From Desulfoarculaceae bacterium (GTDB lineage Bacteria > Desulfobacterota > Desulfobulbia > Desulfobulbales > Desulfocapsaceae): a stretch of 64,000 nt of DNA. The notes beneath the pieces are model-generated. The model was not told the DNA's origin. It did not search any database and saw only the letters and a list, made by a program, of their open reading frames with translations. Positions 1 to 64,000 of this stretch are shown here, piece by piece (within the stretch, counting starts at the first letter, position 1; each line of letters begins with the position of its first letter). The stretch is taken from the NCBI GenBank assembly GCA_019429465.1, contig JAHYIV010000004.1, positions 1 through 64,000 of the forward strand, given 5' to 3'. The translations under genes and the position numbers were made by a program.

Positions 1-14
1 TTATCAACTGTCAT
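1..14 (-). CDS. Start of a gene running off the left edge (partial)
   Basis: Only the first codons are inside the window: an ATG at 14..12 on the minus strand followed by codons for T, V and D. A GGGAG ribosome binding site lies about 5 bases upstream, and an extended -10 box (TGTTATAAT) covers 44-52. The spacing of promoter, RBS and start is right for a gene, but nothing can be said about the product. It could be chance. Confidence 0.3.
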
Positions 15-43
15 TCCGGCTCCCGTGTGTTTGTCTTGAATCC

Positions 44-52
44 ATTATAACA
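44..52 (-). promoter_or_regulatory. Extended -10 promoter reading leftwards
   Basis: On the minus strand the sequence is TG-T-TATAAT, a perfect -10 hexamer with the extended TGn motif; no good -35 box is seen 17 bases upstream (AAATCC). It would start transcription near position 37, about 23 bases before the partial gene at the left edge. Confidence 0.35.
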
Positions 53-380
53 CGGGTTTTAAAACCGGATTTTTTATCGTCAGGATGCCCTACATGAAGA
101 AATTATTTTTTGCACACGATCGACCTTGCTGGCGGTCGACATGAAGCCATCAGTCCACAACCAAAAGGCTTGTCGGACATATCGCACAGCATCCAGACAC
201 AGACTCTGGTTTTTGAAAAATCACACAAAAACAGTGTCAAGAACTTTTTTCAGCTCAGTGCATTTTTTTTGAGCTGGATAGTTACTAAACTTTCTCAGTT
301 TCACTGATTAAAACCCGCCCCATTCTTGTCGATTAGTCATGTTACGTAATCCCAAAAAAATAAACCAACTAAAGCCATTC
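53..380. other. Intergenic stretch with no gene seen
   Basis: I see no credible gene here. A short frame at 110-307 on the plus strand starts with TTG, has no ribosome binding site and no recognisable protein features. A 12-base palindrome (GGTTTTAAAACC) lies at about 54-66. Confidence 0.5.
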
Positions 381-407
381 ATCACAGCCCCAGGAGCTGA
401 TAGATCC
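381..407. repeat. Displaced copy of the 3' end of cobQ (left direct repeat)
   Basis: This 27-base segment matches 1241-1267, the stop codon and last codons of cobQ, at 26 of 27 positions in the same orientation. The two copies are 860 bases apart and bracket the lone membrane protein gene at 448-1098. This is the pattern left by integration into a gene end or by a partial duplication. Confidence 0.7.
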
Positions 408-447
408 AAAAATCACGGTCACCCATTCAACCGTTTTTCACCCGCGA

Positions 448-1098
448 CTACTCCCCTCTCGTTACCTGTCCCGTATTCTCCCTTTCGCCTTTGACATAAA
501 GTAACATCGCACATAAAAAGAAATAAGGTATGGCAAGCTCCATGGTCTCTTCAGTAATACATACTAAAATCGAGGAATTGGAATCGATGAGCTTGGCAAT
601 AATGGTAAAAATAATACCGTTCGCCGCGAGAAGTGCGGCTTTATTCCTCGTCTTTAAGGCCGCCAGAAAAAAATGAAAGTTCTTTTTCAAAAAAACAGCA
701 ATAAAACAGGCCAAGGGGAGAACAATCATGAGAACGATGATTTTTTCTTTTAACGGAACGATATCACTCAGATAAAAACGACTTTTCATAATTCCCATGG
801 TCGTGAAACGATCATTAAAATCAAGCTCGCGTAGTCCCATTGACAAAAATATTACTGCTGCCCCGACACCAAAGGTAATGCGTCCCTGCAGTTGCAGGAT
901 TATCGCTGCCGCAAAGGCTATACAATAACCGACCACAGAAAAGATCTGGATTGGGCTGCTTTCACTGGCAAGGAAGAACACAAGAGAATAATCCTGAAAA
1001 GAGCTTAAAACAATAATCAGGACAACTGTCAGATAAATAATTGAGAACGAACTTTCAAGTGGCGAGGCTTTACCCTTAATTGCTTTTTCTTGCTGCAC
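448..1098 (-). CDS. Integral membrane protein of unknown function
   Basis: 216 residues with about six hydrophobic segments (near residues 20-35, 42-72, 75-90, 120-140, 155-172 and 188-202) and a short charged C-terminal tail; no family recognised. I start it at a GTG (1098) because AAGGAG lies 7 bases upstream; the longest open frame starts at a TTG nine codons earlier that has no RBS. It lies downstream of the cobalamin operon on the same strand, but 143 bases separate it from cobQ. It sits between two copies of the cobQ gene end, so it may be a later arrival. Nothing in it suggests a cobalt transporter beyond being a membrane protein. Confidence 0.65.
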   Translation of the reverse strand: MQQEKAIKGKASPLESSFSIIYLTVVLIIVLSSFQDYSLVFFLASESSPIQIFSVVGYCIAFAAAIILQLQGRITFGVGAAVIFLSMGLRELDFNDRFTTMGIMKSRFYLSDIVPLKEKIIVLMIVLPLACFIAVFLKKNFHFFLAALKTRNKAALLAANGIIFTIIAKLIDSNSSILVCITEETMELAIPYFFLCAMLLYVKGERENTGQVTRGE

Positions 1099-1240
1099 TG
1101 TTTGTCTCCTTAATGCAATTATCAACCCAAGATGACGTGAAAATCGTCACTGTTTTCCTGCTGAGGAAGATTGGGGATAAACAGTTAAACACGTTATCCT
1201 GTCTATCCTCCCGGAAAGCAATGATCGACCAAAAATAATG

Positions 1241-1267
1241 ATCACAGCCCCAGAAGCTGATAGATCC
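1241..1267. repeat. Native 3' end of cobQ (right direct repeat)
   Basis: These bases hold the cobQ stop codon (1242-1244) and its last codons. A copy with one mismatch lies at 381-407. The pair could be an attL/attR-like footprint, since integrations often target the ends of genes and rebuild them, but no integrase gene lies between the copies. Confidence 0.65.
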
Positions 1268-3953
1268 GGTTCATATCCACACTGTCGCGGACGGTGGCGG
1301 CCAGGCGGTCGAAGGCGGGTTCCAGGTCATAGGGGGCTGGGATGCCGGGCAGCGGCATAAGTCCCTGGCGCTGGCGCAACCGGTTGATGAACCAGCGGCG
1401 GAAGGGGTCGGAATCAAAGATCCCGTGCAGGTAGCTGCCCCAGATCCGGCCGGAGGCATCTACGGCGCCGCAGCCTGTGCCGTCGGTGAAGGCCAGCGTT
1501 GGCGGCAGGTCGGTCTGCGACCGGCCGTGATGGATCTCGTAGCCATGCACCGGCTGGCCGGACTCCTGATGAACGCCGGACTGCCGGACCAGTTTTTTGT
1601 CGGCGGCCAGCACGGTGGTTATGGGCAGCAGCCCGAGCCCGTCGATCGTGCCCTGGTCGGACTCGATGGCCAGCGGATCTTCGATGGACCGACCCAGCAT
1701 CTGATAGCCGCCGCAGACCCCGATGATCTCGCAGCCCTCGGCAGCCAGCCTCTGGATGGCGTCGGCCAGACCGCAGGATCTGAGGGCCGCCAGATCGTGG
1801 ATCACGTTCTTGGAACCGGGCAGGATGATGGCCTGCGGATGCCCCAGATCCTCCGCCCGCTCCACCACCCTGAGATACACATCGGGCTCGGCGGCCAGGG
1901 GCTCGATATCGGTGAAATTGGAGATATGGGGCAGGCTGATCACGGCAATCTCCACATGATCGCCCGTGGGCCGGCCACTATCAAACACCCCTTCCTTGAA
2001 CGAGACCGAATCCTCCTCGGGGATGCCCAGATTCTTCAGGTAGGGCACCACCCCCAGCACCTCGCGGCCGGTATGACCGGTCACATAGTCGTGGGCCTCC
2101 TGCAGCAAAGAGGCCTGACCCCGGAAACGGTTGACCACAAAACCCGCCACCAGCGCCCGTTCCCACTCATTCAGCACCTCCATGGTGCCGACAAAGGAGG
2201 CATAGACCCCGCCCCGGTCGATATCGCCCACCAGCAGCACCGGGGCCTGGGCGTAGCGGGCCATCCCCATGTTGACGATATCGTGGCGCTTGAGATTGAC
2301 CTCGCCCGGCGAGCCCGCACCTTCCAGCAGGATCACATCGTAGTCGGCGGCCAGACTGTCATAGGAGGCGTGGGCCGCCTGCATGGCCGTTTCCTTGTAG
2401 CGGAGATAGGTCATCACATCCATGTTGCCCACGGACCGGCCGTGGACAATGACCTGACTGCCGGTATCGGAGTTGGGCTTGAGGAGCACCGGATTCATGC
2501 GCACGTCCGGGTCAAGGCGGGCGGCCTGGGCCTGCACCACCTGGGCCCTCCCCATCTCCAGCCCGTCACGGGTGACAAAGGAGTTGAGCGACATGTTCTG
2601 GGCCTTGAACGGGGCCACCCGCACCCCGTCCTGGAGCAGGATCCGGCACAGGGCGGCGGTCAGCACCGACTTTCCGGCATTGGAGGAGGTGCCCTGAAAC
2701 ATCAGGGGGCGCGCCTTTTTAGAAGCCGTTAAGAAATGAGCATCGTTTTTCTGCTCATTTCTTTTACGGATCCTTATGCCGCTTGCAGGAAACAGCCAAT
2801 CTTTCCCGGCTGTTTCCTGCAAGCGTCGTCTAGCAGATACCATACAAGAATTCAGTTTCACGGCTTGCGGCTGCAGAATCTCGGTCAGGGCGTCAAGCAG
2901 CCGCCTGTTTTCGGCGGCCGTGCGTACCGCAATCCTGAAATAGCTCCCATCGAGCCCGGTATAATTGGAGCAGGTGCGGATCATGATCCGACGCTCCAGC
3001 AGTCTGGCGGCAAGGATTGTGGCATCGCCGCCATCCCTCAGGCGCAGCAGCAGGTAATTGGCGGCGGAATCGAAGAGCTGCAGGGCCGGAAAGCATTGCA
3101 GGTCGCGCGCCAGATCCGTCCGCAGCTCCCGGCAAAGGGTCCGGGACTGTTCTGCATACTCCTGATCGGCCAGGGCCCTAACACCCACGGCCTGGGCCAG
3201 GGTGTTGACCGTCCACGGCGGCAGATGCTCGCGCAGCAGGCGGGCAATGGGGAGCGGAAAGATGCCGAAGCCCAGACGCAGACCGGGGATGGCGTAGAAC
3301 TTTGTCAGGGAATGGAGGGTCATGATGTTGTCGGCGGCAAGGGCGACGCTTTGACCACCCTCGACAAATTCAAGAAAGGCCTCGTCCACCAGAAACAGGG
3401 TGGCAGGATGTCTCCTGGCCAGTTGCACGATCTGCTCCGGATCAACCAGCGCCCCGGTGGGATTATTGGGGGAGCCGATCACCACCAACTCGCCGCCCGT
3501 CAGCATGGGCGCTAGCTCATGGGGCTGGAGCGTGAATCCACGCTCGGCTAAGAGCAGGAAGGGACGGACCGTCATCCCGGCCAGTTCCATCACCTTGGTA
3601 TAATCAATATAGGAGGGAGAAGGGATGAGGGCCTGGGCACAGCCAAGGAGTTTCGGCAGCTGATAGAGCAGCTCGGTGGTGCCGTTGGCCACCACCACCG
3701 ATTCCGCGGGCACCTGACAGCGCTCGGCAATGGCCTGCACCAGCTTGCTTGCGTAGGGGTCGGGATAATGCACCAGCGAGGACACCTCGGAACTGATGAG
3801 CGGACGCAGCCACTCCGGCGGCCCCAGGGGATTGATATTGGCGCTGAAATCAAGCAGACTGGCCACATCTATGCCCATGTCCCGGGCCAGGCCGTGGACA
3901 TTGCCGCCATGGCCGGTGAGACCTGATTGCGAAGGTGGTATCTCGCTCTTCAT
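1242..3953 (-). CDS. cobD/cobQ: Fused threonine-phosphate decarboxylase / cobyric acid synthase
   Basis: 903 residues with two cobalamin enzymes in one frame. Residues 1-365 are a PLP fold type I enzyme like CobD, which makes the aminopropanol phosphate linker: HGGN near 15-18, SPNNPTG at 161-167, Asp190, and the PLP lysine in HSLTKF (Lys218). Residues 418-903 are CobQ, the glutamine-dependent amidase of adenosylcobyrinate: P-loop GTSSNAGKS at 421-429, and a class I glutaminase part with its nucleophile in GVCGGYQ (about Cys746) and the GYEIHHG histidines. The linker, residues about 373-411, is encoded by a palindromic repeat (2721-2836) and is basic and low in complexity. CobQ has no start codon or RBS of its own before the Met of LMFQG, so it depends on the fusion. 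The ATG overlaps the cobS stop (ATGA). Confidence 0.93.
2721..2836. repeat. Palindromic repeat, copy 1, inside cobD/cobQ
   Basis: Two consecutive hairpins: AGAAATGAGCA paired with TGCTCATTTCT (about 2732-2762), then a perfect 17-base stem (2781-2797 with 2808-2824) around a 10-base loop. The order, spacer (TCCTTATGCCGC) and flanks match the reverse complement of 6501-6613, while the stems differ by paired changes. Here it is read through in frame as the protein linker. The outer ends (GAAGCCGTTA, TACGGATCC) resemble those of the other copies. Confidence 0.85.
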
Positions 3954-4771
3954 GGGGTGTTGATTCCCAGGGTCCCGAAGGTCATGGCCACGGCCACCAT
4001 CATCTCGGTGAGTTCACAGACCGCGCCCAGGGTGTCGCCGGTGGCCCCGCCGATCTTGTTCCGGCACCAGAGTGAAAAGAGGAACACTGTGAGAGCGACG
4101 GCGGCCAGGACGGGCAGAACCAGGCGCCATCCGCCCCAGGCGAGGACGGCCGTCAGCAGGACCAGGGCCCACAGCGCGGCCCAGCGGCTTGACGGCGAGT
4201 AAAAAAGCCGTCCCAGTCCCTCGCCCTCGCGGGCGTAAGGCAGGCAGGCCATGGTCAGGACGATGGCGCAGCGACCGGCCAGGGGCATAACGATGAGGGT
4301 GGCAATCAGGATCGGAGCCCCAAGGGTAGCAAGGGAAGAGAGGGCCGCGAATTTGCCCAGGATCACCAGGACAAGGGCGATCACGCCCATGGCCCCGGTG
4401 TGGCTGTCGCGCATGATCTCGAGGATACGTTCCCGGGGACGGGCGCTGAGCAGACCGTCCCCGCTGTCGGCCAGACCGTCCAGATGCAGGCAGCCGGAGG
4501 CCGCGGCCAGCAGGACAATGGCGGCCATGGCCACAACCGGCGGCGGGAAGAAGGGCATGAGGCAGGAGATGAGTACGGCGCCGGTCAGACCGATCAGCAG
4601 CCCGATCACCGGGAACCAGACCAGACTCGCCGCGAAAAACCTCCCATCCTGCTCACAACGCCAGGTAAGCGGCACAATTGTCAGAAAACGGAGGGCCGCC
4701 AGAAAGCTTGCCAGCGGGAACCTGAGCCCCTCCGGCAGCCACGGCTGTCTCTCTTTCTGCGACTCAGTCAT
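3950..4771 (-). CDS. cobS: Adenosylcobinamide-GDP ribazoletransferase
   Basis: 273 residues, usual length for CobS, the membrane enzyme that joins adenosylcobinamide-GDP to alpha-ribazole(-phosphate) in the last steps of B12 assembly. The signature [11 protein letters not shown] lies at residues 96-106, followed by RDSHTGAMG, and the protein has six to seven hydrophobic segments. Its stop overlaps the cobD/cobQ start by the ATGA arrangement, and its own ATG comes 3 bases after the cobT stop, so the genes are surely one transcript with coupled translation. Confidence 0.95.
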
Positions 4772-4774
4772 TAC

Positions 4775-5839
4775 TTACTTATCAGCCCCGGCCACCGCGG
4801 CCTCGGCAAAGGTCGCCACCTCGGTGAGCACCGCCACGGCGGCCTCCACCAGATTCATGGCCAGGGCCGCGCCGGTGCCCTCGCCCAGGCGCATGTTCAG
4901 ATCGAGCAGGGGTTTCATGCCCAGCTTCTCATGCATGGCGGTGTGGCCCGGCTCCATGGAGCGATGGGCGCAGATGATATAATCCCGGACAATGGGCTCG
5001 ATGGCACAGGCAATCAGGGCCCCGGCGGTGGAGATAAAGCCGTCGACAATAACCGGCTTCTGGTTGGCGGCCGCCCCCAGGATCAGCCCGGCGATGCCGC
5101 CGATCTCGAAACCGCCCACCTTGGCCAGGACATCGAGGCCGTTTTTGGCGTCGGGCATGTTCACGGCCAGGGCCTTGATGATCACCTCGGTCTTATGAGT
5201 CAACTGGGCGTCATCCAGACCGGTGCCCCGGCCGGTGAGCTCAGCCACCGACTTGCCGGTGAACACGGCGGCAATGGCCGTGGACGGGGTGGTATTGCCG
5301 ATGCCCATGTCGCCGGTGCCGAAGACATCGATGCGACCGGCCAGCTCATTGGCGATATCAATCCCCGCCTCCACCGCCATCTGGGCCATGGTCCGGCTCA
5401 TGGCCGGGCCGACGGCGATATTGCCGGTGCCCATGCCTATTTTTTTATTGATGATCTTGCCCTGCTCGGCCAGCCCGCGCAGGTCGGCTGCCACCCCCAT
5501 GTCCACCACGATCACTTCCGATCCGGCCTGCCGGGCCAGGGCATTGATCCCCGCCCCGCCATTGACGAAGTTATAAACCATCTGCGGCGTCACCTCGGAG
5601 GGAAACTTGCTCACCCCCTCCGCCACCACCCCGTGATCCCCGGCCATCACCACCACGGCCTTCCTCTTGACCGCCGGCGTCATGGAACGGGTCATCCCGG
5701 CCAGATCAACGGCCAGGTCCATGAGATCCCCCAGGGCCCAATGGGGCAGGGCCAGTTGGTCAAGGCGTTCCTTGGCACGCTCTCGGGAGATACTGTCTTG
5801 CGGATATATTTTTTGCAGGGTTTGTTCTAAAAGGCTCAT
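4775..5839 (-). CDS. cobT: Nicotinate-nucleotide-dimethylbenzimidazole phosphoribosyltransferase
   Basis: 354 residues, the family's normal length. CobT transfers phosphoribose from nicotinate mononucleotide to the lower base to give alpha-ribazole phosphate. Visible family marks are the VVMAGDHGVV segment, GTGDMGIGNTT, and near the end the RLGEGTGA motif, whose Glu (about 320) fits the catalytic glutamate of the Salmonella enzyme. The N-terminal KIYPQDS.. LDQLALP is also typical. No clear ribosome binding site precedes the ATG: the 90 bases between it and cobU are AT-rich, unlike the tight junctions in the rest of the operon. Confidence 0.95.
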   Translation of the reverse strand: MSLLEQTLQKIYPQDSISRERAKERLDQLALPHWALGDLMDLAVDLAGMTRSMTPAVKRKAVVVMAGDHGVVAEGVSKFPSEVTPQMVYNFVNGGAGINALARQAGSEVIVVDMGVAADLRGLAEQGKIINKKIGMGTGNIAVGPAMSRTMAQMAVEAGIDIANELAGRIDVFGTGDMGIGNTTPSTAIAAVFTGKSVAELTGRGTGLDDAQLTHKTEVIIKALAVNMPDAKNGLDVLAKVGGFEIGGIAGLILGAAANQKPVIVDGFISTAGALIACAIEPIVRDYIICAHRSMEPGHTAMHEKLGMKPLLDLNMRLGEGTGAALAMNLVEAAVAVLTEVATFAEAAVAGADK

Positions 5840-5932
5840 AATTTAAAAGACTAAAGGTTGAAGGTTTGTAAAATTATAAAAATTGCGTAAAATTGAAAAG
5901 AAACGATGAATTTCAAAGGTAATTTCTCTATA

Positions 5933-6469
5933 TCATTTCAGGCGCAGCGGGATCCCGCAACTGACGAGGTACACCTCAGACGCGGCCGCCGCCATCATCC
6001 GGTTGCAGCGGCCCACCAGATCCCGGTACAGCCGGGCCGAAGGGTTGTCGGGGACGATCCCCATCCCCACCTCATTGGTGACGCAGATCACCGCTCCCTG
6101 ATGGACGGCTGCCGCCCGGGTCAGGAGATCACACTGTCGGCGCATCTCAGCGTCCGAGAACAATTTTCCAGTTTGTTCGCCATGATACAGAAGATTGTTC
6201 ACCCAAAGGGTGAGGCAATCAATCAGGCAGACGGCATCGTCCTGATGCACCCGGAGGACGGCGGCAACATCCGTCTGCTCCTCAACGGTCTGCCACTCCG
6301 CTCCCACACGCTCCTCGCGATGGCGGGCAATGCGCTCATCCATCTCGGAATCCACAACCGGACAGGTGGCGATAAAACAGCGCGGCCCGGGCAGCGACTG
6401 CGCCAGCTGCAGCGCGTAATCACTCTTGCCGCTTCTGGCCCCGCCCGTCACCAGGATCAGTCTGCCCAT
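5933..6469 (-). CDS. cobU: Adenosylcobinamide kinase / guanylyltransferase
   Basis: 178 residues, matching CobU, which phosphorylates adenosylcobinamide and then activates it with GMP from GTP. The P-loop GGARSGKS is at residues 9-16; the histidine of IARHREER (about His50) is in the place of the guanylylated His of Salmonella CobU; LIDCLTLW and the late GMGIVPDNPSAR also fit. The ATG at 6469 follows GGGAGGACGAGG. A palindromic repeat copy (6501-6613) separates it from cobC. Confidence 0.95.
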   Translation of the reverse strand: MGRLILVTGGARSGKSDYALQLAQSLPGPRCFIATCPVVDSEMDERIARHREERVGAEWQTVEEQTDVAAVLRVHQDDAVCLIDCLTLWVNNLLYHGEQTGKLFSDAEMRRQCDLLTRAAAVHQGAVICVTNEVGMGIVPDNPSARLYRDLVGRCNRMMAAAASEVYLVSCGIPLRLK

Positions 6470-6500
6470 TAGCCTCGTCCTCCCAAATCATATATTATCT

Positions 6501-6613
6501 GCCAGACGCCGCTCACAGAAACAGCCGGAAGGAATTGGCTGTTTCTGTAAAGCGGCATAAGGAGGCTTAACCGAATGAGCGGAAAAGCACACTCATTCGC
6601 TAACGCCTCCTAA
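6501..6613. repeat. Palindromic repeat, copy 2, at the cobC/cobU junction
   Basis: In reverse complement it matches copy 1 in layout and much of its sequence. Hairpins: ACAGAAACAGCC (6515-6526) with GGCTGTTTCTGT (6537-6548), inside GCCGC...GCGGC; and GAATGAG (6573-6579) with CTCATTC (6592-6598), inside GGAGGC (6561-6566)...GCCTCC (6605-6610). The copy overlaps the last seven codons, stop included, of cobC. Between the genes its folded RNA could affect cobU expression or mRNA decay. Confidence 0.85.
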
Positions 6614-7180
6614 GTTGAAACCGGTCAGCACCCCGCCCCCGCTATAGAGTTCAAGGGTGCTGTAATGACCCTTGGCCACCTGAAAGAGGAGATAATTTTG
6701 CCGGGACAGGCCAAGCAACCCGCAAATCAGAGAGCGGATCACTCCGCCATGGGCAACAAGAAGCATGGATTTGTCATCCGCGGTCAGCAGCCGATATTTG
6801 ACTGATTCCATCCGGTCGGTGAATGCGGCTGTCGTTTCGCCATCGGGGAAACAGAAATCATCATTCCCCTGCGCCCACTCCTGCACCAACTCCGGGTCCT
6901 GCGCCTCAATCTCGGCAAAGCTCTTCCCTTCCCAGCGCCCGAAATCAATCTCCCGCAGGTCAGGGTCAAGTTGCACCGGCAGACCCAACTCCAGCAGGTG
7001 GGCGGACTGGGTGCAGCGCAGCATGGGGCTTGCCAACAGTCCATCGATCTGCATCGCCGCCAGTCCTGGCCGCAAACCCTGAATCTGGGCGATGCCCTCC
7101 TCGGAGAGGGGGACATCGCTTGACCCGACATAGCGGCCAGAAAGGCCGGTCCGGCCATGACGGAGCAGAATCAGCCGCAT
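6593..7180 (-). CDS. cobC: Alpha-ribazole phosphatase, histidine phosphatase family
   Basis: 195 residues. Phosphoglycerate-mutase-like fold: the LLRHGRT motif places the phosphohistidine at His8, the second catalytic histidine is in LLVAHGGVIR, and ReiDFGrWEGK is the usual middle block. In this operon it most probably removes phosphate from alpha-ribazole phosphate or adenosylcobalamin phosphate. The start overlaps the cbiH end by 10 bases. The C-terminal tail LGGVSE and the stop codon fall inside the palindromic repeat at 6501-6613, so the natural end was probably replaced by the element. Confidence 0.88.
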   Translation of the reverse strand: MRLILLRHGRTGLSGRYVGSSDVPLSEEGIAQIQGLRPGLAAMQIDGLLASPMLRCTQSAHLLELGLPVQLDPDLREIDFGRWEGKSFAEIEAQDPELVQEWAQGNDDFCFPDGETTAAFTDRMESVKYRLLTADDKSMLLVAHGGVIRSLICGLLGLSRQNYLLFQVAKGHYSTLELYSGGGVLTGFNLGGVSE

Positions 7181-7935
7181 GAACAGCCCTTGTCCTTATC
7201 CAGTTGATATTTGCCGGCATAGCCGCGGGGGGTGATCATGTGACCGTTCCAGACAAAAGTGCTGGCATTGCCGATGATGACCGTGGACTGCATGCCGATA
7301 TCGGCATCAAGCATGGCACCGAGGGTGGTGAGGGTAATGACCTCGTCTTCGCGGGTGGCGGCGGTGACAATGCCCACCGGCGTCGTGCTCGGCCGATGCC
7401 GGTGGATAATCTCCCTGGCCCGCACTATATTCTCCGTCCGCTTCTTCGATTTGGGATTATAGAGGGCAATGACAAAATCAGCCATGGCCGCACCATCCAG
7501 ACGTTTTGCAATCACCTCCCACGGGGTGAGCAGATCAGAGAGGCTGATGGCCGCGAAATCGTGCATCAGCGGCGCCCCGAGCCTGGCCGCGCAGCCGTTG
7601 ATCGCGGCAATGCCGGGGATTACCTCGATGGCAAGCCGGCTCTCCCGCTGCGCCGCCATCTCAAAGACCAGACCGGCCATGGCATAGATACCGGGATCAC
7701 CGCCGGAGACCAGGGCCACCCGCTTGCCAGACTGGGCCAGATCGAGGGCCTTGGCGCAGCGATCCACCTCCTGCATCATGGTCGAAGAGAGAACCTCCTT
7801 GCCCGCCAGCAGTTCCGGAATCAGATCAAGATAGGTGCGATAGCCGACCACCACATCGGCCGCGGCAATGGCCTTGCCGGCCGCAGGGGTCAGGTGATCA
7901 AGCCCCCCCGGTCCGGTGCCGACCACACTGATCAT
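7171..7935 (-). CDS. cbiH: Precorrin-3B / cobalt-factor III C17-methyltransferase
   Basis: 254 residues from the ATG at 7935, which overlaps the cbiG stop (ATGA); a longer open frame reaches 8007 but adds only residues antiparallel to family expectation. It is a SAM-dependent tetrapyrrole methylase: VGTGPGGLDHLTPAA at the N-terminus, VSGGDPGIYAMAG, and GIAAINGCAARLGAPLMHDFAAISLSD-type block in the middle. It performs C17 methylation and ring contraction of the corrin precursor, and with cbiG indicates the oxygen-independent pathway. The extreme C-terminus is KGCSCG, two cysteines that could bind a metal or be incidental. Confidence 0.93.
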   Translation of the reverse strand: MISVVGTGPGGLDHLTPAAGKAIAAADVVVGYRTYLDLIPELLAGKEVLSSTMMQEVDRCAKALDLAQSGKRVALVSGGDPGIYAMAGLVFEMAAQRESRLAIEVIPGIAAINGCAARLGAPLMHDFAAISLSDLLTPWEVIAKRLDGAAMADFVIALYNPKSKKRTENIVRAREIIHRHRPSTTPVGIVTAATREDEVITLTTLGAMLDADIGMQSTVIIGNASTFVWNGHMITPRGYAGKYQLDKDKGCSCG

Positions 7936-8963
7936 CGCTTGCTGAGCGGGGCCTGCACCATGTCCGTCAATTTCTTTTCGGACACCGCCGCAGTTACATC
8001 CTTCCATTTTATTTTCCTTACAATAAGTTGACCAAGTTGTCCCGGGGTCGTGTCATCGCCTGCCGCCAGCATGGCCGCAGGCTCGGCGACACCCCTGGCC
8101 CCGGTTGCGGCCATTACCGCCGCCGATGGAGATATTCCCTCAACACGGTTGAGTTCATCTTTTGAATAAAAACGGATGGGCAGATTATTGTCGCGCGCAA
8201 ACTGGAGCAGTCCGGCCTCATCCGCCTTCAGATCAATGCTGGCAATCCCGGCAATGGCGGAGCGCTCCAATCGGTATTGGGCGCACAGCTCCGATACCGC
8301 CTGCTCAAAATCGGTAGCGGTAGTCCCCCTGTTGCATCCCAACCCCAGATAGAGATTACAGGGACAGAGCACCAGGGCGTCAGGGTGTTCAAGGGGATCG
8401 TAGGCCCAATGGGAAAGGATAATATCCGCCAGGGCTGGTTCGGTCACCACCCTGAAATCAGCGGGAAGACGGTCGCAGGTAACGCTTGAAAAAAAGCTCA
8501 CCTCGCCCTCATTGACCAGTTTTGCCGAAATTCCGGTCAGACGCTGCGGATTCTGCACCCGCAGATTGTTTTCCGCGGCCCAAAGATCAAGCGGTGTGTG
8601 GCCGGTCACATCCGAGGCGGTGGTGATCACCGCCGCCCCTCCGGTGATCGCGGCCACCTTCCGGGCCAGTCCGTTACCGCCGCCAAGATGGCCAGACAGC
8701 AGGCTGATAACGAACTGCCCCTTTTCATCAAGGACTACTACGCAGGGGTCAGTTTTTTTATCCCGGCACAGGGGGGCAATGGCCCGGACCACGATACCGG
8801 TGGCCATAACACAGATCAGACCGTCGAAGCACGCCCAGAGGCTCCGTATGGTTGCAACGACCCCACCACTAAGTTCGCAGCTCTCACAACCCTCAAGAAC
8901 GCCGGCAATCCTGGCAGCCAGCTCTCTGCCCTCATTTGTCAGGGCAATAACCGCTGTTTTCAC
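7932..8963 (-). CDS. cbiG: Cobalt-precorrin-5A hydrolase
   Basis: 343 residues. CbiG opens the lactone ring of cobalt-precorrin-5A, releasing acetaldehyde, in the anaerobic B12 route. The N-terminal half shows the family segments VCVMATGIVVRAIAP-like, DPCVVVLDE and SLLSGHLGGGN; the C-terminal half has GLGCNRGT and the later FYSKDELNRVEG. The start is GTG at 8963 behind AGGAAAAAGG. This is the first gene of the leftward operon; no cobalamin riboswitch is recognisable in the 500 bases before it, where a palindromic repeat sits instead. Confidence 0.93.
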   Translation of the reverse strand: MKTAVIALTNEGRELAARIAGVLEGCESCELSGGVVATIRSLWACFDGLICVMATGIVVRAIAPLCRDKKTDPCVVVLDEKGQFVISLLSGHLGGGNGLARKVAAITGGAAVITTASDVTGHTPLDLWAAENNLRVQNPQRLTGISAKLVNEGEVSFFSSVTCDRLPADFRVVTEPALADIILSHWAYDPLEHPDALVLCPCNLYLGLGCNRGTTATDFEQAVSELCAQYRLERSAIAGIASIDLKADEAGLLQFARDNNLPIRFYSKDELNRVEGISPSAAVMAATGARGVAEPAAMLAAGDDTTPGQLGQLIVRKIKWKDVTAAVSEKKLTDMVQAPLSKR

Positions 8964-9047
8964 ACCTTTTTCCTGCTCAGCTGCTGATTCATGCCAAAAA
9001 CTTCCTTTTTGAGAAGGTCCATACCGGAAATGACGGCATCAAAACGC

Positions 9048-9207
9048 TAAGCCGCTGTAAAAAAATAACATGGCCATCTAAATGCCCGGAGCGGCATAAG
9101 GAGCCGGTCGCTCCTACGCCGTCCATGGCGATCGCGACACTGGGGCATCCCTGGCCTGCGTAACGAAATAGATATAAATGGCCATGTTATTTTGTAACGG
9201 CTCCTAA
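9048..9207. repeat. Palindromic repeat, copy 3, upstream of cbiG
   Basis: Begins TAAGCCGCTG and ends TAACGGCTCCTAA. AAAATAACATGGCCAT near the left end is complementary to ATGGCCATGTTATTTT near the right end, giving a 16-base outer stem. Inside are GCGGCATAAGGAGCCG, as in copy 2, and a GCGACACTGG..GCATCC..TG module that recurs in copy 5 at 60584. Copy 4 (10426-10534) is a shorter version in opposite orientation. The rest of 8964-9395 is AT-rich with no gene seen. Confidence 0.8.
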
Positions 9208-9395
9208 AAGTACTTCAGCCTTTTATTCAATTCAATTTTCAAGGCAAGTATTTAAGACGGTAACCCGTCATAAATCAACACTAAAGAGAACCGTAACAAA
9301 CAAATAGTTCTGCCCCAGCAGAACAAATCTCTTTTCATTAAAAAAAATCACAACAATATCAAATCAATATCATATTTTTTTTAAAACAAGATGAC

Positions 9396-9431
9396 TTGAA
9401 GTTTGACTTCAAAATGCATTAATGATATATA
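9396..9431 (+). promoter_or_regulatory. Sigma-70-like promoter with overlapping palindrome
   Basis: TTGACT (9403-9408), 17 bases, then TATATA (9426-9431): a strong housekeeping promoter that would start transcripts near 9438, about 60 bases before the SH3 protein gene. The palindrome TTGAAGT-TTG-ACTTCAA (9396-9412) overlaps the -35 box exactly and is a natural repressor site. Confidence 0.6.
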
Positions 9432-9499
9432 TATAAACTTATTTAGAAATTTATAAGGTAGGTTTCTTTAAAGATTTATTCAATCAGGATACATACATT

Positions 9500-9967
9500 A
9501 TGAACACCCAAATTCGCCTCTCCCATATCCTTTCCCGATGCCTCCTTACCTGCAGCGCACTTGTCCTGCTCGGCACCTCCACTGTCTACGCCGAGACAGT
9601 CAGCGTCATAAAAGACGGCTCCAATGTCCGCACCGGACCGAGCACTGAGAATCAGGTGGCCATGGAACTCTTTCAGGGATACCCCCTCAAGGTTGTAGAA
9701 AAAAAAGGAGACTGGTTGAAAGTCTCTGATTTTGAAAACGATACCGGCTGGATCTATAGAACGTTGGTAGGCCCCGGCAACACTGTCATCGTCAACACCC
9801 AGTCGGCCATCAATATGCGTTCTGAACCGTCAACCAGCAGCATAATCGTTGCCAACATCGAACGCGGTGTGGTGTTGACGAAGGTTTCGACAAAAGGCGA
9901 CTGGATCAAGGTTAAACACACCAAAGGCGCAGAAGGTTGGATCCACAACACACTCCTCTGGCCCTGA
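9500..9967 (+). CDS. Secreted protein with two SH3 domains
   Basis: 155 residues. A signal peptide (residues 1-31, cut after VYA) is followed by two bacterial SH3 domains, about 33-90 and 96-155, each with the NVRTGPS / NMRSEPS start, GDWLKV / GDWIKV core and GWIYRTL / GWIHNTL end. Such domains bind cell wall peptides or partner proteins in the periplasm; no catalytic domain is attached. The ATG has an AGGA box 11 bases before it. The gene stands alone, with copies 3 and 4 of the palindromic repeat on either side in opposite orientations. Confidence 0.85.
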   Translation: MNTQIRLSHILSRCLLTCSALVLLGTSTVYAETVSVIKDGSNVRTGPSTENQVAMELFQGYPLKVVEKKGDWLKVSDFENDTGWIYRTLVGPGNTVIVNTQSAINMRSEPSTSSIIVANIERGVVLTKVSTKGDWIKVKHTKGAEGWIHNTLLWP

Positions 9968-9990
9968 TCCTTTCACCCGTCCAGACAATG

Positions 9991-10032
9991 ACCTGGTGGA
10001 AAGAAAAAAACACTATTTTCTTTCCGTCAGGT
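9991..10032. terminator. Hairpin after the SH3 gene
   Basis: ACCTG-gt-GGAAAGAAAA (9991-10007) pairs with TTTTCTTTCC-gt-CAGGT (10016-10032), with one internal mismatch pair. It lies 24 bases after the SH3 stop. There is no T-run on either strand just outside the stem, so it is either a poor terminator or an mRNA end stabiliser. Confidence 0.45.
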
Positions 10033-10241
10033 TCCCCCCTGCGCTTATCGTTCCAGCAGAGCATCAAGCCTCTTTTTTAGACGTTAAAAACTTGCCTTGT
10101 CCACTGAGCGTGTTTATCCTAGCGTAAAAATTTGTGTATTCTTGATGTGTATTCTTGAAGCCGCGATGTAATGACCCGAGAGTGACCGGAACGACATGTC
10201 GTTCTTGCCCTTCAAGGGACGATATGTTTTCATTACAACAG

Positions 10242-10430
10242 CTTAGGGACTCGGAAAATAATGATTACCTGAATTGCAACTGGATTTGGGCCGGATTTGG
10301 CTGCACCGTTTGAGTAAAACCGCAGATGTAGTTTCGCTCCATCGAAGATTTTGCGATTGAGGTGCGGTCAAAGATGGGCCCGAAGACGGGAAGCCAAGAT
10401 TGTATATTAATATTTTCCTCGTCCCTTAGG
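10242..10430. mobile_element. Possible small element with inverted ends
   Basis: The left end (AGGGACTCGGAAAATAAT, from 10245) and the right end (reverse complement AGGGACGAGGAAAATATTAAT, to about 10427) are imperfect inverted repeats about 165 bases apart. No open frame with recognisable protein sequence lies between. It adjoins repeat copy 4 and shares its CTTAGG end. This looks like a decayed non-autonomous element, but no target duplication is clear. Together with copy 4 this accounts for most of the gap 10033-10565. Confidence 0.4.
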
Positions 10431-10534
10431 AGCCGTAACGAAATAACATGGCCATATAATGTCAATTTCGTTACGGCTTCTTATGTTGCTCCGGTTAGCG
10501 TAATGGTCATGTTATTTTTTAACAGCGGCTTAAC
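10426..10534. repeat. Palindromic repeat, copy 4
   Basis: In reverse complement it follows copy 3 closely: TAAGCCGCTG, then a stretch with AAAATAACATG.CCAT, then CCGGAGC..CATAAG.AGCCG, ending with TTATTTCGTTACGGCTCCTAA. It lacks the GCGACACTGG module. An outer stem of AAATAACATG with CATGTTATTT is kept. It ends about 30 bases before the PDT-PDH start and so may carry or affect its promoter. Confidence 0.8.
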
Positions 10535-10565
10535 ACTTTAAACACCCTCTCCAGCAGAAACAGCC

Positions 10566-12263
10566 ATGATCAGTATTGCCACTCTCGGACCCGATGGCTC
10601 AGACGGCTGCCAGGCCGCACATAAATACGCGCCTGACGCCACTCTTCGCTTCTACAACCGAATCCCGGACATCATCAACGCCTTTATCAATGAAGAGACT
10701 GATCTGGCCCTTATCCCAATCTACAATACCCGGGAAGGCGAAATCAAAGAGTACTTCCGTCTCATGGAACAGCTTGAAGAAGGATACTGGGTCGACAATA
10801 TTGTCCTCCCCATCCACCTCTCTCTTGGCATCCTGCACCAAGAAGACAGTACAAGACAGATAAAAACTATCGTTGGCCGCGGTTCTGTCTTCAGACAATG
10901 CGAAGACTATATCGCAGAGAACTATCCGGCGGCCACCCTGATGACGGTCCAGGATATCAACACGGCCCTTACTGATATCCAGAGCCGAAACCTCCTGGAT
11001 CACGCGGTTATTGAATCGGAAGAACTGCTGCGCAAGCATGGCCTGAAGATCCTGGCCAGGGAGGTGGTTCCCCACAACCGCACCCGTTTTGCCGTCCTAG
11101 GTTCAAACCTGGCCAGCCAGACAGGCTATGACGCCACAGCTATCATTACCCGTCCTCTCAAAGACCGGGTGGGCGTGCTTGTTGATATCCTCGGCGAATT
11201 CACCCGACGAGGTATCAATATTTTGGATCTTCGATCGGAAAATGACATCAAAACCCAGAAACTGCAGATTTACATCGAAGCAGAAGGGCATATCGGCGAC
11301 GAGCGACTCAGCCGCACCCTGGAGAGTATCGAAAAAAATATTATCCAGGAGGAAGGTTCTCTAAAACTGCTTGGTTCCTTCCCCCGTGTTGATATGCGGG
11401 TCAAAAAGATCAAGATATTCGGCTTCATCGGCACCGGCGAGATGAGCAGCTGGTTTGCCGACCGCCTTGAGAATGAAGGCTACCGCACCCTGATGACCGG
11501 CCGCTCCACCACCCTGCGGCCCGAAGAGATGATCCCTGATGTTGATGTGGTCATTATCTGCGTCCCCATCTCGGTCACGGCTGATACCATCCGCCGATAT
11601 GGGGGATTGCTGCATGATGGCCAGGCTTTGATCCTGCTGGCCGGTGAATCTGAAAACACCTTGAAGACTGCTTTGGAGGTAACCAGTCAGGGTGTGGAGA
11701 TCATGCTGGTCCACAATCTCTGGGGTCCTCAGGCCGCGACCATGAAAGACAAAAATGCCTCTGTGGTCCGGACACCTCGAAGCGGAAGTTTCTGCAGCGA
11801 GTTTGAGGCCTTTCTCTACAAGCATGGCGCGGATATCTTCGAGGACACCCCGGACAAGCATGACCTGCTCATGGGGGTCGGCCAGAAACTGCCTACCATC
11901 ATCTCAGTGGCCATGGCGGCAGCGCTCAGGCAGTACGGAATCAGCTGCAAGGATATCGGCAGCCATTCCACCCTCACCTCCCTCTACGGCATTCTGGCCA
12001 TGGCCAGAGTGCACAGCCAGAACCCTCGCACCTATGCCGAGATCATGGCCACCAGTGGTGACGGCAGAAAAATCGTGCGCAGTTTTGCCGAAAATATGCA
12101 CCATATCATTGACCTTGCAGAAGGAGGAAAGATCACAGAGCTCTGTGACCTGATGGATCAAAATCGCGCCTACCTGACGCCCTCCTTTCTTGACGCCCGG
12201 ATGAAGCAGGCTCGCGCGGTTGATGAGGTCTTGACCAGAGTTGGGATGAAGGGAGAGGTATAA
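10566..12263 (+). CDS. Prephenate dehydratase - ACT - prephenate dehydrogenase fusion
   Basis: 565 residues. Residues 1-180 resemble the catalytic part of prephenate dehydratase (start TLGPDGSDG, catalytic-type NRTRFAVLG at 171-179). Residues 192-262 are an ACT regulatory domain (DRVGVLVDILGEF..GINILDLRS). Residues 280-565 are a TyrA-like dehydrogenase: GFIGTGEMSSW nucleotide loop at about 286-296, VDVVIICVPIS, LVHNLWGP in place of the usual HPMFGP, and a helical C-terminal half. It would make both phenylpyruvate and hydroxyphenylpyruvate from prephenate. There is no chorismate mutase domain. The first dehydratase lobe is divergent (GSDG where typical enzymes have GTFSE-like sequence), so activity of that half is less sure. 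No strong RBS is seen before the ATG. Confidence 0.85.
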   Translation: MISIATLGPDGSDGCQAAHKYAPDATLRFYNRIPDIINAFINEETDLALIPIYNTREGEIKEYFRLMEQLEEGYWVDNIVLPIHLSLGILHQEDSTRQIKTIVGRGSVFRQCEDYIAENYPAATLMTVQDINTALTDIQSRNLLDHAVIESEELLRKHGLKILAREVVPHNRTRFAVLGSNLASQTGYDATAIITRPLKDRVGVLVDILGEFTRRGINILDLRSENDIKTQKLQIYIEAEGHIGDERLSRTLESIEKNIIQEEGSLKLLGSFPRVDMRVKKIKIFGFIGTGEMSSWFADRLENEGYRTLMTGRSTTLRPEEMIPDVDVVIICVPISVTADTIRRYGGLLHDGQALILLAGESENTLKTALEVTSQGVEIMLVHNLWGPQAATMKDKNASVVRTPRSGSFCSEFEAFLYKHGADIFEDTPDKHDLLMGVGQKLPTIISVAMAAALRQYGISCKDIGSHSTLTSLYGILAMARVHSQNPRTYAEIMATSGDGRKIVRSFAENMHHIIDLAEGGKITELCDLMDQNRAYLTPSFLDARMKQARAVDEVLTRVGMKGEV

Positions 12264-12264
12264 C

Positions 12265-12411
12265 GTGACGGAACAGCAGAAAAACAGAGATGTTATCGAT
12301 GCGAAGCTCCCTGAAAAGAACAATAGACGAAACAATATCATACTTGTGACAATCCTGACCTGCTGGCTTCTCCTACTCTATTTTTCAGGAGGGCTCAAAG
12401 GCCCTGCCTGA
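12265..12411 (+). CDS. Small single-pass membrane protein
   Basis: 48 residues starting at GTG one base after the stop of the PDT-PDH gene, with GGGAGAGG as its ribosome binding site. A charged N-terminal part (residues 1-24, rich in K, R, E, N) is followed by one hydrophobic stretch, IILVTILTCWLLLLYFSGG (about 25-43). The tight spacing and RBS favour a real gene translated with the enzyme. No family recognised; function unknown. Confidence 0.55.
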   Translation: MTEQQKNRDVIDAKLPEKNNRRNNIILVTILTCWLLLLYFSGGLKGPA

Positions 12412-12569
12412 GGCCCGTCATCCCTTCGGTCGGAGGGAACACAATGCGCTGTCCCGGAATCTTTTCAGAAAATCATTCAGGATATATAACAGGTTCCCAA
12501 GATTTTAAACAAGAAAAGTTAAACCATTTTTTTTCAAAAATAGCGCCATCTCATTCAGGAGAAATACAT

Positions 12570-13220
12570 ATGTTTAACAGCAATCTCGGTCATCTTGATG
12601 AAGTCCATATCTGCCCCAGTTGCCAGACCGCAATGTCCTGTTGTGAAGCCCCCCCTGTCCATGTCGGGGATGGCCTGGGCTGGGGATCGGATGTCCTCTT
12701 TATCTGCCTGAACAATGAATGCCCCGTTTTTAAAAAAGGCTGGCAGCACATTGAACTCCAGTACGGCCACAAGGGATCCTATCGCTGCATGGAGCTGCCC
12801 GGAAGTAACGAACAGAACGTCATGATGGTTGCCAGTGAATATGCCTTCACCGGCAGCGTGATTGACATCGAGGCAGTAAAAATGCAGAACGCACGATACA
12901 CCAAAGAACAGGAAGCAGTGGCAGCCCTTGCCACCTGTGTGGAAAGCCATAATCTCGAACCGATTATGACCCTGATCCTCGACGAATCGGCAAGCCTTGC
13001 CAACAGGCAAAAGGCTGTCGCCTGCCTCAAACAGCTCAACGATCTTTCCTGCATTGACGCCATCAGGAATCACACCTTCAGAGACACATCCCTGACCCAG
13101 GAGTGCGGTATGATTATCAGCGATATTCTCAAAGCCCACTTTAAAAAAGAGTGCCCATACTGTGCCGAGCTTATCAAGGCCCAGGCCCAGAAATGCCAGC
13201 ACTGCCAAACAGACCTGTAA
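12570..13220 (+). CDS. Zinc-ribbon protein of unknown function
   Basis: 216 residues from ATG 12570, which has CAGGAG 7 bases upstream; the frame stays open 42 codons further but without an RBS. Cysteine pairs: CPSC near residue 15 and CLNNEC near 48 could form one zinc site, and the C-terminal CPYC...CQHC (about 197-213) is a classic double-CxxC ribbon. Between them, residues 95-190 are helical with HEAT-like character. Cytoplasmic. Possibly a binding or adaptor protein; the family is not known to me by name. Confidence 0.7.
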   Translation: MFNSNLGHLDEVHICPSCQTAMSCCEAPPVHVGDGLGWGSDVLFICLNNECPVFKKGWQHIELQYGHKGSYRCMELPGSNEQNVMMVASEYAFTGSVIDIEAVKMQNARYTKEQEAVAALATCVESHNLEPIMTLILDESASLANRQKAVACLKQLNDLSCIDAIRNHTFRDTSLTQECGMIISDILKAHFKKECPYCAELIKAQAQKCQHCQTDL

Positions 13221-13391
13221 AAGTGTTGTTGTTCATGAATAATTCAGGAAGCCGTTCCTGGTATATTAATGGTACAGTTTTTTTTTCACCCCTGCAACTT
13301 AGCCCGACCAGGACAGGAACTGCATCAAGGAAAGTTCAGGAATAAAACAAAGAAAGCCACTCCATCCCTGGACTTTCCTGCAACTTTACCC

Positions 13392-13420
13392 TTGCCAAAA
13401 CCAGAGTCAGCGGGTATAAA
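13392..13420 (+). promoter_or_regulatory. Sigma-70 promoter of tRNA-His
   Basis: TTGCCA (13392-13397), exactly 17 bases, then TATAAA (13415-13420). The predicted start near 13427 is about 26 bases before the tRNA, a normal leader for a bacterial tRNA gene. Confidence 0.65.
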
Positions 13421-13452
13421 AGAAAAATTGTTTAGATGTAACATATTTACGT

Positions 13453-13530
13453 GGTGGATGTAGCTCAGCTGGTGGTAGCACCTGGTTGTGGCCCAGGAGG
13501 TCGTGGGTTCGAGTCCCATCATTCACCCCA
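13453..13530 (+). tRNA. tRNA-His (anticodon GTG)
   Basis: Full cloverleaf: acceptor GTGGATG pairs with CATTCAC; D arm with TAGCTCAGCTGG; anticodon stem CCTGG / CCAGG around TTGTGGC, anticodon GTG; T arm GTGGG-TTCGAGT-CCCAT. The extra G at 13453 faces C at 13527, the -1:73 pair special to tRNA-His. CCA is encoded (13528-13530). Confidence 0.97.
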
Positions 13531-13539
13531 CCGATGGAG

Positions 13540-13574
13540 AAAGAGTTTCAGGCGCTTGCCTGAAACTCTTTTTT
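13540..13574 (+). terminator. Rho-independent terminator of tRNA-His
   Basis: AAGAGTTTCAGGC, loop GCTT, GCCTGAAACTCTT, then a run of T. It lies 10 bases after the tRNA. Confidence 0.9.
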
Positions 13575-13640
13575 GTTGGCAATATCTTCTTTAGACCCCC
13601 CCCTCCCCTGAACCTGTATTTTTCCCTTTCGAAGACAACG

Positions 13641-13878
13641 CATTACCTGAAAGCTCAAAATTCTTCATTGGTAAAACATGCTCTCAGATAAGCGTGGAGT
13701 ACCAAACACAGCGGCACACAAATGAATAGTCACTCATAATATCGATTGACGATAAAACCAATTTTTTTGTAGGTTCTTTACTTACAAAAAAATGGCTTCC
13801 CCAGGGAAACTCCTGTTGTACGTAACACCTGGCACCCTCACTATGCTGGCTCCCCAGGGTGTTCCATGAAGCGTTCTC
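13641..13878. repeat. 238-bp tandem repeat, unit 1
   Basis: Aligns base for base with unit 2 at an offset of 238: ACCTGAAAGC, TTCTTCATT.GTAAAAC, CAGATAAG.GT.GAG, TGAATAGTCACTCA (13723-13736) and TTGAC..TGTAGGTT all recur. Palindromes are kept while their bases differ between units, for example TTCCCCAGGGAA here against ATTCCTCATGAGAAT there. No gene is seen in it. Confidence 0.8.
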
Positions 13879-14120
13879 AATCACCTGAAAGCGAAAAATT
13901 CTTCATTTGTAAAACCCGCTATCAGATAAGTGTAGAGCACCAATCACAGCAATATAAAAATGAATGATCATTCATAATATCCATTGACCACACAACCAAT
14001 CCAATGTAGGTTTATTTCTTACATAAATAGATTCCTCATGAGAATGCCTGTTAGCGCGTAACAATTAACACCGCCATAATACTGGATCTCCAGATAGCTC
14101 TATACCGCCTTCTAATTCAC
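13879..14120. repeat. 238-bp tandem repeat, unit 2, upstream of torD
   Basis: Second, diverged unit, ending about 25 bases before torD. It carries the perfect palindrome TGAATGATCATTCA at 13961-13974, at the site of the imperfect one in unit 1, and a CTGGATCTCCAG palindrome near 14083. It probably holds the promoter and control region of the torD operon; TTGACC (about 13984) is at a suitable place for a -35 box, but the -10 is poor (TAGGTT). Confidence 0.75.
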
Positions 14121-14146
14121 CCTCTTAAACGTACTCAATTCATTTC

Positions 14147-14737
14147 ATGTCAGAATCAAACACATCTCAGGACATAGCCTCTTTGTATCGTTTTCTGGCC
14201 CAGTGCATGCAATACCCGGACCCGGAGTGGATGAATGACGACTTCTTTAATGTCTTCTACAATCTTCTGGGCTCCCTTGGCGCAGTCACAGAAGGAAAAG
14301 AGATCAGAAAAGCTCTGGAACAATCTTCCGACTTCATCGAAGACCTGCAGATAGAATACACCCGGCTGTTCATCAACGGGGTTCCCCACGTGGTCGCCCC
14401 GCCCTTTGCCTCTGTGTACATGGACAAATCCATCCAGGGATCCTTTGCCCTCAGGACCCTGAATTTTTATCGGAAAAAAGGTTTTGCGATGGGAGAAGAG
14501 GCGGATCTCCCAGATAATCTTATTCACGAACTTGAATTCCTTTCACTCCTGACAGAAGAAGAAGATTATGTAGGAGAGGAAGAATTCCTCAGCACACTGT
14601 TTCGACCGTGGTACAAATGTTTTTGTCCCCGAGTTGCAGAAGAAACTCGCCACCCATATTACAGGATGGTTGTAACCTTAATTGATTTTTTCACAAAGGA
14701 GGAAGAGGAAGATGGCTTTCAACTTAACGAGGCGTAA
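14147..14737 (+). CDS. TorD/DmsD-family molybdoenzyme chaperone
   Basis: 196 residues, all-helical, acidic. It shows the family's LYRFLAQCMQYPDPEW start, the LQIEYTRLFINGV block, PPFASVYMD (the usual PxxSxY segment) and the late HELEFLSLL. Such chaperones bind the twin-arginine leader and the apo form of one molybdoenzyme in the cytoplasm until the cofactor is in. It overlaps the start of the molybdoenzyme gene by 26 bases, so that gene is its obvious client. Confidence 0.88.
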   Translation: MSESNTSQDIASLYRFLAQCMQYPDPEWMNDDFFNVFYNLLGSLGAVTEGKEIRKALEQSSDFIEDLQIEYTRLFINGVPHVVAPPFASVYMDKSIQGSFALRTLNFYRKKGFAMGEEADLPDNLIHELEFLSLLTEEEDYVGEEEFLSTLFRPWYKCFCPRVAEETRHPYYRMVVTLIDFFTKEEEEDGFQLNEA

Positions 14738-16955
14738 GTTCCTTCAGACGGCATCGCTGGCAGCAGCCACGGTCCCGCTGGCTAAGTTCGTCTCCGCAGA
14801 AACAGGTGTTGCCAAGGTGTCCCTGGAAGCACAGGGCACGATGGGCGACACAACTGTCGTCGGCGGACTTTGCGAGATGTGCTTCTGGCGCTGTCAGCTG
14901 GTTGGCAAGGTTCGGGATGGTCAGTTGATGAAACTTGAGGGCAACCCCAAGTCCATTGACAACGGCACAGCTATCTGCGCCCGCGGCAATGCCGGCGTCA
15001 AACTGCTCTACGATGTGGACCGCCTGAAATACCCCCTGAAAAACGTGGGTAAACGCGGCGAGCCCATCTGGAAACGTATCTCCTGGAAAGAGGCACTCGA
15101 CGAATGTGGCTCCAAGCTCAAGGCAGTTGTTGACCAGCACGGCCCTCAGGGGATCTGTGTATTTCCCCATGGCGCCTCAGCCAAATACCCGATGCACTAT
15201 TTTGAGCGTACGGTGGGTACCCACAATGTAAGTGAGGCATCCTTTTTCCAGTGCCGTGGTATCCGGGACGCCGCCTATGTAAACACCATCGGCAAGGCCC
15301 CCGGTGAGTTTGTTGACATGGCCAACACCAAGGTCCTCTTTCTCACCGGCAGTCATCTCGGTGAGAATATCCACGTCTCCCACATCAAGGCCTATATCAA
15401 TGGCCTGCAAAACGGTGCTAAACTGATTGTGGCCGATCCTCGCTACTCTGCCGCTGCCGCCAAATCCGACATCTGGGTTCAGATCAAGCCGGGTACCGAT
15501 ACCGCCTATCTGCTGGCCATCATGAACTACCTGGTGACAAATAAAAAATACGACAAAGAATTTGTGACCAAGCACACTGTCGGCTTCGACAAGTTTTCCG
15601 CGGCCATCAGTGAATGGACCCTGGACAAGGCTGCCAAGGAATGTGACATTCCAGCCGTACAGATTAAGGAAGTAGCTGAGCTGCTGGCTGCTAATGCCCC
15701 GAATGTGGCCATCCATCCAGGCCGTCACGTATCCTGGTACGGTAACGACTTCCAGCGGGAGCGGGCCCTGGCCTGCCTGACTGGACTCCTTGGCGCCTAC
15801 TATGTCAAAGGCGGCTGGGTTCCGCCCAAGAACCCAAAAATAGGTAAGACCAGCTGGGCCACGCAGGAGCATGGCGATGAGCATAACCTCAATGTCAGCA
15901 ACAATAAAATGGTTCATCCTTTCAAGCCTCCTGGAACCCCGACTGAGCTGATCCGCGACTGTGCCATTACCAGCAAGCCTTATCCGATCAAGGGTTGTGT
16001 CATCTGGGGTCAGAACCCCATGCAGACCATCCCCAACCAGGAGAAGATGAAGCAGGTATTCAACGCCATGGATTTTGTCATGTGCGTCGATGTCATGCCT
16101 ACCGATGTCACCATGTGGGCCGACATCCTCCTGCCTGAGTCCTCCTATCTCGAACGTCACGATGAGATCAAGGTCGGAGTTGGCAAGATCAAGGCCGATG
16201 ACAAGGAACCAACCCAGTTCATCGCCCCACGTATGCCCCTCGTTGCCCCCATGTTCGAGCGCAAGGACCAGGTTTATATTACCAATGAGATTGCCAGACG
16301 GATGGGCCACGAAAAAGACATCCCGGTCCAAACCCTGGAAGAGCTGGTGAACAAGACTCTGGAATCAGCCAATATCACTTTGGCTTCAGTAAAGGCCGAG
16401 GGCGGCATTCATCTCCAGCCTGGCAAGTCTGGTTATGGGGTCCCTGAGGATTTTGAAGTCCTGCTGTTCAATGAAGAGATCGCCGAAGCCGGCTTCCCCG
16501 GCGCCCCGACCTATACACCAGTGGAAGAGGTCCCTGCCGGTTATGCCCGACTGCTCTATGGCCGCGCCCCGGTACACACCTTCAACCGCAGCCAGAATAA
16601 CGTCTGGTTGAATCATGAAATGCCCGACAATCCTGTCTGGCTCAATGATGAAGTTGCCAAGAAACTTGGCGTAAAAGATGGTGACACCGTTGGTTTTATC
16701 AACAGTGAAGGGGTCAAATCCCGCACCACGACCACGGTCAAGGTGACACCAGGCATCAGAAAGGATGCCGTCTATATGTACCACGGCTACGGTTCTGCCA
16801 ACCCTCTGATGACCGCGGGTGTCGGCAAAGGTGTTGACGATCAGAGCCTGATCACCAAGATTGCTGTTGATCCCGAGACCGGCTGTCATGGTATGCGTAA
16901 TAACTTTGTTAAACTACAGACCAAGGATGATAAGACTCTGGATTTCCCGGCCTAA
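14712..16955 (+). CDS. Molybdopterin oxidoreductase, PsrA/PhsA-like catalytic subunit
   Basis: 747 residues from ATG 14712, behind AAAGGAGGAAG. Twin-arginine leader (RRKFLQ, then an AAATVPLA core), so exported folded. A 4Fe-4S site is formed by Cys54, 57, 61 and 89 (CEMCFWRC...C). SFFQCRG puts a cysteine (about 181) where PsrA/PhsA-type enzymes hold the molybdenum ligand. Length fits thiosulfate and polysulfide reductases (about 760). The Mo-bis-MGD domains run on to a C-terminal domain from about residue 620. Together with the FeS gene next door it forms the AB part of such an enzyme; the true substrate (thiosulfate, polysulfide, tetrathionate, arsenate or other) cannot be read from sequence. 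No membrane subunit gene follows. Confidence 0.88.
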   Translation: MAFNLTRRKFLQTASLAAATVPLAKFVSAETGVAKVSLEAQGTMGDTTVVGGLCEMCFWRCQLVGKVRDGQLMKLEGNPKSIDNGTAICARGNAGVKLLYDVDRLKYPLKNVGKRGEPIWKRISWKEALDECGSKLKAVVDQHGPQGICVFPHGASAKYPMHYFERTVGTHNVSEASFFQCRGIRDAAYVNTIGKAPGEFVDMANTKVLFLTGSHLGENIHVSHIKAYINGLQNGAKLIVADPRYSAAAAKSDIWVQIKPGTDTAYLLAIMNYLVTNKKYDKEFVTKHTVGFDKFSAAISEWTLDKAAKECDIPAVQIKEVAELLAANAPNVAIHPGRHVSWYGNDFQRERALACLTGLLGAYYVKGGWVPPKNPKIGKTSWATQEHGDEHNLNVSNNKMVHPFKPPGTPTELIRDCAITSKPYPIKGCVIWGQNPMQTIPNQEKMKQVFNAMDFVMCVDVMPTDVTMWADILLPESSYLERHDEIKVGVGKIKADDKEPTQFIAPRMPLVAPMFERKDQVYITNEIARRMGHEKDIPVQTLEELVNKTLESANITLASVKAEGGIHLQPGKSGYGVPEDFEVLLFNEEIAEAGFPGAPTYTPVEEVPAGYARLLYGRAPVHTFNRSQNNVWLNHEMPDNPVWLNDEVAKKLGVKDGDTVGFINSEGVKSRTTTTVKVTPGIRKDAVYMYHGYGSANPLMTAGVGKGVDDQSLITKIAVDPETGCHGMRNNFVKLQTKDDKTLDFPA

Positions 16956-17005
16956 CTATTCCAGTGTAACCATAACCTTGAGCCCTTTTCAGGAGGATAT
17001 TTTCG

Positions 17006-17818
17006 ATGCAATATGGAATGATCATTGATCTGGAACGCTGTGTGGGCTGTCATGCCTGCACCATAGCCTGTAAGGCAGAGTGGGAGGTCCCGGTTGAGTT
17101 TGGCAGGAACTGGGTCAAACGCCTCGGGCCGAGTAAAGTAGGAAACGAGCTTGCCTCCACCTACTATCCCGGTCTCTGTAATCACTGTGCAAAACCACCC
17201 TGCGTGGATGCATGCCCTGCCGATCCGGCAGAGATGACCTTTAAGGATGCAAAATCAGGTAAAACCACAACTCTGTCAGTGGCGGCGACCTGGAAGGATC
17301 CCTTCAACGGGACCGTCCAGATCGACAAAAGCCGCTGCATTGGTTGTGGCGCCTGTGTCGAGTCCTGCCCGTATGAGGCCCGCTATATCAACCCTGCCAT
17401 GGTCGATGATGTCTCGTCCGACGGCAAGGCTGACAAGTGTACCTACTGCATGCCACGTGTTGAGGCCGGACTTGCTCCTGCCTGTGTTCAAACCTGTATC
17501 ACCAACGCCCGTATATTTGGTGATCTGGATGATCCGACATCAGAGGTTGCCAAATACGTTAAAAAAGGAGCCAAGGGTCTTGAGCCCAAGGGCGAGAGCA
17601 TTGGTCCGAACTCCCGGTATTACGGCAAGAAGAAGGATATGACCCTTCTCTTTCAGGAATCCACTCCTGAGCTGGCCGATATGGGCAGCGTCAAACGCCG
17701 AGCCATGATGGCATCCATGGTTAAACCAGCAATGCGCAAGGCCAGAGATCTTGGTCTGCTTGGTCTGGCCGGTGCCATGCTTGTGAAAGGACTGTCTGAA
17801 AAGAAGAATGACGAATAA
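17006..17818 (+). CDS. Four-cluster ferredoxin subunit (PsrB/PhsB type)
   Basis: 270 residues. Sixteen cysteines in four groups typical of DmsB/PsrB proteins: CVGCHACTIAC, CNHCAKPPCVDACP, CIGCGACVESCP and CTYC...CVQTC. Electrons would pass along these clusters to or from the molybdoenzyme encoded 50 bases upstream. It has no signal, so it would ride out with the Tat-exported partner. The C-terminal 60 residues are unusual: basic, with a hydrophobic helix (LGLLGLAGAML) close to the end that might dock the pair on the membrane in place of a PsrC anchor. RBS AGGAGG at about 16991. Confidence 0.9.
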   Translation: MQYGMIIDLERCVGCHACTIACKAEWEVPVEFGRNWVKRLGPSKVGNELASTYYPGLCNHCAKPPCVDACPADPAEMTFKDAKSGKTTTLSVAATWKDPFNGTVQIDKSRCIGCGACVESCPYEARYINPAMVDDVSSDGKADKCTYCMPRVEAGLAPACVQTCITNARIFGDLDDPTSEVAKYVKKGAKGLEPKGESIGPNSRYYGKKKDMTLLFQESTPELADMGSVKRRAMMASMVKPAMRKARDLGLLGLAGAMLVKGLSEKKNDE

Positions 17819-17858
17819 TCTCTTCGTCTGATTTGCAGTATGCAGTGTCCTGAACCAC

Positions 17859-17903
17859 AAAAGGGAGTGTTAACCGATTCAATGGTTAACACTCCCTTTT
17901 TTT
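17859..17903 (+). terminator. Rho-independent terminator of the torD operon
   Basis: AAAGGGAGTGTTAACC pairs fully with GGTTAACACTCCCTTT around an 8-base loop, followed by seven T. It lies about 40 bases after the FeS gene and confirms that the operon ends without a membrane subunit. Confidence 0.92.
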
Positions 17904-18103
17904 ATAAAAGAGAGAGGCAAAGGGCAAAGCGAAAACCGACTTTTTCCTTTTACCTTTTTTCAAGAAAAAATAAAAATAAATTTCTCATCGTCGATACTGA
18001 TCCGTAAGCGGCCTTCATGGTTCAGTCCATAGACCTCTCAAGCCGGTTCACCCTTGATCTCACATTGCAGACAGTGGGGAGAATGGACCCCTTTGTCCCG
18101 GTC

Positions 18104-18220
18104 TCACCAGGACATCAGAGTAGCAAACGCGTTTCCCTGTTCCGCCACAATCCTGGCAACCGCCTTCGCCTGGTCAAAATCAATCGCATAACCGCTAAAC
18201 CGGCACTCAATTCTCTCCAT
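18104..18220 (-). CDS. Possible 38-residue protein behind the NtrC-type regulator
   Basis: Short frame whose ATG is 8 bases after the regulator stop, with AGGAAGG, part of the regulator's last codons, as RBS. The peptide (MERIECRFSGYAIDF...) is protein-like. It stops at TGA, but the same frame stays open and plausible for 22 more codons, including HCLQCE, to a second TGA at about 18038. It may be a small gene, a pseudogene, or a TGA read as selenocysteine. No match known. Confidence 0.35.
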   Translation of the reverse strand: MERIECRFSGYAIDFDQAKAVARIVAEQGNAFATLMSW

Positions 18221-18227
18221 GGCTATT

Positions 18228-19637
18228 TTATCCTTCCTGTTTCAATCGCCAGTTCAAGGCCTGCCGGGTGACACCGAGCATCTGTGCGGCAATAGCCTGA
18301 TTTCCCTGAGCCCGATTCAGGGCCTCCTGAACCAGCAACCGTCCGGATTCTTTCAAGGTCGGCAGCCGGTCGAGAACTGCAAAGGCGGTCTCTACCGGCT
18401 GCGATGTTGGCGGAGATTCATAATCGGCAGAACACTTGTGAATATACGCCTTGAACACATCCATGCTCAAGGTACGGTTTTGATGCTTGGAAAGGGCATC
18501 AAAGACCATGGACTGCAGTTCACGCACGTTTCCAGGATAATTATAGGTACCTAGCAAGATCAGGAGTTCCCGGGGATAGGTGGGCTTTTTCTTGCTCAAT
18601 TTTCTGGCGGCATCTTCAATAAAATAATCGAGCAGCAGGGGCAGATCATCCAGACGTTCACGCAGAGGCGGTATGTGCACATGATGGGTGCGTAACCTGA
18701 AAAAGAGATCCCGCCTGAACCTGCCGGACTCCTGCAGGGACTCAAGATCCTGATGAGTGGCGAAAATCATCCTGACATTGGTACTGCGGGCAACATCTGA
18801 ACCCAGAGGATAATATTCACGCTCCTGTAACAAGCGCAATAATTTTATCTGGGCCCCCTGGTCCAGATCACCAATCTCATCAAGAAACAGACTGCCGTCA
18901 GTGGCAGTGGCGATAAGCCCCTTTCTGCTCAATTCAGCCCCGGAAAAAGCGCCCTTCCTATGACCAAACAGGGTGTCACTGAGCATGGTATCATCGAGTC
19001 CGGCGATATTAATAGCCACAAACTCACCGCTCTTTTGACTGAGTCGATGCACCGCCTGGGCAACCAGCTCTTTTCCCACCCCTGTTTCACCGGTAATCAG
19101 AACCGGCTCACAGGTCGTGGCAATGGCCTCGATGTACTGAAAAAGAGAATGCATGGATTTGTTGTGGGTCACAATAGCCGAAAAGGCCTCAGGACTTTTC
19201 AGGGTATCTGTAAAGAAATGCTCCTTCAGGGAACTGTTCTCGCGACGGAGCGCTCCCATTTCGATAGCCCGGCGTACTCCGGTGGTCAGTCGATTCTGCT
19301 CTGCCACCTTGGTGAAAAAGTCATAGGCTCCAAGCTTCATGCAGGAGACTGCGGTTTCCACCTGATCCAACCCGGTAATAATAATGACAGGGATATCAGG
19401 ATGATACTTGACCACCTGGGCCAGCAATTCATCACCAGCCAGATGCGGCATGGTCAGGTCCAGGACCAGGACACCAATCTCCTGTTCCCGTAGAACATCC
19501 ATGACCTTTCGTGAATCATTACACGTTATGACATTGGTAATGCCAACAGAATGAAGCGTTAATCCGAAACTGTTCAGCCAGGCTTTTTCATCATCGACCA
19601 ACAACACAGGTAATAATGGATAGAGATTTTTTGTCAT
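18228..19637 (-). CDS. Sigma-54-dependent response regulator (NtrC family)
   Basis: 469 residues. Receiver domain 8-125 with acidic pocket DDE (15-17) and phosphoacceptor Asp60 (LVLDLTMP); AAA+ domain about 150-390 with GETGVGKE, the sigma-54 contact loop as GAFSGA (usual form GAFTGA), and SLFLDEIGDL; C-terminal Fis-type helix-turn-helix (QAIAAQMLGVTRQALNWRLKQ). It would switch on sigma-54 promoters when phosphorylated by the kinase encoded 97 bases upstream. The nearest matching promoter is at 22418, before the rhodanese gene. A receiver-domain regulator with this layout is typical; Ser in GAFSGA is seen in some active members. Confidence 0.93.
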   Translation of the reverse strand: MTKNLYPLLPVLLVDDEKAWLNSFGLTLHSVGITNVITCNDSRKVMDVLREQEIGVLVLDLTMPHLAGDELLAQVVKYHPDIPVIIITGLDQVETAVSCMKLGAYDFFTKVAEQNRLTTGVRRAIEMGALRRENSSLKEHFFTDTLKSPEAFSAIVTHNKSMHSLFQYIEAIATTCEPVLITGETGVGKELVAQAVHRLSQKSGEFVAINIAGLDDTMLSDTLFGHRKGAFSGAELSRKGLIATATDGSLFLDEIGDLDQGAQIKLLRLLQEREYYPLGSDVARSTNVRMIFATHQDLESLQESGRFRRDLFFRLRTHHVHIPPLRERLDDLPLLLDYFIEDAARKLSKKKPTYPRELLILLGTYNYPGNVRELQSMVFDALSKHQNRTLSMDVFKAYIHKCSADYESPPTSQPVETAFAVLDRLPTLKESGRLLVQEALNRAQGNQAIAAQMLGVTRQALNWRLKQEG

Positions 19638-19734
19638 TATTTCATACCTGTTTTATGGCCGGATCAGTCGGACCTGATAATTTATTCTCATTATTCACCG
19701 CCTGGAACTCTTGGTAATTTCATCATTCCATGCT

Positions 19735-22068
19735 CTACGCAGATTCACTCAAGGCGGGCAGGCTGACAATAACCTCCGTCCCCTGGTCCAGCACCGAAAC
19801 AAAACGAATCATGCCATTATGTTCTTTGACAATTCCGGCAGAAACTGACAGACCCAGGCCTGTTCCCCCCATATTCCGTTTGGTGGTAAAGAAAGGATCA
19901 GTCACCTTATTCAACACATCCGGGGCAATCCCACTGCCCTCGTCACGAATAACTATTTCAACCCCGTCCACCTCCCTGTTGTATCTGGTGATAACAGTAA
20001 GAGCCCGGCCACTCACTCCCAGGGCCTCGCAACTGTTCTGGATCAGATTGATGACAACCTGCACCAGACGCTGCCTGTTCCCCAAAACCTCCGGCAGGTC
20101 TTCATCATAGAGAGCGGTAAAGCTCTTTGTGGCTCGATGAATACTGTTCATGGTCAACCGTACCCCTGACTGAACAACCTCATTCATATCCACCCGAACC
20201 TGCTGACCACTGGTCTCTACCCTGGCATAATCTTTCAAATCAACCACAATCTGCCTGATGCGGGCCGCACTTTCTGCAAGCTCTGAGCAGACCCTTGGCA
20301 ACTGCTGACGCATCACCGTGTAGTCGACACCAGCCACAATAAAGTCGCCATTTTCCTGATAAAACTCATCCAGAATCGGCTTGACACTTTCCCATGCCCG
20401 TTCGAGGACAGGAAGATTTAACAAGGCAATGGAATTGGGGTTATTGATCTCATGGGCAACACCAGACACCAGCAGACCAAGAGAGATCATCTTATCCGCA
20501 TGCTGCAGCTGCTGCTGTTGTTTTCTGGCCTGTTCCTCGTTCTTTTTCCGTTCTGTCACATCCCTGACAATCCAGATAGCATGCCACTTATTTCTGATTC
20601 TGGTGGAAGAAAGGGACAGTTCAACGAGCACCTCACTGCCATTACTGTTTCTGGCCGCAACCTCAACGGTATGAGCACAATCACCAACGATGTTATCCCC
20701 TTTCAGCCCCTGGACAATCTGACTTTCACCTTCACGACGAGCGTCAATTAATTGATGTACAGGACTGCCAAGGGCCTCAACACTGGTAAACCCGAATATA
20801 GTGGCCGCCGCCTCATTCCAATAGGCGACATTGCCTTCTTGATCCATGAGGATGATACCGTCAAGGGCCGAGGCCGTAAGATTACGGAATTTATCCTCAC
20901 TTTCCCTGAGCGCAGCTTCGGCTACCATTCCGGCCTCACGGGTATCGGTATAACGATTGGCAAATGAGGTAAGATCCGCCCCCAGGCTTCTAAGCTCCAC
21001 CGGCCCTCTCCAATCAAAGACAACCCTTTTTTCGTTATTAATAATATCATCAAGACCGACGAGCAGATCTTTCTGGATCGTATCAATCCTGCCGGTAATC
21101 CAGTTGGCCGTAAAAAAGACCAACAGCGACATCAGGAAAATCACAACCAAAACGTTGAACATCAAACTGAACTTCCATGATTTCATGGCGCTTTCGTCAA
21201 CCGCAGAGCCTACCCACATTACCGCTTGCTTTTCGGCATGAAAAATAAGCGGCATCCAGGCAAATTTATTATGATTCTTATCTTTAAGAATCAACGGCTC
21301 CCCCTTCAGTCCTTCCATCTTCAGTCCGGGAAACTCCTCAAAGGCATTGCAATCATCGATTCCGCCGACACCCTCAAAAATCTTCCCTCCTTGCAAGACT
21401 GACTGAGAGCCTTTGAGATAGACCCCATCTTCCGTCACCCATAAAGCATTCTTGAAATTTTCAAGAAAAGTTGACATATCAACACGCATCATGATCACTC
21501 CGGCTGCAGGCGTCCCAAGCTCTCTGACAGCGGAAAGCAGAACCAAAGTATATTCATCGCGTCCTGTCAGACCCAAGGGATCACTTTGTTCATCGACCAG
21601 ACCAACAAAGATTTCATTTCCCTTTAAGCCCAAAGATTCTTGTAGAAAGTGGCCGGTCAGGATTTCTTTTCCGGCCTCACCCACGACAAGTTTTCCTTGG
21701 GATCTAGACATTCCAAGCGCCTCACGGCCAGAGGCATCAAAGAGGAAAAACTCACTGATCGGCTCATCGAGCACAAACCAGGAGACCAAAAGAGCTGCCA
21801 GTGCCTTTTTGTCTCCTGTATGATTAATTACTTCCAGTGTTGCCGGCAGGGTTGCCGAATGAAGAAGACTTTTTTTCAGACAACGGATCCGGGCATTCAA
21901 CTTGGCAAAATCCACCTGGGATCTGGCCTGGGTTTCCAGCTCAGCAGCATGCTCCAGACGATCGAGGGTCTTTGGCAGATTCAAGGCCACCAGGATAAAA
22001 ACGGGAACTAAGCCTAAGACGATCACGGTCAAAAAAATAAAGCAGCGAAGTTTCATGATTCTTTGCAA
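19735..22068 (-). CDS. Membrane sensor histidine kinase with PAS domain
   Basis: 777 residues. A membrane helix near 8-30, a periplasmic sensing region of about 280 residues (double-Cache-like in layout), a second helix near 318-338, a PAS domain (about 388-505, EDKFRNLTASALDGIILMD) and a kinase core: H-box GVAHEINNP with His539, then DEGSGI, DPFFTTK and GGTGLGLS ATP-binding boxes. It is the partner of the regulator encoded just downstream on the same strand. The ligand is unknown; position beside a rhodanese lipoprotein suggests a sulfur compound. Confidence 0.9.
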   Translation of the reverse strand: MQRIMKLRCFIFLTVIVLGLVPVFILVALNLPKTLDRLEHAAELETQARSQVDFAKLNARIRCLKKSLLHSATLPATLEVINHTGDKKALAALLVSWFVLDEPISEFFLFDASGREALGMSRSQGKLVVGEAGKEILTGHFLQESLGLKGNEIFVGLVDEQSDPLGLTGRDEYTLVLLSAVRELGTPAAGVIMMRVDMSTFLENFKNALWVTEDGVYLKGSQSVLQGGKIFEGVGGIDDCNAFEEFPGLKMEGLKGEPLILKDKNHNKFAWMPLIFHAEKQAVMWVGSAVDESAMKSWKFSLMFNVLVVIFLMSLLVFFTANWITGRIDTIQKDLLVGLDDIINNEKRVVFDWRGPVELRSLGADLTSFANRYTDTREAGMVAEAALRESEDKFRNLTASALDGIILMDQEGNVAYWNEAAATIFGFTSVEALGSPVHQLIDARREGESQIVQGLKGDNIVGDCAHTVEVAARNSNGSEVLVELSLSSTRIRNKWHAIWIVRDVTERKKNEEQARKQQQQLQHADKMISLGLLVSGVAHEINNPNSIALLNLPVLERAWESVKPILDEFYQENGDFIVAGVDYTVMRQQLPRVCSELAESAARIRQIVVDLKDYARVETSGQQVRVDMNEVVQSGVRLTMNSIHRATKSFTALYDEDLPEVLGNRQRLVQVVINLIQNSCEALGVSGRALTVITRYNREVDGVEIVIRDEGSGIAPDVLNKVTDPFFTTKRNMGGTGLGLSVSAGIVKEHNGMIRFVSVLDQGTEVIVSLPALSESA

Positions 22069-22417
22069 CGAATGAGGTTGTTAAGCCTGCAAGGTATTTC
22101 AGAAAAAAAACTTTCCTAACACAGGGGGGTTAACTAGCAGAAAAAACCTTTGCGCACCCATCCTCACTGCAAAGGATTTTGCTCTTACGTGCAAAACAGG
22201 GGTGAGCCACTCGCATCTCAAAAGTAGCCTATCCATCTATTCAATATTACAAATTAAAGTCAAGACAAGCCAAGTCAACATCTTTTTACATGCCACGATC
22301 AGCACCTTATTCCTTTAGCGTAACTTTGATTTTTTTGCACCTGTTATATCATAAACATTCTGCATCAATATCAACGCTTATGCTTAACAATCAACATGTT
22401 ATGCTCATAAAATATCC
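22069..22417. other. Divergent control region between kinase and rhodanese genes
   Basis: No gene is seen. GCTTAAC...GTTATGC (about 22382-22404), an imperfect inverted repeat 14 bases before the sigma-54 promoter, could be a binding site for the regulator, although enhancer sites usually lie further upstream. Confidence 0.4.
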
Positions 22418-22433
22418 TGGCACATTATCTGCA
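22418..22433 (+). promoter_or_regulatory. Sigma-54 promoter of the rhodanese lipoprotein
   Basis: TGGCAC, five bases, CTGCA. This fits the -24/-12 consensus (TGGCAC-N5-TTGCA) with one mismatch and keeps the essential GG and GC dinucleotides at the right spacing. Transcription would start near 22445, about 92 bases before the start codon. Confidence 0.7.
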
Positions 22434-22536
22434 TATTCCATTTCAATATTAACGGTTCACTTCCGGTTACAGTTCATCCTGAACTGCAGTAACTGATGTG
22501 GACCTAACGCATCTCATGAGCGCCTTGGAGGGCAGC

Positions 22537-23868
22537 ATGCAAAAAACGTTGATCAAATTTATTCCATTCCTGATCATGGCATCCTTGTTGACAACAGGAT
22601 GTACCCAGACCGGAACCACTGCAGCTCAATTGACTGCCCAAAACGGCACCAGTGACAGTGCAAAGAGTATAGCCCCTGAAGCAATTCCCGTCTATGTGGG
22701 AAGTGTTAAAGATGTATCAAACAAAGCAAAGATCATCTCCATTGAAGTGGGCAAAGGGGCAGAGGCAAAAACCATCCTCGTAAAATTTGACGACAAAACC
22801 AAAGGCATTGAACATGCAGTCGCTGGACATGCTTCCATTATCAATTACGAGATGCGCGATGGTGAGCCCTGGGCCACCGTTGTCAAACCAAAACTGGCCC
22901 AACTGCCGGCTGGTGTCACCGAGGTTAAAACCGCTGAGCTGAAGGCCATGTTGGACAAGGGAGAAAAATTCACCCTGATTGATTCCCGACCCGTAGGACG
23001 GAATGCCCAAGGAAGCCTGCCCGGGGCCATCAGCATTCCTGATGATGAGTTCAATAATCAGGCCAATAAACTGCCGGCAGACAGAGATGAGCTGCTGGTC
23101 TTTTTCTGCGGGGGTGTGACCTGCGGCATGTCCACTCATTCCGCCGGTCTGGCAAAAAAAATGGGTTACAAAAACGTGAAAGCGTATCTGGGAGGTGAAC
23201 CTGCATGGTCAAAAGCCGGTTATCCGCTTTATGCCTCCAATGATTTTATCAGCAAGGGCAACATTATCCTCGTTGATCTGCGTTCTGTCAAAAAATCAGA
23301 GGCAGGCCGTATTCCCAGATCAGTGACCATCCCTTCTGCTACACTTAAAGAGAAAGCGGAAGATTTCCCTCTCAAGGCTCCTGTTGTCCTTTACAGTGAC
23401 AGCACGGATGAATCAATAAAGGCCATGAAAGTTCTTAAAGAGGAGGGACTTAAAACGGTTTCTCTGGTTCCCGGCAATATTGATGGCTGGATCAAGGCCG
23501 GCGGCGAAACCACCAGTGGTCCTGTAGTCAGCACCATCAATTGGAAACGGAAGATGGAAAAAGGTGAGGTCTCCGTGGCCGACTTTATGAATGTTGTCAA
23601 CGGCAAAGCAACCGACGCTGTAATTCTTGATGTACGCAACCAGGATGAGATGGCAGAATGTATGTTTAAAAATGCCATCGCTATCCCCCTTGATCAGGTT
23701 GGAAAACGCAAGGGAGAATTACCCAAAGACAAAAAAATCTACCTCCACTGCACCACCGGGGCACGGGCTAGTATGGCAGCCAAAGAGTTAAACAAGGATG
23801 GCTATAAGGCCTTTTTCCTCGGAGAGAATATCACCTGTGAAAATAATACCTGCATCTTAGCAGAATAA
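22537..23868 (+). CDS. Lipoprotein with three rhodanese domains
   Basis: 443 residues from ATG 22537, chosen for GGAGGG just upstream; the frame is open 13 codons earlier. Lipoprotein signal with lipobox LTTGC (Cys22). After a short domain (about 45-115) come three rhodanese-like modules: the first with CGGVTCGMS as active loop, the second with YSDSTDES and no cysteine, so probably inactive, the third with HCTTGARAS and catalytic Cys. It would handle sulfane sulfur at the periplasmic face, or bring it to other proteins. The C-terminal tail has a further pair, CENNTC. A sigma-54 promoter and a divergent sigma-54 regulator indicate induced expression. Confidence 0.88.
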   Translation: MQKTLIKFIPFLIMASLLTTGCTQTGTTAAQLTAQNGTSDSAKSIAPEAIPVYVGSVKDVSNKAKIISIEVGKGAEAKTILVKFDDKTKGIEHAVAGHASIINYEMRDGEPWATVVKPKLAQLPAGVTEVKTAELKAMLDKGEKFTLIDSRPVGRNAQGSLPGAISIPDDEFNNQANKLPADRDELLVFFCGGVTCGMSTHSAGLAKKMGYKNVKAYLGGEPAWSKAGYPLYASNDFISKGNIILVDLRSVKKSEAGRIPRSVTIPSATLKEKAEDFPLKAPVVLYSDSTDESIKAMKVLKEEGLKTVSLVPGNIDGWIKAGGETTSGPVVSTINWKRKMEKGEVSVADFMNVVNGKATDAVILDVRNQDEMAECMFKNAIAIPLDQVGKRKGELPKDKKIYLHCTTGARASMAAKELNKDGYKAFFLGENITCENNTCILAE

Positions 23869-23905
23869 GAATCGTAAAAGAAAACAGTCATCCCGTTCAA
23901 GAGAA

Positions 23906-23948
23906 GGAAGAGGCATACATGAGAGTATGCCTCTTCCTTTTTTTTTTA
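23906..23948 (+). terminator. Rho-independent terminator of the rhodanese gene
   Basis: GGAAGAGGCATAC (23906-23918), loop of 6, GTATGCCTCTTCC (23925-23937), then eleven or so T. The gene is therefore a single-gene transcript. Confidence 0.93.
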
Positions 23949-24020
23949 TTTCAGGGTATTCTGCTTTGATTTTTCAGGTCAACTATTCTTCATTTCTTCT
24001 TTTTCTTACAGGTATTTTTT

Positions 24021-25703
24021 ATGAGTGTTGATGACAAAAAGATTATCTATTCGATGATCAAGGTAAGCAAATACTACGACAGCAAACCCATTCTCAAGGA
24101 TATTTCACTTTCTTATTTTTACGGCGCCAAGATCGGGGTGCTGGGACTGAACGGTTCCGGTAAAAGTACCCTGCTGCGCATCCTGGCCGGCATTGATACC
24201 GAATTTAACGGTGAGACTATTCTCGCTCCGGGGCTTACCATCGACTATCTGGATCAGGAGCCCCAGTTGGACCCTGAAAAAACAGTCAGGCAGATCGTTG
24301 AAGAAGGAGTTCAGGGAACCGTTGACCTGTTGCATGAATTTAACATCATCAATGAAAAATTTGCCGCACCCATGAGTGACGACGAGATGCAGGCACTCAT
24401 TGACCGACAGGGCGAGGTCCAGGACAAGCTCGACACCCTGAACGCCTGGGATCTGGACAGTAAACTGGAAATGGCCATGGACGCCCTGCGCTGCCCGTCG
24501 CCAGACACCCTGTGCGGGATCCTCTCCGGTGGTGAAAAGAGGAGGGTGGCCCTCTGCCGCATCCTCCTGAAACAGCCAGACATCCTCCTGCTCGATGAGC
24601 CCACCAATCACCTGGACGCCGAGTCTGTCTCCTGGCTGGAGCAGCACCTGCAGCAATATGCCGGAACCATTATTGCCGTCACCCATGACCGTTACTTCCT
24701 TGATAATGTCGCCGGCTGGATCCTCGAGCTTGATCGGGGTATCGGCATTCCCTGGAAGGGCAACTATTCCTCCTGGCTGGAGCAGAAAGAAAAACGGCTG
24801 GCAACGGAAGAGAAATCAGAAAGTGAGCGGCGACGAACCCTGCAACGGGAACTTGAGTGGATCAAGATGTCAGCCAAGGGCAGACGGACAAAATCCAAGG
24901 CCAGGATCAGCTCATATGAGCAGCTGCTGAGCCAGGAGACCGAAAAGTTAGCCCAGGATCTGCAGATCTTTATTCCGCCCGGACCACGCCTTGGCAAGGT
25001 GGTGATTGAGGCTGAACATGTACGCAAGGCCTTAGGCGACAAACTGCTCGTTGAAGATCTGAATTTCAATCTCCCTGCCGGCGGCATCGTCGGGGTGATC
25101 GGGCCCAACGGCGCCGGCAAGTCCACCCTCTTCAAGATGATCACCGGTGAGGATACCCCGGATGCGGGCACCATCCGTCTGGGTGAGACCGTCAAGCTTG
25201 GCTATGTTGACCAGAACCGTGACTCCCTCAACCCGGAGCAGACGATCTGGGAGGCAATCTCTGAGGGACAGGAAACGGTCTGGCTCGGCACTAAAGAGAT
25301 TAACTCCCGAGCCTACGTGGGTAAATTCAATTTTTCCGGTGCTGCCCAGCAGAAAAAAGTGGGGTTGCTCTCCGGAGGGCAGCGTAACCGGGTCCATCTG
25401 GCCCGGATGCTCAAGGAAGGGGGTAACGTTCTGCTCCTTGATGAGCCGACCAACGATCTGGATGTCAACACCATGCAGGCACTGGAAGAGGCCCTGATCA
25501 ATTTCGGCGGCTGCGCCGTGGTCATCAGCCATGACCGCTGGTTTCTCGACCGGATAGCCACCCACATCCTGGCCTTTGAAGGTGATTCACAGGTGGTCTG
25601 GTTTGAAGGGAATTACTCGGATTACGAAAAAGATCGCAAGGCACGCCTGGGGGCAGCGGCTGACCAGCCGCACCGCATCAAATACCGGCAACTGACCAGA
25701 TAA
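24021..25703 (+). CDS. ettA: ABC-F translation factor EttA
   Basis: 560 residues, the size of EttA, the ribosome-binding ATPase that gates entry into the elongation cycle in response to ATP/ADP. Two ABC domains: Walker A GLNGSGKS and GPNGAGKS, signature LSGGEKRR and LSGGQRNR, Walker B LLLDEPTNHLD and LLLDEPTNDLD; between them the charged P-site linker with RRTLQRELEWIKMSAKGRRTK. No membrane segments. It stands alone between a terminator and a convergent gene. Confidence 0.95.
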   Translation: MSVDDKKIIYSMIKVSKYYDSKPILKDISLSYFYGAKIGVLGLNGSGKSTLLRILAGIDTEFNGETILAPGLTIDYLDQEPQLDPEKTVRQIVEEGVQGTVDLLHEFNIINEKFAAPMSDDEMQALIDRQGEVQDKLDTLNAWDLDSKLEMAMDALRCPSPDTLCGILSGGEKRRVALCRILLKQPDILLLDEPTNHLDAESVSWLEQHLQQYAGTIIAVTHDRYFLDNVAGWILELDRGIGIPWKGNYSSWLEQKEKRLATEEKSESERRRTLQRELEWIKMSAKGRRTKSKARISSYEQLLSQETEKLAQDLQIFIPPGPRLGKVVIEAEHVRKALGDKLLVEDLNFNLPAGGIVGVIGPNGAGKSTLFKMITGEDTPDAGTIRLGETVKLGYVDQNRDSLNPEQTIWEAISEGQETVWLGTKEINSRAYVGKFNFSGAAQQKKVGLLSGGQRNRVHLARMLKEGGNVLLLDEPTNDLDVNTMQALEEALINFGGCAVVISHDRWFLDRIATHILAFEGDSQVVWFEGNYSDYEKDRKARLGAAADQPHRIKYRQLTR

Positions 25704-25717
25704 TAACAGCTGGTGAA

Positions 25718-25763
25718 TAGCCGATAGCGCATAACCGCTTACGCGGTCCTGCGCTATCGGTGG
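25718..25763. terminator. Large hairpin between convergent genes
   Basis: CCGATAGCGCA (25721-25731) pairs with TGCGCTATCGG (25750-25760), and inside ACCGC pairs with GCGGT. There is no T-run. It is followed by GGAGGCGTTAG, a string also present in palindromic repeat copy 2, so it may be a distant member of that family rather than a terminator. Confidence 0.5.
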
Positions 25764-25796
25764 AGGCGTTAGGCCGACAGGCTAAACAATCTCTCT

Positions 25797-26123
25797 TTAA
25801 AGTTCCCGCAGCCGCTCCAATAAGGCTTCAAACTGCGGCAGCTTTTCCCTGGCAACGGCCAGTGACCCCTCGCGGCAGTCTTGCTCGATGACCATAACCA
25901 CGTCCCTGATCGCCTCCAGACCAAGACTTGCAGCCGCCCCTTTTATGGAATGAGCGGCGCCTCTGGCTTCCGTCGGATCCCCTTTTTCCACGGCCTGAGT
26001 CAGAATAGCCATATCCGAAGCCGAGGAGTCCTGAAAGATCGCAATCAACTCCTGGAGCAGCTCTTCATCATTGTCCACCTGGTTCATGGCAAATTCTTTA
26101 TTCCAACACAAGTCATTCATCAC
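25797..26123 (-). CDS. Histidine phosphotransfer (Hpt) protein
   Basis: 108 residues, one four-helix Hpt domain. The phosphoaccepting histidine is in AAHSIKGAAASLG (about residue 58). It would pass phosphate between a hybrid kinase and a response regulator; neither is adjacent. The start is GTG 26123 or the next-codon ATG, both behind GGAGGAGG. Confidence 0.88.
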   Translation of the reverse strand: MMNDLCWNKEFAMNQVDNDEELLQELIAIFQDSSASDMAILTQAVEKGDPTEARGAAHSIKGAAASLGLEAIRDVVMVIEQDCREGSLAVAREKLPQFEALLERLREL

Positions 26124-26234
26124 CTGTTCCTCCTCCGATCAATCACTACGCTTAACATCAATCAGGTGTGCCAGACGCTCGATATCCCCCCTGACACCGG
26201 GGAAACCTTGCAAAACAGTTATCAACTTTTCCCT

Positions 26235-26885
26235 TCAACCTTCATCCTTCCCTCCCTGATTCAGGGCAGAGAAATCAATAACCCCGGCCCTGATGAGCTG
26301 CAACTTTCCCTGAGACAGTCCAACGACCGTCGAGCTCTTCCTTCCCGGCGACTGACCACCATTGAGGACACAGGCAACTCCCTCGCCAAAAAACCGGCGT
26401 ACCTCATCGGCCGTGCGGGCAGCGACCATCCCCGACAGATTGGCACTGGTCGCAGTCAGCGGTCCGCCCCATAATTGACCGAAGACTCTGGCCACCGGAT
26501 GCGATGAGATCCGTACCCCGATTCCAGCACGGTCGGCCCCGGTCAGCGCAGGCGAGAGCGTGGAGACAGCCGGAAACACCAGGGTCAAGGGGCCAGGCCA
26601 GAAGGCCTTCATGAGCGGCCGGTATACGGAAGGGATAAAACGTGCCAGACGGGGCAGCTGATCTTCATTCTGGATGAGAACCAGAAATGGTTTATGCAAC
26701 GGACGCCCTTTCAACCTGAACAGATCCGCCAGGGCCTTTTCATTAAAGGGATCAACGGCCAGGCCATAAAAGGTCTCTGTGGGAAAGGCAACAATCCCTC
26801 CCTGCTTCAGGGCTGAAACGGCCCGCCTGAATTCCTCATCCGACGGGCCGGTGATCAAATCAGAACAGGGACAATCAACCTTCAA
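26235..26885 (-). CDS. tsaC: Threonylcarbamoyl-AMP synthase (Sua5/YrdC family)
   Basis: 216 residues. It makes threonylcarbamoyl-AMP from threonine, bicarbonate and ATP for the t6A modification of tRNA. Family marks: [45 protein letters not shown] and [10 protein letters not shown]. Its start overlaps the end of the purD/purE gene by 11 bases, so it is the second gene of that transcript. Confidence 0.92.
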
Positions 26886-28686
26886 TCGCTCTGGCCTTCT
26901 CCTCGACCTCTCTCATCATCTCCAGCTTGAAGGCCTGCAACCTGGCCGCGAGATCCTTATCTTCCAGGGCAAGGATACGCGCTGCCAGGACCGCACCATT
27001 CTTGGCCCCAGCCTTGCCAATCGCCATGGTGGCAACCGGGATTCCTGGCGGCATCTGCACCGTGGCCAGCAGGGCGTCCAACCCGTGCAGAGGCGAGGCG
27101 TCAATGGGCACGCCAATGACCGGCAGTTCCGTATGCGCGGCGAGGACTCCAGCCAGATGGGCCGCCATCCCTGCCCCGGCGATAATAATTTTCAACCCCC
27201 GCTGCTGAGCGGTACTGGCCCAGCTGGTCGCCCTTTCCGGGGTTCTATGTGCTGATGCCACCGTCATCTCATAAGGTATCTGCATCTTCTTGAGAAAATC
27301 AGCTGCCGCCTGCATGACCATCAGATCCGTATCACTGCCCATAACAATACCCACCAGGGCCGCTTCTCGCGGTATCAGAGCCCCCCTGTCCGTCACTGCC
27401 GCCACCTGTTTTTCCGAGCGCCGCAAGGCCTTAGCACCAATATCACGCCGGCTGTAGCAACCTGTCCAGTGAATACAATCTACGGCCTTATAAGCCTGTT
27501 CAATGGCCTTTTCCAGGGTCTTACCAACGGCTGTAACGCCCAGGACCCGGCCACCAGCCGTGACCGTCCGCCCGTTCTTCCTTACTGTTCCGGCATGAAA
27601 GACCTGCACTCCGGTTTCTCTGGCCGCCCTGGCAAGACCCTTAATGACCTTGCCCGTCTCATACCTGCCCGGATATCCGCCTGAGGCGATCACCACACAG
27701 ACCGTCGGCCGGGGATCAATCTTCATCTCAATCATATCCAGAGAGCCATCAATCGCCGCCTCAAAGATATCAACCACATCACTTTTCAGCCGCATCAACA
27801 AGGGCTGGGCCTCTGGATCACCAAAACGGCAATTAAATTCGAGAACGTTAACCTTGTCGCCTTCAATCATCAATCCGGCATAGAGCATGCCCTGCAGGGG
27901 TCTCCCCTCTGCAGCCATACCCTGAATAGCAGGCAGCATCACCTTGTTCATGATGTAATCCGCTATAGCCTCAGTCACCACTGGAGCCGGCGAATATGCG
28001 CCCATTCCGCCAGTGTTCGGCCCCTTGTCTCCATCATAAATAGCCTTATGATCCTGAGATGTGGGCAGGGGCAGAATGGTCTTGCCATCGGTAAAGGCGA
28101 TAAAGGATGCCTCTTCCCCTTGCAGGCAGGCCTCAATCACCACCTTGTTTCCGGCATCGCCAAAGGCCCTGTCCTGCATGATAAGTTCGACAGCATCTTT
28201 GGCCTCCTTGACACTGGCAGCGACAATAACGCCCTTACCGGCCGCGAGCCCATCTGCCTTGACCACAAGAGGCGCGCCCATCTGATCAATATATTTTTTT
28301 GCTTTTTTGAGATCATCAAAGATCTTGAATGAGGCGGTGGGAATAGCATATTTCTCCATGAATTCCTTGGCAAAGACCTTGCTTCCTTCAAGAATGGCAG
28401 CATTTTTACGCGGCCCAAAGATACGCAGGCCCTCCTGCTCAAAGAGGTCAACAATGCCAGCAGCCAGTGAGGATTCAGGACCGACAATGGTCAGATCAAT
28501 CTTTTCATCCTTGGCAAACCGGAGCAGGGCCTCAATATCTGTGACCGTGATATCCACACACTCGGCCAGGCCTTTTATCCCGGCATTCCCAGGGGCACAG
28601 TAGATCTTGTTTACCCTGGCGCTTTGAGAGATCTTCCAGACAAGCGCATGTTCACGACCACCAGAACCCACAACCAATACTTTCAT
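26875..28686 (-). CDS. purD/purE: Fused GAR synthetase / N5-CAIR mutase
   Basis: 603 residues with two purine enzymes. Residues 1-425 are PurD ([13 protein letters not shown] start, [13 protein letters not shown]-grasp [23 protein letters not shown]). After a 20-residue linker, residues about 443-603 are class I PurE, with MGSDTDL near 449 and SAHRTPER. They catalyse steps two and six of the pathway, which are not consecutive, so the fusion gives linked dosage rather than direct channelling. PurD and PurE are usually separate proteins; the frame is uninterrupted here. tsaC overlaps the end. Confidence 0.93.
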
Positions 28687-29110
28687 TCACTCGCTCCTGT
28701 AGTATTTAGGGCCTTACAGATTGTTTTCTTGATAAAAAAACAAGAAAACAATCTGCGCAAGGCACTTATCCCGTTCATCGGGGTTAGTAACCGTTACGAA
28801 AGAGCCATTCAGCTCTCGACCCGTTCGTGACAACTCCTTGTGCCCGTTACGGCACCCTGATATTTGACTTATATGTAAACGACGACTTCATTTCCTGCGG
28901 GACAGGATTGAATCCTGTCCCGTAACTGACTCGATATTTTTGACAAATCGACAACACGCCATAAAAACAGCTTTTTTTTATTCAAAGATAACCAGCTAAC
29001 AACTTACCGCCATTGACAATTACTTCTCAATGGTTAGAATGAATGAACAACCATTCAATATTCATTTTTCTGATTTTTCTTTCCAACATTCATATTTTTT
29101 ATATTTAAAA
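28687..29110. other. Divergent intergenic region with a long hairpin
   Basis: CAGATTGTTTTCTTG (28717-28731) pairs perfectly with CAAGAAAACAATCTG (28741-28755), flanked by GCCTT (28711) and AAGGC (28763). Further on, GTTAGTAACCGTTACGAAA resembles the ends of the palindromic repeats. No gene is seen. The purD and tetR promoters must lie here. Confidence 0.55.
29040..29057. promoter_or_regulatory. Likely TetR-type operator
   Basis: TGAATG-AACAAC-CATTCA, an 18-base inverted repeat 54 bases before the tetR start. It resembles operators of fatty-acid-type TetR repressors (TGAATGA-N4-TCATTCA). Autoregulation by the adjacent gene is the simplest reading. Confidence 0.5.
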
Positions 29111-29713
29111 ATGAAAATAACAGACAAACATTCCACGATCATCCACGCAGCCACCAAGGTCTTTGCCAAAAAAGGTTTCTTCAATGCCAGAATATCCGAT
29201 ATTGCCAAAGAAGCCAAGGTCGCGGACGGGACTATTTACCTTTACTTCAACAATAAACTCGACATCCTTATTTCTGTCTTTGAAAAAGAGATTGGCATCC
29301 TGATAGAACAGGTTACCAAGGCACTGGCCCTGGAGACAGATCCGAAAAAACAACTGGAGATCTTTGCCACAAAACATCTGACGATGATGAAGAAAAATAA
29401 AAATCTGGCGGAGGTGATCCAGATCGAGCTCAGACAAAGTGCCAAGCTGATCAAAGAATATAGGAACAACAAGTTCATTGAATATATTGATATTGTTTCA
29501 ACCATCATCAAGGAAGGCCAAGTACAGAAGATCTATCGTGCGGACATCAAGCCGGGAATTGCTAAACGCGCTTTTTTCGGGGCCCTTGATGAAATTTCAC
29601 GAGTCTGGAGCATCTCCCTGGAAACGGATTATACCGTCGATGAGATCATCGGTCAGGTCATGGCCATTTTTCTCTCAGGAATGCTCATTCCCCCAGCGGC
29701 CCAGGCTGAATAA
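29111..29713 (+). CDS. TetR-family transcriptional regulator
   Basis: 200 residues from the ATG at 29111 (MKITDKHSTI); the frame is open 27 codons upstream, but that stretch covers the operator and encodes aromatic-rich non-conserved sequence. N-terminal helix-turn-helix IIHAATKVFAKKGFF..ISDIAKEAKVADGTIYLYF, as in repressors of acyl-CoA or lipid genes; C-terminal ligand domain about 55-190. The effector is unknown. Confidence 0.88.
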   Translation: MKITDKHSTIIHAATKVFAKKGFFNARISDIAKEAKVADGTIYLYFNNKLDILISVFEKEIGILIEQVTKALALETDPKKQLEIFATKHLTMMKKNKNLAEVIQIELRQSAKLIKEYRNNKFIEYIDIVSTIIKEGQVQKIYRADIKPGIAKRAFFGALDEISRVWSISLETDYTVDEIIGQVMAIFLSGMLIPPAAQAE

Positions 29714-29823
29714 TGGACCACTGCCGCTCCTCTGGCGAATAAATCTTCTTTTCTTCGCCCTTTTATATCAGCAGAGAGGAGTAAACTCCGTTTACTGTCC
29801 GCTACCAAGAATTTGTCAGCTTC

Positions 29824-30309
29824 TCAGGAAAATGTGGAGGCCGCGATCTCGATCACCTCAAACTCACGGGTTCCACCTGGAGTCTTGGCGATCACCTCAT
29901 CCCCCACCTCTTTGCCCAAAAGACTTCTTCCCAGTGGTGCAAATACAGAGATAGAGCCCTTCTTCACATCGGCCTCTTCGGGGCCCAGGAGCTGATAACA
30001 GACCTGAGCATCCGTTTCAAGATCCAGCAAGGTCACTACTGTTCCAAAGACCGCCCGCTGTAGAGGAACATTCATGCAGTCGATCACCTCGGCGCGTCCC
30101 AGCTTATCCTTAAGCTCCATAATACGACCTTCGATATGCCCCTGTCGCTCCTTGGCCGCATGATACTCGGCATTTTCCTTTAAATCACCATGAGCCCTTG
30201 CAACCTCAATGGCCTTGACCACATCAAAACGCTCAACCTTCTCAAGACGCTGAAGCTCATCTCGAAGCCTCTGATAGCCTTGAGTCGACATTGGTACTCG
30301 TTCAATCAT
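29824..30309 (-). CDS. greA: Transcription elongation factor GreA
   Basis: 161 residues. N-terminal coiled coil (about 8-78, with GDLKENAEYHAAKERQ, including the acidic tip) and C-terminal FKBP-like domain (LLGPEEADVKKGSISV..PLGRSLLGKEVGDEV). GreA rescues backtracked RNA polymerase by stimulating transcript cleavage. It lies 175 bases downstream of the large TPR gene on the same strand, across several hairpins. Confidence 0.95.
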   Translation of the reverse strand: MIERVPMSTQGYQRLRDELQRLEKVERFDVVKAIEVARAHGDLKENAEYHAAKERQGHIEGRIMELKDKLGRAEVIDCMNVPLQRAVFGTVVTLLDLETDAQVCYQLLGPEEADVKKGSISVFAPLGRSLLGKEVGDEVIAKTPGGTREFEVIEIAASTFS

Positions 30310-30318
30310 TTTCTGCTC

Positions 30319-30455
30319 CTGTTAAAATAAAAAAAACTGCGGATTGTCAGCAAATGCCATAACAATCTGCAGCGATAAAAAAATAATCGTAACGAAACAG
30401 CCTCTGTTCTTTTTTGACTCTAACGTTACGACTCTGTATGCCGGTAACGGCATTT
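30319..30455. repeat. Hairpin-rich spacer upstream of greA
   Basis: Three stems: CTGCGGATTGT (30337) with ACAATCTGCAG (30362); CGTAACG (30388) with CGTTACG (30424); TGCCG-GTAA-CGGCA (30439-30452). The CGTAACGAAA string recurs in the palindromic repeat family, so this may be a decayed copy. Confidence 0.45.
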
Positions 30456-30484
30456 CAAAGATATAGTTATTTTCGAACAACGGC

Positions 30485-33400
30485 CTACCAGCGATATACC
30501 AGCGACAAAGAGATATCCTTGCGGACGACCTCACCTCCCTGGATCATATCAAAGCTACTACTTAATAAGAAATGACGATTCATTTCAAGGAAAATACCAC
30601 CGCTAAAGGTATGAAAGTCATACCCGCCATCTTCATACCCGAAGGTATAGTCAAGGGTATAATAACTGGGGGCACTCCGCCCCAGCACATCCGCGGCCAA
30701 CTGGTGCTCAAAATGAACAGAGACAGAATTCTGCCAATATTCCTTGGGACTCCAGTAGGGATGATCTCCTGGAGAAAAACCATTCTCATAGGAAAAATCC
30801 CGACCCATATTGCCATCGGCGTGATGCAGTAATTCCTGACCATAGGTAATCTGCAACAAGGTCGGTTCACTGTGAATGATATAGGACGCCCAGACATGAT
30901 ACCGATTCTGATGATTGGCATCACTATACTCCCTGAACAGATATTCCCCACCACAAAACAGGCGGGGCAGGATATCCAACCTGACACCACCCTCCATATC
31001 CCGTTTACTGATCCCCTCTTTCAGGGCCTGAACAGTATCATCCACCACTTCCTGCCTCAGCCGGACAAAACCATGCAGATCGTCCCCGATGCGACCACGC
31101 ATCTCCAGATGATAGAGGGGGGTAATATCATGATGAGCAGAACCATGTTCCTCGTCCGGTTTATCCCCACCAGCTTTATCCGCCCCGATTCTGGTAATAA
31201 AATCGACGTTATAATGGGGATAAAAAGAATATGTTGTCAATAACCTGTTCCGCCACAGGGTCTGATCTGTCTCCTCGGCACTGGCATGAATGGTGCTCCA
31301 GCTGACATCCAGCTCCTGCCGAAGATTCGGCAGCATCCAGACACTGGCCCCACCCTTTGTCTGCTGGATATCCAGGTAGCCATTCCGACCGCTGAGAGAG
31401 GAATACCCGGAATCAATCATCACCCTGGGTTTTTTCTTCAGACTGTTGCGCTGTATAGCCTCGGCAAGTTCAGGATAGTCGGGGTTTTCCCGTTCAATCT
31501 CTTCATAGATCAGTGCCTCCTTCCCCAGAAATCCAAGACGACTGTAAATACCGGCCAGATCAAAAAGAGACTCATGAGAGGGATTCCCGGCAACCACCTC
31601 CTGATACTCTTTCATGGCCTGATAATAATTCCCCTGCGCCAGCGCCCTTCTGGCAGAGAGTTCCCTGACCACCAGTTGCTGCCAGCGATAGTCCGCGTAC
31701 AGATCAGCTCCGACCCTGCCTCCAGGAAGCCCACGCTGGGTCATGACAAAGGCAGGATCCATAACCACGGTCAGCCGGTCCGGTTCCGCCGGACGAGTAA
31801 AGGTGATCACGTTCCAGAAGGTTTGTTGCGGGGGGGGCAGGATGAGTTCTATCTGCTTTTCTTCTATTTTTTGAGCAAAAAGCATCTCGACCGAAGGCTG
31901 CAACAGGGAATCATACACGGCAACCGCTGCCACCCATTGCCGGTCAGCCCACAGGGTCCGAGCCAGAATAAGCTTCTGCCATACAGCTAAATGACTGGTA
32001 TCTGGAAAGGCCACAATCCCTTTGCCAAGGATTTTCTGCCCTGAAGGGAGCAGCTTTTCTATGATCTGGGGGAAGAATGCCAGCTTGAATTCCACTTCCA
32101 ATGATTTCCGGACAAAACTGATCTCATGTGGATGATCAGCAGCAAGGATCCGCAAGACGGCAATGGCCGCCTCCATTTCCCCCTGTTCCCGCAGGATATC
32201 AGCCAGGAGTATCCTCGCCGTCATTGATTCTGGCACCTCATTCAAGGCCATCCGGGTATGCCTCAGTGCTGCCTCTGTGGCTCCATACTTCCGTTCCAAC
32301 TTGGCTGCCTGCATCAGGCCCGAAAAGCTGTTGCCATAATTGTCACTCAACACTTCATCAACCCTGCCTGCAAGGGCCTTACCTGACTGAGCCGCCTCAA
32401 GCTGCTGAGCAAGAATCAAGGGTTCCAGGTCCAGCGGATGTTCCTTGAGAATCTCAGCAATGAGCTCCTGACCTTTGCCATATCTCTTCTCCTGCAGATA
32501 GAGATGGGAGAGCATGAGACCCGCCTCTTTCTTCATCCCGACATCTTGCGGGCAATGCTGGACCAGAAAGGTCCGATACTCCTTGACACTGTCAATGGCA
32601 TTGCCAAATCTTCCTGCTGCGGCCAGTGACCTTACCCGGAGCAGGGTCAAATCCTTGTCGTCATTTCCGCATACGGGAACAAGAGCATATCCTGGTTGTT
32701 CGGACAACAGCGTCAACCAACTCCAGGCCAGATCAGGTTCCTTGCTCTCCAGGGAAAATTCAACCAATTTACGAAGGGCAGATTCAATGCCCACACCATC
32801 CACCAGCATCTGCCGCAAGACCTGTTCAGCCTCAAAGCTGTTCCCTTCCCCATACAGGGCATCAGCAAGCGTCAGACGCGTCTCGGCAATGAATCCGGTT
32901 CCGCCCTGACCTGCCTCGATCAATTCCAGGCTGACTGATTTGGCCCTGCTGGCCAGCCCACTTACCAGCAGAACCCTGGCATAACGCAGATCACTGTGCA
33001 GCCGCTCCGACTCAAAGGTTGCATCCCGGCGCGCCAGTTGATAATGCTCCTCATACTGACTGATCAGGCCAAGCTGTGCCGACAGGTCGAGACAACGAAG
33101 CCGGATGGATTTATCACTTGGTTCCGCCTCCAGATACCGGTTATACCAGATCAAGGCCTGATCCAAGAGCCCCTGCTGATCGGCAAGCCGGGCACTGGCC
33201 AGCAGATATCTCGACCCATCGAACCCTTCCTGAGGCAAGAGCCCCAGCAAATGCTTGACCTGCTCCGTATCATTCTGCTCAAGAGACAACTCGGCAAGCC
33301 GGAGAATAACGTCTCTGTCCCCTGGATCATGCTGGTGGATAACGCCAAGCACTTCTCGCAGTTCCTTGCTGTTTCGGCGTTTTTCAAGGTGCTGAGCCAT

Positions 33401-34591
33401 GGCCGAATAAATAGGCAGCCGGTTCGGGGTCATCTGCACCAGCTCCTGCCACACCGGTAAAGCGCCCTCATGTTCCACCCTGACCAGCAGATCCTGAGCG
33501 AGCATCATCTGCATCCTGGCTATCTCCCGGGCAACATCCTGATTCTCGGGATGATGCTGAGAATACTCTTCATAATACGACAGGGCGATATCCGGACGCC
33601 CCAGATCAAAAAGATAAATAGCACCGATCTGCAGGAGACGTGCATCGCGCTGATCTCCCTTGTCCAGTAAGATCAGAAGATGGGGCAAGGCCGCCTCTTT
33701 TTCCCCTCGGGCAATAAAATAATCGACCATTTTTTTCTGAAACGGCAGATAATCCGGATGACGCTGCAGATATTTTTTCCAGGAAAGAAGGGCCCTGGAT
33801 TCCTCACCGGTACGATCGAAGAAGTCAGCTGCCTCAAGCAGAACCTGTCCCTCAACTTGATTACGGAAGACGAGTTTCTCATAAAAGAGGGAGGCCCTTT
33901 CCCGCCGACCTGATATCGCTGCATGGGCAGCAAGTTGATGAAGCAGAAGAGTATCATCTGGCCTGTGCCGCAAGAGTTGTTCCATCAGCGGATAGGCAGC
34001 CTCGTTCTTTCCCTGTCCACGTAAAGCAGCAACCAGACCAGTCAGCGCTTCTATAATCTCAGGTCGTTCTTGATCCAGCTCGGTAGCAGCCTTCTTCTGG
34101 TAAACAAGGTTATAAGAGGCGGCGGCCCTGGAAAATTCTTTCTTTTTCAAGGCGACCAGGCCAGCACTCAACAGATATTCAGTGCGCCGGGGATCTCCCT
34201 CCAGAAGTTGTTCCAGCAGGATCGAGGCCTGATCCCAGTCAGACAGGTTGATCAGCACCAGGCTATATTCCCACGAGGCCTCTTCAATATTCTTTTTAAA
34301 AGATAAAAGCCGGGAATAGGAACTGGCTGCCTCGATATATCTTGCCTGTCGGGTCAATTCACGAGCCTCATCCCAGAGAACCTTCCACTCAGGATCCTGA
34401 CTGGTGTCACTGATAACTACATCACGTTCAGGGGTAATGGCGGCTGCAGAGGCCGCAGACAAAAGGGAAGGAAGAAACAGCGGAAAACAAAGAAGGGCAA
34501 TAATCAGCACGGCGAAGATAGCCCCCAGCTGACGATCCTTTTTTTGAAATTCGACCGTCACCAGGGAGTCACGAAAAGAGCCTTTCACCAT
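30485..34591 (-). CDS. Giant TPR protein with C-terminal outer-membrane barrel
   Basis: 1368 residues from ATG 34591, behind GGAGG. A hydrophobic segment at about 20-45 (signal or anchor) is followed by roughly 900 residues of TPR-like helical repeats, then a C-terminal region of about 290 residues rich in alternating and aromatic residues that ends LVYRW, the terminal pattern of beta-barrel outer-membrane proteins. This layout is that of polysaccharide secretion proteins such as PelB, BcsC and PgaA, so export of a surface polysaccharide is a fair guess. No other exopolysaccharide genes lie alongside except the sugar aminotransferase upstream. Confidence 0.8.
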   Translation of the reverse strand: MVKGSFRDSLVTVEFQKKDRQLGAIFAVLIIALLCFPLFLPSLLSAASAAAITPERDVVISDTSQDPEWKVLWDEARELTRQARYIEAASSYSRLLSFKKNIEEASWEYSLVLINLSDWDQASILLEQLLEGDPRRTEYLLSAGLVALKKKEFSRAAASYNLVYQKKAATELDQERPEIIEALTGLVAALRGQGKNEAAYPLMEQLLRHRPDDTLLLHQLAAHAAISGRRERASLFYEKLVFRNQVEGQVLLEAADFFDRTGEESRALLSWKKYLQRHPDYLPFQKKMVDYFIARGEKEAALPHLLILLDKGDQRDARLLQIGAIYLFDLGRPDIALSYYEEYSQHHPENQDVAREIARMQMMLAQDLLVRVEHEGALPVWQELVQMTPNRLPIYSAMAQHLEKRRNSKELREVLGVIHQHDPGDRDVILRLAELSLEQNDTEQVKHLLGLLPQEGFDGSRYLLASARLADQQGLLDQALIWYNRYLEAEPSDKSIRLRCLDLSAQLGLISQYEEHYQLARRDATFESERLHSDLRYARVLLVSGLASRAKSVSLELIEAGQGGTGFIAETRLTLADALYGEGNSFEAEQVLRQMLVDGVGIESALRKLVEFSLESKEPDLAWSWLTLLSEQPGYALVPVCGNDDKDLTLLRVRSLAAAGRFGNAIDSVKEYRTFLVQHCPQDVGMKKEAGLMLSHLYLQEKRYGKGQELIAEILKEHPLDLEPLILAQQLEAAQSGKALAGRVDEVLSDNYGNSFSGLMQAAKLERKYGATEAALRHTRMALNEVPESMTARILLADILREQGEMEAAIAVLRILAADHPHEISFVRKSLEVEFKLAFFPQIIEKLLPSGQKILGKGIVAFPDTSHLAVWQKLILARTLWADRQWVAAVAVYDSLLQPSVEMLFAQKIEEKQIELILPPPQQTFWNVITFTRPAEPDRLTVVMDPAFVMTQRGLPGGRVGADLYADYRWQQLVVRELSARRALAQGNYYQAMKEYQEVVAGNPSHESLFDLAGIYSRLGFLGKEALIYEEIERENPDYPELAEAIQRNSLKKKPRVMIDSGYSSLSGRNGYLDIQQTKGGASVWMLPNLRQELDVSWSTIHASAEETDQTLWRNRLLTTYSFYPHYNVDFITRIGADKAGGDKPDEEHGSAHHDITPLYHLEMRGRIGDDLHGFVRLRQEVVDDTVQALKEGISKRDMEGGVRLDILPRLFCGGEYLFREYSDANHQNRYHVWASYIIHSEPTLLQITYGQELLHHADGNMGRDFSYENGFSPGDHPYWSPKEYWQNSVSVHFEHQLAADVLGRSAPSYYTLDYTFGYEDGGYDFHTFSGGIFLEMNRHFLLSSSFDMIQGGEVVRKDISLSLVYRW

Positions 34592-34666
34592 CAAAGAACC
34601 TCCATGGCAAAGACATTTCCTGCTCCAGAGTGTATCAGAAGAGGAGACATCACAATTACACCAGGC

Positions 34667-35872
34667 TCATTTCTGGTAAAATTCGGCTATTTTTTCAACA
34701 ACATACACCTGCATATCGGCAGTCAGTTCCGGGTAAATGGGCAGGGCAAGAGTCTCGGCGGCAGCCCTCTCGGCATGGGGAAAAGACAGGCGCTGAAAGT
34801 CAGCCCCCAGACATTTCTGCTGATGCAGGGCCAGGGGATAATAAATTTCACAGCCGATATCCTGGGAGTGTAGCCAGTCAATCAAGGCATCACGCCGACT
34901 GACCCGCAGGACATACTGATTATAGATGTGAAAATTTTCTCCAGAAGTGCTTGCGACGCCCTCAGTCTGCTCTTTCGGCAGATAAACAGCCTGAGGCAAA
35001 ACGAGAAAATCATTCTGGACAAGATCGGTTTGAGCAAAAAAAGTATTGTAACGGCCTGCATTCTCACGCCTGGCCCGATGCCACTTATCCAGATACGGCA
35101 GTTTGATCCGCAGCACTGCGGCCTGTATGGGATCAAGGCGAAAATTCCCCCCCACCTGGCCATGATAATATTTAGGAGATGCCCCATGATTACGCAAGAT
35201 CCGAATCTTATCGGCAAAAACACCATCATGGGTCACCACCATCCCGCCATCACCTATTCCCCCGAGATTTTTAGTGGGGAAGAACGAGAAACATCCGGCA
35301 AGTCCCATGGAGCCGGCCTTTTTCCATTGAACATTCAAGCCGCCACCCTCATCCTCCATCGGGCACTCAGCACCAATGGCCTGGGCCGCATCTTCAATAA
35401 CCGGCAGGTCGTAGTGGTTGGCCAGCTTCATGATAGCAGCCATATTGGCGCATTGTCCGTAGAGATGTACCGGCAGGATGGCCTTTATTTTTTTTTCATA
35501 ATCATGTGCCAGCACCTCTGCCATGGCGATGGGATCGATATTAAAAGAGACAGGGTCAATATCTGCAAAAACAGGGGTGGCCCCAAGCCGGAGCACAACC
35601 CCCATAGTGGCAAAAAAAGAATAAGGTGTGGTCAGAACCTGGTCACCAGGCCCAACGCCTAAGGCCATCAAAGAAACCAGCAGGGCATCGGTACCGCTGG
35701 AGACCCCTGCCCCGTTTTCCACCCCACAATAAGCGGCAACTTCCTGCTCCAAAGAGGTCACTTCAGGCCCGAGAATATATGTCGTTGAATCGATGACACT
35801 GGTTACAGCCTCCAGGATATCTTTCCGGAGGTAACTCAATTGTTGTTTGAGGTCAAGCAAAGGTACTTTCAT
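34667..35872 (-). CDS. DegT/DnrJ/EryC1/StrS sugar aminotransferase
   Basis: 401 residues. PLP-dependent enzyme that aminates keto-sugar nucleotides for surface glycans. Motifs: SGTDALLVSLMALGVGPGDQV, IEDAAQAIGA (Asp161 binds PLP nitrogen), FFPTKNLGGIGDGG with the PLP lysine Lys201, and GGNFRLDPIQAAVL. An extra run of about 15 residues (near 170-188) sits between the Asp and Lys motifs compared with the plain family pattern. It is 75 bases upstream of the TPR/barrel gene on the same strand, so the two may serve the same glycan. Confidence 0.9.
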   Translation of the reverse strand: MKVPLLDLKQQLSYLRKDILEAVTSVIDSTTYILGPEVTSLEQEVAAYCGVENGAGVSSGTDALLVSLMALGVGPGDQVLTTPYSFFATMGVVLRLGATPVFADIDPVSFNIDPIAMAEVLAHDYEKKIKAILPVHLYGQCANMAAIMKLANHYDLPVIEDAAQAIGAECPMEDEGGGLNVQWKKAGSMGLAGCFSFFPTKNLGGIGDGGMVVTHDGVFADKIRILRNHGASPKYYHGQVGGNFRLDPIQAAVLRIKLPYLDKWHRARRENAGRYNTFFAQTDLVQNDFLVLPQAVYLPKEQTEGVASTSGENFHIYNQYVLRVSRRDALIDWLHSQDIGCEIYYPLALHQQKCLGADFQRLSFPHAERAAAETLALPIYPELTADMQVYVVEKIAEFYQK

Positions 35873-35956
35873 TATTAAAATCTTTATTTATTCCATTTTT
35901 TTAATTGAGCATTCTCTTTCACAGAGAACGGCCACCTGGTATCAGACTCAAAGCAG

Positions 35957-36976
35957 CTATCTGTCAGACCCGCTTTTAATGACCATGGATTCTCCCTCGA
36001 AAAAATCCTTGATATCGGGCATTTCTGTCTCAAAAAACTTCTTCATTTTTTTCAGCAGATTCACCTCAATCTGCCTGACTCTTTCCCGGGAGATATCAAA
36101 CTTATCAGCAATATTCTGGAGGGTCAGGGGTTCATCTGTGAGCAGACGCTCTTCCAGAATCATCGTCTCTTTGGCATTAAGATTTTTCTTCAAGATCAGA
36201 AGCATGTCGGCAAGCTTGGCCTTCATCTGACTGCCAGCCACCATATCCTCAATCCCCGGCCCATCACTCGGCAGAAAACTTTTTTGTTCATCTTCCGAAT
36301 CCGCCCGCACCGGACTTTCAAGAGAGACATCCCCACTCCCCATGCGCTGACTCATCTCAATCACTTCACTTTCCTTGACATTCAGACGCTGGGCCAGCAA
36401 TTTTGTCTCTGCCTGAAACCCTTGCGATTCAAGGAGCTTCCTTTCCTTATTCAGACTGAAAAAAAGCTTCCGCTGGGCCTGAGTGGTGCCGATCTTGACC
36501 AGACGCCAGTTATCCATGATAAACTTCAGGATATAGGCCCGAATCCAATAGGCAGCATAATAGGAGAATTTAACCCCGCGATAAGGATCAAACTTCTTGG
36601 TGGCCTGTACCAGCCCCACGTTTCCTTCCTGAATGAGATCCATAAAGTTCTGCATCCAATATTTCTGGAAATCCATGGCCACCTTGACCACCAGACGCAG
36701 GTTGGAAGAGACCAATCTATAGCCGGCATCCTGATCACCCTCTTCCCGGTATCTGATCGCCAGTTCATCGGCCTCCTCCCTTGTCAACAGCTCATATTGA
36801 CTGATCTCCTGCAGATAGCGATGCAGGGCGGGATTACTCAGGGCAGGAAGATTCTCCTCATTGGAGAGGGAGACCAAGGGGTGCTCATACGGATCGGTTT
36901 CAACCAGCTCAGACTCAGAGACATCCTGCAGATCGGATAGATCAGAGGTGTCAATTTTATTTTTTTTTGAGGTCAT
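35957..36976 (-). CDS. rpoH: RNA polymerase sigma factor RpoH (sigma-32 type)
   Basis: 339 residues. Region 2 holds NLRLVVKVAMDFQKYW..MDLIQEGNVGLVQATKKFDPYRGVKFSYYAAYWIRAYILKF in parts typical of group 2-3 sigmas; the QRKLFFSLNKER segment is the RpoH box used for DnaK/FtsH control; region 4 ends with LQNIADKFDISRERVRQIE. The acidic N-terminal extension of about 40 residues is common in RpoH-like sigmas of this phylum. Stands alone. Confidence 0.88.
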   Translation of the reverse strand: MTSKKNKIDTSDLSDLQDVSESELVETDPYEHPLVSLSNEENLPALSNPALHRYLQEISQYELLTREEADELAIRYREEGDQDAGYRLVSSNLRLVVKVAMDFQKYWMQNFMDLIQEGNVGLVQATKKFDPYRGVKFSYYAAYWIRAYILKFIMDNWRLVKIGTTQAQRKLFFSLNKERKLLESQGFQAETKLLAQRLNVKESEVIEMSQRMGSGDVSLESPVRADSEDEQKSFLPSDGPGIEDMVAGSQMKAKLADMLLILKKNLNAKETMILEERLLTDEPLTLQNIADKFDISRERVRQIEVNLLKKMKKFFETEMPDIKDFFEGESMVIKSGSDR

Positions 36977-37146
36977 AGAAAGGTTCTGTTTACCAAGACA
37001 ATATCAATTATAAAATCTTATTATTATTACCCCAGTTCCATCAAAGTGCAATCATTATATCGCACATACAAAGACCACACTGCCTATCCTGATTTCCTTT
37101 CAGGCCACTTATCAGTAGGAAATAAAGGAAAAATTCTATTCTCTTC

Positions 37147-37175
37147 TTGACCCTTTTATGCTACTGTTCTACTTT
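37147..37175 (+). promoter_or_regulatory. Sigma-70-like promoter of lepA
   Basis: TTGACC (37147-37152), 17 bases, TACTTT (37170-37175). A start near 37182 leaves about 50 bases before the lepA ATG at 37233. Confidence 0.5.
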
Positions 37176-37232
37176 TTTGAAGATTGCTCCATGAATCTTT
37201 TTTCAGTATCTCATAAAACTTCCCTACAAGCA

Positions 37233-39029
37233 ATGAAACACATACGCAACTTCTCTATCATCGCCCACATTGATCATGGGAAATCAACCCTGGCCGACCG
37301 CATGATCCAGCTTTGCAATCAGGTGACGGTTCGTGAGTTCAAAGACCAGATGCTCGACAATATGGACATCGAGCGTGAACGCGGCATCACCATCAAAAGC
37401 CAGACCATCTGCCTGCCCTACACCGCTAAAGACGGAAAGGTGTATGAACTGAATCTGGTTGATACCCCGGGCCATGTTGACTTCAGCTACGAGGTCTCAC
37501 GCGCCCTCAGTTCGTGTGAAGGCGCCCTGCTCCTTATTGATGCCGCCCAGGGGGTTCAGGCCCAAACCCTGGCCAACCTCTATCTGGCCATGGAAAACAG
37601 CCTGGAGATCATCCCGGTTATCAACAAGATCGATCTCCAATCAGCAGAACCGGAGAAGGTAGCAGAACAGATCGAGGATGACCTGGGACTGGACAGAGAT
37701 CACATCCAGCTCTGTTCAGCAAAGACTGGACAAGGCGTCAATGACATCCTTGAGGCCATTGTCAACTTCCTTCCCCCCCCCCAAGGCGACCCTGCCAGTG
37801 AACTCCAGGCCCTCATCTTTGACGCCCATTATGATCCATTCAGGGGCACCATCATCTCCTGCCGCATCATCAATGGCACAATCAGGGCAGGAGAGATGAT
37901 AAAATTCATGTCTAACAACGCCACATACAAGGTCGAAGAGGTCGGCCTGTTCAGGGGCATCGGCAAGGAAGCACAGAAACAGCTTTCCGCCGGGCAGATC
38001 GGGTACATCCTGGCCGGCATCAAAACCATCAGCGACACCCGGCCAGGCGATACCATCACCCATAAAGACCGGCCATGTGCCCAGGCCCTGGCCGGCTTCA
38101 AGAAGGTTCAGCAGGTCGTTTTCTCCTCCATCTATCCCATCTCCACCGATGACTACGAGAATCTGGCCACCGCCATTGAAAAGCTGCAGCTCAACGATGC
38201 AGCCCTGACCTTCCAGAAAGACTCATCAGTGGCCCTTGGCTTTGGCTTTCGCTGCGGATTTCTTGGCCTTCTGCACCTGGAGGTCATCCAGGAGCGGCTG
38301 GAGCGTGAATTTGACATCTCTCTCATTCTGACCGTCCCTTCGGTCAAATACAACTTCTACCTTAACGATGACTCCATGGTGGAGGTTGACAACCCCGCCC
38401 ATTTCCCGGATCCATCCAAGGTCAGCCGGGTGGAAGAACCCTATATCAAGGCCACTATCCTCATGCCCGAGAAATACATGGGGGTGGTGATGGCGCTGTG
38501 CATGGAACGACGTGGCGAAAACACCCACTACCATTACCCCATGCCCGGCAGGATAGAGCTCACCTGCGAACTGCCGCTGGCAGAGGTGATCTATGATTTC
38601 TATGACAAATTAAAATCGGCCACCCAGGGATATGGCTCATTTGATTACGAACTCTATGATTATCGCCCGAGTGATCTGGTCAAACTGGACATCCTGGTCA
38701 ACGGCGAACTGGTAGACGCCCTCTCGCAGCTGGTTCATCGTGCCAATTCCAGGGCCCGCGGCCTCCATGCCTGCGAACAGCTCCAGCGCGAGATCCCTAA
38801 ACAGATGTTCAAAATCGCCATCCAGGCCGCTATCGGCGGGACAATTGTTGCCCGAACCACCATCTCAGCCCTGCGAAAAGATGTCATCGCCAAATGTTAT
38901 GGCGGCGATATCTCGAGGAAAAGAAAACTCCTGGAGAAACAGAAGGCGGGCAAGAAAAGAATGAAGACCGTGGGCAATGTCGAGATCCCCCAAAAGGCCT
39001 TTTTGGCGGTGCTCAAGTCTGAACAATAA
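37233..39029 (+). CDS. lepA: Elongation factor 4
   Basis: 598 residues from ATG 37233, one less than the E. coli protein and starting MKHIRNFSIIAHIDHGKST as usual; the frame is open 25 codons further, beyond the likely transcription start. GTPase motifs AHIDHGKST, DTPGHVDF and NKIDL, then the EF-G-like domains and LepA-specific C-terminal domain (GGDISRKRKLLEKQK). It back-translocates or rescues stalled ribosomes. Confidence 0.96.
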   Translation: MKHIRNFSIIAHIDHGKSTLADRMIQLCNQVTVREFKDQMLDNMDIERERGITIKSQTICLPYTAKDGKVYELNLVDTPGHVDFSYEVSRALSSCEGALLLIDAAQGVQAQTLANLYLAMENSLEIIPVINKIDLQSAEPEKVAEQIEDDLGLDRDHIQLCSAKTGQGVNDILEAIVNFLPPPQGDPASELQALIFDAHYDPFRGTIISCRIINGTIRAGEMIKFMSNNATYKVEEVGLFRGIGKEAQKQLSAGQIGYILAGIKTISDTRPGDTITHKDRPCAQALAGFKKVQQVVFSSIYPISTDDYENLATAIEKLQLNDAALTFQKDSSVALGFGFRCGFLGLLHLEVIQERLEREFDISLILTVPSVKYNFYLNDDSMVEVDNPAHFPDPSKVSRVEEPYIKATILMPEKYMGVVMALCMERRGENTHYHYPMPGRIELTCELPLAEVIYDFYDKLKSATQGYGSFDYELYDYRPSDLVKLDILVNGELVDALSQLVHRANSRARGLHACEQLQREIPKQMFKIAIQAAIGGTIVARTTISALRKDVIAKCYGGDISRKRKLLEKQKAGKKRMKTVGNVEIPQKAFLAVLKSEQ

Positions 39030-39051
39030 AAAGAGCTCCTTCATCTTGCTG

Positions 39052-39102
39052 AATGAAAAAGGGGATGATTCAGGCTTAAGCCTGAATCATCCCCTTTTTC
39101 AT
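39052..39102. terminator. Terminator after lepA, bidirectional
   Basis: AAAAAGGGGATGATTCAGGC pairs with its full complement around a TTAA loop, with A-tract and T-tract on either side, so it can serve both lepA and the convergent gene at 39126. Confidence 0.92.
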
Positions 39103-39125
39103 TCCTATCAAGTGAAAATGACGTC

Positions 39126-39428
39126 CTAGCTTTCTTCACTATCCTTAAATTGAGGACAAGTACAGACAGTACGACCCAGGACATCAACCCCTTTCTGGGC
39201 CATGATGCTCAAGATTTCCTCCCTGGTAAATTTACTATTCTTCTGCCGAATTACATAGACCAGACAATCGGCACAGATATGAGAAGAATTCGCATCCACT
39301 TCCCGAATAATCTCCCAACACATCTTGGCCGACGGTTCTTTCGCGGGGCATTTTTTGTCCTCATCACACCTCATGATCTCCCAACATGGCCATTCAGAAC
39401 GCAGCGACATGGCGTTTTTATCTCCCAC
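39126..39428 (-). CDS. Small cysteine-rich protein
   Basis: 100 residues if started at GTG 39428; an ATG at 39410 behind GGGAG is an alternative (94 residues). It has eight cysteines: CWEIMRCDEDKKCPA, MCWEI, CADC and CTCP. The CWE...C...CPA signature occurs in many small proteins and receptor tails of Desulfobacterota; a metal or FeS site is likely, function unknown. Confidence 0.65.
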   Translation of the reverse strand: MGDKNAMSLRSEWPCWEIMRCDEDKKCPAKEPSAKMCWEIIREVDANSSHICADCLVYVIRQKNSKFTREEILSIMAQKGVDVLGRTVCTCPQFKDSEES

Positions 39429-39518
39429 AACTATAATAATCTTATCTCCTCATGGCCAATGAAAAAAATCATCGGACAAAGAGAATATATATCTCTCTAC
39501 TCAAACAATGCAAAAAAA

Positions 39519-40106
39519 CTAATCTACTTTAGAAAAAGCAGCAAGGGCCCTCTCCAGCTCATCCTTCCCCTGGCCTGTCATCGCCGAAAACAGGATCCGC
39601 TGCCCGGGGTCAATCGCATGACCGACATCAAGAATGCGGGCATTTTTGGTCCTCTCATTACCTGACAATTTATCCATCTTGGTATAAACCGGCAGAAAAG
39701 GAATATTTCTCTCCCGCAGCCAGCCGATAAGCTGGGCATCATACTCCTTGGGTTCATGCCGCAGGTCCAGAATAACGACAACACAGCAGAGCGTCTTCCG
39801 GCTCTCCAGATAGGATGTGATAAGGGACTGCCAGTCATCCTGCATCCCCTTGGCCACCTTGGCATAGCCATAACCGGGAAGGTCGACGAGGTAAACCTTA
39901 CCTGTCACTTCAAAAAAGTTAAGTCCCTGGGTCTTTCCTGGACGACCACTTACCTTGACCAGGTTTTTCCTGCCCACCAGGGTATTCATCAGACTTGATT
40001 TCCCCACATTTGAGCGTCCGGCAAAGGCAATCTCCGGCAGTGATGGCTCAGGCAACTGGGACAGACTATGAACGCTTAAAAGAAACTGGATATCAATAAA
40101 TTTCAT
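39519..40106 (-). CDS. engB: Ribosome biogenesis GTPase EngB/YsxC
   Basis: 195 residues. GTPase motifs FAGRSNVGKSSL (G1), KTQGLNFF (G2), LVDLPGYGYAKV (G3) and TKMDKL (G4) mark the YihA/YsxC family, which aids assembly of the 50S subunit. Start behind AGGAAGGGA. Confidence 0.96.
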   Translation of the reverse strand: MKFIDIQFLLSVHSLSQLPEPSLPEIAFAGRSNVGKSSLMNTLVGRKNLVKVSGRPGKTQGLNFFEVTGKVYLVDLPGYGYAKVAKGMQDDWQSLITSYLESRKTLCCVVVILDLRHEPKEYDAQLIGWLRERNIPFLPVYTKMDKLSGNERTKNARILDVGHAIDPGQRILFSAMTGQGKDELERALAAFSKVD

Positions 40107-40197
40107 ACGATGTGTCCCTTCCTCTCCGGCTCAGACAACGACCAGGAGACATTGCCAGCCATAGATACCCCTGACCTTAAATCCCCCCTGAAAAAAA

Positions 40198-41079
40198 TCA
40201 AATAACCTTATTCAGGGCATATTCAATAATACCCTCTGCGCCGTTCTTCTTCAACCTGGGGATAAGATCTCGAACCGCATCCTCTGAGACAACGGTTTCG
40301 ACTGAAAACCAGTCCTGCTGATAGAGACCCGCCACTGTTGGCGCATTAAGACTGGGAAGCAGCTTGATAACCTGATCGAGAAGGGCATGGGGGACATTCA
40401 TCTTCAGGCCGACAATCCGATCAGCATTCAGTGAACCTTGCAGGAGAAGAGCCACATTTTCCATCTTTTCCCGCTTCCACGGATCGGCCCATGCCTCTTT
40501 ATTGGCAATAAACTGGGTGTTGGACTCCATCAGTTCATGAATAATGCGCAGACCGTGGGCCCTGATCGTGTTCTCAGTCTCAGTCACCTCAACAATCGCA
40601 TCGGCAAGCCCGGAGACCACCTTGGCCTCGGTAGCTCCCCAGGAAAACTCAATATCGACATTGATCTTGCGCTCCTCAAAAAACTCCCTGGTCACATTCA
40701 CCAGCTCCGTGGAAATCTTCTTTCCTTCCAGGTCTTCAACGGTATGGATTTCAGAATCACCGGCCACCGCGATCACCCAGCGGGTCGGCCTCCTGCTCAC
40801 CTTGGAATAAACCAGATCACAGACGATCACTGCCTCCGACTTATTCTCCAAGGTCCAGTCCTTGCCTGTAATCCCGGCATCAAGCATCCCGCTCTCAACA
40901 TACCTGGACATCTCCTGGGGCCTGCAGATTGAACATTCAAGCTCAGCGTCGTCAATTTCAGGGAAATAATTACGGGATCTCGGCTTGATCAGCCATCCCG
41001 CCTTTTCAAACAACTCTATGGTAGCCTTTTCCAGGCTTCCCTTAGGAAGTCCCAGCTTAAGCTGCTTTATGGTCTCCAT
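40198..41079 (-). CDS. hisG: ATP phosphoribosyltransferase, long form
   Basis: 293 residues from ATG 41079, which has GGAGCAGG in front; an ATG four codons earlier lacks an RBS. First enzyme of histidine synthesis. [13 protein letters not shown] start, [27 protein letters not shown], and a C-terminal ACT-like regulatory domain (about 215-293, [22 protein letters not shown]), which marks the long, histidine-inhibited form needing no HisZ. It is followed upstream on the same strand by hisI, 108 bases away. Confidence 0.95.
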
Positions 41080-41187
41080 CACCTGCTCCATTTATCTTAT
41101 ATTGAAATTATTCAGCTTGTTGAAACTGCAGCCCTAGAAAGGCTGAAAAAACGAATTAAGACCAGCTACCAGTATTCTGACAAGAAA

Positions 41188-41640
41188 TTACTTTTTCCCA
41201 TACACATCTTCCGGATCAAAGACCCTTGTTCCGACCAAAGAGAACTTCCCGCCCTCAACCCGACGAAAAAAACAGGAGCGATGGCCTGTATGACAGGCGG
41301 CACCCCCAAGTTGTTCCACCTTAAACACCACCGTATCCTCATCACAATCAACCAGAATCTCACGAATAAGCTGAACATGACCGGAAGACTCACCTTTGAG
41401 CCACAGCTTTTTACGAGAACGACTCCAGTAATGGGCCTTTCCAGTCTCCAACGTTTTTTGCCATGACTCACTGTTGATATAGGCCAGCATCAACACTTCT
41501 CCACTCTGATACTCCTGGGCAATTGCCGGCAGTAAGCCACTCTCGGACTTATCAAAACACAACTGGAGCCTGCTCGCCTGGGCCTGATCATGAGGAACCC
41601 GGGTGAACTTCTGATCAGGACCCTCCGTTGCTTCTCTCAT
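41188..41640 (-). CDS. hisI: Phosphoribosyl-AMP cyclohydrolase
   Basis: 150 residues from the ATG at 41640, behind GGAAGTGAG; the open frame runs 74 codons further, but that part is not HisI-like. Third step of histidine synthesis. [33 protein letters not shown] and the zinc ligands CDEDTV and ACHTGHRSC are all present. No HisE domain is fused. Likely co-transcribed with hisG. Confidence 0.94.
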
Positions 41641-42064
41641 CTTCTCACTTCCATGAAATTGAATGACACAGGAATTCCTGAACTTACAATAATCAGCTGA
41701 ATGGCGACACAGAGCGTTCTCTGCCTCCATTGTTTCATTATACTTTTGGCAGGTCAATAGCACTAAGAGATCCCTTATCTGCAATTCATTCCAGTAGTAA
41801 AATAAATCAACATTAAAAATGTAATAATTTTGGATCTTATGCCGCTCACCATTCTTTGTCAAGCTACAGCTTTTTCTTCACCAAAAAATCTTTGCTCCTC
41901 TTCGCCTTCTGCAGTCGTAGCGAGACATTATGTATGAGACTTATTGCCAAACAGGAAACAATGGGATAACATGCCGAAGAAATGCTCTACGTAAACCGCA
42001 CACACTGTAACCAGCTGACGCCAGTTATCAGCTTTCCTCACTCTTTTACTGGAACAAACATCAG

Positions 42065-42514
42065 ATGAAGCAAGTACAACAAAACGATAAAGTTACCATC
42101 ACCTACACCGGAAAATTAGAAAACGGCACTATTTTCCAGACCAGCACTGCGACTGAGCCCTTAATCTTTACTGTTGGCAGCCATGATGTTCCACCCACCC
42201 TCGAACAGGCACTTATCGGGATGTCCGCAGGAGAACAGAAACTGGTTCGACTTGAACCTGACGAAGGATATGGTCCACGGCGAAAAGACTTGCTGCAGAC
42301 GATCAATAAAGATATCATCAGCGACAAAATAAGCCCTCAAATTGGCATGATCCTCTCTCTTAAAGTAGAGAAAGACGGCCAGGAACATCAAGTTCCAGCA
42401 ACAGTGGTCGAGACCGGCAATAACACTCTCGTTGTTGATTATAATCATCCCCTCGCAGGACATACCCTTATTTACGACATTACTGTTGTTTCCATAGAAA
42501 GCGGAACCCCATAA
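42065..42514 (+). CDS. FKBP-type peptidyl-prolyl isomerase
   Basis: 149 residues with the SlyD-like split FKBP fold: VTITYTGKLENGTIF, GMSAGEQKLVRLEPDEGYGPRR, an inserted flap (about 80-125) and DYNHPLAGHTLIYDI at the end. No histidine-rich metal-binding tail and no signal peptide, so cytoplasmic. It catalyses proline isomerisation and chaperones folding. Confidence 0.92.
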   Translation: MKQVQQNDKVTITYTGKLENGTIFQTSTATEPLIFTVGSHDVPPTLEQALIGMSAGEQKLVRLEPDEGYGPRRKDLLQTINKDIISDKISPQIGMILSLKVEKDGQEHQVPATVVETGNNTLVVDYNHPLAGHTLIYDITVVSIESGTP

Positions 42515-42588
42515 TTCTTCATTTTTTTCAGCAGAAAGAAACGGGCAACAAAGGATATCCTGTCAAGGCCACTTTCTATTGATTGAAG

Positions 42589-42638
42589 ATCCAACGTTGG
42601 TAAGATAACTCACGGCAGCGTTGGATTTCTTTTTTTTC
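42589..42638 (+). terminator. Terminator after the FKBP gene
   Basis: ATCCAACG (42589-42596) pairs with CGTTGGAT (42619-42626) around a 22-base loop, then TTCTTTTTTTT. Confidence 0.65.
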
Positions 42639-42764
42639 AAGAAAATAAATACGTTTTACTGAAGAAGTGAAGTGGACAGAAGCAACTGCCCTCTTGGGGG
42701 TAACCTGTAAACTCAGTGACAATCTCTTTTTATTTTTCAATTTCTTCTGAAGGAGCCGCTATAC

Positions 42765-45584
42765 ATGTAAATCGAAGATGATGAAATACTCCATGGTTTT
42801 ATTGAAGAATCCCTTGAACATCTTGCTGACATTGAAACTGACCTTCTAACGATAAAAAAAGCAGGCGCCAACATAGATGAGAACCTGGTGAACAAGGTCT
42901 TCAGGGCCGCTCACTCCATCAAAGGCGGGGCCGGCTTTATGGGACTTACAGTGATCCAGGAGCTGTCCCACGCCATGGAAAACATTCTGGGGATGATACG
43001 CAGCAGAAAGCTGGTCCGAATCCCGAGATCGTCAACGTACTCCTCCAAGGTTCAGACAACCTTGAGGCAATGATCAACAATATTCAGGCTAGCAACGATG
43101 AGGACATTACAGAGCATCTCATCCCCCTTAAATGCCATCGCCGAAGGCAATGCGCTCCAACCCGCTGCACCAAAACCGGCCCCGGAACCTGTGGTGGCAG
43201 CTGCGGCGGAACCTGTTATCAAAAAAGCGATCCTTCCTGAGGCAGCTCCACAGGTAGTGGCCACTCCTGTTGTCCCAAGGCCGAAACCAACAGCTCTTCC
43301 TGCCGCCCCGGCACCAACGCCTGCAGTGTCACCAGCTGCAGCCGAGGTCACCTCGACCGCCACCGCTCCGCAGGTGAAGGCAGACACCAGCCTCAGGGTC
43401 CATGTCAGCCTGCTTGATTCACTCATGACCCTGGCCGGCGAACTGGTTCTCAGCCGTAATCAGCTCCTGCAGACCATCGGATCGAACGACCTGCGCAATG
43501 CAGAGGCAGTGGGACAACGGATATAGACCTGATCACCTCCGAGCTGCAAGAGGCCATCATGTTGACCCGGATGCAGCCCATTGGCAATGTGTTCAGCAAG
43601 TTTCCACGGGTGGTACGCGACCTCTCCAAACAGTTGAACAAGACCTGACGTTGAACTGGACAAGACCATTATTGAATCGATCAACGATCCGCTGACCCAT
43701 CTGATACGCAACTCGGTTGATCATGGTATTGAGATGCCGGCCGACAGGAAGCTGATGGGCAAGGCTGAAAAAGGTGTCATTATCCTGAAGGCCTACCATG
43801 AAGCCGGTCAGGTTGTCATCCAGATCCGTGATGACGGAAAAGGTCTTGACGGTGAGGCGCTTGCTGCAAGCGCTATCACCAAGGGTCTGATCACGGCCGA
43901 GCAGGCCCTGATCATGTCCGACAAGGAGAAGGTCAATCTCATTTTCCTGCCAGGTTTTTCCATGGCCAAAAAGGTCACCGATGTCTCGGGTCGTGGCGTC
44001 GGCATGGATGTCGTTAAAACCAACCTTGACAAACTTGGCGGTCAGGTGGAAATTGTCTCTGAAGTCGAAAACGGAACCACCATTTCCATCAAACTTCCCT
44101 TGACCCTGGCCATTATTCCCTGTCAAATCATCACCACCAGCGGCGAACGATACGCCATTCCTCAGGTCAATCTGGAAGAACTCCTGCGCATCCCCGCCAA
44201 TCAGGTAAAAAAACGGGTTGAGAAAGTCGGCAACGCCGAAGTTGTCCGCCTGCACGGCAATCTCCTGCCCTTGATCAGGCTGGCTGATGTTATAGAGGCC
44301 AAACGCAACTACTGGGATCAAACTGAAGCCAAGCAGAAAGATGACAGACGTGGGAGTATTGCCGATCGCCGGGGCAAAACCTCCCCCTATTTCCAGACAA
44401 CCAGTGAAGAACAGGACGCACAAGAAAAATCCGCAACAGCTGGACGCTCTGTCACAGATCTCCGCCTCGCCGCCTCAAGCGCCCTGAATATCGTCGTGGT
44501 CTCCACCAGTTCCATGAAATATGGCCTTATTGTCGACCGGTTGCAGGATTCAGAGGAGATCGTCATCAAACCTCTAGGCAGACACCTGCAGCAGTGCAGA
44601 GGATATGCCGGCGCCACCATCATGGGTGATGGCTGCATTGCCTTGATCCTTGATGTGAGCAGTCTAGCACGGAATGGCGCACCTGACATCCATTGACGGC
44701 ACGGACAGGGCCAATGAGCTAGCCCTGGCAGCGGCAGAACTCATGCGTACCCAGAAAGACAAACAGGCCTTGCTTATCTTCCGCAATTCAGAGCATGAAC
44801 AGTTTGCCGTCCCCCTGAATCAGGTTGAGCGAATTGAAAAGATCAAACGATCAGAGATCACAGACGTGGGCGGAAAACGAGTCATGCAGTACCGAGGTGG
44901 AAGCCTTGCCCTGATTACGGTCGATGACATTGCGACCGTCCACCCCCTGGCAGACCAGGAAGACCTGCTGGTGATCGTTTTCAACATATGCTCAAAACCG
45001 GTTGGTCTTTTGGCCATTGGTCCCATTGATGCCATTGAAATCACCTCGGAGATTGACGGGACGACCCTGAAACAACCAGGGATCATGGGTTCCATTATCA
45101 TTGAGGGCCACACCACCATGCTCGTGGATGTCTTTGAGATAATCCAAACCCTTTACCCTGACTGGTTCGCTGAAAAACCGGTTTTGGAACTTGATAAAAA
45201 CAGTGGAATAATACCTACTATCCTGATCGCTGAGGATTCAAATTTCTTCCGTAATCAGGTCAAAAGCTATATGACTGAGTGCGGCTATAAGGTCATTGAA
45301 GGTGCGGACGGGGCTATTGCCTGGAGCTGCTCCAGAAACATGATGATGAGATCTCCATGGTCGTAACCGACATTGAGATGCCAAACATGAATGGTTTTGA
45401 ACTGACAGAAACCATCAGAAAAAACCCCAAGTACAACAAAATTCCCATTATTGCCCTGACCACTCTGGCCGCAGACGAGTATGTTGCCAAAGGGAAGGCC
45501 GTCGGCATTGATGAATATCATATAAAACTGGATAAAGAGAAATTAATGACCTGTGTCCACGATTACATAAAACGCCTCTATTGA
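42765..45584 (+). pseudogene. cheA: Broken cheA (CheA with CheW and receiver domains)
   Basis: Pieced together across frames, this is a chemotaxis kinase: Hpt domain (RAAHSIKGGAGFMG, from 42900), Pro/Ala-rich linker, dimer helices (LLDSLMTLAGELVLSRNQLL), ATPase part (LTHLIRNSVDHGIE, RDDGKG, GRGVGMDVV), CheW-like part, a second CheW-like part and a C-terminal receiver (MVVTDIEMPNMNGFE). Lesions: TAA as second codon (42768) behind a good AAGGAG; shifts near 43015, at 43130 (extra A), near 43523, near 43645 (perhaps with about ten codons lost), at 44670-44673 (extra A) and near 45322. Neighbouring genes have none, so random sequencing error is an unlikely cause of all. The kinase cannot be made whole. 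Confidence 0.88.
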
Positions 45585-45692
45585 CGGTTGGCTGAGATAT
45601 CTGGCGAAGGGAGCAGGTCGGTACACTTATTTTTTTACCGCCTTAGCCGTTAGTACTCCAATAGCTGGATCACTCAATGCCAAGAACGGCAG

Positions 45693-45749
45693 CAGGAACC
45701 ATAACGAAAGAAGAGTGCAGATGACAGGTGATTTTATAACGGCTCCCGG
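45693..45749. repeat. Palindromic repeat, diverged copy 6, between cheA and cheW
   Basis: AGGAACCATAACGAAAG near 45694 and TTTTATAACGGCTCC ending about 45747 resemble the inner and outer ends of copies 3-5 (GGAGCCGTAACGAAAT...TAACGGCTCC). The outer part of this 226-base spacer (45590-45690) has further short stems. Confidence 0.5.
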
Positions 45750-45810
45750 ACAGCACCAAAGAGTGTTCCTTTCTCTTCATCAATCTAATTTGCTTTGTTA
45801 AGAGGACCAT

Positions 45811-46275
45811 ATGAACGAAACAAAGACGACTTCCACGAAGACTCGTGTCGAACTGGCTACATTCTATGTCGGCGATGCCTTATGCGGCATGGATATCCTG
45901 AATATCCAGGAGATCAACAAACTGATGGACATGACAAAGGTTCCCATGGCGCCTTCCTATGTCACCGGCATCCTCAATCTGCGGGGACAGATTGTGACCA
46001 TCATCGATCTTGGCAAAAAACTCGGACTCGGATCAACAGATGCCACCCTCAGTTCGCGAAATATTATTGTTAGTTCACCGGGCGAACATGTAGGACTTCT
46101 TGTCACACGGCTCAGCGATGTCATTTCAGCAGAGACGGAAAAAATTGAACGTGCTCCTGCTAATATGGGGGGGATTCAGGGAGAATTTTTTTCTGGCGTC
46201 TATAAAACTGACGACAAACTTATCGGCATCCTTGATGTCAATAAGGTCTTACGCCTAGAGGAGCAAGGCCATTGA
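45811..46275 (+). CDS. cheW: Chemotaxis coupling protein CheW
   Basis: 154 residues, one CheW domain: LATFYVGDALCGMDILNIQEINK, VTGILNLRGQIVTIIDLGKKLGL and GLLVTRLSDVISAE. It links receptors to CheA. Start behind AAGAGGACC. It overlaps the cheB start by 4 bases. Intact, although the kinase gene upstream is broken. Confidence 0.94.
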   Translation: MNETKTTSTKTRVELATFYVGDALCGMDILNIQEINKLMDMTKVPMAPSYVTGILNLRGQIVTIIDLGKKLGLGSTDATLSSRNIIVSSPGEHVGLLVTRLSDVISAETEKIERAPANMGGIQGEFFSGVYKTDDKLIGILDVNKVLRLEEQGH

Positions 46276-47408
46276 TAATACCGGGAAAGATGCTACGCGT
46301 TTTGGTTGTGGACGACACCATTGTTTACCGGAAGGCCGTTAGTGATATTCTGGCTGAGATTCCAGGGGTCGAGGTGGTCGGCATTGCCCATAATGGCAAG
46401 ATTGCCATGGCCAAGATTGCCACCTTGAAACCTGACCTGATCACGCTCGATATTGAGATGCCGGTGATGAACGGACTGGAGGTCCTGGCCGAACTTCAGG
46501 AGAACCATACCAGTGTCGGTGCCATCATGCTCTCAACGCTTACTGCCGATGGCAGCGACATGACCATGAAGGCCCTGGAACTTGGTGCCTTTGACTTTAT
46601 TCTCAAGCCACAAAGCAGCGCCAACCTGCAGGAAGGAAAAAATCAAATCAAAGATGCCCTTGTGCCGATACTTAAGGCATTCCGCAGTTCAAACAATGCA
46701 ACCTCATTCCTAGGCACCAGGGGAGTGTTCTCTCAACCCAGAACTCTTCCTGAAAAAATAACTGCCTCTCCCTTACGTCCTCAAACAATGACCAGGACGA
46801 ACAGTACACCCAGAACTACCCTGCGACGCAGAAAATCAGAGATTGTCACCATCGGTATCTCCACCGGAGGCCCAAACGCCCTCACCCAGATGTTGCCACT
46901 ACTGCCTGGTGACCTTGGCGTCCCGGTGGTCATTGTCCAGCATATGCCTCCGGTTTTTACCAAATCACTGGCGGCAAGCCTCAATGCCAAATGCGCCCTC
47001 ACCGTAAAAGAAGCAGAGGAGGCTGAGCCGATCCAGCCCAACACTGTCTACATTGCACCAGGCGGAAAGCAGATGAAACTGGTGGCCAGCCCTGATGGCA
47101 AAAATAGAATTATCAGGATAACCAACGATCCTCCCGAGAATTCCTGCCGGCCATCGGCCGATTATCTTTTTCGTTCAGTGGGTGATTATTACGTTGGTCG
47201 CACTACTGCCGTTATCATGACCGGAATGGGTTCAGATGGCACCAAGGGTTTGCAGCTACTGAAGGAAAAAGGGGCCTTTATCATTGCCCAGGACGAGTCC
47301 ACCTGTGTGGTCTATGGAATGCCAAAGGCCCCCTTTCAGCAGGGTCTGACCGACAGAGTCGTCCCTTTGGACAAGATTGCCGCTGAAATCACCAAAAGTG
47401 TTAGATAG
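46272..47408 (+). CDS. cheB: Chemoreceptor glutamate methylesterase CheB
   Basis: 378 residues. Receiver domain (1-125; VVDDTIVYRKAV, LITLDIEMPVMNG) and a methylesterase domain from about 190, with ISTGGPNAL (catalytic Ser), VQHMPPVFT (His) and MTGMGSDGTKG (Asp). It demethylates receptors. TTG start at 46272 has GAGGAG 8 bases before; ATG 46290 is an alternative. The stop codon (47406-47408) lies within the target duplication of the small element that follows. Confidence 0.94.
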   Translation: MIIPGKMLRVLVVDDTIVYRKAVSDILAEIPGVEVVGIAHNGKIAMAKIATLKPDLITLDIEMPVMNGLEVLAELQENHTSVGAIMLSTLTADGSDMTMKALELGAFDFILKPQSSANLQEGKNQIKDALVPILKAFRSSNNATSFLGTRGVFSQPRTLPEKITASPLRPQTMTRTNSTPRTTLRRRKSEIVTIGISTGGPNALTQMLPLLPGDLGVPVVIVQHMPPVFTKSLAASLNAKCALTVKEAEEAEPIQPNTVYIAPGGKQMKLVASPDGKNRIIRITNDPPENSCRPSADYLFRSVGDYYVGRTTAVIMTGMGSDGTKGLQLLKEKGAFIIAQDESTCVVYGMPKAPFQQGLTDRVVPLDKIAAEITKSVR

Positions 47409-47548
47409 TGTCTGTCCATAAATGAGGATTTTTGTTCGCGATCAAGGACTGCGAAAAAAATAAGCGCAGGCATATACATGATATTCCGAGCATTATTTTT
47501 TGAGCATTACGCAGATATCGGGCAAAAAGACCATTTATGGACAGGCTC
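47409..47548. mobile_element. 140-bp non-autonomous element (MITE) between cheB and cheR
   Basis: Terminal inverted repeats: CTGTCCATAAATG (left, 47412-47424) and CATTTATGGACAG (right, 47532-47544), 13 bases perfect. It is flanked by a direct repeat, TTAGATAG (47401-47408) and CTAGATAG (47548-47555), seven of eight bases alike, as expected for a target duplication. No transposase inside. Ends and duplication length resemble IS256-like elements, but that is only a resemblance. Confidence 0.82.
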
Positions 47549-47601
47549 TAGATAGCCATAAAAAAAATTCTCCTCCTCACTATGATCACTCTGCTGACAG
47601 C

Positions 47602-48438
47602 ATGTTAAAGATATCACCAGACGAACTGAAGCTTGTGGCTCAGTATATTCATGACATATCGGGGATATATCTTGATCAGAGCAAATCGTACCTCTTTGAG
47701 ACACGCCTGGGTGCCATCGCCACCGAACATGGCTGCAGCAGCTACAAGGAGTTGTATCAGAAGGCCAGGTCTGAAGCCAGCAAGATCATTGAACGTAAAA
47801 TCATTGATGCCATCTCCACTAATGAAACCCTCTTCTTCCGCGACAAAGCCCCCTTTGAGCTCCTGCAGCATAAGCTGCTGCCCGAGCTGATCGATGCCCG
47901 TACCCCGAACTCTCCGGCCCTGAAAACCAATCTCAAGATATGGAGTGCCGCCTCATCGACCGGACAGGAACTCTACTCGATCGCCATCATCATCAAGGAG
48001 ATGCTCCCTGATATGTCCAAATACGCCATTAAACTTCTCGGCACGGATATTTCAGACGGGGCAGTCGCCCAGGCCAGTCGGGGGAAATATAACAAATTCG
48101 AGATGGAGCGAGGACTTCCTGGTGATAAGCTGCAGCGTTATTTTACCATGTTTGGCGATTCCTGGACGATCAAAGATGACATCCGGGCCATGGTCCAGTT
48201 CAGAAAGCTTAATCTCATGCTCCCCTTTGGGGGTCTTGGCAAGTTTGACATCATCTTCTGTCGTAACGTTGCTATCTACTTCACCCTCCCCGACCGCCAG
48301 AAGCTTTTCAATAAGATAGCTGACAGCTTAGCTGATGACGGCTATCTCATTATCGGCTCCACAGAATCACTCACTGGTATCTGTCCCCGTTTTATACCCA
48401 AGAGACATTTACGATCAATCTTTTATCAGAAAAAATAG
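47602..48438 (+). CDS. cheR: Chemoreceptor methyltransferase CheR
   Basis: 278 residues from ATG 47602 (MLKISPDELKLVAQYI), which is where the family starts; the open frame begins at a TTG at 47500, inside the mobile element, without RBS. N-terminal helical domain 1-75, then the SAM-dependent fold: AISTNETLFFRD, WSAASSTGQELYSIA (usual form AASTGEEPYSIA), LGTDIS and FDIIFCRNVAIYF. It methylates receptor glutamates. No good RBS is seen at 47602; the element may have cut off the native upstream sequence. Confidence 0.92.
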   Translation: MLKISPDELKLVAQYIHDISGIYLDQSKSYLFETRLGAIATEHGCSSYKELYQKARSEASKIIERKIIDAISTNETLFFRDKAPFELLQHKLLPELIDARTPNSPALKTNLKIWSAASSTGQELYSIAIIIKEMLPDMSKYAIKLLGTDISDGAVAQASRGKYNKFEMERGLPGDKLQRYFTMFGDSWTIKDDIRAMVQFRKLNLMLPFGGLGKFDIIFCRNVAIYFTLPDRQKLFNKIADSLADDGYLIIGSTESLTGICPRFIPKRHLRSIFYQKK

Positions 48439-48452
48439 ATGAGGCTTCGCGC

Positions 48453-49037
48453 ATGAGAAATATGACCATACTCGTTGTTGACGATGATCCTGTTATCAGA
48501 AGAATGCTGGAAAAACGCCTTGAGAAAGAAGGGTATGAGGTTTTGCTTGCTGAAGATGGTTACCAGGCAAGAAAAATCCTTCCCCAACAGCATATTGATG
48601 TGGTCCTGACCGACCTGATGATGCCGGGCTCAATCGGCGGCATTGAGGTTCTAGATATTGCCAAAAAAATAAGCCATGATATTGAAGTTATTCTTATCAC
48701 TGCTCACTCGTCGGTTGATACCGCAGTTGAGGCAATGAAGAAAGGCGCTGCTGACTACCTGGAAAAACCGATTAATTTTGATGAGCTTTTTCTGCGCCTT
48801 GAAAAGATTGCCAATGTCCAATCAATAATGCGTAACGCTCAAGACCTCAGCCAGGCAATGGATACCACAGAAAGTGCTGCTGCTGTAACCATTCAAAACC
48901 TGGAGATCAGGAGTGCCGAACTCCAGGAACGCATGGATAGCATTGAAGCAATCCTTCGCGATGACCTGATTACCCCTTATGATCGAATTGACAAGGTATT
49001 CGACCTGCTGGCAGCACGAGATAATCTCATCACATAA
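48453..49037 (+). CDS. Receiver-domain response regulator
   Basis: 194 residues. Receiver domain 1-122 with DDD pocket, phosphoacceptor in VVLTDLMMPG, Thr/Ser and Lys (YLEKP) switches. The C-terminal 70 residues are helical, likely a coiled coil, with no DNA-binding or enzymatic motif. It could serve as a CheY-like output of the chemosensory system. Starts 15 bases after cheR, so same transcript. Confidence 0.88.
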   Translation: MRNMTILVVDDDPVIRRMLEKRLEKEGYEVLLAEDGYQARKILPQQHIDVVLTDLMMPGSIGGIEVLDIAKKISHDIEVILITAHSSVDTAVEAMKKGAADYLEKPINFDELFLRLEKIANVQSIMRNAQDLSQAMDTTESAAAVTIQNLEIRSAELQERMDSIEAILRDDLITPYDRIDKVFDLLAARDNLIT

Positions 49038-49119
49038 TATCGAGTAATTATTAAGCTTCTTTTATTGATTATGTAAGGCTAGCACCTACTGACCAGCAAT
49101 GACATTGCAGGGATTTTCA

Positions 49120-50121
49120 TTATTCCTCTTTCGGCTTATAGCCAACAACATCCAGCAACTGGGCGCCATCAAGTAAGGCGCCGTCCAACCTGGCACCGGT
49201 CAAATCTGCCCCTGACAGATTCGCCTTATAGAGATCCGCTCTCCGCAGATCCGTATTTCTGAGATCAACCCGCACCAGCAGAGCCCCTTTCAGATTCGCC
49301 TTCTCCAGATCAGCCCCCCGGAGGTTGCTGCCGGTCAGATCAGCGCTTTCAAGATCAGCACCACCCAGATCCTTACCGGCCAGATCTACCCCGACGAGAC
49401 TGCAGCCATAGCAGCGCTTGGTCTCCAGCAAACGCTCCCTGTTTTTTTCTGCTTCAGCCGCAGGATCCGGAGTATCTCCTGAGCCCATGGTACCAGCCGT
49501 TCCATGCCCCTGTGCCTGATTCTCTTCCTGAACGCCATTCTCTGTTTTTGCAATCACCGTTGCTCGGCCACCGCTGTCACCTAAGCCGAACACTCCCTTC
49601 AGGCTCTGCAGGGTCTTATCAAAAAATCCTGGCTCTTGAGACGGGGCGGGAAGAGCGCTTTCAGTAACAATATTCCGGCCGGGAACAGTAACCGAGACCG
49701 ACTCCTCCGATGGTTGACTCAAGGTGACAGCATCATCGAATTGAGCACCGACAAGATAAGCCCCTGCAAAGGTCGCACCTCTCAGATCCGCGCCCCGCAG
49801 GTCAGCCTCTGCCAGATCAGAACCGCCAAGATCGGCATCCCTCAGATCCACATTCCGCAGGTTGGCCTTAGCGAGAGTAGCAAGACGCAATCTCACCTTG
49901 GAAAGGTTAGCACCTTCCAGATTGGCGCCTGTCAAATTTACCCTGTCAAGATCAACACCAGAAAGATCACATCCGGGACAACTGTTGGTTTCTATAAGTT
50001 GTTTCCTGTTATCCAGCAAGGTTCCCTGATCAGTATCATGCCCGGCCAAGGCAAAGCTATTCCCATTTAATGCCAAAACGCTAAAAAGAACAACTGGGAC
50101 AATCCTCTTTACAACACGCAT
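49120..50121 (-). CDS. Secreted protein with two pentapeptide-repeat domains
   Basis: 333 residues from ATG 50121, behind AGGTGAAG; the frame is open 28 codons earlier. Signal peptide 1-25 (VVLFSVLALNGNSFA). Two copies of one module: a helix with a Cys pair (LIETNSCPGCDLSGVDL and LLETKRCYGCSLVGVDL) leading into A(D/N)LxxADL-type pentapeptide repeats (about 45-130 and 255-325), joined by a low-complexity linker. Pentapeptide repeats form a right-handed square helix, here in the periplasm. The Cys pair at each cap may bond or bind a metal. Function unknown. Confidence 0.85.
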   Translation of the reverse strand: MRVVKRIVPVVLFSVLALNGNSFALAGHDTDQGTLLDNRKQLIETNSCPGCDLSGVDLDRVNLTGANLEGANLSKVRLRLATLAKANLRNVDLRDADLGGSDLAEADLRGADLRGATFAGAYLVGAQFDDAVTLSQPSEESVSVTVPGRNIVTESALPAPSQEPGFFDKTLQSLKGVFGLGDSGGRATVIAKTENGVQEENQAQGHGTAGTMGSGDTPDPAAEAEKNRERLLETKRCYGCSLVGVDLAGKDLGGADLESADLTGSNLRGADLEKANLKGALLVRVDLRNTDLRRADLYKANLSGADLTGARLDGALLDGAQLLDVVGYKPKEE

Positions 50122-50345
50122 ATTCTTCACCTGAGAGGGTAATATTGTTGACGTCAGAACGAAGCCGCTGTCAAAAAAAAAAGATACAGGCCTCCGCATG
50201 ATCAAAACAGCACAAGGGGGCTCTCTGGCATCAATTATAATTCAATAGAATACTGGGAAAGATACTCCAGAAAAAGCAGACCTGTCAAGAATCATCAAGG
50301 TCTGACAACTCACCCCCAACAGTCTAGAATCTAAAAAAGCTGAGA

Positions 50346-50591
50346 TCACGCCCTAGCGTCATTCCTGAGCAGACCGAAATCCTCTCTTGGCAAACAGTTG
50401 TAAAAAGGCCAATCGACATCTTCTCTGTCACTTTCTCCCAAGAAGTCAGAAACTTTCCTTAACAAGGATACGACAGAAAAGACATTCCAGTACTGTATCG
50501 GACATAAGATAATATCATGCACCAGAGAAATAAAATAATTTTTTAATATCATATTGTTACCAGCATCGTACAATAATGAATCTTCATTCAT
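50346..50591 (-). CDS. Possible small protein, unknown
   Basis: 81 residues (MNEDSLLYDAGNN...LLRNDARA), AT-rich at its start, with a central hydrophobic stretch and an end that looks like coding sequence (DWPFYNCLPREDFG). There is no clear RBS before the ATG and no recognised family. It could be chance. Confidence 0.35.
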   Translation of the reverse strand: MNEDSLLYDAGNNMILKNYFISLVHDIILCPIQYWNVFSVVSLLRKVSDFLGESDREDVDWPFYNCLPREDFGLLRNDARA

Positions 50592-50920
50592 TTTTTATTG
50601 ATGTTAACATGAAAGTTTTATATAGTAGAAAAAGTGTAGTAAAATTGTAGCAGCCATTTTCAGGAATGCGATTGAGTGCAGTAGCTTTTGCACACTTTTT
50701 TCTTCACCGAGCAAGCGGCTCCAAGATTTTTTATAAACGTCTTTATGGCCTGAACACAGAAGTGACACAAAGACCTGTCCTGTGAATTACAACAATTGCC
50801 GGTTTCACCTGTAACGCCTGCAAATTCCTTTATATGCCGGAAAGACAGACCAGATCTCTTCTCTTTCTCCGGCTCGTTTCGAAACACTTTTTTGGGTGTA
50901 TCAAGTACAGGAGGCTTAGA
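50592..50920. other. Upstream region of the FeS-cytochrome-NrfD operon
   Basis: No gene is seen; a minus-strand frame at 50660-50887 lacks an RBS. The operon's promoter should lie here but I see no clear sigma-70 or sigma-54 match. Confidence 0.4.
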
Positions 50921-51688
50921 ATGAAGATCGAAGAATTGGAAAAGGAAAAGAATGAAGGCATTGAAAACTTGCCTTTAGAGGAGCGTCGTAACTTCCTCAA
51001 GATGGGACTTGCCGTAACTGGTGTTTTCCTGGGAGGATCTGTGTTATCACTGACTTCAGTATCTCATGCCAGCAATCAGAGCATTCCTGACACAGATATC
51101 CCGACAGAAGGCCAGTATCCATACACTAAACATTATGGCATGGTCATGCGCCAAAACCGTTGTGTCGGCTGTGAAAAATGCGTAGAGGCCTGTAAACAGA
51201 CGAACCATGTTCCTGATGCACATGACGCCTACAGAACAGCAATACAGGAACGTCGCACCACTGAAAATGGCGCAGAAAAGCGGGAATTCAGGCCAGTACT
51301 CTGCAACCACTGCAATCGGCCTCCCTGTGTCCGCGTCTGCCCGACAAAGGCGACATATAAAGACCCTGAGACCGGCATAGTAGTCATGGATTACGCCAAA
51401 TGTATCGGTTGCAAGACATGCATGGCAGCCTGCCCCTATAATGCCCGCTACTTCAATGCGGAAAAACATGCCATCGATAAATGTAATTTCTGTATCGATA
51501 CCCGACTGGCCGAGGGGCAGACTGAAACCGCCTGCGCCGCAGCCTGTCCAGCCAGGGTAAGGATCTTTGGCAACCTGAAAGACAAGAGCACTGAGATCTA
51601 TCGTTTACTCCATACAGGTGACACCAAGATCTGGGTTTTACGCCCTGATACCGGAGCATTACCTAATGTTTTCTATATGAATGCATAG
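50921..51688 (+). CDS. Tat-exported ferredoxin subunit (NrfC/DsrO type)
   Basis: 255 residues from ATG 50921, behind AGGAGG. A twin-arginine signal (RRNFLKMGLAV, then a hydrophobic core to about residue 45) is followed by sixteen cysteines for four clusters: CVGCEKCVEAC, CNHCNRPPCVRVCP, CIGCKTCMAACP and CNFC...CAAACP. It would carry electrons on the periplasmic face between the cytochrome and the quinone-reactive NrfD protein encoded next. Confidence 0.92.
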   Translation: MKIEELEKEKNEGIENLPLEERRNFLKMGLAVTGVFLGGSVLSLTSVSHASNQSIPDTDIPTEGQYPYTKHYGMVMRQNRCVGCEKCVEACKQTNHVPDAHDAYRTAIQERRTTENGAEKREFRPVLCNHCNRPPCVRVCPTKATYKDPETGIVVMDYAKCIGCKTCMAACPYNARYFNAEKHAIDKCNFCIDTRLAEGQTETACAAACPARVRIFGNLKDKSTEIYRLLHTGDTKIWVLRPDTGALPNVFYMNA

Positions 51689-51794
51689 ACGACTCGTGAC
51701 AGGAAACATATTGAGCGCATCTCTTGAGTGTTTTCATGCTAAACACTCAGCAAACCATCCCGTAATTACTCGCCGACTTAGCAGGAGAAGATAA

Positions 51795-52457
51795 ATGATG
51801 CATAACAGAAATAAACTATTTGGGGCCATGCTGCTGGCTGGATCTTTTTTCCTGACCACCAATTCAATAGCGGCAGAAACCTATGATGAAGACACCTATG
51901 GTCCTGAGACCCCTATTGTCTGGGAAAATCCGACCAAGGTAAATTTCAGCCATAAAGTACACACCATGGATGCAGGTCTTAGTTGCGATTCCTGTCATGA
52001 TGAGCTCTTCACCATGGAATCCGGTGCTATCCTCGCTACCGGCGAAATGACCATGGCCGCAATGACTGAAGGAAAATTCTGTGGTTCCTGCCATGATGGC
52101 AATACCGCCTTTGCCTCAAACACCCAATGTGTCTCCTGCCACATAAACCTGCAAGAAATTGCGCCAGAAGGAACCATTGTCTGGACCAAACCGGTCAAGG
52201 CTGTAATCTTTGACCATAAGACCCACACCGAGGATTACGGCCTGAGTTGTGATTCCTGCCATGACGACGTCTTTGCCATGCAGAAAGGAGCAGCGGAGAA
52301 GGCAGCCGACTTCACCATGCAATCCCTCTATGATGGCAAATATTGTGGCATCTGTCACGATGGCTCCACGGCATTTGCCTCGGATACCCGCTGCAACAGC
52401 TGTCACATTGGTCTCAAGGGATATAACCGGCTGATGGGTAACAAGGGAGATCACTAA
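51795..52457 (+). CDS. Periplasmic hexahaem cytochrome c
   Basis: 220 residues. Signal peptide 1-26 (MLLAGSFFLTTNSIAA). Six CxxCH haem sites: CDSCH, CGSCH, CVSCH, then CDSCH, CGICH, CNSCH, in two similar halves, each opening with a histidine pair (FSHKVHT, FDHKTHT) that supplies axial ligands. This is a doubled three-haem, cytochrome c7/c3-like unit. It probably exchanges electrons with the soluble periplasmic cytochrome pool. AGGAG precedes the ATG. Confidence 0.93.
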   Translation: MMHNRNKLFGAMLLAGSFFLTTNSIAAETYDEDTYGPETPIVWENPTKVNFSHKVHTMDAGLSCDSCHDELFTMESGAILATGEMTMAAMTEGKFCGSCHDGNTAFASNTQCVSCHINLQEIAPEGTIVWTKPVKAVIFDHKTHTEDYGLSCDSCHDDVFAMQKGAAEKAADFTMQSLYDGKYCGICHDGSTAFASDTRCNSCHIGLKGYNRLMGNKGDH

Positions 52458-52634
52458 GCCATCGCTGAAAAATGACACAAATATTGTAACCGGAAAGAGG
52501 AACCGAAACAGAAGAGTCAGAGATATATGTTTATTTGGTCACGATTCCTGAAACCCGCATAAGGTTTTTATGGGCTCAAGATGGTCACATCGCGGGAACC
52601 CCTCGTTGAAGAAAACAAATCGCAGGAGAATACA

Positions 52635-53828
52635 ATGACAAACACATCAATATCAGCCATCTTTGACCAGACAGCGGAGCCTCGTCTGGCAACACCTGGC
52701 TTGAACAGGGCGACAATCTTTTTTCTGATTGTCGCCATAGTCGGTCTCAGTTGCGGAGTACTCTCTTTTATCTTCGGGCATCATAGTATCTACCATAACA
52801 CCCGTGAGATGCCTTGGGGACTGTTGATCTCCACCTATGCCTTCTGGGCCATCACCTCCACTGGCTTATGTATTTATGCGGCCATGAGCCATGTCTTTGG
52901 CGGTACCCGAATGGGGATTATCAGCAACCGCATGGTCTGGATGTCCATTATCTGTATCATGGCCGCATTTGCCACTATTGGGGTGGAGATTGCCAGCCCC
53001 CACAGGATGTTGATCTACAACGTTCTCTCCCCTAATCCCACCTCCAATATCTGGTGGATGGGCACACTCTACGGACTGGCAGTTGGCTGCATGATCATTG
53101 AGTTTGCCGGGATTGTCACCGGACTTGTCCGGGTGGCCCTGATAGTCGGCATATTTGCAGCAATCGCCGAGGTGCTCGCCAACAGTTGCCTTGGTGGCGT
53201 CTTTGCCACCCTTCCAGCCCGCCCTTACTGGTACGGGGCACAGTTACCTATCTATTTTCTTACTGCCGCCTTTCTCTCTGGCGCCGCAGCCGCCGTCCTT
53301 TTTAATTTTCTTGCTTACTGGCTCCGCGGAGAAAAGATGAGCCCGACTGTTCATCTCGGCGTAAAGAGTGCGGGCAAGGCAATGACCCTGGTACTGATCC
53401 TCTATACCGTTGCCACCTTCTGGCGTCTGGTCAGTTTTTATGTAGGTGGGCCTGAACTTGGAAGGATTGCGGCAGATGCCTTGATCAGCGGTCCACTCGC
53501 CATTAACTTCTGGGTTCTTGAGGTCTGTATTGGCCTTCTTATTCCCATTATACTGATAATTCTGTCACGGCTTGAGGATGTCGGCATGATGGCTCTTGCC
53601 GGGCTCCTCGTTCTTATCGGTCAGTTTGTCGCCCGCTATGACCTTGTTGTCGCCGGACAGATCGTGCCTCAGAACCTCGGCTGGGATGATCTTCCATCCC
53701 ATTTCAGCTATATTCCCTCCATCTTTGAATTCGGGGTCATCGCTGGTGGAATCGGTGTCGTAGCCTTTGGTTTTCTTATAGGTGAACGAGTATTTGGCAA
53801 GACCTTTACCCAGAAAGAACATCATTGA
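52635..53828 (+). CDS. NrfD/PsrC-family quinone-interacting membrane protein
   Basis: 397 residues from ATG 52635, behind AGGAG. About ten membrane helices, with the family's WGLLISTYAFWAITSTGL, conserved acidic and aromatic residues, and no haem ligand pattern. It exchanges electrons between the FeS subunit and menaquinone, possibly moving protons. With its two upstream genes it makes a module like Qrc without the molybdopterin-type subunit. Confidence 0.92.
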   Translation: MTNTSISAIFDQTAEPRLATPGLNRATIFFLIVAIVGLSCGVLSFIFGHHSIYHNTREMPWGLLISTYAFWAITSTGLCIYAAMSHVFGGTRMGIISNRMVWMSIICIMAAFATIGVEIASPHRMLIYNVLSPNPTSNIWWMGTLYGLAVGCMIIEFAGIVTGLVRVALIVGIFAAIAEVLANSCLGGVFATLPARPYWYGAQLPIYFLTAAFLSGAAAAVLFNFLAYWLRGEKMSPTVHLGVKSAGKAMTLVLILYTVATFWRLVSFYVGGPELGRIAADALISGPLAINFWVLEVCIGLLIPIILIILSRLEDVGMMALAGLLVLIGQFVARYDLVVAGQIVPQNLGWDDLPSHFSYIPSIFEFGVIAGGIGVVAFGFLIGERVFGKTFTQKEHH

Positions 53829-54341
53829 TCCTGCGTCCTTCAGATAATAGTTGAAGATCAGCAACCGTCAGTAACTGCGTGAGAAAATCACATCGGATTC
53901 AAGCCTCTCCTGTTAACGTTTTGTGAGCAAAAAGAACGTTAACAGAAGAGGAACGATCCGGTGCATCTCGTAACCATCACCAGGACTCCTGCACGGCCAA
54001 ACTTGTAGATGGGCCGTTTGTTTTTTTTAAACAGTCCCAATCTACCACCTTTCTCATTATCAATTCAAATGGTTCCCCGCCTCATTTTGCCGAACGGGTT
54101 AATCGTCTTAATATCAAGCAGCACGCAGGTGAAAGTCGGTTAGTCCCTGGATATCAATCAGAACGTGGACTTTCTACCTTCCAAGCGGCACCATGTGAAA
54201 ATAGCCAAGTTTATCCTCGACCATTTCCTTGTCATGCGATATCTTAAAAACATCCTGCTGACTTTCGCCAGGAGCAGGAAAGAGCCCCTTTTAATTGAGC
54301 AATGATTGTAAAAAAAACAGATCCAATTCAGAGAGAAAAAA
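53829..54341. other. Intergenic region with hairpins, possible gene remnant
   Basis: CTGTTAACGTT (about 53910) pairs with AACGTTAACAG (about 53933). A likely terminator follows at 53991-54028. On the minus strand, 54114-54305 reads as protein-like sequence (QQDVFKISHDKEMVEDKLGYF...) broken by a TAG at 54174-54176, which may be a gene remnant. Confidence 0.4.
53991..54028 (+). terminator. Probable terminator after the NrfD operon
   Basis: CACGGCC and GGCCGT form a short stem around 13 bases, followed by TTTGTTTTTTTT. Confidence 0.55.
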
Positions 54342-55151
54342 ATGCTTTTTGCCATTGATATTGGAAATTCGCACACCGTCATCGGCCTCTTCAAAGATGA
54401 GATTCTTATCGGCCAGTGGAGACTCAAGTCAGACCGCGACCGTACCGACGATGAACTGGCTATCCGCTGTCATGGCCTCTTTTCCCTGATCGGAGTTAAG
54501 GCCGAGACGATTACCGGTATCATCATCGCCAGTGTGGTCCCTGCCCTGGAAACTTCCTGGATCTCCTGTTGCCGGAAATATCTGGCCGCCAACCTCGAGC
54601 GCCCGCTCATGGCGGTATCAGCCGAGAATATTAAGGACAGCATCCGGATTAAAACAGAACATCCCGAGGAGGTGGGTACGGATCGTCTGGTCAATAGTAT
54701 TGCCGGGTGGCAAAAATATCGATGCAATCTGGTGATTATTGATTTCGGTACGGCAATCACCTTTGACTGTGTCTCAGTACGATGTGAATATCTGGGCGGT
54801 GCCATCCTCCCGGGAATCGCTATCGCCCTCGATGCCCTCTCGTCGAGGACCGCCAAATTACCGCGCATCGATGTGCGCGTCGGCCCTGAAAAGGTCATCG
54901 GCACCAATACAGTCCAGGCCATGAAAAGCGGGATTCTGCATGGCTACGGCGCGCTCGTCGATGGCATGACCCAAAAGATCCGCCTGGAGATGGGATGCTC
55001 CGAGTGTGACAAAAGTGAATTCAAGGTCATCGCCACTGGCGGCATGGCCCATCTCATCGCCCCTTATGCCCTATCCATTGGAGAGCTTGAACCCATGCTC
55101 ACCCTGGAGGGCCTCCATTTTCTCCACAGCCGGCAACAGAAAAATGATTGA
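54342..55151 (+). CDS. coaX: Type III pantothenate kinase
   Basis: 269 residues. First enzyme of coenzyme A synthesis, the type that is not inhibited by CoA. LFAIDIGNSHTVIG (phosphate loop), GTDRLVN, VIIDFGTAITFDCV and GGAILPGIAIALDAL are the family's blocks. The ldcA start overlaps its last 8 bases. Confidence 0.96.
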   Translation: MLFAIDIGNSHTVIGLFKDEILIGQWRLKSDRDRTDDELAIRCHGLFSLIGVKAETITGIIIASVVPALETSWISCCRKYLAANLERPLMAVSAENIKDSIRIKTEHPEEVGTDRLVNSIAGWQKYRCNLVIIDFGTAITFDCVSVRCEYLGGAILPGIAIALDALSSRTAKLPRIDVRVGPEKVIGTNTVQAMKSGILHGYGALVDGMTQKIRLEMGCSECDKSEFKVIATGGMAHLIAPYALSIGELEPMLTLEGLHFLHSRQQKND

Positions 55152-56067
55152 ACAACACGCTCCTGCCCCGCTCAAACCCGGAGCTATCATCGCCATTATT
55201 GCACCTGCCGGTCAGATCCACGACCACGATGATTTCTATGCAGGGATCAAACTGCTTAAAGAGATGGGCTTTGAACCCAGATTCCCCCGTGAGCTCTGGC
55301 CGGGGACAGGATATCTGGCCGACACTGACGCCAACAGGGCCGATGAGCTGAACAGAATGTGGGCGGACTCCGAAGTCTCTGCCCTGCTGGCCGCGCGAGG
55401 CGGCTATGGCTGCCTGCGGATGGCAGGGCAGATCGATCTGGAGCAGCTGCGCAACCGGCCGAAGATGCTGATCGGGTTTTCTGATATCACGGTGCTGCAC
55501 AACTCTTTCTGTCAACAGACCAGCCTTATCTCCCTGCATGGGCCAACCCTTTGCTCTCTGGCCCAGAGCAGCAAAGAGAGCCTTGAACGTTTTTATCAGT
55601 GCCTGACCGGAAACTGGCGCGCCCCCCTACAGATGAAAGGGGTTGAGGTGCTGCGGGGGGATGAAGAGGCCAGAGGCCGGCTGATCGGCGGCAACCTGAG
55701 TACCCTGCTCACCCTGCTGGGCACCCCCTTTGAACCTGAGTTTAAAGGGCGAATTCTTTTTCTCGAAGATGTGGGCGAACCTCCCTACCGGATTGATCGT
55801 ATGCTGACCCAGTTGTGGCTGGCCGGAAGACTGCAGAAGATCTCGGGGATCATCCTTGGCGATTTTTCTTATGGCCAGACCATGGAGACCAACGACAGAA
55901 TTCGTCATCACGAATCGATCTGGAACCGGGTGCTGCAACTCACCAGCGACACTCAGATCCCGGTCTGGGGGGGATTTCCTATCGGTCATGGGCCAGAGAA
56001 CATGACCCTGCCCCATGGGGCCGAGACAGTTATGGACAGCAGAAACAGCATGCTGTATTGTATCTGA
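55144..56067 (+). CDS. ldcA: Muramoyltetrapeptide (LD-) carboxypeptidase, S66 family
   Basis: 307 residues from ATG 55144, overlapping the coaX end. It removes the terminal D-alanine from recycled murein tetrapeptides in the cytoplasm. Ser113 in LIGFSDIT is the nucleophile; LEDVGEPPYRIDR (Glu) and IGHGPEN (His) complete the triad. IAPAG and ARGGYGCLR are also typical. No signal peptide. Confidence 0.94.
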   Translation: MIEQHAPAPLKPGAIIAIIAPAGQIHDHDDFYAGIKLLKEMGFEPRFPRELWPGTGYLADTDANRADELNRMWADSEVSALLAARGGYGCLRMAGQIDLEQLRNRPKMLIGFSDITVLHNSFCQQTSLISLHGPTLCSLAQSSKESLERFYQCLTGNWRAPLQMKGVEVLRGDEEARGRLIGGNLSTLLTLLGTPFEPEFKGRILFLEDVGEPPYRIDRMLTQLWLAGRLQKISGIILGDFSYGQTMETNDRIRHHESIWNRVLQLTSDTQIPVWGGFPIGHGPENMTLPHGAETVMDSRNSMLYCI

Positions 56068-56145
56068 TTTCAGCCAAATGACCTGAAAACAGTATTCGAG
56101 CCCAGCACTGCTGACCGTTAAACGTTCAGTACTCCAGACAGCGGG

Positions 56146-57666
56146 TCAAGTCATCCGCCGATACTGAATAGCCTCGGCGACATGACTCAACTGCAAGGAT
56201 TCACTGCGCTCCATATCGGCAACAGTGCGGGCAATTTTCAAGATCCGGTGATATCCTCTGGCCGAGAGGCCAAGCTGCTCCACGCTTTTTTCCAGGAGCC
56301 GGCTTGAAGACGCATCCAGGACACAATATTTCCTGATATCCTTGGGCCCCATCTGACCATTGCAGAACACTTCAGGGTGGTGCACATACCGCTTTTTCTG
56401 AACCTCGCGGGTCTGATCAACCCTCGCCTTAATAATCGCTGATGATTCTCCCTGCCGCTCCGCGCTCATCTCCTTGAACGGCAGGGCCGCCACTTCCAGA
56501 TGAAGATCGATGCGATCCAGCAAAGGGCCGGAGACCCTGTTCGTGTAGTTGTGAATCTGCGCCGGATTACATACACAGTCTTTACGCTTATCCCCATAAA
56601 AACCACAAGGGCAGGGGTTCATGGCCACCGCCAGTACCACACGGGCTGGAAACTTCAGGGAAAGATTTGCCCTGGCAATGGTCACCGTTCCATCTTCAAG
56701 GGGCTGGCGCAGGACTTCGAGGACATGCTTCTTGAATTCCGGAAGTTCATCAAGAAAAAGCACCCCGTTATGGGCCAGTGACACCTCGCCCGGTCGCGGG
56801 ATCTGACCGCCGCCGATCAGACCGGCATCAGAGATGGTATGGTGCGGCGACCGAAAAGGACGGGTGGTAATCAGGGGCATATCTTCCGGCAGCAGGCCGA
56901 TGATGGAATAGATCTTGGAAGTCTCAAGGGCCTCGGCAAAACTGAGATCAGGAAGGATGGTGGGAAGACGACGGGCCAGCATGGTCTTACCCGACCCTGG
57001 TGGACCCTTGAGTAGAATATTATGGCCTCCGGAGGCGGCAATTTCAAGTGCCCGTTTCACATGTTCCTGGCCCTTGACCTCATCAAAATCAACGTCATGA
57101 CTTCTGGCCCGGGCAAAAGAGGTGACCGGGTCCAGATAAAAAGGGACACATTCAATCCTATCTGCCAGAAACTCGATCGCCTGATGCAGGGTATGAACCG
57201 CAATCACATCAATTCCGTCCACCACCGCCGCCTCTATCTTATTGGCATCAGGGACAATAATCCCTTTCATCCCCTGATCCCGGGCCGCCAGGGTGATCGA
57301 CAGGACGCCACGCACCGGACGAACGGCGCCATCGAGAGAGAGTTCGCCCAGAACCCAGTAGTGATCAAGCTTGACACTCTTCAAGGTCCCGGTGGCCGCC
57401 AGGATACCGAGTGCCATGGGCAGATCAAAGCCGGCCCCGGCTTTTTTTATATCGGCCGGTGCCAGATTGACGGTTATCCGCCGATTGGGAAATTCGTAGC
57501 CGCAGTTTCTAATCGCCGCCTTGACCCGATCCTTACTTTCCCGCACACTCCCATCCGGCAGACCAACGGTGGTAAAAAACGGCAGACCGAGGGCAATATC
57601 CACCTCGACCTCAACCGCCATGCCATCGACGCCTACCACCGCCCCACTCTGTACCTTTGCCAGCAT
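56146..57666 (-). CDS. comM: YifB/ComM-family AAA+ ATPase
   Basis: 506 residues. N-terminal Lon-like domain (about 1-165, VGLPDGSVRESKDRVKAA), then Mg-chelatase-type AAA+ core with KGPPGSGKTMLARR, FLDELPEF and an AMNPCPCGFYGD...CVCNP cysteine site, and the C-terminal helical lid (SARGYHRILKIARTVAD). ComM is a hexameric branch-migration helicase acting in recombination of incoming DNA. Confidence 0.94.
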   Translation of the reverse strand: MLAKVQSGAVVGVDGMAVEVEVDIALGLPFFTTVGLPDGSVRESKDRVKAAIRNCGYEFPNRRITVNLAPADIKKAGAGFDLPMALGILAATGTLKSVKLDHYWVLGELSLDGAVRPVRGVLSITLAARDQGMKGIIVPDANKIEAAVVDGIDVIAVHTLHQAIEFLADRIECVPFYLDPVTSFARARSHDVDFDEVKGQEHVKRALEIAASGGHNILLKGPPGSGKTMLARRLPTILPDLSFAEALETSKIYSIIGLLPEDMPLITTRPFRSPHHTISDAGLIGGGQIPRPGEVSLAHNGVLFLDELPEFKKHVLEVLRQPLEDGTVTIARANLSLKFPARVVLAVAMNPCPCGFYGDKRKDCVCNPAQIHNYTNRVSGPLLDRIDLHLEVAALPFKEMSAERQGESSAIIKARVDQTREVQKKRYVHHPEVFCNGQMGPKDIRKYCVLDASSSRLLEKSVEQLGLSARGYHRILKIARTVADMERSESLQLSHVAEAIQYRRMT

Positions 57667-57722
57667 AAGGTTGTATCCTATTTATCCGAACGCATTTTTT
57701 TCATCCGTCTTCCATCACCCTG

Positions 57723-58538
57723 TTATCGGGGATAACGGTCAAATGAATACAAGCTGATATCATTCTCCAGATCCCAATCTGGAGCATAGAGTCTCTGCAT
57801 CCCCTTGCTGTACGCGCCCAAACGTCGTTCATAGATATAAAATGGGGGTAGAACCCGCAGGCCTTCGCCGCCATTTTTGACCGCCTCAACCAGGATAAGC
57901 CGGGCAGGAGCGGAGACATCCGGATAACTGTAGATGGTCTGCAGACGTTTAGGAACAAGATGATACTGTTGCAGATCAATAAGCAGGGCGTTGAGCCCGG
58001 CGGCGGGATAAACAAAGACCACTTTGCCGCGATTTTTGACCACCGCCGCGGCAGCAGCAACCACCTCGGACAGGGTACAGTGCACCTGGTGCCGGGCGAT
58101 AAAAGACTCCTGGTCCTGACAGGGTCTGCCGGAATGTGCTTTATAAAAAGGCGGGTTGCAGATCACCTGGGAAAAGGTCCCGGCAGGAAAAAAATCAAGG
58201 ATGTGCCGCAAGTCCCCCGGCACCACCTCCATCTTGGCGCTATATCCATTCATGGCCCTGTTACGGGAGGCAAGCTCGACAAGCGCCGGCTGCAATTCCA
58301 GGCAGGAGACAGAGGTAACCTGCTCCTGCCAGCGATAGAGGCAGATCAGGGCAATGACCCCACAGCCGCCGCAGAGATCAAGGACTGCCCCCCCTGGCAC
58401 CGGCGGGGAAAAATGGGCGGCAAGGATGGCGTCAACTGAAAAGCGATAGCCGGATCGATGTTGCAGACAGTGCACTCTGCCGGCAAAGAGGGTGTCACAA
58501 CTCACCCTCTCTTCTCGCCCTGCCTGATCAATGGCCAT
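57723..58538 (-). CDS. tRNA1(Val) adenine-N6-methyltransferase-like protein
   Basis: 271 residues. Class I SAM fold with DLCGGCGVIALIC (SAM loop) and CNPPFYK, the NPPF motif of N6-adenine methylases; SGYRFSVDAILAAHF at the start is typical of the TrmN6 (YfiC) group, which acts on A37 of tRNA-Val. Substrate assignment is by resemblance. Confidence 0.85.
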   Translation of the reverse strand: MAIDQAGREERVSCDTLFAGRVHCLQHRSGYRFSVDAILAAHFSPPVPGGAVLDLCGGCGVIALICLYRWQEQVTSVSCLELQPALVELASRNRAMNGYSAKMEVVPGDLRHILDFFPAGTFSQVICNPPFYKAHSGRPCQDQESFIARHQVHCTLSEVVAAAAAVVKNRGKVVFVYPAAGLNALLIDLQQYHLVPKRLQTIYSYPDVSAPARLILVEAVKNGGEGLRVLPPFYIYERRLGAYSKGMQRLYAPDWDLENDISLYSFDRYPR

Positions 58539-58558
58539 TGACGGCGTGTCCCTTCAGA

Positions 58559-59935
58559 TCAGGCAAGCCTGTCTATTTCCTCACCTTCAACCAACTGATT
58601 AAAGAGCAGGCCGGTCATGATCTTGGGATAGAAATAGGTAGATTTATGGGGCATGATCAGATGAGCGTCGGCCACCTCCCTGACCTGTTCAACCCTGGTC
58701 GGATTCATGATAAAGAGCAAAGGGGTATACTTTTCATTGGCAAGACACTCTTTCACAGCCACATCAAGGGCCTCATCATGATCACTGTAATAGGCGATCA
58801 GGTCTTCCTGTTCGCAGCGATGGTGATTAAGACCCAGGGCCTTGTCCATGATGATGTCGGTTAGGACAACCACATCAAGATCCCGCAGCGGTTCCGGACG
58901 TCCGGCCAGGACATCCCGGGCCTCCTGCTTCAGGTTGAGCAGAAAACATCTGTCTGCGACGGGATGATAGACCCCGAAAGTGGAAGAACTTTTATCAGGC
59001 GACTGGGCCTCGAGTTCACCCATCCGCGCCAGCACCTCTCTGATCAACCCCTCCCGACTGCCGTTGACGATCTCCTCACAGAGAAAATAGTGATCAAGGC
59101 GCTTCAACAGCTCCTTCGTCTCCATCACCCCTGGCCACCGTAACAGCCTGTGGGTGGGAAAGACGGAAAGACCGGGATCTTCCATGGGGCAAAGATACAT
59201 GATGATATGATTGGCCGGACTGTTTGCCGGCAGTTCACCTGCAGCCTCACGCACCATCTTACGATAGGCCAGGGCAGTGGTGTAGCGATGATGGCCATCG
59301 GCAATATAAAGGGACTTGTCCAGAAACTGTCGCTGTACATTCTTGATGACATTCTGATCCGTAACCCGCCACAGGCTGTGTATACAGCCGTCAGCATCAG
59401 TCACTAAGCCGACAGGCTCGCTTGCCACCTGTTCAAGCAGACTCAGCACTTCATTGTGCGGATCGGAATAGAGAGAGAAAATCTGACTGAACTGGGCCTT
59501 GCAGGTTACAGTCAAGCGCAGTCGATCGGCAATAACCGTGTCAAAGGTCTGCTCATGGGGTTTGACTACGCCTTCAGAAAACTCGGCCAGGCCGACCAAA
59601 CAGACAAATCCTTTACGGGTCAGCTTTTTTCCGGAGGGGTGTGAGTACTCAGTCTGATAGAGGTAGATCCCGGGTTCCTGGTCTCGCACCAGCACCTCTT
59701 CTTCAAGCCACTGACTGAAAAGGGCGGCCGCTTCCCGGTAGCGCGCATCACTCTCATCGCCTGGCCCGAGACTCTTGATAATGTCCAGACGGATCATACT
59801 GTAGGGATTTCTGGCGCGATACGCATCAACGCCATTAGCGCTGATCACATCATAAGGCGGCGTAACCACTTCATCGAGTTTCCCGACTTTCTGCGGATTA
59901 AAACGTACTCCCTTGAGAGGGGCAATAAAGGCCAT
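58559..59935 (-). CDS. DUF1015-family protein
   Basis: 458 residues, full length for the family. Marks: PLKGVRFNPQKVG, VVTPPYDVIS, IYLYQTEY, KPHEQTF and IADGHHRYTTAL. Its biochemical role is not settled; homologues in other bacteria are often near serine or phosphoserine metabolism genes, which is not the case here. Start behind AAGGAG. Confidence 0.9.
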   Translation of the reverse strand: MAFIAPLKGVRFNPQKVGKLDEVVTPPYDVISANGVDAYRARNPYSMIRLDIIKSLGPGDESDARYREAAALFSQWLEEEVLVRDQEPGIYLYQTEYSHPSGKKLTRKGFVCLVGLAEFSEGVVKPHEQTFDTVIADRLRLTVTCKAQFSQIFSLYSDPHNEVLSLLEQVASEPVGLVTDADGCIHSLWRVTDQNVIKNVQRQFLDKSLYIADGHHRYTTALAYRKMVREAAGELPANSPANHIIMYLCPMEDPGLSVFPTHRLLRWPGVMETKELLKRLDHYFLCEEIVNGSREGLIREVLARMGELEAQSPDKSSSTFGVYHPVADRCFLLNLKQEARDVLAGRPEPLRDLDVVVLTDIIMDKALGLNHHRCEQEDLIAYYSDHDEALDVAVKECLANEKYTPLLFIMNPTRVEQVREVADAHLIMPHKSTYFYPKIMTGLLFNQLVEGEEIDRLA

Positions 59936-60132
59936 GCTCTTTCACTCCTTTTCTGCTACAATATTGGGCAATATAAAAAGGCCAAGCGAGAAGTCCCCGG
60001 TTTCAGACCTCTGTCTTCCAGCAAAGCCACCCTACCATTTCAGCAATGAATTTTCCAAGGTTTTCAGCCATACCCTGTTGATTAATAACTGGCTGCCAAT
60101 GTTAAAAAAATACCCACGGAGGTAAATACCCC

Positions 60133-60510
60133 ATGTTTGATATCTTCATCAAGACACATTTCGCCGGCGCCCATCACCTGCGGGAATATCCTGGTAATTG
60201 CGAACAGCCTCATGGGCACAACTGGAAGGTTCAGGTCACGGTCCGGGCCACAGAACTGGATGAACTGGGAATGGGTATAGACTTCAAGGTACTCAAACAG
60301 AAGGTGAATGAGGTCGTTGATGAGCTCGACCACCGCGACCTCAATGAGCATCCGGCCTTTCTCAACCAGAACCCATCATCTGAGCATATCGCCGTCTTTT
60401 TATTTGACCAGCTCAAGGCCATCCTGCACCATGACCGCTACAGCCTCTACAGTGTCATGATACGGGAAACCGACAACTCAGGATTGACCTATTATGGCCC
60501 GGACGCTTAA
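60133..60510 (+). CDS. queD: 6-carboxytetrahydropterin synthase
   Basis: 125 residues. Second step of queuosine synthesis. Zinc histidines in FAGAHHL and PHGHNW; Cys23 in GNCEQPHGH is the catalytic cysteine; DELDHRDLNE and the SSEHIAVFLFD block (Glu) complete the site. RBS CGGAGG 10-14 bases before ATG. queE follows after 117 bases that hold a palindromic repeat. Confidence 0.95.
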   Translation: MFDIFIKTHFAGAHHLREYPGNCEQPHGHNWKVQVTVRATELDELGMGIDFKVLKQKVNEVVDELDHRDLNEHPAFLNQNPSSEHIAVFLFDQLKAILHHDRYSLYSVMIRETDNSGLTYYGPDA

Positions 60511-60554
60511 CCCTTGTCAAAAGCATAATGGTCTCACCAGCATGGCAAAAAGGG

Positions 60555-60667
60555 CAGTCGCTCTTCATCCTTCCCTGGAGCGAGCGACACTGGAGCATCC
60601 TTGCTCTGCGTAAGGAGCCGTAACGAAATGGTTGAAGATACACAGGTTATTTCGCAACGGCTCCTAA
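60555..60667. repeat. Palindromic repeat, copy 5, spanning the queE start
   Basis: Shares with copy 3 the TCGCTC...GCGACACTGG.GCATCC.TG..CTGCGTAA module, and ends with a hairpin: GGAGCCGTAACGAAAT (60614-60629) pairs with ATTTCGCAACGGCTCC (60649-60664) at 14 of 16 positions, around a 19-base loop. The first arm contains the queE ribosome binding site and its end holds the start codon. Confidence 0.82.
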
Positions 60668-61323
60668 ATATCTCCGAGCTTTTTTATTCCATCCAGGGAG
60701 AATCCACCTATGCCGGTCTGCCCTGCGTTTTCATCAGACTGGCCGGATGCAACCTGCGCTGCCGCTACTGTGACGCCCGTTACACCTACGAGGAAGCCCA
60801 CGCGGCCATGGCCCTTGACGCCATCCTTTCTTTTGTTGATAGTTACCCGGAAGCCTTGGTAGAAATCACCGGTGGCGAACCGCTGATCCAGGAAAACGTC
60901 TACCCCCTAATGGTACAGCTGATCTCCAGGGGCCGCACAGTGCTCTTGGAGACCAACGGCTCTTTACCGATCGACAAGGTTGCCACGGAGGTGATTGTGA
61001 TCATGGATATCAAAACCCCGGGCAGCGGGATGGGAGAATCATTTGCCAGTGAGAATATCGCCTTCGCCAAGGAAAGAAACAGTATCATCCAGGGGGCCTG
61101 TGAACTGAAATTCGTGCTGACCGATAAAAATGACTATAAATGGGCGCGGAATATGGTGATCAGGCACACCCTGAACAAAAGCGGGCCGACCCTTTTCTCA
61201 CCGGCAAAAGGCCAGATCAGCCCGCTTGACCTGGCGACCTGGATACTGCAGGACCAACTAGCCGTCCGGTTGCAGCTGCAATTGCACACCCTGATCTGGC
61301 CGCAGTTGTCACGAGGAGTATAA
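60628..61323 (+). CDS. queE: 7-carboxy-7-deazaguanine synthase
   Basis: 231 residues from ATG 60628. Radical SAM enzyme for the third step of queuosine synthesis; AGCNLRCRYCD gives Cys41, Cys45 and Cys48 for the 4Fe-4S cluster, and TGGEPL binds SAM. Family proteins normally begin about at ISELFYSIQGES; here 13-14 residues (MVEDTQVISQRLL) precede it and come from palindromic repeat copy 5, which also supplies the AAGGAG box 10 bases before the ATG. In the folded mRNA both would be paired, so translation may be limited by the hairpin. Confidence 0.92.
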   Translation: MVEDTQVISQRLLNISELFYSIQGESTYAGLPCVFIRLAGCNLRCRYCDARYTYEEAHAAMALDAILSFVDSYPEALVEITGGEPLIQENVYPLMVQLISRGRTVLLETNGSLPIDKVATEVIVIMDIKTPGSGMGESFASENIAFAKERNSIIQGACELKFVLTDKNDYKWARNMVIRHTLNKSGPTLFSPAKGQISPLDLATWILQDQLAVRLQLQLHTLIWPQLSRGV

Positions 61324-61354
61324 ACCTATAAAATTCACATATCCAGGAAGCATC

Positions 61355-62380
61355 ATGAGAAAGACAATTGCAGTAGAAAAGGCGGTGGGTATGGTTTTAC
61401 CCCATGACATCACCGAGATCGTCAAGGATAAATTCAAGGGCTGTGCCTTCAGGAAAGGCCATATCATCAGAGAGGAAGATATTGACCACCTGAAACGGCT
61501 AGGCAAGGACAATATCTATGTCCTGCAACTGGGACCGGAGGAGATCCATGAGAATGAGGCCGCTGAACAACTGGCCACAGCCCTGATTGGTGAGGGAGTC
61601 ACCCGCTCTTCCGAGCCGGTGGAAGGGAAGATTACCATCATAGCAGATCGGGACGGACTGCTGAAGATCAACGTCGACGCCCTCACTCGTTTCAACATGC
61701 TGGGTGAAGTGATGTGCTCCACCCTCCACACCAATACCCCGGTGAAAAAGGGAGAAACCATTGCCGGCACCCGCCTGATCCCCCTGGTCTCAGCGCGAGC
61801 CCTGATCGATGAAGCTGTGACCATTGCCATGGACGGTGCCCCGATGATCGAGGTAAAGGCCATGCATCAGGCAAGGGCTGGACTGGTTATTACCGGTAAT
61901 GAGGTCTTCCACGGACGGATCCAGGATAAGTTTGAAGCGGTTCTGCGCACCAAACTGACGGCCCTGGGATCGGAGGTGATCAAGGTCGTCTTTGCTCCAG
62001 ACGACATCAACAAGATCAGCGAGGCCATCCACAGCTGTCTTGACGCGGGTGCCGACCTGATCATCACCAGCGGCGGCATGTCTGTTGATCCCGACGATGT
62101 AACACGCATGGGCATCAAAGAGGCCGGGGCCACTGATACGGTCTATGGCTCGCCGGTGCTGCCGGGTGCCATGTTTCTCAGCGGTCGGATAGGAGATACC
62201 CCGGTCCTTGGCCTGCCTGCCTGCGGCATGTTTCACAAGATCACCATCTTTGATCTCATCCTGCCCCGGATTCTGACTGGTGAACGCTTTGGCCGGGAAG
62301 AATTTGCCCGCATGGGTCATGGCGGACTTTGCCGCAATTGCAAGCATTGCCAGTACCCTGTCTGCAATTTTGGGAAATAA
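61355..62380 (+). CDS. MoCF-domain (molybdopterin-binding) protein
   Basis: 341 residues. The middle and end (about 165-310, GLVITGNEVFHGRI, DLIITSGGMSVDPDDVT, GLPACGMF) are a MoaB/MogA/MoeA C-type domain that binds molybdopterin. The N-terminal 160 residues differ from MoeA. The C-terminal tail is rich in cysteine (LCRNCKHCQYPVCNFG), suggesting an FeS or zinc site. Perhaps a cofactor insertion or trafficking factor for molybdoenzymes such as that at 14712; not proven. RBS AGGAAG. Confidence 0.82.
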   Translation: MRKTIAVEKAVGMVLPHDITEIVKDKFKGCAFRKGHIIREEDIDHLKRLGKDNIYVLQLGPEEIHENEAAEQLATALIGEGVTRSSEPVEGKITIIADRDGLLKINVDALTRFNMLGEVMCSTLHTNTPVKKGETIAGTRLIPLVSARALIDEAVTIAMDGAPMIEVKAMHQARAGLVITGNEVFHGRIQDKFEAVLRTKLTALGSEVIKVVFAPDDINKISEAIHSCLDAGADLIITSGGMSVDPDDVTRMGIKEAGATDTVYGSPVLPGAMFLSGRIGDTPVLGLPACGMFHKITIFDLILPRILTGERFGREEFARMGHGGLCRNCKHCQYPVCNFGK

Positions 62381-62405
62381 CAAAAAAAAGGTCAGTATAA
62401 CATCT

Positions 62406-64000
62406 TCAGGGTAATGCTGGTCGGATCCTCTTGCGCCGCTGATCAGAATTCTCCTCCACTTTGTCTTCAGCAGCCTGTTTTACTGCCTCCGCTTCAGCGG
62501 CCTGCTGTTGTTGCTGAAGACGCTTCAACTCCTCTTCCTTATCCACCACCGGTTGCCCAATAACAGGAACCAGGGCAGCAGGTACTGGAACTGGTGTCAG
62601 TTGCGGCCTTACAGGTACAGACCTAATCGAGTCCCGACCGTTACCCCTGTTGTTCGTCGGCCTTTCTCTCAATTGTCCTGGTGAACCCTGCTCTTCCTGC
62701 ACCTGCTGCCGGCCGCGACTGGCCGGCGCCGCTTCTTGTTCCTCCCTCAAGGCCGGTTGCTCCTTGGCAGGGACCGGCACAACAGGTACTGGCGCTGGTG
62801 TCAGTTGCGGCCTTACAGGTACAGACCTGATCGAGTCCCGACCGTTACCCCTGTTGTTCGTCGGCCTTTCTCTCAATTGTCCTGGTGAACCCTGCTCTTC
62901 CTGCACCTGCTGCCGACCGCCAGGCTCAGCTGTTCTTCGTGACTCACCCACGGCTTCAGGATTTATCCTGATTGCTGGAAACAATGATCGTGGTGCCTCC
63001 GTTGGCCTAAAAACCGAACGGTCACGCTCTCTAACAATACGTCTTTCTCCATTCACTGTCCGTTCCTGGATTGAGCGAGGCGGCTTGTGTTCCCTGGGAA
63101 TCTCTCTGACAATCGGCATCATGGTCGTTCGTTCCGGCTCTATCCTGGGCCGACCAATACTTACCCGCTCCCGTAAGAATGGATTTTCCCTCTGTCCAAT
63201 ATCCCGACGTTGGCCTCCCAGAAAGGTATCCCGGTGCACAACGGTTACCGCATCACGCACATGGACATTCCGATAATTTCTTCCCGGCACCACTATGGAG
63301 ATATTAATAGTTAGAATATTAATACTATGGGGTCCATAATAGCCATGACCGTAATAAATTTCGGCAGGTGCGAGAGGCACCCAGGCAATAGTATCTGCTG
63401 TGGCCACCCAGCTGACATAACCAGGTCCCCAATAGACTTCATTGCGCGGCGGCGGTACCCAGCACCAGCCATGAGAAGAGATATAAGACCATCGACCGTA
63501 ATGATACGGCGCCCATCCCCAAGGCTCTTGTGCGATCCAGACATAATCGTCACCGACCCACACCCACCGGCCATAACGATAAGGAGCCCAATCAACAGAT
63601 ATATGGGTGGTCGGAGTCCAGACATAGCCATACTCACTGGTCTGAACCCACCTGCCATTCCTGCTCAAATCCCGTCCATATCCTGTCAACTCTGGCGGCA
63701 GATACTGCTCGCTGTCCTCTGCATCGCTCAGCGAATCATCCCACTGCCTGTTCCATCTCTCCCAGTCGCTGGGGGGGCCCAAGGTCATAAGTGAGGGTAA
63801 GCCATCGTCCATAGAGAGCATCTTGCCGGCTGCGACCCGGACTTCTCCACTCCTGTTTTCTGCGTACACAGCGCCCCGAAAGACGGAAATTTCGGTATAC
63901 CCATTATCACCAATGGCGACGTTGAGAGTCGAACTGTCATACATCCTGATTGAGGAAACCGGGGTGTCTACCTGAATCATGGAATCCATCTCTTGCTTGA
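62406..64000 (-). CDS. DUF6600-like secreted protein (5' end outside window)
   Basis: At least 530 residues; the frame is open to the window edge and the first visible part (QVDTPVSSIRMY..VFRGAVYAENRSGEVRVAAGKML) is the inside of a FecR-like domain, so the true start and probable signal lie outside. Then comes a Trp/Tyr/Gly-rich region (about 110-230) with GYVWTP, DWAPYRYGRWVWV, PWGWAPYHYGRWSY, as in DUF6600 proteins. The end is Pro/Gln/Arg-rich with a 68-residue-period duplication and a Q-run. Probably a cell-envelope protein. Confidence 0.72.
   Translation of the reverse strand, partial: KQEMDSMIQVDTPVSSIRMYDSSTLNVAIGDNGYTEISVFRGAVYAENRSGEVRVAAGKMLSMDDGLPSLMTLGPPSDWERWNRQWDDSLSDAEDSEQYLPPELTGYGRDLSRNGRWVQTSEYGYVWTPTTHISVDWAPYRYGRWVWVGDDYVWIAQEPWGWAPYHYGRWSYISSHGWCWVPPPRNEVYWGPGYVSWVATADTIAWVPLAPAEIYYGHGYYGPHSINILTINISIVVPGRNYRNVHVRDAVTVVHRDTFLGGQRRDIGQRENPFLRERVSIGRPRIEPERTTMMPIVREIPREHKPPRSIQERTVNGERRIVRERDRSVFRPTEAPRSLFPAIRINPEAVGESRRTAEPGGRQQVQEEQGSPGQLRERPTNNRGNGRDSIRSVPVRPQLTPAPVPVVPVPAKEQPALREEQEAAPASRGRQQVQEEQGSPGQLRERPTNNRGNGRDSIRSVPVRPQLTPVPVPAALVPVIGQPVVDKEEELKRLQQQQQAAEAEAVKQAAEDKVEENSDQRRKRIRPALP
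62580..62917. repeat. Direct repeat within the DUF6600-like gene
   Basis: About 133 bases at 62580-62713 recur nearly unchanged at 62784-62917, period 204 bases (68 codons). The copies encode the same Q/R/P-rich segment (start RQQVQEEQGSPG). High identity points to a recent in-frame duplication; copy number may vary between strains. Confidence 0.85.

Follow-up and report, generated by a model that had tools for sequence, protein, structure and literature searches.

Probable insertion of a dispersed two-hairpin repeat into the linker of an older CobD-CobQ fusion in a Desulfocapsaceae genome

In the window, i.e. the whole stretch of 64,000 nucleotides analyzed here from contig JAHYIV010000004.1 of an uncultured bacterium of the Desulfocapsaceae, the genes for threonine-phosphate decarboxylase (CobD) and cobyric acid synthase (CobQ) share one reading frame, and the junction between them is formed by a palindromic repeat (Table 1). 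This raises the question whether the repeat created the fusion or entered a fusion that was already present, and what became of the protein. The first-pass annotation, which was made from the sequence alone, had offered both histories, with the element either landing at the junction and fusing two genes or being tolerated inside an existing fusion. It is considered highly probable that the fusion is old and that a copy of a repeat, here termed family A, was inserted into its short linker, is read through as 39 residues and left both enzymes alone.

Table 1. Coordinates of the fusion frame, its domains and the family A copies in the window.
Feature	Position	Strand	Basis
cobD-cobQ fusion ORF, 903 aa	1242..3953	-	ORF listing and domain profiles
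CobD (threonine-phosphate decarboxylase) part, residues 15-356	2886..3911	-	NCBIfam TIGR01140
CobQ (cobyric acid synthase) part, residues 416-901	1251..2708	-	NCBIfam NF001989
Family A (two-hairpin repeat) copy, in frame, residues 372-412	2719..2839	-	R1, 125.9 bits
Hairpin 1 of the linker copy	2778..2827	-	A1 columns 13-63, hand-converted; pair counts
Hairpin 2 of the linker copy	2721..2774	-	A1 columns 67-127, hand-converted; pair counts
Second copy of family A in the window, between cobU and cobC	6496..6613	+	R1, 107.8 bits

The profile search with NCBIfam assigned 315.6 bits to the CobD part (curated cut-off 290.55) and 628.9 bits to the CobQ part (curated cut-off 273), so that both families lie above their curated cut-offs in a single frame, as expected of a CobD-CobQ fusion enzyme, and no stop codon lies between the two halves. 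Six neighboring frames match B12 families as well, of which cobS, cobT, cobU and cobJ exceed their cut-offs, while cobC (157 bits vs. 162.9) and cbiG (249.9 vs. 326) fall below them. In the home assembly (2.84 Mb, 72 contigs) the only CobQ match of the protein search is the one in the fusion frame, which is also the only close match to CobD; a more distant CobD-like frame, at 29% identity, probably represents HisC. Three-point estimates of dN/dS on the home branch amount to 0.11-0.15 for CobD and 0.10-0.14 for CobQ, compared to 0.21-0.35 and 0.07-0.11 on the branch of G015, a congener without the insert. Two of the three estimates put the home value for CobQ at about twice that of G015, and the third puts it slightly below. 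These values indicate that both halves are under purifying selection. Due to the low dN/dS, the sole CobQ match and the neighboring B12 families, the fused and insert-bearing protein is most likely functional, and it would be produced as a single long polypeptide.

The repeat was delimited with R1, a covariance model built from 27 family A copies, from which copies with odd 3′ ends were left out. The earlier placement of the linker repeat at 2721-2836 proved right to within a few bases. The copy described at 6501-6613 is real too; it is not wholly outside genes, since it overlaps the 3′ end of the cobC ORF (6593-7180) with its last codons and stop codon. A family A unit comprises about 120 nt (about 121 nt in the linker copy) with stems of 14 and 18 pairs. 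Paired stem changes between the two copies had been noticed before and were borne out, as 22 of the 32 consensus pairs are changed on both sides with pairing kept. In the family A alignment, 124 cells are changed on both sides, whereas 500 shuffles gave 37.6 on average, and 94.4% of the cells are paired vs. 81.6% in the shuffles; shifting the partner by one to three columns lowers pairing to 36.0-49.2%. These compensatory changes support the hairpin stems. The sense frame used at cobDQ is free of stop codons in only three of the 55 copies that reach 90 bits, the linker copy included. When all sense frames are considered, five of the 55 have one without a stop codon; on the antisense side, one frame is open in 33 of the copies and another in 32.

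Family A is dispersed throughout the genome. A 151-base query, searched against the DNA of the home genome, gave 55 places at E ≤ 0.001, itself included; the best other match of the linker repeat is 85% identical (E 1.2e-33), well beyond chance. With R1, at least 142 matches were obtained at E ≤ 0.01 (best 150 of 1485 candidates scored), and at least 55 copies reach 90 bits or more. The R1 search of relatives took in 16 congeners and 38 genomes outside the genus, with G036, G056 and G057 not included. Each of the 16 congeners holds at least 9-65 matches at E ≤ 1e-6 (best 65 or fewer candidates per genome scored). Outside the genus, matches were found in 8 of the 38 genomes, with at least 1-11 each; these are weak (best E 2.2e-11).

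Sites orthologous between the home genome and G015, in which eight family A copies above 117 bits were found in 394,521 bases, were read by hand. For this, home copies that reach 90 bits and fall within the searched G015 stretches were considered, arrays were counted once and sites without an R1 match were taken as empty. Four of 11 sites are filled and seven are empty. Family A therefore shares with miniature inverted-repeat transposable elements (MITEs) that it is short, dispersed, without a gene of its own and present or absent at orthologous sites. In nine aligned site pairs, one of them filled in both genomes, no target-site duplication or exact ends were found, and at cobDQ the ends and a possible duplication could not be fixed, since the nearest empty allele is too different around the junction. 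A RAYT transposase was considered as the mobilizer of family A and was not found in that role at the Y1 loci examined: Y1 transposase matches occur in all 17 genomes of the genus, and no R1 match (E ≤ 0.01) was obtained in 28 congener loci, while five home loci contained one R1 fragment of 10.7 bits; many further Y1 matches lie outside this sample. The insertion presumably arose by transposition. Head-to-tail arrays of family A with a spacing of about 118-126 nt were seen in the home genome at C4:77492-77987, C29:7144-7506, C5:27283-27638 and C48:109867-110224, and some inner copies of such arrays have altered 3′ ends. At a further locus (L021, C54, around 35300-35737), a full copy follows several units of about 30 nt that are arranged in tandem and resemble the 5′ end of family A.

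The genome was further searched for other in-frame copies, as the first-pass annotation had suggested. Of 142 R1 rows, 101 were examined; weaker rows were dropped, some of which are opposite-strand echoes of the palindrome. Among these 101 home copies, only the one in cobDQ could be shown to lie in frame inside a gene, flanked by recognized domains. Family A copies are crossed by 16 distinct long frames of the home genome, on all of which Pfam was run. Six of the other 15 have a domain (class II tRNA synthetase, decarboxylase, acetyl-CoA hydrolase, PfkB, haloacid dehalogenase-like and peptidase A24). Because this domain always follows the repeat, the repeat probably lies upstream of the start in these six frames. 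The remaining nine are without a Pfam match, so some of these may be genes that contain a repeat but no known domain. In 43 congener copies (35 from G015 and eight from G008), three long frames cross the repeat, one with an Exo_endo_phos domain after it and two without a Pfam match. Family A is thus not gene-seeking, as nearly all examined copies lie outside genes or at their ends.

The age of the fusion was assessed by a protein search of 58 genomes, i.e. the home genome and 57 relatives, the nearest named ones being mostly metagenome assemblies of Desulfobulbaceae and Desulfocapsaceae. A match to the CobQ half was found in 47 genomes, and in 35 of these, including the home genome, one open frame of more than 800 codons spans CobD and CobQ (G045 was counted as fused despite a gap in its CobQ match). 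All 13 genus genomes with a CobQ match carry the fusion, and so do 14 of the 17 in the rest of the family. Four genus genomes with an estimated completeness of 55-76% (G001, G007, G011 and G013) have no CobQ match. CobD and CobQ are not in one frame in 12 of the 47 genomes, of which at least three (G018, G030 and G035) appear to have truncated or broken frames and not separate genes. The linkers were screened for family A with R1 (E ≤ 0.1) and for two other kinds of repeat described below, family B and D/C, with blastn (E ≤ 0.001). Family A was detected in none of the other 12 fusion loci of the genus, and eight of the 13 linkers (G002, G004, G006, G010, G012, G014, G015 and G016) are free of all these repeats. 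Six of these insert-free linkers are exactly 39 codons shorter than that of the home genome, which corresponds to a net gain of 39 codons (117 nt) at home; those of G006 and G016 are 35 codons shorter. The comparison indicates that the CobD-CobQ fusion is older than the family A insert.

The alignment of relatives' cobD and cobQ loci, proposed earlier as a check for fusion by insertion, thus yielded fused genes without family A in the genus instead of separate genes. A repeat that landed between two genes and removed the cobD stop codon and the cobQ start codon would explain why it sits between two domains, and in parts of the order cobD and cobQ are indeed not one frame. Given the fusions without family A in the congeners and the fused state in most of the family, this origin is rejected and regarded as extremely improbable. 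The first-pass annotation had named relatives with the same linker and no repeat elsewhere in their genomes as evidence against its reading. Instead, the 12 other fusions of the genus lack the insert and the repeat occurs elsewhere in all 16 congeners. A very unlikely explanation is an assembly artefact that misplaced the repeat inside cobDQ. The genome is a 72-contig assembly; the frame is intact, the congeners show the same type of event with other repeats, and a repeat of 120 nt is shorter than common sequencing reads.

The first-pass annotation had stated that CobQ lacks a start codon and a ribosome binding site of its own. This holds only in part, as the conserved M418 is encoded by an ATG in this frame that is preceded by AAAAAGG, and two further in-frame codons, ATG371 and TTG378, lie beside or within the repeat. 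Separate initiation of CobQ at one of these codons, with the hairpin DNA as an intercistronic spacer, is therefore compatible with the sequence, and five CobQ ORFs at the order level that do not share a frame with CobD keep the conserved methionine beside upstream start codons. This alternative is nevertheless improbable, since M418 is part of the strand with which the predicted CobQ structure begins (residues 415-421) and the single frame, uninterrupted by stop codons, is kept in the 35 fused genomes, including those whose linkers contain other repeats. The possibility that the insert was kept because it is useful, e.g. as a longer tether or as an mRNA structure that regulates B12 synthesis, is improbable as well. 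It is favored by the long repeat-derived linkers in five of the 13 genus fusions and by the linker copy, which still scores 125.9 bits with R1; it is opposed by the variation of the inserts in sequence and length, by the eight fusions that do without and by the position of nearly all examined copies outside genes or at their ends.

The favored history, insertion into an existing fusion, would have started from a two-enzyme CobD-CobQ protein with a short linker. In the home lineage, a dispersed, non-autonomous family A element of about 120 nt would have entered this linker. As the copy was by chance free of stop codons in the needed frame and the net gain of 117 nt kept that frame, it would be read through as 39 extra residues with the folded enzymes untouched, and the insert would be neutral. 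The earlier suggestion that the element was tolerated inside an existing fusion is supported in this respect by the predicted lack of structure in the linker, by purifying selection on both halves and by four congeners with other repeats in their linkers.

The structure of the fusion was predicted with AlphaFold2 from 15 sequences (mean pLDDT 69.2, pTM 0.44). CobD ends in a helix (residues 346-360), CobQ begins with the strand mentioned above, and residues 363-412 between them are below 50 pLDDT. Stretches below 50 pLDDT are found inside CobQ too (449-520 and others), therefore the low value of the linker alone is not proof of disorder, and the prediction of an unstructured linker is a weak one.

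Besides the home genome with family A, the five genus fusions with linker inserts comprise G008, G003, G005 and G009. The linkers of the first three of these contain a GC-rich repeat, termed family B, that is read as ...GGGLGWGG...HPPPNPLPSREGE or a variant thereof. Family B is dispersed, with 12 matches in G008 and 14 each in G003 and G005, linker copies included, seven in G015, two each in G009 and G004 and none in the home genome. The linker of G009 consists of a 28-nt B-like stretch followed by a unit of the CATGGACGG type (C, the core of family D). As a query, this linker matches 44 places in the home genome and 30 in G009, mostly over the C unit. At this locus (L041:1306-1507), the family D core unit is joined to, and perhaps nested in, the B-like stretch with the frame kept. 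In-frame units of 54 nt (18 residues) were also observed inside CobD near residue 200, one in G003 (L033) and two in G009 (L041); these units fall between predicted strands and show an 83% match to the family D core. A six-residue insert at the same place in G005 may be a remnant.

The protein alignment retained 32 of 33 rows (L052 was lost to the motif filter), and 18 of these (13 from the genus and five from the family) were used for a CobD-CobQ tree. The four carriers of other linker repeats do not form one clade on this tree, in which several forks are weak; one gain with losses, several gains and gene exchange are therefore all compatible with the distribution. Taken together, sister species hold filled, empty and differently filled alleles of the same linker, and the order of events can be read from them, fusion first and insertion later. 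The linker could thus serve as a natural test bed for the tolerance of a fused enzyme towards foreign sequence.

Family D itself was observed in the window at 9041-9210 (about 160 nt), with related stretches around 10425-10539. Its ends are imperfectly inverted (TAAGCCGC.../...CGGCTCCTAA) and it is more uniform than family A, with which it shares end modules. At least 40 places were found in the home genome including itself (best 40 of 177 candidates scored), and the others are 89-98% identical. The Rfam motif TwoAYGGAY gave a full-length match in six of ten loci scanned, at 29.9-36.5 bits below the gathering score of 43. Rfam matches in L033, L041, L072 and L074 were all below the gathering score and were taken as chance. 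It is conceivable, if doubtful, that the genus harbors one superfamily of mobile palindromes, which would comprise family A, family D and the D-core units in the CobD of two congeners, and would include or be kin to the TwoAYGGAY "RNA", and that different repeat families landed repeatedly in the CobD-CobQ linker. If this were true, what is catalogued as an RNA motif would in fact be a mobile palindrome of DNA with repeated entry into proteins. Further repeats of the window are two-copy direct repeats at 62530-62920 (187 nt, 88%) and 13642-14000 (121 nt, 81%) and imperfect 41-nt repeats at 49208-49800, the other strand of which may encode a pentapeptide-repeat-like protein.

The likeness to the Rickettsia palindromic elements (RPEs) that was pointed out in the first-pass annotation is apt as an analogy, as the repeat lies in frame between folded parts; it does not extend to membership, as only one of the 101 copies was shown to lie in frame inside a gene. 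RPEs are described as elements of 100-150 bp that occur in ORFs without breaking the frame and at solvent-exposed places, and different RPE groups can neighbor each other in one gene (PMC3767692). Family A, with its many copies of about 121 nt and two hairpins, agrees with this description in size and palindromic structure, and the cobDQ locus agrees in the kept frame, the exposed part of the protein and the different repeat groups in one gene. The genic share differs, since nearly half of the RPEs of R. conorii are located within ORFs according to a review (PMC10969869). The host belongs to another phylum, and the likeness considered here is one of features.

REP elements of the GTAG and CGTC types (PMC3733652, PMC8266576) are likewise dispersed hairpins. 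They occur inside ORFs of many bacteria, flexible linkers and loops have been proposed as neutral sites, and some RPEs are reported to be CGTC-tagged REPs (PMC3733652); the CGTC type is reported to lack a linked transposase. REP units measure 20-40 bp with stems of 5-13 or 8-9 bp, whereas family A has about 120 nt and the longer stems given above. GTAG/CTAC is absent from the family A consensus and is found somewhere in six of the 27 copies. On the other strand just outside hairpin 1, CGTC is present in 13 and CGCC in eight of the 27 copies. In CGTC REPs the tag is placed at one end of an 8-9 bp stem (PMC3733652), whereas the stems of family A are longer and the letters vary, and this likeness is suggestive only. 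ERIC/RU elements (PMC2759123) and MITEs (PMC10969869) resemble family A in their size of about 100-170 bp, in lacking a gene of their own and in being in frame with some ORFs. The in-frame fusions of ERIC/RU are described mostly at protein ends (PMC2759123), whereas the cobDQ insert lies between two enzyme domains.

Among the papers searched, none joins cobyric acid synthase, threonine-phosphate decarboxylase and fusion, and none treats a miniature inverted repeat in Desulfobulbaceae; no wider claim of absence is made. Because of the RPE and REP precedents of in-frame palindromes in ORFs, the kind of event is already known from Rickettsia and some other bacteria, while no earlier report was found for this repeat family, host group and gene. 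The cobDQ locus adds a clean case from outside Rickettsia, in which dispersed hairpin DNA became part of a conserved metabolic enzyme, and it illustrates how proteins can gain segments from DNA of a mobile type.
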